Virus record (IMG/VR): IMGVR_UViG_3300046665_000437
Coordinates: 1 to 23,836 of that record
Source of the DNA: a virus
Strand: one strand, 5' to 3'
Length of the DNA stretch: 23,836 nt
Shown here: piece after piece, positions 1 to 23,836 of the stretch
Numbering within the stretch: position 1 is the stretch's first letter
Layout: each line of letters opens with the position of its first letter
Made by a program: the position numbers and the translations under genes
Notes under the pieces: generated by a model
Told to the model about the DNA's origin: nothing
The model's database searches: none
What the model saw: only the letters and a program-made list of their open reading frames with translations

Positions 1-159
1 CAGATCCGCGCGCTTCTTTACGATCAAGGCTTCACCATCGGTGGCGCGCGCTTGCGCATGTCCAGCGATGAGGTCAAGGACGATTCCCTGCAATACAAGC
101 AGTTGATCAAGCAGATGATTGCTGAGCTGGAAGACGTTTTGGTCGTGCTGCGCAAATAG
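1..159 (+). CDS. MerR-family transcriptional regulator, C-terminal fragment
   Basis: The window opens inside a frame that reads to a TAG at 157-159 (53 codons). It contains FTIGGARLRM followed by a long amphipathic helix that ends in LVVLRK. The phrase 'YDQGFTIGGARL' belongs to the small MerR-family regulator that follows ihfA in Pseudomonas. The DNA-binding half lies upstream of the window. It is a host chromosomal gene that flanks the tRNA used as attachment site. Family assignment rests on this short C-terminal segment and on the tRNA-Pro next to it. Confidence 0.8.
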   Translation, partial: QIRALLYDQGFTIGGARLRMSSDEVKDDSLQYKQLIKQMIAELEDVLVVLRK

Positions 160-178
160 CGCAGTCAAATCAAAATAC

Positions 179-207
179 TTCCATCATTCAAACGCTTAGG
201 GTATATT
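179..207 (+). promoter_or_regulatory. Probable promoter of tRNA-Pro
   Basis: TTCCAT (179-184) and TATATT (202-207) are separated by 17 bp, and the tRNA starts 43 bp downstream of the -10. The -10 is good and the -35 moderate. Assignment is by position and match to sigma-70 elements. Confidence 0.45.
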
Positions 208-249
208 CCTCGACGTCCTCACAAGAGCGACAACAGATTCACGCCTAGT

Positions 250-326
250 CGGGGCGTAGCGCAGTCCGGTAGCGCACTAGCATGGGGTGCTAGGGGTCGA
301 GTGTTCGAATCACTCCGTCCCGACCA
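250..326 (+). tRNA. tRNA-Pro (anticodon GGG)
   Basis: This is a 77-nt cloverleaf. The acceptor stem CGGGGCG pairs with CGTCCCG with one G-U pair. The anticodon stem CTAGC/GCTAG encloses the loop ATGGGGT, which gives anticodon GGG at positions 34-36. The T-loop is TTCGAAT and the CCA end is encoded (324-326). It decodes proline CCC/CCU codons. The gene is intact, so the integrated element has kept the tRNA whole by supplying an identical 3' end. The adjacent integrase marks it as the attachment gene. Confidence 0.97.
290..326. other. Probable attL core in the 3' half of tRNA-Pro
   Basis: The integrase gene ends 82 bp beyond an intact tRNA and is oriented towards it, the usual arrangement for phages that recombine in the 3' half of a tRNA. 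The core must lie between the anticodon arm and the CCA end, but its exact limits cannot be set because attR is outside the window. Placement is inferred from gene order, not from a visible repeat. Confidence 0.45.
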
Positions 327-342
327 TATTTTTCAATGACTT

Positions 343-369
343 AGCCGCCTTTGGGTGGCTTTGTTGTTT
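343..369 (+). terminator. Likely terminator after tRNA-Pro
   Basis: AGCCGCC (343-349) pairs with GGTGGCT (354-360) with one G-T pair, and TTGTTGTTT follows. The hairpin is short and the T-run is interrupted, so it is a moderate Rho-independent terminator for the tRNA transcript. Because it lies past the attL core it is probably carried by the prophage. Confidence 0.5.
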
Positions 370-408
370 CTGGGTCAGTGACTTTTCGAGTGACCCTGCG
401 TTTTCTCA

Positions 409-1593
409 TCATGCATTCCTCCTCTTCAGAATCGTCAGCGCTGGTGCGCGCGAGTCGGTTACTGATACCTTATTTGCCGCTTCAATCAACTGATCCAGTT
501 CAGCTGCTGAATAATGGCTGGTGATGCTTCCGTTCTTGTGGCCCAGCAAAGCTTTCCGATCTTCCTCGCTCACGCCTGCTGCACGTAGCCTTCTGCCAAA
601 GGTGTGCTTCAAGTCGTGAACGCGGATGCGCAAGTACCCATCGTGGGCCTTGCGCAGGAACTTCTCTCCCCACTTCGTCGCCGCCCTGACTCGCGCCTTC
701 TTCCAGGCCGAGTCATTCATGCGGTGAACTGTCGTTTCATTCCCTTCACTATCTGGCTTGCCAAATGGAAACACGTACAGCGGATGCTTGCCTCGCTGCT
801 GCTCGATGACCGATTTTGCGACGTCGTTCAAAACCACCAAGCGCTCATCCCGGTTTTTCACGCCGGCCTTCGCGCTTCGGCCTCCAAATCCGGCAGGGAT
901 CAGAAAGACGCTGGTCTTCAGCTCCGGCACCGGAATCTCCCAATCCCACTGCAATTTGCAGACTTCTTGCTCGCGACAACCAGTGTTCACCTTGAACATG
1001 GCCATCGTCTGCAGGTGAGCCGGTAACTCTGCGAACAGAATCGATTGCTCATCCCAGGACAAAGGGTAGGGCTTTCGTGAGTTCGTCTTTTCATCCAACA
1101 GTGAAATCATCGGCACCACGTCCAGCCATGGGCGCCGCTCCTCGTCACGCCACTTCCTCGCGCAAAGATTCAGAACCCTGATGACGCGTTGCAGCGCGAT
1201 ATTCACGGTTCGGTTTGTCACAGGCTTTCCCTTTTCCGGCTGAAGCTTGGACTGGATGTAGGGAGCCAGTGAGTCGTCATCTATATGGGTGATCGGCAGG
1301 TGTCCGATAAACGGGTCGAGCTGTTCCATGTAAGTAGCTGAAATGTGGATTGATGCCTGATTCTTCACCTCGAGCAGGAAGCGAATCGACGCCTCCCGCC
1401 ACGTCCGGACCTGGCGCACGCCGTACACCTTGCGCTGGCGCAACTTCTCCAGCATGTGAATCAGGTACTGCTCGGCTTCCGCCCGGTCACTAGTTCCAGT
1501 ACTTTCCTGAATTCGTTCTCCTCTGTATTTTTTGTCAATCTTCCAGATGCCGCTCGGCATTTTCTGGAGCCCGGTGATTGCTTTTTGGGCCAT
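409..1593 (-). CDS. int: Phage integrase, tyrosine recombinase
   Basis: A 394-residue tyrosine recombinase that integrates and excises the prophage at tRNA-Pro. The N-terminal part (about 1-60) looks like an arm-type DNA-binding domain. A SAM-like core-binding domain follows (about 62-165), then the catalytic domain with R207 in TGCREQE, the box HDLK at 326-329, H352 in LGHKN and the nucleophile Y361 in SHYSA. The second arginine of the usual HxxR box is a lysine (HDLK), which I recognise as normal for this Pseudomonas integrase group. The start is supported by AAGGAG 8 nt upstream of the ATG. It is the last gene of the leftward operon and overlaps the excisionase-like gene by 133 bp. Confidence 0.95.
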   Translation of the reverse strand: MAQKAITGLQKMPSGIWKIDKKYRGERIQESTGTSDRAEAEQYLIHMLEKLRQRKVYGVRQVRTWREASIRFLLEVKNQASIHISATYMEQLDPFIGHLPITHIDDDSLAPYIQSKLQPEKGKPVTNRTVNIALQRVIRVLNLCARKWRDEERRPWLDVVPMISLLDEKTNSRKPYPLSWDEQSILFAELPAHLQTMAMFKVNTGCREQEVCKLQWDWEIPVPELKTSVFLIPAGFGGRSAKAGVKNRDERLVVLNDVAKSVIEQQRGKHPLYVFPFGKPDSEGNETTVHRMNDSAWKKARVRAATKWGEKFLRKAHDGYLRIRVHDLKHTFGRRLRAAGVSEEDRKALLGHKNGSITSHYSAAELDQLIEAANKVSVTDSRAPALTILKRRNA

Positions 1594-1877
1594 GTAGCTG
1601 CTCCTTTGGCCCCGGTCTGACGCTCGCTGCGGGGTTGATTGTTGTCTTGATTGGATGCCTTTTCAATCGCCATGGCCTGAATGTAGGCGTCGGCCCACTC
1701 GTCAATCTCATGCCGGTCGAACGCGATCCCTTGTTTTCCGATGGGAAATTCACGGACGTGCGGCCTTACCGTCTTATCGAACTCGGTCCGGCACATCCCC
1801 AAATAGCCGTACACATCGCGCGCTCGAATGAACCTGGGTGCGATGGTGGACGGCTGCGCCGCTGTTGCGTTTGCCAT
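1461..1877 (-). CDS. Excisionase-like small DNA-binding protein
   Basis: A 138-residue protein. Residues about 12-66 (from FIRARDVYGYLGMCRTEF to FDRHEIDEWADAYI) have the look of an AlpA/Xis-type winged helix that selects a recognition helix and ends with the WxDxxI-like segment. The C-terminal half is basic and low in complexity and is read in a different frame through the first 133 bp of int. GGAGG stands 6 nt before the ATG. Position directly upstream of int suggests a recombination directionality factor or an int regulator. No experimental family could be named with certainty. Confidence 0.65.
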   Translation of the reverse strand: MANATAAQPSTIAPRFIRARDVYGYLGMCRTEFDKTVRPHVREFPIGKQGIAFDRHEIDEWADAYIQAMAIEKASNQDNNQPRSERQTGAKGAATWPKKQSPGSRKCRAASGRLTKNTEENEFRKVLELVTGRKPSST

Positions 1878-1897
1878 TGGCTACCTCCGTCCGGGGT

Positions 1898-2089
1898 CTA
1901 TGCGGGGTTAAACTGGGCGTTTGGATCGAATTTCTTGCCGGAATGATCAGGCTCAAGCCTAGGGACGTGTTGCTTGATGAATTCGTCAAAACACTGAGGG
2001 CAGTAAATTGCCGAGCCGGTATGCATTGATGCGTAGCCGGTGTAAGAGCATTTCGGACATTTAACTGTCGCTGGGATTATGAAAGCCAT
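1898..2089 (-). CDS. Small zinc-ribbon protein
   Basis: A 63-residue protein. Two CxxC knuckles (CPKC at 11-14, CPQC at 30-33) are separated by 15 residues, which makes a compact zinc ribbon; the remainder is polar and proline-rich. An in-frame ATG 33 nt upstream exists, but GGGAG sits 7 nt before the ATG at 2089, so the shorter start is preferred. Small zinc ribbons are common in phage early regions, and function cannot be deduced beyond probable metal binding. Confidence 0.7.
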   Translation of the reverse strand: MAFIIPATVKCPKCSYTGYASMHTGSAIYCPQCFDEFIKQHVPRLEPDHSGKKFDPNAQFNPA

Positions 2090-2142
2090 AAGTTCTCCCG
2101 CCCGCCGTACACCGGCAGGCATGTGGATAGATGGGGAAGGGG

Positions 2143-2319
2143 TTATTCAGCGCAAGCGAATTCGCGCTCGAAGGCTGCAACAGTCTTGTAGTGGGTGCGG
2201 CCTTCCCACACTGGCTTAAGCAGATAGCTGGGCCCGCGTCGGGAGAAACCTGGCCACGCTCTCGGCACTAGATCGCAGGTGTACCGGGCGCCGTCACGCT
2301 TGCGGATGAAGTGAGTCAT
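2143..2319 (-). CDS. Small phage protein, unknown function
   Basis: A 58-residue protein beginning MTHFIRKRDGARYTCDL. It is rich in aromatic and basic residues with the pattern LLKPVWEGRTHYKTVAAFEREF. GGGAGGA precedes the ATG at a spacing of about 7 nt, and the ATG overlaps the stop of the gene before it in an ATGA junction. An upstream in-frame ATG at 2412 has no such support. No family recognised. Confidence 0.6.
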   Translation of the reverse strand: MTHFIRKRDGARYTCDLVPRAWPGFSRRGPSYLLKPVWEGRTHYKTVAAFEREFACAE

Positions 2320-2471
2320 GCCGCATTCCTCCCGAACTCCCACCACCTCCAGGCTCTGGCCATGTACCGATCCAGATAGCTGCCATTGCTCAGACGCTGG
2401 CTCTGGCACCAATCCAGCGTGCAGTAGTGGTCGTCGGCGTAGGCCTGTTCGAATTGGTCTCGGCTGGTCAT
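2316..2471 (-). CDS. Very small phage protein (51 aa)
   Basis: Codons from ATG at 2471 to TGA at 2316-2318 give a 51-residue protein starting MTSRDQFEQAYADDHYC and containing YLDRYMARAWRWWEFG. This resembles the widespread short phage proteins that begin MTSRxQFE and end in a tryptophan-rich helix (a remembered pattern, not a search). Its start overlaps the upstream stop by one base (TGATG) and its stop overlaps the downstream start (ATGA). The two couplings are the main reason to accept so short a frame. Confidence 0.65.
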   Translation of the reverse strand: MTSRDQFEQAYADDHYCTLDWCQSQRLSNGSYLDRYMARAWRWWEFGRNAA

Positions 2472-2908
2472 CAGCATTCGCTCCAGTTCATTTCTTGGAT
2501 GTACTCACAAGGGATCACCAAGCTGTCATCAGGTACGGTGCTTTCTGCCCTGGTATCTCCGAAATACGCGATGGCGGCCTTGGCGCGCTCAAGCGATAAC
2601 TGTGCATGGCGGATCTGCCAGGACTTGCGCTGCTTGTAGGATCGAAGCGCAAGGGCCTTGTCGGTGTACGCAAACCTCCGGCCGTGCTCGCCGCCATCCT
2701 TCAAGACGCGCTTGCGGTACTGCTTCAGCAGAGATTCACGCTGCGAGCCGCCGAATAGGTTGTTGTGGAATTCATCGACGATGTACCAGCACTGATTGGT
2801 CTCTCCGATCACCACGTACTTTTTGCAGGTGACTACGAGGCCGCTTGGGTCCAGTTCGTCGACGTAGCGGTAATGGTCCGGGCCAAGTTTTGATTTTTCC
2901 TTAGGCAT
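2471..2908 (-). CDS. Hypothetical phage protein
   Basis: A 145-residue soluble protein, not recognised. The N-terminal part (about 10-50) is mixed strand-like with YRYVDELDPSGLVVTCKKYVVIGETNQCWYIV. Residues about 55-110 are strongly basic and helical, with SQRESLLKQYRKRVLK and SYKQRKSWQIRHAQLSLERAKAAIAYF. There is no signal peptide or membrane segment. It is the first gene of a coupled run that leads into the two small genes downstream. The basic middle helix would suit nucleic-acid contact, but that is only a guess. Confidence 0.6.
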   Translation of the reverse strand: MPKEKSKLGPDHYRYVDELDPSGLVVTCKKYVVIGETNQCWYIVDEFHNNLFGGSQRESLLKQYRKRVLKDGGEHGRRFAYTDKALALRSYKQRKSWQIRHAQLSLERAKAAIAYFGDTRAESTVPDDSLVIPCEYIQEMNWSEC

Positions 2909-3053
2909 GACTTCGTCCTCGCCGCATACGCAGCAGGCAGTTGGAATGAGATATATGAGCCGTCGATCCGGTTGAATTGAATTAGCTGATCAACCACGAA
3001 TCACAGATAGATGGAATCGATAACCGATTGCTTTTAGTAAGTAGGTTTTCCGC

Positions 3054-3272
3054 ATGCAGACCGCAGACGATTTCCGTTTCACAGCCCATTCGCTCCTACT
3101 TGCCTTGGATGAGTCGACCATCAATATGATGAAGATGGTGGTGCTCTCTTCCATGGGAAGTCCTGCCTGGAAGTCTGCAGTCATCGTTCAGCAGGCGTCG
3201 TTCGCCGCTCTGCATCTGCATCTCGGGCACGTAGACGCTCCAGCTTTAATGCTGCAGGGTTCGGCCAGATAG
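3054..3272 (+). CDS. Possible small protein on the opposite strand
   Basis: A 72-residue frame in an otherwise empty 413-bp gap (2909-3321). It reads MQTADDFRFTAHSLLLALDE and later WKSAVIVQQASFAALHLHLG, which looks like a plausible two-helix phage protein. TAAGTAGG lies 9 nt before the ATG, a weak ribosome binding site. A minus-strand frame at 2990-3184 covers the same bases but has no Shine-Dalgarno sequence and a less protein-like composition. The rest of the gap holds nothing I can identify. Confidence 0.4.
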   Translation: MQTADDFRFTAHSLLLALDESTINMMKMVVLSSMGSPAWKSAVIVQQASFAALHLHLGHVDAPALMLQGSAR

Positions 3273-3321
3273 TCAGCGCAGCAGGCAATAGGGATAGGGT
3301 GGGGCCGAACGGGCGGCGGGG

Positions 3322-3699
3322 TTACTTGTTCTGGCGTAAGGCTTCAGCAGCGCACACAGCGCCGTATTTTTTCATCTGCTCCAGCGTGTAGCCGGGGACT
3401 TCGCGCCCTGGCTGAAGGAAGCCTTCGTGACGTGGCGGGTGCGGCAGCAGCGTGTGAGGTGGGAGCAGCTTTTGCTTTTGTGGCTCAAGCACTTGCACCA
3501 TGGTGCCCTCATCAGTGAGGGGACCATTCACCACTGCGCGGACATCCTCGGGCGGGGCGGCGAGAATTGCGCTTGACTGCTCGCGATCAATCCGCCGCAT
3601 ATCAAACACGCTAACCTCGCCTGAGGGGAACCACGCGTACGACAGGACGCGCTCCAGCAACTCGCGCGGCACGCTCACCTGTTCGGTTTTGTTGGTCAT
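3322..3699 (-). CDS. Hypothetical phage protein with VSVPRELLERV start
   Basis: A 125-residue protein starting MTNKTEQVSVPRELLERVL. The N-terminal phrase VSVPRExL also occurs in the gene at 3827-4357, so the two may share an N-terminal domain. The middle contains a proline- and leucine-rich stretch (LLPPHTLLPHPPRH) and the end has a short helix with EQMKKYGAVCAAEALRQ. The start at 3699 is chosen over the in-frame ATG at 3738 because it forms an ATGA overlap with the 43-residue gene upstream. No known family. Confidence 0.6.
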   Translation of the reverse strand: MTNKTEQVSVPRELLERVLSYAWFPSGEVSVFDMRRIDREQSSAILAAPPEDVRAVVNGPLTDEGTMVQVLEPQKQKLLPPHTLLPHPPRHEGFLQPGREVPGYTLEQMKKYGAVCAAEALRQNK

Positions 3700-3827
3700 G
3701 ACTTCAGCCCCGCTGCTTTTTGCATTGCCTTCAAACATGCAAGCTCATAAAGCCCTTGCTCTGTTCCTCGCTTAAAGGCTGCGAATACAAGCCGTTTTTG
3801 TCTGCGAATTATCTCGGGCCATTCCAT
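3696..3827 (-). CDS. Very small basic phage protein (43 aa)
   Basis: ATG at 3827 to TGA at 3696-3698. The product starts MEWPEIIRRQKRLVFAAFKR and ends KAMQKAAGLKS; it is basic and helical. Its start overlaps the stop of the preceding gene by one base (TAATG) and its stop overlaps the next start (ATGA), with in-frame coding between. The double overlap argues for a real gene in a coupled chain. Function unknown. Confidence 0.6.
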   Translation of the reverse strand: MEWPEIIRRQKRLVFAAFKRGTEQGLYELACLKAMQKAAGLKS

Positions 3828-4357
3828 TACTGTTCACCCTTCGGGGCTGGCGCGGATTGGTGGGCAGCCCGTGCACGCATCACTGCATTAGCGCTGTCAG
3901 CCGCATACGCTGCGAGTGGTTCCAGCAACTCCTGCACCTCGGTCAGTTCGTATTGCAGATCGTCGACCCGGTGATCGGCGATGGTCAGGCGCTGCTGGAG
4001 TGCGGCGTTCTCGGCCTGCAGGCGGGTGACGGCGAAGTTCAGTCGCTCGACTTCAACTGCGTAAAACTCGATGTGCCTCAAGTGGTCGTCATGTTCGACA
4101 TACGGCCCAGCATCGTCCCATCGTTGGAACTTGTCGCCATAGAACCCACACGCAACGTCGCAGCGGTCTATCGAGCCCAGACATGCGAGGCGGTACTCCA
4201 AACTTTCCTCCGGCTCCCCGCCCGAAGGCGGTGCGGGCTCGTCGCATGGCTCGCACAGGAACTCAACCGCTTGATCCTGTAGTTCCTCATGCGACATCTG
4301 CATCAGCGACACTTGCGTTAGCCATTCACGCGGCACGCTCACAAACTCCTGACTCAT
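3827..4357 (-). CDS. Hypothetical coiled-coil phage protein
   Basis: A 176-residue protein. The first 12 residues (MSQEFVSVPREW) echo the N-terminus of the gene at 3322-3699. Residues about 92-150 form a heptad-rich segment (VEVERLNFAVTRLQAENAAL and onward) likely to be a coiled coil. Residues about 40-60 are an acidic proline-rich linker. It joins the previous gene by an ATGA overlap. Proteins of this build are frequent in Pseudomonas prophages between int and the recombination genes, and no function is established that I know of. Confidence 0.65.
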   Translation of the reverse strand: MSQEFVSVPREWLTQVSLMQMSHEELQDQAVEFLCEPCDEPAPPSGGEPEESLEYRLACLGSIDRCDVACGFYGDKFQRWDDAGPYVEHDDHLRHIEFYAVEVERLNFAVTRLQAENAALQQRLTIADHRVDDLQYELTEVQELLEPLAAYAADSANAVMRARAAHQSAPAPKGEQ

Positions 4358-4557
4358 AACCCCTCCTGCGGATACGTGCCCACTTCGCCCTGGTCGGCGG
4401 CGTTGGCGGCTTGGATGATTTGACGGCCGATTTCTCGGGCCTGTTTTGGCGTGATCGGTTCGAAAGGCAGTTGGCGAAAGCTGATCACCGTGGTGCTCTC
4501 CGATGGGCTGATGATGGTGGCGACCACCTGGTGCTGCGCACTTGGCGATTCAGGCAT
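4354..4557 (-). CDS. Hypothetical phage protein
   Basis: A 67-residue protein starting MPESPSAQHQVVATIISPSE. It has a strand-rich N-terminal half (VVATIISPSESTTVISFRQL) and a C-terminal helix (TPKQAREIGRQIIQAANAA). AGGG stands about 8 nt before the ATG at 4557; the longer start at 4578 would run into the palindromic sites just upstream. The gene overlaps the next by ATGA. It is the first gene after the paired palindromes at 4570-4615, which may control it. Not recognised. Confidence 0.55.
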   Translation of the reverse strand: MPESPSAQHQVVATIISPSESTTVISFRQLPFEPITPKQAREIGRQIIQAANAADQGEVGTYPQEGL

Positions 4558-4569
4558 GGCGATATCCCT

Positions 4570-4615
4570 GTAACCCAATCAGGTTACTTTTCGATATGTA
4601 ACCTCTGAAGGTTAC
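4570..4615. promoter_or_regulatory. Two tandem 18-bp palindromes, GTAACC-N6-GGTTAC
   Basis: GTAACCCAATCAGGTTAC (4570-4587) and GTAACCTCTGAAGGTTAC (4598-4615) are perfect inverted repeats in their six outer bases, and both are followed by TTT. Their centres are exactly 28 bp apart. They lie between the methyltransferase stop and the next minus-strand gene, 12 bp or more upstream of its start. The spacing between half-sites (6 bp) differs from the CI operators of this phage (half-sites separated by 4 bp), so a different dimeric repressor is likely. The inner half-sites also pair as GGTTAC/GTAACC, so a hairpin is the alternative. Confidence 0.6.
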
Positions 4616-4626
4616 TTTGGGGTCAG

Positions 4627-6732
4627 TCAGGCGGCAGCGGCCTGGCGGTGAGCTGCGCGCCATGGGTCGTTGGCGCGGGCGAGGGCGGCCATCGGGGGAG
4701 GGCTCACGCTGTTGCCGCACATGTGGACCTGCTCGGTCTTCGTGAACGGCTTGCCGTCGGCGCCGTGCGTGATGACGTAGTCCGGCGGGAAGCCCTGCGC
4801 TCGGTACAGCTCGGCCGGTTGCAGCATCCGCAGCCGGATATCGACAATCACATAGGGCGTGCCCTTGACCATGACGGTTACCAGGCCCAGCCGATCCTTG
4901 GTCGTGATCGTTGCCGCCGGTTTGCTGATATCGCCCGCGTTACTAGTGCCGTAGTAACTGATGAGGAACGCAGCAACCCGCAGCGCGCCTTCTTCATGCT
5001 CTGGCGACAGTTCGAAACTGACCAGCGAGCTCTTCCCGCCACCACCGGCAGTGATCGTCGGCGATGGGGCGGTCAGTGCCTGGCCGACGCTGGCGCCGAA
5101 CTGACGCTCCATGAAGGCAGTCATCAGGCCGTGATGGGTGCCGCCAGCACTTACGGTGTGCAGGGGCTCATCCGCCGCCCGGGCGTCACAGTTGCCGCGC
5201 AGGTGCAGGAGACTCGCCGTCACCAACTGCTGCTGACTGCCGGTATTCGTCACCGTGGTCATCGGGTCGTTGAGGCTTTTGGCGTCGGTGGTGTTGAACC
5301 CACCATTCATCTGGGCCATGAACGCGGTGGCGATGCCCATGGCGTGGGCGGCGCCTGCTGGGCGCTGGTAGTTGCCGCCGCTGGTGATCGTCGGCAACGG
5401 CTCGTCGAGCGCTTTGCCCTCATCGTCAAACCGGAACTTGACCTGGTGCGCCGATGCGATCGAATGTCCGCCGCTGGCGGTAACAGTGCCCAGTGGGTCG
5501 GCGGAGGATTTACTGCCGTCACCCCAGCGCTGAACACCACCTGGCTTCCCTTCACCGTGGGCCGCCGTGACCATCACCGGACTGATCAAGGTGAGTTCAC
5601 CGCGGTTGGCGCAGGTCACGGTCGGCAGAGGTTCGAGCGGAGCGTTGATGCGGTCGCTGCCCTGGTGAGTTGCTGGCGCGATCACCGGGCTGACGACAGA
5701 GAACGCCCCGCCTTTCGGGTACGACGTGACTGTGCGCAGCGGCTCATCCAGCGACTGCACGGTCTCGGTCGACCAATTCGCGATCGGCACGATAAAGGGG
5801 GCTGGGTTGTCGATGACGAACTTCTTCATGCCTTTGGCGATGCGGCGCTTGGTGGCGTCGGCCAACTCATCCTTTCGCCCGAAGATGCTTTTGCCCAAGT
5901 CGCTGAAATCGATGCACTCGGCGGCGGTGCGGTACTTCTGCTGGCCCTTGCCTGGCTTCTTGGCGTGGGTCGGCTCCGGCCACACGATTGGCTGTTCGTC
6001 ACACCGGGCGATCATGAATAGGCGCTCCCGGCTGGTCGGCGCGCCGAAGTCGCAGGCTTTGATGACACGCCACTCGACCACGTAGCCCATACCTTCCAGC
6101 AGCTGTACGAACCGGCGCCATGTAGTGCCGCGGCGCTTTGGATCAGGAACCAGAAACTGCTGGCCGACCGGGACGATCTCGCCAGGCGCGGCGACCACCT
6201 TCTCGATGACTTCCTTCCCTTTGACATTCAGCACGGTCACCAGTTTGATGGCCCGGCCGGTTTCCTTGTCGCGCTTGGCGATCAGCGGACCCCACTGCAG
6301 GATCTGCTTTACGTTCTCCAGGCTGATCACGCGGGGCTTTTTCTTGCCTGCCCACTTCAGGCCAATCCATGACAGGTTTCGGATCTCGCGCTTGCGCGGC
6401 TGGCCTCCGGCGGCCTGGCTGTGGTGCGTGCAGTCCGGCGACATGTGGAACCAGCCGACCGCCTTGCCGCCGCACTCCGTATCCGGATCACCATCGAACA
6501 CGTCGGTGGTGAAATGCTTAGCGCCCGGATGGTTGATGGTGTGCATGCTGATCGCTTTGGCGCTGTGGTTCTTTGCCACGCTCACCTTGCGACCCAGGCC
6601 CATCTCCAACCCGGTACCGGCGCCGCCACCGCCGCAGAAGAAGTCCACGACGATCTCATCGTCTTGCGGATCGAAGCCAAGGCCGTACTGCGTTTTGAAA
6701 TCGAAGGGGTGTTTCTTCTGATGTGCGGACAT
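4627..6732 (-). CDS. C5-cytosine DNA methyltransferase with repeat-rich target domain
   Basis: A 701-residue enzyme that transfers a methyl group from S-adenosylmethionine to C5 of cytosine in DNA. Motif I is DFFCGGGGAGTG (30-41). The catalytic cysteine is C101 in SPDCTHHSQA, motif VI is EN (139-140) in SLENVK, motif VIII is DFGAPTSRERLF (228-239) and motif X is MCGNSVSPPP (671-680). The target-recognition region between VIII and X is very long (about 250-640) and contains eight copies of a nine-residue unit like DEPLxTVTS, at about 329, 366, 411, 443, 488, 521, 554 and 603. No cognate endonuclease is adjacent, so it probably protects phage DNA from host restriction rather than serving in an R-M pair. 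Confidence 0.93.
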   Translation of the reverse strand: MSAHQKKHPFDFKTQYGLGFDPQDDEIVVDFFCGGGGAGTGLEMGLGRKVSVAKNHSAKAISMHTINHPGAKHFTTDVFDGDPDTECGGKAVGWFHMSPDCTHHSQAAGGQPRKREIRNLSWIGLKWAGKKKPRVISLENVKQILQWGPLIAKRDKETGRAIKLVTVLNVKGKEVIEKVVAAPGEIVPVGQQFLVPDPKRRGTTWRRFVQLLEGMGYVVEWRVIKACDFGAPTSRERLFMIARCDEQPIVWPEPTHAKKPGKGQQKYRTAAECIDFSDLGKSIFGRKDELADATKRRIAKGMKKFVIDNPAPFIVPIANWSTETVQSLDEPLRTVTSYPKGGAFSVVSPVIAPATHQGSDRINAPLEPLPTVTCANRGELTLISPVMVTAAHGEGKPGGVQRWGDGSKSSADPLGTVTASGGHSIASAHQVKFRFDDEGKALDEPLPTITSGGNYQRPAGAAHAMGIATAFMAQMNGGFNTTDAKSLNDPMTTVTNTGSQQQLVTASLLHLRGNCDARAADEPLHTVSAGGTHHGLMTAFMERQFGASVGQALTAPSPTITAGGGGKSSLVSFELSPEHEEGALRVAAFLISYYGTSNAGDISKPAATITTKDRLGLVTVMVKGTPYVIVDIRLRMLQPAELYRAQGFPPDYVITHGADGKPFTKTEQVHMCGNSVSPPPMAALARANDPWRAAHRQAAAA

Positions 6733-6772
6733 GGGATTATTCCATTATGAGACTGTCAAATTTGGAGTTGCA

Positions 6773-7432
6773 ATGGTTGCGGATAAAAGGCGGGTTTATC
6801 ACTTTATAAGCAAGAAGTACGGTTTGGAGAGTGTTAGGGAGCGCCGAATAAAGATATCAACCTTCTTAGGGTTAAACGATCCATTTGAGCTTTTTGCGCA
6901 TGATGTTTCTGACAAGGCTCTCAGGCAGTTAATGCATGTGCAGCGAGAGTATCTAGATAAGCAATACGGCATTTTGTGTTTTAGTCGCTCCAGCCGTAGC
7001 CCCGTGCAGTGGGCCCATTACGGTGATAGGAATAAAGGTATTTGCCTTGGTTTTGATATCGACGCTAGTCTGCTTAGGGATGTGCAATACCGAGATATGA
7101 GGATTAATAATTTCATCTTGCCAAGCAATAAGGACTCAAGCACAGCGTGGCTAGACAACCTTCTATTCACAAAATATTCGCATTGGTCGTATGAGGAAGA
7201 GGTCAGATTGTTTGCGAATCTAGATACAAAAGTTGGTGGGCTCTACTTTAAAAACTTTGATGATAGTTTTACATTGGCTGAGGTTCAGGTTGGCTACCAC
7301 TCCGATGTCACGCGCTCTGAGATAAGTCAGGCGCTAGGTCACCTTGAAAGTTCAGTTGATGTATTTAAGGTTCGTCCGGCATTCCAGTCATTCGAAATGG
7401 TTAGGAATAAACGTGACATTGCTTGGAAGTAA
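6773..7432 (+). CDS. DUF2971 family protein, opposite-strand cargo gene
   Basis: A 219-residue protein from the ATG at 6773, which has GGAG 7 nt upstream; an in-frame ATG at 6731 lacks a site and would overlap the start of the methyltransferase. Visible DUF2971 landmarks are NDPFE (35-39), LCFSRSS (68-74), WAHYGDRNKGICLGFD (80-95), TK (133-134) and the HWSYEEEVRLF stretch (137-147). The biochemical role of DUF2971 is not settled; members often turn up in mobile elements and defence islands. The gene is plainly more A/T-rich than its neighbours, runs against the operon and sits between two methyltransferases, so it looks acquired. Its promoter probably overlaps the start of the cytosine methyltransferase. 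Confidence 0.85.
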   Translation: MVADKRRVYHFISKKYGLESVRERRIKISTFLGLNDPFELFAHDVSDKALRQLMHVQREYLDKQYGILCFSRSSRSPVQWAHYGDRNKGICLGFDIDASLLRDVQYRDMRINNFILPSNKDSSTAWLDNLLFTKYSHWSYEEEVRLFANLDTKVGGLYFKNFDDSFTLAEVQVGYHSDVTRSEISQALGHLESSVDVFKVRPAFQSFEMVRNKRDIAWK

Positions 7433-7448
7433 TATTGCAGAGATGATT

Positions 7449-8567
7449 TTAGCGATCCCCGACTGCGTCGTGGAAGACATCCATCTGCGCCGCGCCATCA
7501 TGCCAGGCTGCGTCGATTCGCGCTCTGGCCATTGCTGCGTATTCGGGGTTTAGCTCACACAGGATCGACCGGCGGCCTTCCTGCATTGATACCAGCGATG
7601 TGGTACCGGCACCGCCAAATGGGTCTAGCACCAGTCCGCCGCGCGGGGCACCGGCCAAGATGCATGGCCTGATCAGGTCGGGCGGGAAGGTGGCGAAGTG
7701 GGCGCCCTTGAAGCTGTGTGTGGACACAGTCCAGACGCTGCGCTTGTTTCGCTCGGTCGGCATGATCGCAAGCGCTGAGTTCATCGACTCATTGTCCTTG
7801 ATCCTGCCGCGCTGGCGCTCGTCGGCGTCAGTGCCATGGCCCCAGCCAACGCCGTTCGACTTCCGGGCCGTCGCTTTCATGTTCCCGTTGCTCTTGGCGC
7901 CCCCGTTGGCCCGCTCGCTGCCGATCTGCGCCTGAACGTCCTGAGACAGTCTGGCGTGAGTGTTCGGCGAGCATGGTTCAAGAATGGCTGCTTGGTCGAA
8001 GTAGTACTTCTTCGATTTGCTCAGCAGGAAGATGTACTCATGCGACTTCGTACACCGGTCCCGGACGCTTTCAGGCATCGGGTTCGGCTTGTTCCATATG
8101 ATGTCCTGTCGCAGATACCAGCCGTCGTCCTGCAGGGCGAACGCTAAGCGCCACGGCATGCCCATCAGGTCCTTCGACTTCATGCCCAGTTCGCGTCCGC
8201 GCACTCCAGTACCAGATTTGAACCGTGGGTGTTCATTGATCTGGCGGGCCGATGTGACGCTACGCCCGGACATCTGGCCGTCGCCTTGAGGCCTACCTTG
8301 CGCGCCCCAACTACCGGCGTAGCTGTCGCCCATGTTCACCCAGGCCGTCCCGTCGTCGCGGAGTACTCGCCGCACTTCGCGGAAGACGTCGACCAGGCGA
8401 GCGATGAACTCGGCCGGTGATTCTTCTAAACCGATCTGGCCCTCGACGCCGTAGTCGCGCAGGCCGAAATAGGGCGGGCTTGTCACGCAGGTGTGAACTG
8501 ACTTTTCCGGCAGCGTCCGCATCATCTCGATGCAGTCTCCGACCAGAATCTGGTGCTGCTGGCTCAT
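7449..8567 (-). CDS. Beta-class DNA amino-methyltransferase (N4-cytosine or N6-adenine)
   Basis: A 372-residue S-adenosylmethionine-dependent DNA methyltransferase. The catalytic motif TSPPY (29-33) comes before the SAM-binding motif DPFGGAGTT (315-323), the order that defines the beta class. FATFP (291-295) is the usual motif X. SPPY is more often seen in N4-cytosine enzymes, but the substrate base cannot be fixed from motifs. Residues about 200-275 are a polar, glycine-rich insert likely to form part of the target recognition region. No restriction gene is adjacent. It converges on the DUF2971 gene with 16 bp between stops. Confidence 0.9.
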   Translation of the reverse strand: MSQQHQILVGDCIEMMRTLPEKSVHTCVTSPPYFGLRDYGVEGQIGLEESPAEFIARLVDVFREVRRVLRDDGTAWVNMGDSYAGSWGAQGRPQGDGQMSGRSVTSARQINEHPRFKSGTGVRGRELGMKSKDLMGMPWRLAFALQDDGWYLRQDIIWNKPNPMPESVRDRCTKSHEYIFLLSKSKKYYFDQAAILEPCSPNTHARLSQDVQAQIGSERANGGAKSNGNMKATARKSNGVGWGHGTDADERQRGRIKDNESMNSALAIMPTERNKRSVWTVSTHSFKGAHFATFPPDLIRPCILAGAPRGGLVLDPFGGAGTTSLVSMQEGRRSILCELNPEYAAMARARIDAAWHDGAAQMDVFHDAVGDR

Positions 8568-8629
8568 GGTTCGATTCCATGCGGTTGGGAATGGCCTACG
8601 CTTACCTCTCCACAGGAAGGGAGAAGGCC

Positions 8630-8830
8630 ATGAGCGAAGAGAGGGAGTTGGCGATGCAGATGGCGATCAAAGCGCTACTGCTCGCGGCAAGAACACAAGG
8701 GGTCCACGTGCAGGCGCTTTGTGAGGGCGCAGTTGATCTGATCGGTGCGAATTCTGGATTGAGCAAGCAAAGCGTCATCGCGGCAACTGCTATCCAGCGT
8801 ATGGCATACGAAGTCTCAACCGAGCGCTGA
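8630..8830 (+). CDS. Small protein, paralogue of the next gene
   Basis: A 66-residue acidic helical protein starting MSEERELAMQMAIKALLLAA. GGGAGAAGG lies just before the ATG at 8630. The first 38 residues align with the neighbour at 8923-9138: MSE.RELA...A..A.L.AAR...V.V..LCE.A. Together they form a tandem duplication placed on the plus strand between two minus-strand methyltransferases. TTGGGA and TACGCT upstream may be part of a promoter. Function unknown. Confidence 0.65.
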   Translation: MSEERELAMQMAIKALLLAARTQGVHVQALCEGAVDLIGANSGLSKQSVIAATAIQRMAYEVSTER

Positions 8831-8922
8831 GGCTGTCGTTGCTATTGAGGTGGCACCCGATGCCCAGGTGTAACGAAGGTGCCGCTTCGAGATACGCTCA
8901 ACGTTTACAGGGAGGAAAAGTG

Positions 8923-9138
8923 ATGAGTGAAAACCGGGAATTGGCACTTTCAATTGCGCTTGAGGCTGTTCTTAATGCTGCGCGCGAGCTTCACGTTGAT
9001 GTTGATGAGCTTTGCGAGCAGGCAATTGGGTCGCTGACGCTTCTGCCTAAGAACGTATCGCCGTCTGTTGTTGCCGCTATCCGAGAGATCGAGGTTGCAG
9101 CTGATACGCTTGATTTCGGTGATTCTGCAGGCGGCTGA
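8923..9138 (+). CDS. Small protein, paralogue of the previous gene
   Basis: A 71-residue protein starting MSENRELALSIALEAVLNAA, with a strong GGAGGAAAAGTG before the ATG at 8923. The in-frame ATG at 8839 is rejected because the similarity to the paralogue and the ribosome site both begin at 8923. Similarity to 8630-8830 covers the N-terminal helices; the C-terminal 30 residues differ, although both carry an SVxAA...I segment. A shared TACGCT stands upstream of each copy, which suggests the regulatory region was duplicated as well. Confidence 0.65.
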   Translation: MSENRELALSIALEAVLNAARELHVDVDELCEQAIGSLTLLPKNVSPSVVAAIREIEVAADTLDFGDSAGG

Positions 9139-9151
9139 TGCGCTGGTGTGA

Positions 9152-9895
9152 TCAGGCTGGAATAACCGCTATGCAGGTGCTGACCAAGGTGCCTGACGCT
9201 TTGAACGAGGCATCCGGCAAATTCACTATGCTGCCGCTGCGCGCCGACACAATGCCCCGGAAGTCGCGTGACAACGCATCCTCCCGAAACATGACGCCAG
9301 TCGGCATTACCGCAACCAGCAGTCCGCGCGGCTTCAGGAATTTCAGAGCGTGCAGGACGTGGTGGATGTCGCTGCGTTTCTTGTCGAATGGTGGGTTCAT
9401 CACCACTCGGTCGTATTTCTGAGTAGGCTCTTCAGATAGGAAGTCGCCGACGACAACTGACTGGTAGACCTTTGCGTCGATCAGATGCTTGGCGTTTTCT
9501 GGCAGGAGCTCGATGCAGTCAACGTCAACGCCCTCAAGGATCAAGGCCTCAGCAATCGCGCCGCGACCGGCCGACGGTTCAAGAGCAAACATTCCAACAC
9601 CGACTTGAGCGAGATCAATCAACTTAGCCACAACTGCTGGCGGCGTCGGGAAATAACCGAAGTCCTGGGGCACCGTGACCTCGCCGGTCATGATGATGTT
9701 CTCGATAGATTCTGCCGCGTCGCCGTGAAACAGATGTGCTTTCGCCTTCGTGTTCCACTTGCCGCCGGCGGCTTTCAATGTTTTGTCCAAGCGGGAATAA
9801 AGCCCGCGCTCAAGCTGGCCGCCGGTGATGAACAGCTTGTTACCTTCGGTGCGGGACGCGCTCAGCAGCGCCATCACGTCGGTTGCGACCTTCAT
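9152..9895 (-). CDS. Gamma-class SAM-dependent methyltransferase
   Basis: A 247-residue protein. YFPTPP (81-86) matches motif X, FALEPSAGRGAIAEAL (103-118) binds the SAM methionine end, IEL (128-130) is the acidic strand-2 residue and NPPF (167-170) is the catalytic motif IV. Motif I before IV with NPPF is the pattern of gamma-class N6-adenine enzymes. The N-terminal 70 residues (QLERGLYSRLDKTLKAAGGK) are an extra segment seen in phage members. GGAG stands 7 nt before the ATG. It is the third methyltransferase in 5.3 kb. DNA is the likely substrate, though a small protein of this shape could also modify RNA or protein. Confidence 0.85.
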   Translation of the reverse strand: MKVATDVMALLSASRTEGNKLFITGGQLERGLYSRLDKTLKAAGGKWNTKAKAHLFHGDAAESIENIIMTGEVTVPQDFGYFPTPPAVVAKLIDLAQVGVGMFALEPSAGRGAIAEALILEGVDVDCIELLPENAKHLIDAKVYQSVVVGDFLSEEPTQKYDRVVMNPPFDKKRSDIHHVLHALKFLKPRGLLVAVMPTGVMFREDALSRDFRGIVSARSGSIVNLPDASFKASGTLVSTCIAVIPA

Positions 9896-9923
9896 GTGTT
9901 ATCTCCATGCAGGATCTAGCCTC

Positions 9924-9998
9924 CGAAAGTTCGGTGGCGAATAGGTTGGTGGTGGGCTATACGTGGTGACCGGCATGGGGCCGGGTCAAGGAGTTCCA
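9924..9998 (+). promoter_or_regulatory. Leader of the 9999 gene, shared with the 10492 gene
   Basis: The stretch carries CCGAAAGTTCGG (perfect inverted repeat near 9924), a purine-rich GGTTGGTGGTGGGCTATACG block, and a hairpin GACCGGC/GCCGGGTC (9968-9987) immediately before AAGGAG. The block from CGGTGG to the ATG aligns well with the 70 bp upstream of the gene at 10492. TATACG may be a -10 element. A promoter plus structured 5' leader is inferred from this conservation. Confidence 0.45.
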
Positions 9999-10355
9999 AT
10001 GCCAATCAATATCGATGAGAACGAAATCAATAGAGCTGGAATCGGTGTGCAATTGGGGGTTTCCAGCGATGTCGACATTTCTGTAAAAAAGAACAAGATG
10101 CAGGATGTTGGCGTGGGCGTATCCGTTATTGATACGTCGAACTGGAACAAGGTAGGAATACCGGCCGACGCGCCCCCACAGGCTGTCGTTCAGTTCTTCA
10201 CGGCACTCAAGGCCCAAGGCGATCTTACTGAGAACGCAGTAAAGAAAACGTTAGAGGATTCCAATCTGGGGCGATGGTTAAACGATGGGGTAAAAGTCAC
10301 CAGCATTGTCTCGAATATCGCTTCTGCGATCGCCGCTGGAGTGCCCTTGTTCTAA
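9999..10355 (+). CDS. Small protein, unknown function, opposite-strand cargo
   Basis: A 118-residue protein starting MPINIDENEINRAGIGVQLG. AAGGAG is 5 nt before the ATG at 9999; the in-frame ATG at 9963 is inside the leader hairpin region. Residues 1-55 look like short beta repeats (GIGVQLGVSSDVDISVKKNK, then VGVGVSVI) and residues 60-118 are helical, ending in a hydrophobic segment IVSNIASAIAAGVPLF that could be membrane-active or buried. More A/T-rich than the flanking methyltransferase. Function not recognised. Confidence 0.6.
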   Translation: MPINIDENEINRAGIGVQLGVSSDVDISVKKNKMQDVGVGVSVIDTSNWNKVGIPADAPPQAVVQFFTALKAQGDLTENAVKKTLEDSNLGRWLNDGVKVTSIVSNIASAIAAGVPLF

Positions 10356-10491
10356 TCTGGAAATTGACCACCGTCGCGGGTGCTTCGGCCAATTCCCAAT
10401 TGGGGCGTCGGCCTCCGTGACCGGTGGTAGCGTTTTGGTTTGGGTTGGGGTATTACAGGGGCCGGCGTGAGGCCAGATCAGGGGACTGTGA
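10356..10491 (+). promoter_or_regulatory. Structured intergenic stretch and leader of the 10492 gene
   Basis: ACCACCG (near 10368) can pair with CGGTGGT (near 10422), enclosing a second pairing of GGCC with GGCC-type arms around CCAATTCCCAATTGG. This may be a terminator-less attenuator or simply a cruciform. Downstream, GGTTTGGGTTGGGGTATTAC and the GGCC-GGCGTGA-GGCC hairpin (10460-10474) repeat the leader seen before the gene at 9999, followed by AGGGGA and the ATG. Confidence 0.4.
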
Positions 10492-11205
10492 ATGTCGATC
10501 AAGTATTTGTACGGGAAGATGCAACATCTCGGCATTTTTTTAGACGGCGGTGCAAATGTCCCTGAGAATCGAGGTGTTAGGTTTTGCGACATCATCCATT
10601 ACAAAACCATGGAAAACAAAAATGTACGGGATAACGAGTCCCGGCGCATTTTCACGCTTGACAAAGAGTGCTTCACGATTGAAATAAACGGGCACGTTAT
10701 AGACTCCAAGGACATGAGCGACCATCCTACCGTTGAGTTAAGCGTTCCACGCTGCTACTGCCTTTGCCTGAGCGAAAAACAAAATGATTTGGAAATGTAC
10801 GCTCGTTTCGACGCTGATGTGTGCATCGCTGTCCAGACAGACGTTTTGATAGAGTTTCTCGAAAACCATATTGCGAAGCGCATTCCAATACGAGTTGCGC
10901 ATCGCAATGTGACTTACTACCCGAACGTGATGAAGGAGAATCCACCGCTTGAGGAGGCGCTTATCTTTTACAAAGAAGAAGCATTTTCTGTAGAGGCAGA
11001 ATACCGAATCGCCTTGATAATTCCTGAGCGTGTGTATTTTATCTGCGATGGCAAGACGGTTTCGGTATTAGAGGGCGATGAGCCTTCCTTCATCCATATT
11101 GGTCACAAAGACAAGGCGATTTGGAGCGAGATTTTCAAAACTTACACGCTTCGCTCAGATGTCATTCAGGGGGCACATCAAAAGCTAAATGTGACGCCCA
11201 CGTAG
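10492..11205 (+). CDS. Hypothetical protein, possibly remote DUF2971-like
   Basis: A 237-residue soluble protein with AGGGGA before the ATG at 10492. It is not firmly recognised. The order of several blocks recalls the DUF2971 gene at 6773: a Cys-Ser strand (CYCLCLSEKQND, about 88-99), a segment DADVCIAV (about 106-113), VTYY (about 139-142) and a lysine followed by an acidic arginine motif, YKEEAFSVEAEYRIAL (about 159-174), matching TKYSHWSYEEEVRL. The NDPFE and WAHY boxes are absent, so this is at best a divergent relative. It has A/T-rich codon use and is convergent with the LexA-like gene, sharing 44 bp at the 3' ends. Confidence 0.6.
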   Translation: MSIKYLYGKMQHLGIFLDGGANVPENRGVRFCDIIHYKTMENKNVRDNESRRIFTLDKECFTIEINGHVIDSKDMSDHPTVELSVPRCYCLCLSEKQNDLEMYARFDADVCIAVQTDVLIEFLENHIAKRIPIRVAHRNVTYYPNVMKENPPLEEALIFYKEEAFSVEAEYRIALIIPERVYFICDGKTVSVLEGDEPSFIHIGHKDKAIWSEIFKTYTLRSDVIQGAHQKLNVTPT

Positions 11206-11416
11206 CAGGTCGAATGCTGCGCGCGATACCAGGTGTTTTGGTGATCGCGCCTTTCTTTATCATCGATGTGATGCGGTCAGAGATTGCATTCCCGTTCACT
11301 TGGGCAGCCTTCGCCATCTCGGCAACGGTCGGCGAGTAGCCGTTCTTCTTGCGGTACGCCGCGATGAAGGCCAGCGTTTCAGCCTGCACTGTAGTCAGTT
11401 CATTCTTCGTCTGCAT
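11162..11416 (-). CDS. LexA-type winged-helix DNA-binding protein without peptidase domain
   Basis: An 84-residue protein whose residues 7-70 match the LexA N-terminal DNA-binding fold: LTTVQAETLAFIAAYRKKNG, then YSPTVAEMAKAAQVNGNAIS as the HTH and MIKKGAITKTPGIARSI as the wing. There is no S24 catalytic domain, so it is not self-cleaving. It could be a small transcription factor for phage early genes or the ligand of a local operator such as the 4570-4615 palindromes. Its start lies 17 bp inside the preceding gene. Confidence 0.75.
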   Translation of the reverse strand: MQTKNELTTVQAETLAFIAAYRKKNGYSPTVAEMAKAAQVNGNAISDRITSMIKKGAITKTPGIARSIRPATWASHLAFDVPPE

Positions 11417-11729
11417 CTGGATCAGGCTCCAACATTCCCAGTTCTTTCAACTGACGCGCTAGCCGTGGTGTAAATACGAAAATTGACGTGTCAGGCTTTC
11501 TCAATCGCCGCGCCTGTTCTTCACGTGGAGACGCAAGGAACGACAGCGCCAGGTCTTGCCACAGCTCCTGAATCTGGCTGTAGCCGTGGTCCTTCATGGC
11601 GGTGTTCATACCCGATCTGGTGCCAGCTGACATTTCGATTTTCTGCGTTTCGATTCCCAGCCTCGCCTTTGCAGCGTTCTGCCGTTCGCGATACGCCGCC
11701 GAGTGTTTCGCGGCTGCTGTCTTTTCCAT
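11400..11729 (-). CDS. Small phage protein, possible ribbon-helix-helix type
   Basis: A 109-residue protein. The N-terminus AAKHSAAYRERQNAAKARLG is a basic helix, followed by EMSAGTRSGMNTAMKDHGYS and QIQELWQDLALSFL. This order (basic YRERQ helix, short strand, two helices) resembles small phage proteins with a ribbon-helix-helix-like DNA-binding fold, but the assignment is tentative. A longer C-terminal tail (PREEQARRLRKPDTSIFVFT) follows. It overlaps the LexA-like gene by 17 bp, which implies co-translation. Confidence 0.6.
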   Translation of the reverse strand: MEKTAAAKHSAAYRERQNAAKARLGIETQKIEMSAGTRSGMNTAMKDHGYSQIQELWQDLALSFLASPREEQARRLRKPDTSIFVFTPRLARQLKELGMLEPDPDADEE

Positions 11730-11814
11730 TGGGTGGTTCTCCGAACTGATACGCTGGCAAGTCCAGCCAGGCTTGCCGGCGACGCTGGTGCACGCGGTTG
11801 TTGATCTTGCGCAT
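11521..11814 (-). CDS. Uncertain small ORF overlapping the 11400-11729 gene
   Basis: A 97-codon frame that starts one base inside the stop of the upstream gene (TGATG), a typical coupled start, and whose first 28 residues (RRRQAWLDLPAYQFGEPPNG) look like genuine protein. From 11729 on it runs in another frame through the well-supported gene 11400-11729 and has arginine/glycine-rich shadow-like composition. Either the protein really has an overlapping tail, or the true gene was shortened by a frame change near 11730. Confidence 0.35.
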   Translation of the reverse strand: MRKINNRVHQRRRQAWLDLPAYQFGEPPNGKDSSRETLGGVSRTAERCKGEAGNRNAENRNVSWHQIGYEHRHEGPRLQPDSGAVARPGAVVPCVST

Positions 11815-12128
11815 CAGGTGGGTTCGGCCAGGGTGATGCTGTGTTCTTTGGCGATGCGCCGAACGGTCCGGCTGTCAATTCCTACGGCGGTGGCGATGGC
11901 CGATGCGGTGTTGCCCGCGGCGGCCAGCTCACGAACGCGAGGCTCGTGCTTGTCGCGCCGCGCCTTGAGGTTTTTCGGGTGGTTGCCGATCGCAGTGAAC
12001 GGGATCTCGCCACTTTTACCTGCCGGGACCAGTTCGATGCGGTGACCGGTCGCGAGGTAGTGCTCGATCTGGGCCGACAGATGCGCGATGACCTGTTTGT
12101 GCTGGTCTGGCACGCTTTCGCCGATCAT
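11814..12128 (-). CDS. Helix-turn-helix phage protein
   Basis: A 104-residue protein. Residues about 66-97 form a resolvase-type helix-turn-helix (VRELAAAGNTASAIATAVGI, then DSRTVRRIAKEHSI). The first 45 residues are a separate acidic/helical segment (QVIAHLSAQIEHYLATGHRI). ATGA overlap with the gene before. It is probably a DNA-binding accessory factor for early transcription; the target is unknown. Confidence 0.65.
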   Translation of the reverse strand: MIGESVPDQHKQVIAHLSAQIEHYLATGHRIELVPAGKSGEIPFTAIGNHPKNLKARRDKHEPRVRELAAAGNTASAIATAVGIDSRTVRRIAKEHSITLAEPT

Positions 12129-12391
12129 TGCACCACCCTCAAAACGGGCTGCGATTCCAGGTGCTTGGCGAAGTTGACCGCTTCCCGCCAGTTGCTGAAA
12201 CCGCCGCGAATTGCCTGGGTGCTCAGCTCTACGACCTGATACGAGTTGCGCGCCCTGCTCAGCACCTGAAACCTTACCTTGCTGCCGGGCATCGCCCGAT
12301 CGGTGCGCTTGCTGAACTCGCCGCGTGCGGCGCTTGAACGCTGGAGCAAAACCCCCAGCTCAACGATGCGATCTTGAAATGCCTTGTGCAT
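12125..12391 (-). CDS. Hypothetical phage protein
   Basis: An 88-residue protein from the ATG at 12391, which has AGAGGA 7 nt upstream; the longer frame to 12430 lacks a site. It is basic, with VRFQVLSRARNSYQVVELST and a C-terminal helix NWREAVNFAKHLESQ. The phrase about pairs of strands around 'YQVVELST' suggests a small alpha/beta fold. It begins the run of small genes that ends at 11162, and lies just after the terminator at 12493-12525. Unknown function. Confidence 0.55.
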   Translation of the reverse strand: MHKAFQDRIVELGVLLQRSSAARGEFSKRTDRAMPGSKVRFQVLSRARNSYQVVELSTQAIRGGFSNWREAVNFAKHLESQPVLRVVQ

Positions 12392-12492
12392 TGCGTGTCC
12401 TCTGGTGGCTTTGCGTGTACTCGTCAGCACTCTGACCGCCTGCTATTAGCCGTTGGGCGCAGGGGAGAGTGCTGGCGGGTAAGCGCCGTGTG

Positions 12493-12525
12493 AAAAAAAG
12501 CCCAGTCGAAACCGGGCTTTTTTTT
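12493..12525. terminator. Bidirectional Rho-independent terminator
   Basis: An A-run, AAGCCC, a short loop, GGGCTT and a T-run (12493-12525) form a symmetrical hairpin with T tracts on both strands. On the minus strand it lies between the PL7 gene and the 12391 gene, so leftward transcription from PL would need antitermination or partial read-through to reach int and the methyltransferases. Confidence 0.85.
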
Positions 12526-12869
12526 CATCCAAGGTTCAGTACGCCTCCGTACGTGAACCATTCGCCTGGCGCTGCATGTGGCAGGGCCCGGTAGCTGTCG
12601 TTTACATGGCTGCAAATCCTCCGTGTTGTGCGCGCCGGATGATGGCGGGCGCTCGCCGGTATCGAGTTCGTTGCACCTGATTGGGCTATGCGACTATTCG
12701 GTGCCACCCTTCGCGCGGGTGAATGCAGGTGGCCGGCGCCTTGCCGGGATGTTCTTCCGCATTGGTCAGATGCCAGGCACGGGTGACCAAACCCTGCCAA
12801 CGACGACAGGCCTGGCATCTGCCGATGCGGACGGGACGAGGGTGCCGGTCTTTCCCGGCTGTCAGCTGG
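12526..12869. other. Gene-free stretch with several inverted repeats
   Basis: No frame here has both a ribosome binding site and protein-like composition. GGTTCAGTACG and CGTACGTGAACC (12532-12559) form a stem of about 11 bp with one bulge around CCTC. A GGAGG followed by ATGTAA on the minus strand (12602-12622) is a start codon directly followed by a stop. The largest structure is the repeat at 12757-12830. The density of stems suggests an RNA element or a regulatory remnant in the leftward operon. Confidence 0.4.
12757..12830. repeat. Long imperfect inverted repeat (about 21 bp arms)
   Basis: The left arm (12757-12778, ending CAGATGCCAGGC) and the right arm (12810-12830, starting GCCTGGCATCTG) pair perfectly over 12 bp, then continue CCGCAT/ATGCGG after a small mismatch zone. 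The loop is about 31 nt. It lies 40 bp beyond the stop of the PL7 gene, on the minus strand, with no T-run, so it is not a simple terminator. It could protect the 3' end of the transcript or be part of a small RNA. Confidence 0.55.
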
Positions 12870-13544
12870 TTAGGCGTGGGTGATCACAAGATCGCTAATG
12901 ATGCAGATCGAGCCTTCTTCCGCCGGGGTGGCGTCAGTGAAATCGATCTGGTTGTAGACGCCGCCGTGGAAGTCAAACACCTGCGAGTTCCAGGAGGCAT
13001 CGAGCTGCAGATCGCCCGATGTACCGATGTTGCCGTTGTATTCCACAGTCACGCGCGCCACACCGGACGACGTGACTCGGATAGTTACTTTGAACTTCGC
13101 GCCGAGCGGCACGCCCTTGAGCACCGTCGAGTTGACCGGGTCTGTCTGGTTGAAGCTCTGGCGGAAGCCCATCGTGATGTTCCCTTTTTGCCAGAACACC
13201 TTGATGGCAGGGCTGTCGTCGTTCTTCACATGCATCTGCGAGATGACGACCTTCTGAGCAGAGTTGACCTTTGTCACGGTCATCTCTTGATAGTTGATGT
13301 GTTCGGAAGCACTGGCGAGCGACCAGTAGATCGACTCTTTCCATTCGCACCGGGTTCGGTGTGTGCTTTTGCTGGAAGCGCCCTTTGTCGGCGCGGACAG
13401 TTGCAGCGAGCCGTCCGGGAGGACCGTCACAACGCTGGGGAACTGCGCAATGGCCTGAGCTCCGTTGAGCTCAAGTGCAACCGGGTTGGTCGCGGATGTT
13501 GCTACCGGCGTTGCGATCGTAAGATTGCTGATGTTTACAGTCAT
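12870..13544 (-). CDS. PL7 alginate-lyase-like protein
   Basis: A 224-residue beta-rich protein with the three signature blocks of polysaccharide lyase family 7. RCEWKE (65-70) corresponds to the RSELRE block, QMH (103-105) to the catalytic QIH, and FHGGVYNQ (192-199) to FKAGVYNQ with the catalytic tyrosine (Y197) and Q199. PL7 enzymes cleave alginate by beta-elimination. The K of the third block is replaced by H193 and the R of the first by K69, so activity or specificity may differ. No signal peptide is visible; the protein would need lysis to reach exopolysaccharide, or would act inside the cell. It is located in the early leftward operon, not with the tail genes. Confidence 0.8.
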   Translation of the reverse strand: MTVNISNLTIATPVATSATNPVALELNGAQAIAQFPSVVTVLPDGSLQLSAPTKGASSKSTHRTRCEWKESIYWSLASASEHINYQEMTVTKVNSAQKVVISQMHVKNDDSPAIKVFWQKGNITMGFRQSFNQTDPVNSTVLKGVPLGAKFKVTIRVTSSGVARVTVEYNGNIGTSGDLQLDASWNSQVFDFHGGVYNQIDFTDATPAEEGSICIISDLVITHA

Positions 13545-13600
13545 GGTTACTACTCCTGACGATAAAGATCATTGGCCTGGCACGATTGCCTTCCAACGGT

Positions 13601-13644
13601 GATGCGATCTTCCGCATCCCGCTGCGCACTCTGTGAATGCGCAG
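13601..13644. other. Two short hairpins between small genes
   Basis: GATGCG/CGCATC (13601-13618) and CTGCGCA/TGCGCAG (13622-13644) stand next to each other in the 109-bp gap between the 13926 gene and the PL7 gene. Neither has a T-run. They may attenuate transcription or stabilise the mRNA end. Confidence 0.35.
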
Positions 13645-13653
13645 GAGGATGGC

Positions 13654-13926
13654 TCAGTCTTCTTCTTCCGCATCGAGCATCTTTTCGATGTCTGCCGCCG
13701 AGGGCTTCTTCCAGTTCTTGATCTGGCCCGTTTCCAGATCGATATCCAGCATCACGTAGTCGCCGTAGTGATCGCCGGGAAAGAAGTCGGGTACGTAACC
13801 TTCAAAGCTTCCGACTTCGTCGCCCTGAGCGTCGATCAGCCCGGCGGTGAAGCGGTCGCTGACCTTGAGGTGCAACTTCAGCAAGGTCACGTCGACCTGG
13901 ACTGTTTTTTTCTGGTTGATTTGCAT
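13654..13926 (-). CDS. Small acidic phage protein with structured leader
   Basis: A 90-residue acidic protein starting MQINQKKTVQVDVTLLKLHL. The core has DRFTAGLIDAQGDEVGSFEG and YVPDFFPGDHYGDYVMLDID, the C-terminus is a helix ending in EEED. I recognise the sequence as of a type common in Pseudomonas temperate phages near the left operator, but it has no assigned function. The ATG follows GGAGTCAGCAGC. Its leader (13935-13983) matches that of the next gene upstream, so both may be under the same post-transcriptional control. Confidence 0.75.
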   Translation of the reverse strand: MQINQKKTVQVDVTLLKLHLKVSDRFTAGLIDAQGDEVGSFEGYVPDFFPGDHYGDYVMLDIDLETGQIKNWKKPSAADIEKMLDAEEED

Positions 13927-13934
13927 GCTGCTGA

Positions 13935-13983
13935 CTCCGGTTGATTTCCCGTCAGCCCCTCGCGAGAAGGGCTGCCAGTGAAA
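13935..13983 (-). promoter_or_regulatory. Conserved hairpin leader, copy 1
   Basis: Reading on the minus strand, the leader is TTTCACTGGC, a hairpin (CAGCCC/GGGCTG, 13953-13974), then ACGGGAAATCAACCGGAG just before the start codon. The flanks are identical or nearly so to copy 2 (14235-14285), but the stem sequence is different and still paired. That is the signature of a selected RNA structure. Confidence 0.65.
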
Positions 13984-13986
13984 TCC

Positions 13987-14226
13987 TCAGATCTGCGCAA
14001 GAATCTCGCGGCTGAATGCCTGAATGTTCATGTGCGCGCTGACCGCCATCGCGTGGCGCTGTTTGAGGTGGCTGCGCATCACAAGATCAGCCAAGTCAGC
14101 AGGATCAGCTTCGAGCGCAGCAATCGCCTCATCGACACCGCCGAACCATTTCTCCAGCAGCCCGGCGCAGGACGAAGCGGCCTCGTTGACAACCTCATTG
14201 CTTGCTTCAAATACAGAGACGTTCAT
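13987..14226 (-). CDS. Small helical phage protein with structured leader
   Basis: A 79-residue protein starting MNVSVFEASNEVVNEAASSC, with an acidic middle (FGGVDEAIAALEADPADLAD) and a basic C-terminal helix (RSHLKQRHAMAVSAHM). It is likely all-helical with no membrane segment. GGAGG stands 9 nt before the ATG. It is the first well-supported gene after the leftward promoter and its 450-nt leader. Not recognised by family. Confidence 0.7.
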   Translation of the reverse strand: MNVSVFEASNEVVNEAASSCAGLLEKWFGGVDEAIAALEADPADLADLVMRSHLKQRHAMAVSAHMNIQAFSREILAQI

Positions 14227-14234
14227 CCCACTTC

Positions 14235-14285
14235 CTCCAGTTGATTTCCCGTCTGGCCCTGAGCATCCAAGGCCAGCCAGTGAAA
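14235..14285 (-). promoter_or_regulatory. Conserved hairpin leader, copy 2
   Basis: On the minus strand this reads TTTCACTGGC, hairpin CTGGCC/GGCCAG (14253-14276), then ACGGGAAATCAACTGGAG ahead of the ATG at 14226. The hairpin position matches copy 1, with compensatory base changes in the stem. Confidence 0.65.
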
Positions 14286-14744
14286 CCTGTTCGCGCTACG
14301 CCGCCGATGGCTTCGCGCTCCGATTTGTTCGGCCTTGAGCTTCCCTGTTCACGTTGCGTATTTCGGCTTCAGCTTCGTGGTCATGGGGTTAGGTGTTCGC
14401 TACACGACTGCCAACTGCAGCTCGGCGGCCCGTTGGGGTGGGCAGTTCGTCGTGGGTTGCCGGTCCGTTTCCCGGCTGGTCTTACTGGGGCATTGCCTGT
14501 TTCCTCCTATGGTGTTTGTTCCGTTCCATGCGCATCGCCGGATTCATATCTCTGGCCTGGTCACACATTTCGTGTTCGGTGTTCTTCCTGGCTGGCTTGC
14601 ATGGTGTGGCGTGCTCGCAATGTGGCGAGCCCGGCAGCTATCCAGAGGCTGCGTGGGCGACGGTTTAGCTTTTTCCTACCCATTGGGTACGTCGCGGTGG
14701 TCACGTCTGATTTTTAAAGAGCGGTACCGCTTGCTTGGGTTCTG
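14286..14744 (-). other. Long PL leader, possibly with an N-like frameshifted ORF
   Basis: About 460 nt between the leftward promoter and the first clear gene. On the minus strand a 39-46 codon frame from 14683 (MGRKKLNRRPRSLWIAAGLA) is arginine-rich and closes at a TGA. The +1 frame then reads SPHCEHATPCKPARKNTEHE and MRMERNKHHRRKQAMPQ before a TAA near 14482. Joined they would make one short basic protein with Cys/His residues. GCTCGC/GCGAGC (14613-14630) forms a hairpin. Plus-strand frames in this stretch (14202-14745) look like shadows. It may be an untranslated antitermination leader, or an N-like gene broken or joined by a frameshift. Confidence 0.35.
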
Positions 14745-14806
14745 ATAACTCAAGTTATGGAATTGATCATAACCTAGGTTTGTTTTGTGTCAATAACCAA
14801 GGTTAT
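14745..14806. promoter_or_regulatory. Left operator OL: three 14-bp CI/Cro sites
   Basis: ATAACTCAAGTTAT (14745-14758), ATAACCTAGGTTTG (14769-14782) and ATAACCAAGGTTAT (14793-14806) have centres exactly 24 bp apart. They overlap the start point, the -10 and the -35 of PL. The first is the same site, in inverted orientation, as one in OR. Confidence 0.88.
14766..14793 (-). promoter_or_regulatory. Leftward early promoter PL
   Basis: On the minus strand TTGACA (14793-14788) and TATGAT (14771-14766) are separated by 16 bp. The start point is near 14759. It is the strongest sigma-70 promoter visible in the window and sits inside the three operators, so it is shut in the lysogen and would drive the leftward operon after induction. 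Confidence 0.88.
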
Positions 14807-14823
14807 TTATTTTTGAGGAGGCG

Positions 14824-14847
14824 AAAAAAAGCCCGCACGTAGCGGGC
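14824..14847 (-). terminator. Rho-independent terminator after the DUF1654 gene
   Basis: On the minus strand GCCCGC-TACGT-GCGGGC is followed by seven T residues. It ends the SOS-controlled transcript before it can enter PL. Confidence 0.9.
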
Positions 14848-14865
14848 AAAGAGGGATTCGAATTT

Positions 14866-15117
14866 TCAGTCTTCCTTCGGTACGGTCCAGAAGACCTGAA
14901 CATGACCGTCGTCACGGTGAGCAATGGTCACATGGTCATTCTCGGCAATCTCGTCCAACAGCTGATCCCAGTCCTCAGGCCTGTCTGTAGGTAATCGCTC
15001 AAGCAGCGCGGCCTTCGCCTTCTGCGCCGTTGGAGAATTGATGATCGCCTGCACGCGCATGCCGAGCATGCCGTAAGTGGTCTGTGCTGCTGGGGGAATA
15101 GAGTTTGCCTTAGCCAT
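14866..15117 (-). CDS. DUF1654 family protein, SOS-controlled
   Basis: An 83-residue protein starting MAKANSIPPAAQTTYGMLGM, with VQAIINSPTAQKAKAALLER and DWDQLLDEIAENDHVTIAHR. These are recognisable features of DUF1654, a small family found mostly in Pseudomonas and its phages. GAGGAGG precedes the ATG at 15117; the longer frame to 15195 would span the LexA box and is rejected. A perfect LexA box lies 18 bp upstream and a terminator directly downstream, so this is a single-gene SOS unit inside the immunity region. Its role is unknown. Confidence 0.85.
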   Translation of the reverse strand: MAKANSIPPAAQTTYGMLGMRVQAIINSPTAQKAKAALLERLPTDRPEDWDQLLDEIAENDHVTIAHRDDGHVQVFWTVPKED

Positions 15118-15134
15118 GTGATCCTCCTCGATAG

Positions 15135-15150
15135 CTGTATATGCATACAG
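15135..15150. promoter_or_regulatory. LexA (SOS) box
   Basis: CTGTATATGCATACAG matches CTGT-N8-ACAG exactly and is itself a near-perfect palindrome. It stands 18 bp before the DUF1654 start codon. Host LexA should repress the gene until DNA damage. A clear -35/-10 pair for the promoter could not be fixed (TTGTCA near 15180 is a candidate). Confidence 0.88.
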
Positions 15151-15284
15151 TAACAATTTGGATGAATAAGTCACCTGACAAGTTTTCGCGCACATTTCTA
15201 CGGTTCAATTAGCGCCTCACCTGAGGCATCCATCGCTGCGAGAGCAAATGTGTAAAGTTTTCAAGCAGGTCCATTTCAGGGACG

Positions 15285-15309
15285 AAAAAAAGCCCGCGCT
15301 TGGCGGGCT
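15285..15309 (-). terminator. Rho-independent terminator after the rex-position gene
   Basis: On the minus strand GCCCGC-CAAGC-GCGGGC is followed by seven T residues. It closes the cI transcription unit. The 15151-15284 stretch beyond it holds only the upstream region of the DUF1654 gene. Confidence 0.9.
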
Positions 15310-15331
15310 GAATTGGCCGCTGATGATCTCC

Positions 15332-16288
15332 TCACGGCACTACAGCTAGGATTATGGTGCTGACTATTTCATCGGACTCAATCACCGAAAACTGCTGGAC
15401 TCTGATTGACTTTGAATCTCGCATGGAGTCGAACAGGGTTTTGACATCTTGGGGTGCGAAGGTGCTGAGATCGACTTTCCCCGGAAAGGCATACTCATGG
15501 TCTGCAAGCCGGAGCGTAAGCGAAAGGCTATTCTTCGTCCGCTTGATCATATCGATCTGAACGTAGTCGGTGCGGTGAGCGCGGAACCTGTCGGCAGGCT
15601 CATTATCGCGAACTCGCTGGAGGTCTTGCGCGTCGTAGTGCTCGCCTTGAATATCCATTCCGTCAGCATCAGGGGCGCCCCGAGCTATGGCTCTGTAGCC
15701 TTCTACAGAGCGAGCGCGAATCCGGTGGCCCTCCTCCGGCAAATCTTTATCAGCCAGAGCCTCTACAAGTTTTGCGACCAGCTTGGCGTTGGTGTCTCCT
15801 ACCGTCTGTGACGCACTCATCCGGTGTTTTTCGAGGTCATACGCAAGCCACTCTTTGAACGCGTAGAATCCAGCCGCGGATAGTACTACCACGATCAGCA
15901 GGGAGGCGATCTGAGCCCCAGACAGCTTGTTCATGGGCAGCACACTGAAAAGCTTGTTGAGAATGTCATCTAGAGGGCCCTTTCCTTCGGTGCATCCCGA
16001 GGATATCTGAAATATCAGATCCAGCTCGGCCTTTTCAAGATTGGTAAGCTTTCCGAGCGAAGGGGTGCCGTAACGAACCTCCGCGTACGCGCGCAGCAGC
16101 TGAGAGTGAAACTCGATGAAACCCTCCATCAGTCTGGGCGTCATCGTGCTGTGGTATCTCTCGCCTTCTATGGCTACATCAAAAATAGGCCAGTCTTTGA
16201 ATCGAGGGAGGGCGGTAGTCTCGTCAGCCACCCCAGCCAGAGCCTCAAGAAATGACTCCGGGCTGTTCACCACAACATAGCTTTTCAT
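15332..16288 (-). CDS. One-span membrane protein downstream of cI (rex position)
   Basis: A 318-residue protein, not recognised. Residues 1-120 are a soluble alpha/beta part (SPESFLEALAGVADETTALP), about 127-147 is a hydrophobic segment (GAQIASLLIVVVLSAAGFYAF) that should span the inner membrane, and the last 170 residues form a charged domain with a strand-rich end (SLSLTLRLADHEYAFPGKVD). It follows cI on the same strand with a 57-bp gap and no terminator between, so it should be expressed in the lysogen. In lambda this place holds rexA/rexB, which exclude other phages. A superinfection or abortive-infection role is inferred from position only. Confidence 0.7.
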   Translation of the reverse strand: MKSYVVVNSPESFLEALAGVADETTALPRFKDWPIFDVAIEGERYHSTMTPRLMEGFIEFHSQLLRAYAEVRYGTPSLGKLTNLEKAELDLIFQISSGCTEGKGPLDDILNKLFSVLPMNKLSGAQIASLLIVVVLSAAGFYAFKEWLAYDLEKHRMSASQTVGDTNAKLVAKLVEALADKDLPEEGHRIRARSVEGYRAIARGAPDADGMDIQGEHYDAQDLQRVRDNEPADRFRAHRTDYVQIDMIKRTKNSLSLTLRLADHEYAFPGKVDLSTFAPQDVKTLFDSMRDSKSIRVQQFSVIESDEIVSTIILAVVP

Positions 16289-16345
16289 TGGGTATTGCTT
16301 TCCATTGCATTTGATTGGACTCGGGCGGCGAGGTAATTCAGTGCT

Positions 16346-17023
16346 TCATATCCGCCCGAGAACTTTGCTAGGGCCTAAGATGGCGCCTACGTAGTGGATG
16401 GTCTGTATCTGAGTCCAGGGGATCGTCACCCGATCGTAAGCAGAGTTGATCGACATCAGGCTCACGCCCTCATCGTTCTGAAACAACAGCTCCTTGACCA
16501 TGCTCTGCTCATCGACTGTCGTGACCATCACGTACTCACCTGGCACGAGCCTGTGATTTGGCTCGCACACGGCAACCCAGCCGCTCCGGATCGCTGGCGC
16601 CATCGAGTCTCCGCGAAGGAGTAGGGCGTAGGCATCGGCATCGCGAGACCAAGTCTCAACCCAGCCGCCGGCGTCCTCAAGTCCCACCCAATGACCGTCC
16701 GGGCCCATCTGGGCAGTGCCCATGATGTCGATCTTTCGAGCGGCTGTGGTGATGGGGGGGCCGGGCTCAACGTTGGATTGGTCAGCCGCAGGTTTCGAGT
16801 GGTGTGCTCGGCCATTCTCGCCCGTCGTCAACCATTCCGCCGTCACGCCTAAGGCGCGACCTATATCCACCATCTTCTTAGAGGTGGCATTCCGGCCGCT
16901 TTCAAGGTGTTGGATTGTTACTTGGCTGACGCCCGCGCGCTCGGCCAGCTGCGCCTGACTCAGTTGCAGTTCCGTCCGCCTACCCAGTATTCGATCTTTG
17001 AGCGTTTCGAGCTTCGTATTCAT
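16346..17023 (-). CDS. cI: CI-like repressor (XRE HTH + S24 peptidase)
   Basis: A 225-residue lysogeny repressor. The helix-turn-helix is at about 22-43 (SQAQLAERAGVSQVTIQHLE). The C-terminal LexA/S24 domain has the nucleophile S140 in LRGDSMAP and the general base K177 in SMVKELL, so RecA-stimulated autocleavage is expected. The usual Ala-Gly cleavage bond is not obvious; candidates lie between residues 100 and 120 (MGTAQMG, DAGG). The start at 17023 is preferred over an ATG at 17098 because the longer frame would run through the OR operators. The likely PRM start point falls at the ATG, so the mRNA may be leaderless as in lambda. Confidence 0.95.
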   Translation of the reverse strand: MNTKLETLKDRILGRRTELQLSQAQLAERAGVSQVTIQHLESGRNATSKKMVDIGRALGVTAEWLTTGENGRAHHSKPAADQSNVEPGPPITTAARKIDIMGTAQMGPDGHWVGLEDAGGWVETWSRDADAYALLLRGDSMAPAIRSGWVAVCEPNHRLVPGEYVMVTTVDEQSMVKELLFQNDEGVSLMSINSAYDRVTIPWTQIQTIHYVGAILGPSKVLGRI

Positions 17024-17030
17024 GCCCCGA

Positions 17031-17059
17031 AGGGTAAAACACAGGTTATCGGTACTCAA
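17031..17059 (-). promoter_or_regulatory. Probable PRM promoter for cI
   Basis: On the minus strand TTGAGT (17059-17054) and TACCCT (17036-17031) are 17 bp apart. The start point would be within about two bases of the cI ATG. An operator site (17036-17049) lies between the elements, so full occupancy would repress it. Confidence 0.55.
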
Positions 17060-17095
17060 ATAACATGTGTTTGCCTTGCTCATAACTTGAGTTAT
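17036..17095. promoter_or_regulatory. Right operator OR: three 14-bp CI/Cro sites
   Basis: ATAACTTGAGTTAT (17082-17095) is nearly perfect, ATAACATGTGTTTG (17060-17073) is weaker and AAAACACAGGTTAT (17036-17049) has only one good half-site. Centres are 22 and 24 bp apart. The best site covers the -10 of PR, the next touches its -35 and the poorest covers PRM, the same logic as lambda OR1, OR2 and OR3. Confidence 0.82.
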
Positions 17096-17098
17096 CAT
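17071..17098 (+). promoter_or_regulatory. Rightward early promoter PR
   Basis: TTGCCT (17071-17076) and TATCAT (17093-17098) are 16 bp apart. It reads into cro and the replication operon and is overlapped by the strongest OR site. Confidence 0.8.
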
Positions 17099-17126
17099 TC
17101 CGTGTATGACTCATAGGGGCACGAAC

Positions 17127-17369
17127 ATGCCGAAGAAAGAAAGACCCGTCGAAAAAGTGGTTCGTTTGGCCGGTGGTCAAGCAGAGCTAGCCCGCCGCTG
17201 TAACACGAGTCAGCCACGTATCTGGCAATGCGTTCATCGCAATCAGCGCGTTCCAGCGGATCTCGTGATCCCTTTCGAGCGCGCCGTCGCTGGCCAAGTA
17301 ACCCGACACGAGCTGCGTCCCGATCTTTATCCGAAAGAAGAACAGTCTCATTCGGCCGTTGCCAGCTGA
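17127..17369 (+). CDS. Cro-like repressor (YdaS type)
   Basis: An 80-residue protein starting MPKKERPVEKVVRLAGGQAE. The segment LARRCNTSQPRIWQCVHRNQ is the helix-turn-helix, followed by VPADLVIPFERAV, the layout of the YdaS/Cro family that stands opposite cI in many Gammaproteobacterial phages. AGGGG lies 8 nt before the ATG at 17127; an ATG at 17106 is in frame but too close to the expected start point. It should bind OR and OL to favour lytic growth. Confidence 0.85.
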   Translation: MPKKERPVEKVVRLAGGQAELARRCNTSQPRIWQCVHRNQRVPADLVIPFERAVAGQVTRHELRPDLYPKEEQSHSAVAS

Positions 17370-17435
17370 TCCGGTAGAAACATTTTGCAACGCGTAATGG
17401 CACGCAGCCACATAAACAAATCTGAGGTTTTAGGA

Positions 17436-17861
17436 ATGCAGGATTTTCTGAGGGCGTGTGACGCAGTTGTCGAGGACGCGGACACGAAGAATCTCGCCAC
17501 CTTGATGAACATGCCACCGGTGAGCCTGCTCCAGCGTGCCAATGCGAATTACGACAACGCATGGTTCAACGTGAAGCACCTGTATGCGCTGTTGCTGCAC
17601 ACCAACGACATGCGTCCGCTTGAGGCTTTGGCGGGTGAGTTTGGCTACGCAATCGTCAAGGCTGAAGCGCCAGTCGCGATTGATGTGCACCAAGCACTGA
17701 GCCGTGCCGCCTTTGAGTTTGCCGAGGTGACGGTGGAGACCCACGCCGCCATGGCCGACGGGCGTGTTGACCAGGTTGAGCGCGCGCGAATCTTGAAAGA
17801 GATCGACCACGCCGAAAAGGCTTTGGCTTTGCTCAAGTCCTCGGTGAAAGCGGCTGCCTGA
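17436..17861 (+). CDS. CII-like phage regulatory protein
   Basis: A 141-residue protein starting MQDFLRACDAVVEDADTKNL. The pattern MNMPPVSLLQRANANYD, HLYALLLHTNDMRPLEALA and the long helical C-terminus (RVDQVERARILKEIDHAEKA) fit the phage regulatory protein CII/CP76 family (PF06892). GAGG precedes the ATG at 17436. These proteins are thought to activate lysogeny genes. It is the second gene from PR, where cII lies in lambda. Confidence 0.8.
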   Translation: MQDFLRACDAVVEDADTKNLATLMNMPPVSLLQRANANYDNAWFNVKHLYALLLHTNDMRPLEALAGEFGYAIVKAEAPVAIDVHQALSRAAFEFAEVTVETHAAMADGRVDQVERARILKEIDHAEKALALLKSSVKAAA

Positions 17862-17873
17862 ATCCAAGGCAAT

Positions 17874-17902
17874 AAAAAAGCCGGTGGCTAGACCGGCTTC
17901 TT
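17874..17902 (+). terminator. Weak terminator between cII-like and antirepressor genes
   Basis: GCCGGT-GGCTAG-ACCGGC (17880-17897) preceded by an A-run and followed by TTCTTC. The T-run is broken, so it is probably an attenuator like lambda tR1. Confidence 0.6.
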
Positions 17903-17925
17903 CAACAACACTTGTGAGGCTGATT

Positions 17926-18666
17926 ATGCACACCACAACCACTCAGAGCAATAGCCCGCCTGATTCGTCAGTTTTCCCAGTTCAGCAAACCCTGTCGCGT
18001 CAGGTGATGTCGTCCCGCGAGATCGCCGAGCTGACGGGCAAGCGCCACGACAACGTAAAGCGCACCATCGATACGTTGGTGGGCGACCGGGTAATCAGTT
18101 CTCCTCAGATTGAGGAATACCCCGCCAGCGTTGGCCGTCCAGGGAAGCACTACCTGATCGGCAAGCGCGACAGCTTCGTTGTCGTCGCACAGCTGAGTCC
18201 CGAATTCACCGCCCGCCTGGTTGACCGCTGGCAGGAATTGGAAGAGCAGGCCGCCCCGCGCATTCCCGCGAACTACGCCGAAGCGCTCCAACTGGCTGCT
18301 GACCAAGCCCGCGAAAACAGTCGACTCCTCGGAGTGATTGAGTTGCAGGCTCCGAAGGTCGCTGCCATACGCCGCCTTGCTGCTGCCGAGGGCGCGATCT
18401 GCATCACCGACGCAGCCAAGCAATTGGGCGTACCGCCGTCGAAGCTCTTCGACTGGCTGCAGGCCAACCGCTGGATTTACCGCCGTGGTGGTTCCACTCG
18501 CTGGATCGCTATGGAGCCGCGTATTCGCTCCGGTTTCCTGAAGCACAAGGTGACTGCCCTCAAGCCTGACACCGAAACCGGCGTTGAGCGCGCTGCGTTT
18601 CAACCCCTCGTAACCCCGAAAGGATTGGCCTTGCTGGCCGAAAAGAACATTGGAGCCGCGCAGTGA
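17926..18666 (+). CDS. Phage antirepressor (Rha-type N-terminus + KilAC C-terminus)
   Basis: A 246-residue two-domain protein. Residues about 26-105 are the Rha-like domain (SSREIAELTGKRHDNVKRTI, then YLIGKRDSFVVVAQLSPEF). Residues about 143-240 are the KilAC/ANT domain (KVAAIRRLAAAEGAICITDA, AKQLGVPPSKLFDWLQANRW, PLVTPKGLALLAE). GAGG stands before the ATG at 17926. Antirepressors inactivate CI-type repressors by protein contact. It is the first gene after the attenuator, and its stop overlaps the next start (GTGA). Confidence 0.9.
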   Translation: MHTTTTQSNSPPDSSVFPVQQTLSRQVMSSREIAELTGKRHDNVKRTIDTLVGDRVISSPQIEEYPASVGRPGKHYLIGKRDSFVVVAQLSPEFTARLVDRWQELEEQAAPRIPANYAEALQLAADQARENSRLLGVIELQAPKVAAIRRLAAAEGAICITDAAKQLGVPPSKLFDWLQANRWIYRRGGSTRWIAMEPRIRSGFLKHKVTALKPDTETGVERAAFQPLVTPKGLALLAEKNIGAAQ

Positions 18667-19451
18667 GCGTTCAAGCAATGTCATGGGCTCTCGCACTGCC
18701 GAAGGCTTCCCTCGAAAACCCTGCTGCCCGTCATGTACTGCTTTGCCTGGCCAACTACGCCGGTAGCGATGGCCGTGGCGCATTCCCGTCTGCACTGACT
18801 CTGTCCGAAGACACTGGTCTTTCCGAGCGCACCGTTCGCCTGAAACTCGATGAGTTGGAGAAGGCTGGCTTCATCACCGAAGGCAATCAGGCAATCGCCG
18901 CGGCCTACATCGACCGTCGCGACCGCCGCCCAGTGGTGTACGACCTCCAGCTTAAACGGGGTGCAAATGCTGCACCCCGTAAGGAACGGGGTGCAGATAA
19001 CCGCACGGGGTGCAGCTCACAGCAGAACGGGGTGCAGGAAAACGCAGAACGGGGTGCAGCAGCTGCACCCAATACACCACTTAACCATCAGGAAACCGAA
19101 GAGCAGCTGCAGCCTGATTTGGCTGACGAGATTGCTGCTCAGGACCGGGCCGCCGCCGAATGCCCTTCGCCGAACCAACGCTTCGCCATGTTCCCGAGCT
19201 GGGAGCCGAATGCCAAAGCCCTGTCCGACCAGATCGCGATTGCTGGTCTACCTGCCGACGCCGTTCCTGAAGCAGCCATCCGGGCGTTCAAGGGGTTCTT
19301 CGTCGCCAAACCGACCACCGCGGATTCGGCAGCGGGCTGGTGCTACCGACTGGTCCAATGGGTCAGGCGTGAGCGCGTGAAGGCCGCTGGACAGGGGCAG
19401 ACCCCTGACTTTGACGACACCAGCTGGGCTGAAAACCTCGGAGGTTTGTGA
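18663..19451 (+). CDS. Phage replication initiator, O-like, with DnaT-like C-terminus
   Basis: A 262-residue protein from a GTG that overlaps the previous stop (GTGA). Residues about 20-95 form a winged helix (ARHVLLCLANYAGSDGRGAF, LSEDTGLSERTVRLKLDELE) as in the phage replisome-organiser family. Residues about 100-140 are a low-complexity linker encoded by the iterons. Residues about 178-240 (WEPNAKALSDQIAIAGLPAD, then AGWCYRLVQWVRRERV) match the DnaT-type domain that loads primosome proteins. It should bind the iterons in its own gene and recruit the host helicase with the P protein downstream. Confidence 0.9.
   Translation: MSVQAMSWALALPKASLENPAARHVLLCLANYAGSDGRGAFPSALTLSEDTGLSERTVRLKLDELEKAGFITEGNQAIAAAYIDRRDRRPVVYDLQLKRGANAAPRKERGADNRTGCSSQQNGVQENAERGAAAAPNTPLNHQETEEQLQPDLADEIAAQDRAAAECPSPNQRFAMFPSWEPNAKALSDQIAIAGLPADAVPEAAIRAFKGFFVAKPTTADSAAGWCYRLVQWVRRERVKAAGQGQTPDFDDTSWAENLGGL
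18956..19070. repeat. Iteron array, probable phage replication origin
   Basis: The 10-mer ACGGGGTGCA occurs directly at 18956, 18986, 19005, 19027 and 19049, inverted (TGCACCCCGT) at 18971, and as a partial inverted copy at 19064-19070. The later direct copies are 19-22 bp apart. They lie inside the initiator gene, as lambda ori lies in O, and encode its linker. Confidence 0.82.
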
Positions 19452-20110
19452 TGCAGTCAGTGGCAAACATCATGCGGCAATTGCCCAACGTGCCTACCGC
19501 CGAAGCAGGCGTGCCAAAGATCGACGCCGGTACGGTTCAGGTGATCAACGCTCTCTTCCGCGAACTGATGGCGATCTTTCCGGCATGGAAGCAGGCATGG
19601 CCGGACCAGGATGCAATTGGCGCCGCTAAGGCCACTTGGACCAAGGCCTTTATGGCCGAGAAAATCACCAAGATTGAACAGATCCGGTTCGGCATCGAGC
19701 AGTGCCGCAAGCTGGGCTCCGACTTCGCGCCAAGCGTGGGGAAGTTCATCAAGCTGTGCCAGCCGACTCCGGAGATGCTGGGCATCCCGCCATTGGAGAA
19801 AGCATTCCGCGAAGCCTGCCGCAATGCTCACCCATCCATGGCAGGGCAGGGAAAGTGGAGCCACAACGCGGTCTGGCACACGGCAAAAGAGTGCGGATTC
19901 GAGCCATTAAACCGTCTGGAAACCTCGCTGGCGCTGAAGCTGTTCGAGCGCAACTACGTGATCACGATCCGGCGCATGGTTGAGGGCTTGCCGCTTCAGG
20001 CGATGCCGTTGGCACTGCCGGCCAAGGCCGAAGCGCGTCGCACACCCGATGTTGGCAATGACGCAATCTCGAAGATCCGTGCCATGCGTGCCGGTGGTAG
20101 CCATGCGTAA
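19451..20110 (+). CDS. Phage replication protein P (helicase loader)
   Basis: A 219-residue protein. The start at 19451 overlaps the previous stop (TGATG); a GTG at 19448 is possible. FRELMAIFPAWKQAWPDQDA and IGAAKATWTKAFMAEKITKI are the characteristic N-terminal helices of the replication protein P family (PF06992), and LGSDFAPSVGKFIKLCQPTP follows. The protein is expected to bring the host replicative helicase to the origin-bound O protein. It has no Walker motif, so it is the P type, not the DnaC type. Confidence 0.88.
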   Translation: MQSVANIMRQLPNVPTAEAGVPKIDAGTVQVINALFRELMAIFPAWKQAWPDQDAIGAAKATWTKAFMAEKITKIEQIRFGIEQCRKLGSDFAPSVGKFIKLCQPTPEMLGIPPLEKAFREACRNAHPSMAGQGKWSHNAVWHTAKECGFEPLNRLETSLALKLFERNYVITIRRMVEGLPLQAMPLALPAKAEARRTPDVGNDAISKIRAMRAGGSHA

Positions 20111-20303
20111 CACGATGCTTGCGATGCCAATCAGCTGCGCTTACCGGTTCGCGGTGTACAGCGGCTCCTACAAGCTCGACCTCACTAGCCATCCGGAAGA
20201 GCCGCAGGCCCTGTTCGCAGATCAGGAAATCGCAAAGGCCTATGCCTCTGGCAAGTGGCCGACCACCTACGAAGTGATTGACCTCTGGGAGCCTTACCCA
20301 TGA
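20103..20303 (+). CDS. Small phage protein
   Basis: A 66-residue protein starting MRNTMLAMPISCAYRFAVYS, overlapping the end of the P gene by 8 bp and joined to the next gene by ATGA. The segment EEPQALFADQEIAKAYASGK and WPTTYEVIDLWEPYP suggests a small alpha/beta domain. The longer frame upstream reads arginine-rich shadow sequence and is rejected. No function known. Confidence 0.55.
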   Translation: MRNTMLAMPISCAYRFAVYSGSYKLDLTSHPEEPQALFADQEIAKAYASGKWPTTYEVIDLWEPYP

Positions 20304-20413
20304 AGACCCTGCTCGCGCTGTTCGGCGTGGCCCGTTGCGCCTGCTCACTCATGCAGTGCGCCTATTCGCACCAGGTGCCGCCGATGGAATTCCAGTTCGG
20401 GGGTGGACTGTGA
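20300..20413 (+). CDS. Very small cysteine-containing protein (37 aa)
   Basis: ATG at 20300 to TGA at 20411-20413, giving MKTLLALFGVARCACSLMQC followed by AYSHQVPPMEFQFGGGL. It is bounded by ATGA upstream and GTGA downstream overlaps. The N-terminus is hydrophobic with three cysteines. Accepted on the couplings; the function is unknown. Confidence 0.5.
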   Translation: MKTLLALFGVARCACSLMQCAYSHQVPPMEFQFGGGL

Positions 20414-20658
20414 AAGCGCATTCCGAGCGCACGAACACCACCAAGTACACGGCAACCGTTTCCGAGCGAGACGTCACCGCGGCACTGTGTGAGATGTTGG
20501 CCAAGCAATACGGCCTGACACTCCAAGACAGCAGCGTACGTTTCCGTGGTTACCACTCCTCTGAAGACACCGGCACGGGTATCAATCACAGCTGGAAAAT
20601 CGAAGTCACTGTCGACCACTCCCTCGATCCGATCGTGGCAGAGGGTCCAGCAACATGA
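20410..20658 (+). CDS. Small phage protein
   Basis: An 82-residue protein from a GTG at 20410 that overlaps the previous stop. It reads VKAHSERTNTTKYTATVSER, then ALCEMLAKQYGLTLQDSSVR and INHSWKIEVTVDHSLDP. A strand-helix-strand-strand pattern is likely. The upstream in-frame extension to 20278 is arginine/proline-rich shadow. ATGA overlap with the DUF1364 gene. Not recognised. Confidence 0.6.
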   Translation: MKAHSERTNTTKYTATVSERDVTAALCEMLAKQYGLTLQDSSVRFRGYHSSEDTGTGINHSWKIEVTVDHSLDPIVAEGPAT

Positions 20659-20957
20659 GGCAAACCAAACTGACCAAGGCCGCGCGCGGGCGCGACTGTC
20701 AGATACGTGTGCCGGGTGTATGCAATGGCAACCCCGAAACTACCGTGCTCGCTCACTACCGCCTTGCTGGAACCTGCGGTGTCGGGCTCAAGCCAAACGA
20801 CCTGCAGGGAGCTTGGGCGTGTTCGGCGTGCCATGACTGGGTTGATGGTCGTTCGCGCGGAAAGCTCGCCGATCCTGATCAGGTCCGCCTGTTTCACGCG
20901 GAGGGAGTCATGCGAACCCAGGCCATTCTAGTCCGCGAAGGGGTTGTGGCCGCGTGA
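20655..20957 (+). CDS. DUF1364 protein, putative HNH-like nuclease
   Basis: A 100-residue protein with KAARGRDCQIRVPGVCNGNP, VLAHYRLAGTCGVGLKPNDL and CSACHDWVDGR. Metal ligands C15, C23, C56 and C59 and histidines H34 and H60 are in the order of the DUF1364 family found in lambdoid nin regions. The build is that of a small treble-clef, HNH-like nuclease, although activity is not proven. It sits immediately before the VRR-NUC gene in the coupled operon. Confidence 0.85.
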   Translation: MRQTKLTKAARGRDCQIRVPGVCNGNPETTVLAHYRLAGTCGVGLKPNDLQGAWACSACHDWVDGRSRGKLADPDQVRLFHAEGVMRTQAILVREGVVAA

Positions 20958-21385
20958 TGCCCCTCAAGATGAAGCCGTTCACGGCGAAGAAGCCTCGCAA
21001 GGCACGGATCGACCGGGAGGGGCTGGAGCAGGCCGCGTTGATCCTGGTGTTGAAACTCCATCACCCGGAAGCCGCGAAGCTGATTTATCACGTCCCCAAC
21101 GGCGGACACCGGCACGTCAAAGTCGCGATGGAGCTGAAGAAACAGGGCGTTCGCGCGGGCGTGCCTGACTTGGTGCTGCCGATGGCACGCGGGGGCTATT
21201 TCGGCTTGTACATCGAGTTCAAGGCTGAGCCACCGTACGACGCGGATGTTTCGCCGGAGCAGGACGCCTACCTGCACCTGCTGATCGAACAGGGCTATTT
21301 GGCGATTGTATGTCGCGGGCAAGTCGACGCGCTCGAGGCCATTCGCTCCTACCTACTCCAGCCGCCAACGAGGGTCGCCGCGTGA
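20957..21385 (+). CDS. VRR-NUC domain nuclease
   Basis: A 142-residue protein of the PD-(D/E)XK superfamily, VRR-NUC branch. Key parts are EGLEQAALILVL (21-32), HVPNGGHRH (45-53), GVPDLVLP with D71, EFKA with E87 and K89, and SPEQ followed by LHLLIEQGYLAIV. Standalone phage VRR-NUC proteins are thought to resolve branched DNA. The start is TGATG-coupled; a GTG at 20954 is also in frame. Confidence 0.88.
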   Translation: MPLKMKPFTAKKPRKARIDREGLEQAALILVLKLHHPEAAKLIYHVPNGGHRHVKVAMELKKQGVRAGVPDLVLPMARGGYFGLYIEFKAEPPYDADVSPEQDAYLHLLIEQGYLAIVCRGQVDALEAIRSYLLQPPTRVAA

Positions 21386-22680
21386 CGACAGCAGCAGTAA
21401 AAATCACCGAGGCCGAGATCAAGCGCCAGGCCGCCGGCGAAGTCCGAGACTTGCGGGATCACGAGCACCGCGGGCTGTACCTACGCTTCGCCAAAGCGCG
21501 TGCCCGGGCGTCATGGTTCCTGGTGGTGCGCGGCAAGTGGAATCGGATCGGCAGCTATCCGGACTTGTCCGTGAAGCAGGTGGTCGCCGCGCTGCCGGAC
21601 ATACGCCTGCGACTGGATGCCGGTGACAGTACGAGCCTTTCCAAGTGGCTGACCGCTGGCGAGCTGCTGGAGTGGTACGGCGAGCGGATGGCACGTGACA
21701 GGAGCCTGTCCGATAAGCGCAAGGACACCGCCGCGTCCGCGATCAAGTGCCACCTGATCCCGCGTCTCGGATCTGCGCCGCTGGCGGACATCGACAAGGC
21801 ATTTCTAGACCGTGAGCTGATGTGGCCGCTGCAAGAGACGCTCTCGATTGATTACGTTCGACTGGTCTTCCAGCTGTTGGCACTGGCATTTCGGCAGGCT
21901 CACAAACTCGGGCTGATCGCGAGCAACCCGTTGGCCGGCATCAAGTTCAGCGACTTCTCGAAAGCCAAGGTCACCGTCAAGCCGTCGCGGTTGCGGGGCG
22001 TACATATCGAGGAACTGCTGAGCCTGCTGCTGCGTGACATGTTCCCCTTGATGAATGACGCCATGCTGGCGCTGATGATGCTCTGCCATGGCACTCGGAT
22101 CGGCGAGACCCGACAGGCACGCTGGGACCATGTCAGCTTGGCCGAGCGCGTGTGGTTCCTTCCGGCAGCAGACACGAAGACCCGCGTCGAGCATTACCTG
22201 CCACTGACCGATCAGGTCCGACACCTGCTGATGCGTTACCGCGAAGTGCAGATGGCTCGCGGGTATACCGGGCCATTCCTGTTCCCTGGGCGTCGAGGCA
22301 AGCCGTTGAGCGAGAGCCAGGCCAGTGCAGTGTTCACCAGGCTGGGGCAGGGCGAGTGGACCAGTCACGACCTGCGCAAGCTCGCCCGAACCGGCTGGGC
22401 AGATATCGGCATTGACCATCTGATCGGCGAGCTGCTGATCAACCACGCCATGGGCCACAACGTGAAGGTTTACATCCAGTCGGACGTCATGGCGCGCAAG
22501 CGTGACGCGCTGGAGAAGTGGCACGGCTATCTAGACGGCAAGGGCCTAAGCATCATTCTTGGATTGACCGGCTTTAGATCTGGGGATTCCGATAAATCGC
22601 TAGAGGCCACGGCTGATAAGGGCTGCGACCCCATTCAAGAATCAACCATAGGCGAGGTTTCAAATGATGATTTTAGTTGA
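21382..22680 (+). CDS. Second tyrosine recombinase, in the nin-like region
   Basis: A 432-residue protein from a GTG at 21382 coupled to the previous stop (GTGA). Residues about 1-80 resemble the DUF4102-type arm-binding domain (GLYLRFAKARARASWFLVVR), about 92-190 the core-binding domain and about 205-390 the catalytic domain with R239 in HGTRIGE, H329 and R332 in HDLRKLART, H355/H359 in NHAMGHN and the nucleophile Y364 in VKVYIQ. All catalytic residues are present. It is unrelated in detail to int at 409-1593 and is far from any attachment site. Co-expression with replication genes suggests a role in resolving multimers or recombination during lytic growth, or an integrase captured from another element. 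Confidence 0.9.
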   Translation: MTTAAVKITEAEIKRQAAGEVRDLRDHEHRGLYLRFAKARARASWFLVVRGKWNRIGSYPDLSVKQVVAALPDIRLRLDAGDSTSLSKWLTAGELLEWYGERMARDRSLSDKRKDTAASAIKCHLIPRLGSAPLADIDKAFLDRELMWPLQETLSIDYVRLVFQLLALAFRQAHKLGLIASNPLAGIKFSDFSKAKVTVKPSRLRGVHIEELLSLLLRDMFPLMNDAMLALMMLCHGTRIGETRQARWDHVSLAERVWFLPAADTKTRVEHYLPLTDQVRHLLMRYREVQMARGYTGPFLFPGRRGKPLSESQASAVFTRLGQGEWTSHDLRKLARTGWADIGIDHLIGELLINHAMGHNVKVYIQSDVMARKRDALEKWHGYLDGKGLSIILGLTGFRSGDSDKSLEATADKGCDPIQESTIGEVSNDDFS

Positions 22681-22870
22681 TCCTCGCAACAAGTTGGCGG
22701 TCCAGCCAGGAGACATCAGCTCGATGCAGATCAACAGAGAAATTGGCGGCCGCCGGGTTTTGGTGCTGATGATGACATCTGGTCAAGAGCTGCGCGTGTC
22801 ATCGAGCAACGATGGCGGGGATCTGAATATCGATGCCGTGCACAAGCAGTTGATGGAGGCCAGCAAATGA
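22664..22870 (+). CDS. Small phage protein, possible regulator
   Basis: A 68-residue protein starting MMILVDPRNKLAVQPGDISS. GAGG is 6 nt before the ATG, inside the end of the recombinase gene (17-bp overlap). The order of short strands (RRVLVLMMTSGQELRVSS) suggests a small beta-barrel. ATGA overlap with the zinc-finger gene. No function assigned. Confidence 0.65.
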   Translation: MMILVDPRNKLAVQPGDISSMQINREIGGRRVLVLMMTSGQELRVSSSNDGGDLNIDAVHKQLMEASK

Positions 22871-23181
22871 AGAAGAGCCATGGCCCTGCCTTTCGCAAGG
22901 AGCTGAAGCCGCTGATGCCGTGCGCCGCCTGCCGTGGCACTGGCGCTATCAGCGGCGTGTTTCATCAACTCGACTGCGCCAACTGTCACGCATCGGGCTG
23001 GGTCTGTCAGGCGACCGGTGATGCTTTGCCGCTCGAAGACCTGGTGCCGCAGCTGAACATGAAGCTGCGCAACATGGCCGCCGAATTGAACCGTGCTCGT
23101 CATGCCCAGGGCGGCGCGCACGAGCAGTACGAACAAAACAACCGTCGCGGTGCCGGCGGATCGAACTACACCGGGGATTGA
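22867..23181 (+). CDS. DnaJ-like zinc-finger phage protein
   Basis: A 104-residue protein. C19, C22, C37 and C40 lie in CAACRGTG and CANCHASGW, two CxxCxxxG units as in the DnaJ central zinc finger. Residues 55-80 form a helix (LEDLVPQLNMKLRNMAAELN) and the tail is glycine/asparagine-rich. Proteins of this kind stand before the late regulator in many Pseudomonas phages. The J-domain is absent, so it is not a chaperone. Confidence 0.75.
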   Translation: MKKSHGPAFRKELKPLMPCAACRGTGAISGVFHQLDCANCHASGWVCQATGDALPLEDLVPQLNMKLRNMAAELNRARHAQGGAHEQYEQNNRRGAGGSNYTGD

Positions 23182-23192
23182 GGGGACGCAGT

Positions 23193-23836
23193 ATGAAGTT
23201 GATCAACGCACGTCAAGCGTGGACGGATGCGCAGCACGAATCAAACGCCTCGATCAGCGCAGCAGCGGTTGAGCGAGCCAAGTCCGCAACCGTCATCAGG
23301 AAAGAGAAGGCTGCACTTCGGGAGATAGTCTTTGCAGCTGTAGGAGAGGACAAGGAGGAGCGCATCAAGGCTGTACGCCAGAAGATCAGCATCGCCGAAA
23401 CGCGCCGTGCGCCAATCGGCCGCTCTACGCATCGTACCGCACACCTGATCACCATGGGGAAAGTGCAGCGGGCCATTGAGTCCCTACCGTTCCAGGTACA
23501 GCAGTTGGGGCACTACCTGTATCACCCATGCATGACCGTCGTGCACATGCTCAATGCCGAAAAGCTGATCTGGTCCGACACTGACTTCAGCACGCTGACC
23601 GAGGCCAAGGCCGCCAAGGTGAACTGCCTGATCACCTGTGCGCTTCAGTCGTACAAGGCCGAGGCAAATGGTGGAGATGCGTGGGGGCCTGCCAAGGTGT
23701 CCGACAGCATGATGAAGCTGTACGGAATCGTCATTGAACCCAAGCACTGGAATCGCGACTGGCTCGACATCTGGAATTTCCTGCGTGACGCCATTAACGA
23801 AGTGGATATTAAGGCTCAACAGCCAGTATGGGAGGT
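23193..23836 (+). CDS. Phage protein at the late-regulator position, 3' truncated by window end
   Basis: A frame of 214 complete codons from ATG at 23193 (GAGGGG before it), open at the window edge. It starts MKLINARQAWTDAQHESNAS; residues about 25-75 are charged helix, then SLPFQVQQLGHYLYHPCMTV and a long helical part with AKAAKVNCLITCALQSYKAE. The position at the end of the nin-like run, where lambda has Q, suggests an antiterminator or late activator. I do not recognise the family, so this is only positional. The minus-strand frame over the same bases (23484-23819) is a shadow. Confidence 0.7.
   Translation, partial: MKLINARQAWTDAQHESNASISAAAVERAKSATVIRKEKAALREIVFAAVGEDKEERIKAVRQKISIAETRRAPIGRSTHRTAHLITMGKVQRAIESLPFQVQQLGHYLYHPCMTVVHMLNAEKLIWSDTDFSTLTEAKAAKVNCLITCALQSYKAEANGGDAWGPAKVSDSMMKLYGIVIEPKHWNRDWLDIWNFLRDAINEVDIKAQQPVWE

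Follow-up and report, generated by a model that had tools for sequence, protein, structure and literature searches.

A candidate phage-exclusion gene of the phrog_6191 family in the rex slot of a lambda-type immunity region

Introduction

What does a single membrane-protein gene, placed directly behind the repressor of a temperate phage, do for the lysogen that carries it? The rex slot is the classic location of lysogen-expressed phage defence, and the mechanism of RexAB is still unsettled after about 70 years. Defence genes in this slot include lambda RexAB and RexABpp of Pseudomonas putida, and activation of RexABpp damages the membrane (PMC12894663). BstA, from the Salmonella prophage BTP1, is likewise a defence gene of the slot or immunity region (PMC8585504), and GiPD474, from the Gifsy-1 immunity region, and remAIN are further immunity-region defence genes (PMC12724215).

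Here we analyse such a gene in a 23.8-kb window of viral DNA, the window being the whole stretch under study (23,836 nucleotides). The original prediction for this locus, made from the sequence before any database was searched, held that the gene follows cI in the rex position, encodes a membrane protein and may serve superinfection exclusion. Our preferred answer, to which we give a probability of about 0.6, is that it is an anti-phage gene expressed in the lysogen, where it would restrict incoming phage by abortive arrest or by a block at the membrane.

Results

The gene occupies the rex slot of a lambda-type immunity region

The gene is an intact 318-codon open reading frame with an ATG start (15332..16288, minus strand). 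It lies 57 bp downstream of, and on the same strand as, a gene for a CI-type repressor with helix-turn-helix and S24 peptidase domains (16346..17098, minus strand; HTH_3 6.8e-12, Peptidase_S24 2.9e-15, phrog_4 repressor 1.4e-36). The true start of cI may be an internal ATG at 17023, because the longer reading frame extends through the right operator.

The pattern ATAACNNNNGTTWK gives nine strand-matches at six places in the 23.8-kb window, against an expectation of 0.03. Three of these places (17036-17049, 17060-17073 and 17082-17095) form an oR-like tripartite operator between cI and a divergent gene for a YdaS-type regulator, which stands in the Cro position (17106..17369, plus strand; PF15943 7.3e-19) and is followed by the gene for a CII-type activator of the Phage_CP76 family (17385..17861, plus strand; PF06892 1.4e-21, phrog_101 6.1e-22). 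The remaining three (14745-14758, 14769-14782 and 14793-14806) form an oL-like trio, within which lies a pL-like promoter on the minus strand (14766..14793; TTGACA-16-TATGAT, 11/12). A leftward promoter within the left operator trio is the arrangement of lambda pL. By its sequence the region is a complete lambda-type immunity region, in which these sites would be used as operators. The 318-codon gene lies between cI and the left operator and therefore in the rexAB slot, a firmer placement than the original prediction had offered when it put the gene in the rex position.

One more gene stands between it and the left operator. This 109-aa open reading frame, in the interval from terminator to oL (14866..15195, minus strand), encodes a DUF1654 protein (PF07867 6.3e-27) and has its own terminator-like site at 14847-14831. 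We do not propose it as part of the exclusion system. Five other loci (L004, L007, L056, L057 and L059) have a DUF1654 gene close to their phrog_6191 homolog too.

Two further claims, that no terminator follows cI and that one follows the 318-codon gene, agree with what we see. A scan of the 57-bp gap gave no promoter match and no terminator. It did show a GC-rich 9-bp hairpin, free of a U tract, over the 3' end of cI and the gap (16321..16360, minus strand; z -1.75), which is possibly an element of mRNA processing or stability between the two genes and may set the ratio of repressor to downstream product. Past the 318-codon gene is an intrinsic terminator-like stem-loop with a T run (15291..15309, minus strand; AGCCCGCCAAGCGCGGGCT followed by TTTTTT), the positional counterpart of Timm in lambda and mEp332. 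Terminator-like sites in the region number two against a shuffle mean of 2.7, that is, not above shuffles, so we take this one on its position and clean sequence. Such an arrangement suggests that cI and the downstream gene are co-transcribed, and that both would be expressed in the lysogen. Against its relatives the gene is under purifying selection, with omega at 0.04-0.27 in the pairs whose dS could be computed, most pairs being dS-saturated.

A sparse family with no assigned function

No family had been recognised for the protein in the original prediction, and on this point the database searches correct it. The profile phrog_6191 (PHROGs v4) matches the window protein at 8.5e-43, aligning residues 29-316 of 318 with positions 35-331 of 338, and it is matched by 35/35 relatives in our alignment A7. 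We assign the protein to phrog_6191 on these matches; the PHROG carries no assigned function. Scans of the window protein against Pfam, NCBIfam and PADLOC returned nothing of note, and PADLOC (2023) holds no member of the family among its entries. Pfam scans over the 35 relatives gave scattered weak matches only, and the A7 profile run against all PDB chain sequences found three unrelated matches (best E 0.11) and no relative. Our literature search turned up no paper on the function of any member. The family reads as an uncharacterised one in a known functional position. We considered the pair DUF7946-DUF7947 (PF25678, PF25679), for what we took to be a similar layout, and rejected it: neither profile matches at the homolog in six records, and hhalign gives the family a probability of 0.3% against two true DUF7946 proteins.

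The gene is a sparse accessory one. In genome sampling phrog_6191 was found in 15/398 Pseudomonas and in 8/296 Vibrionaceae, some of the latter matches being partial. Among 369 genomes of the class the only clear match was that of the centre genome, with two weak ones besides, and a search of genome contigs with a profile of alignment A3 gave three loci. Near-identical copies of mEp33204, the member from E. coli phage mEp332 (EF120456; ABO40672), are present in 18/5426 complete E. coli genomes. The annotation of that protein goes no further than 'T2SS GspM containing' or conserved hypothetical, and its identity to a Pseudomonas member of the window clade is 26%.

A single membrane helix between two modelled domains

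The structure model of the 318-aa protein has a mean pLDDT of 84.2, with both domains confident. It places an N-terminal alpha/beta domain (residues 1-122), a TM helix (about 126-144, also evident as a hydrophobic stretch), a helical linker (about 150-205) and a C-terminal OB-fold domain (233-318). The single hydrophobic helix at 126-144 has an equivalent in all 35 aligned members. The predicted layout of one TM helix between two soluble domains thus stands, while its use as a pointer to phage exclusion does not carry far, since the layout alone is weak evidence for that function.

For the OB domain the best fold match is an asparaginyl-tRNA synthetase (Z 9.1, rmsd 3.2 over 82 residues), and other matches include ExoVII (8.2) and RecO (7.8). 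Matches to toxin B subunits (Z about 7-8, 5-9% identity) were set aside as generic to the OB fold; they imply no function, tied as they are with the OB domains of tRNA synthetase, SSB and RecO/ExoVII. OB folds are common and bind many things. The domain is near neutral, with pI ranging from 4.6 to 9.6 across members, so that charge lends no support to nucleic-acid binding, and for both reasons we claim no ligand for it. The modelled fold is likely to be the binding module of the protein. When the N-terminal domain was modelled alone, the fold search gave nothing usable (best Z 3.5 among 19 weak matches), and matches this weak do not make the model a new fold. Foldseek with the full-length model against a viral library returned uncharacterised proteins only, among them one from Leptospira phage LE1 (2.6e-7).

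The orientation of the protein bears on an alternative, in which it is a membrane-anchored block of phage DNA entry in the style of SieA, Imm or Sie2009, with its OB-fold part in the periplasm. No signal peptide precedes the 122-residue N-terminal domain, which suggests the N-in/C-out topology that is the default for a signal-anchor TM helix. The segments that would then face the periplasm are poor in cysteine (0 per 100 aa in the linker and 0.21 in the OB domain, compared with 0.49 in the N-terminal domain), and one of the OB matches is the periplasmic protein SilF (Z 8.9). However, the charges flanking the helix are mixed, or in several clades favour C-in, and members of the family stand beside retrons, Gabija and restriction-modification genes and on plasmids, as described below, which suggests general defence rather than a phage-specific block. 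We consider a pure entry block of this kind unlikely, although it is the leading alternative to the broader anti-phage role.

Relatives in the same slot of other phages

In mEp332 (annotation of EF120456) the order is cI, homolog, Timm, oL/pL and N, followed by sieB. PhiR12 and phi458 have the same gene order with the homolog in the rexAB slot, and in E. coli prophages it is found there as well. A family member also fills the rex slot of a 7007-bp E. coli plasmid (L113; CP148562.1), which is built from lambda-type genes for replication and immunity (O, P, cII, cro and cI) and resembles a natural lambda-dv plasmid.

Within the clade of the window protein, 17/17 non-redundant members lie behind a CI-type repressor and are co-oriented with it. 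The distance from cI to the gene is mostly between -21 and about 110 bp, reaching 0.5-1 kb in three loci (L004, L005 and L007). Over the whole sampled family 31/63 stand behind a repressor, a proportion that is not a population frequency because the 63 members were gathered by similarity to known members and not at random. The original prediction named homologues mainly away from repressors as a result that would speak against it. The counts from the clade and from the wider sample do not go against an exclusion role in this way, and several of the members away from a repressor stand beside known defence systems. The members with no adjacent repressor, about half of the sampled family, do count against it.

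On the family tree, occupation of the slot requires 8 changes of state, of which at least 7 are forced by well supported branches, compared with a mean of 21 when the states are shuffled. The slot state is therefore clustered but recurrent, and moves into or out of the rex slot have happened at least 7 times.

The gene is retained while the repressor changes

In another alternative the gene has no part in defence but serves regulation or fitness in the lysogen, acting for example on the CI/Cro switch or on host physiology, with the cI operon serving as a site for lysogenic cargo. Position alone predicts lysogenic expression and not defence, and lambda RexA itself has an effect on the switch that does not depend on RexB (PMC11077077).

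Homologs and repressors were compared pairwise. Among the 41 homolog pairs that share at least 90% identity, the repressors differ clearly in 36; the pairs have members in common and are thus not independent of one another. The homologs of L057 and L075 are 97% identical, as are those of L004 and L005, and in both pairs the repressors have no significant similarity. In L076/L077 and L080/L083 the match between the cI proteins is confined to about 160-200 C-terminal residues (82% and 97.5% identical), whereas the downstream genes are about 96% identical. The DNA-binding half, which sets specificity, has therefore been exchanged, and both the remainder of cI and the downstream gene have been retained. 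In the window clade as a whole there are 7 repressor clusters at 50% identity, some of them unrelated to one another, which makes a dedicated partnership with one repressor unlikely. Other members live outside a cI setting altogether and beside defence systems, and we give the regulatory explanation little credence.

The comparison argues instead that what matters is the slot, and hence presumably expression alongside the repressor, rather than partnership with any one repressor. Retention of the gene despite exchange of the repressor, or of its DNA-binding half, offers a direct view of immunity and exclusion evolving as separable modules.

Relatives next to known defence systems

Several members away from the slot have defence genes as neighbours, each to be taken as an individual case. 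In Pasteurella phage Pmp14 (L002) a type VI retron lies at 3551-5915 (HTH_VI 2.4e-32, RT_VI 2.2e-88), and the homolog starts 85 bp past its reverse transcriptase. The two retron genes are annotated there as 'transcriptional regulator' and 'polymerase'. On a Pseudomonas contig, genes for GajA (2.2e-111) and GajB (3.5e-49) of Gabija adjoin a homolog that is cut by the contig end. In Vibrio cincinnatiensis a type I restriction-modification locus is on one side of the homolog and, by reading, an integrase-like gene on the other, and another Pseudomonas locus has MzaC/helicase-like and HNH genes. Three loci (L104-L106) have the homolog, again by reading, next to an smpB-like gene; smpB is a known integration hot spot.

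The Pmp14 arrangement raises the question of whether the protein belongs to a retron-like or two-component system, as an effector subunit dependent on a separately encoded sensor, with the retron pairing as the ancestral state. The 85-bp spacing to the reverse transcriptase speaks for such a pairing. Yet no retron lies close to three near relatives (L017-L019), which share 61-62% identity with the Pmp14 protein, and most members are alone behind cI. At Pmp14 both HTH_VI and RT_VI are present, whereas no reverse transcriptase occurs among the window proteins scanned. Since the close relatives do without a retron we rejected a general role as a retron effector, and a dependence on some separately encoded partner seems to us very improbable. 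The preferred reading remains an anti-phage protein that works by itself.

A second repeated position, identified by reading, is found in four Mu-like elements (L052, L067, L095 and L096), where the homolog lies between gpG-like and protease-like late genes. Expression in a lysogen is not obvious from a late operon, and these cases count against an exclusion role.

Discussion

The case for an anti-phage gene expressed in the lysogen is built from the exact slot, its occupation throughout the window clade, the persistence of the gene through repressor exchange, the recurrence of the slot in the wider family, the defence neighbours, the published genes of the same slot and purifying selection. 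That a single protein could suffice is suggested by a membrane anchor joined to a likely binding domain and by the expected lysogenic expression, in a slot whose known genes defend the lysogen. In the mechanism that we propose, transcription would start at the repressor-maintenance promoter, pass through cI and the gene behind it, and end at the terminator-like site, as the anatomy of the region suggests. The product of the gene would be a single inner-membrane protein composed of an N-terminal domain with an unrecognised fold, the TM helix, the helical linker and the OB fold. This protein may be held in the lysogen membrane as an inactive oligomer, until its soluble part, with the OB fold as the likely binder, senses a product or intermediate of the incoming phage. 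The membrane part would then arrest cell growth, presumably through damage to the membrane, or block the infection there. The superinfecting phage would fail and the kin of the prophage would survive.

A tentative extension, which we regard as somewhat doubtful, describes the family as a new class of one-protein, membrane-anchored immune receptor with sensor and membrane effector in a single chain. It would have moved among bacterial defence islands, Mu-like phages and retron loci, arrived repeatedly and convergently in the rex slot of lambda-type phages and been kept there through repressor exchange.

How does the gene compare with the known residents of the slot? With RexAB and RexABpp it shares the place behind cI and before oL, a membrane component and the expectation of lysogenic expression (PMC12894663, PMC11077077). 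In contrast to the two genes of RexAB, the interval from cI to the terminator-like site here contains only one; RexB has four TM helices and the window protein the single helix at 126-144; and RexA has an RdgC-like fold, whereas the C-terminal domain here is a predicted OB fold. The A7 profile found no sequence relationship to RexA among PDB chain sequences, which include the RexA structure, and the RdgC-like fold of RexA was not among the matches listed in the fold searches.

BstA is similarly a single gene behind cI with many homologs behind repressors and some outside prophages. A putative KilA-N domain and an aba self-immunity element are features of BstA; the window protein combines a TM helix with a predicted OB fold and gave nothing of note in Pfam. 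KilA-N was absent from the Pfam matches of the window protein and from the 25 of 38 weak families listed for its relatives; that of BstA was found with the more sensitive HHpred. As far as its position tells, the window gene would work like RexAB or BstA; by gene number, helix count and sequence it is not RexAB, and we found no link to BstA. GiPD474 is comparable as one-gene phage resistance from a prophage immunity region, a role for which the window gene is a candidate, but has an ATPase domain that was not found in the window protein. A further counterpart is mEp33204, which belongs to the same family and fills exactly the rex slot in its E. coli phage, though its sequence is distant from the window clade.

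The family fills the rex slot in phages and prophages of Pseudomonas, Moraxella, Vibrio and E. coli, with no relation to RexA or RexB shown. To a PHROG without a function, the analysis adds a genomic habit, an architecture and tractable members, of which mEp332 is ready for the laboratory in E. coli K-12. If active, the family would be a new entry for catalogues of prophage defence, being absent from PADLOC 2023.

Some other genes of the window deserve mention. Two of the integrase family (phrog_1) lie near its opposite ends and in opposed directions (409-1593, minus strand, and 21310-22680, plus strand). Three matches to DNA methyltransferase families, at 4627-6732, 7449-8567 and 9152-9895, are all on the minus strand. 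In the left region of the phage, the protein encoded at 12870-13544 (minus strand) contains a full Alginate_lyase2 domain (4.1e-46) and is possibly an exopolysaccharide depolymerase.
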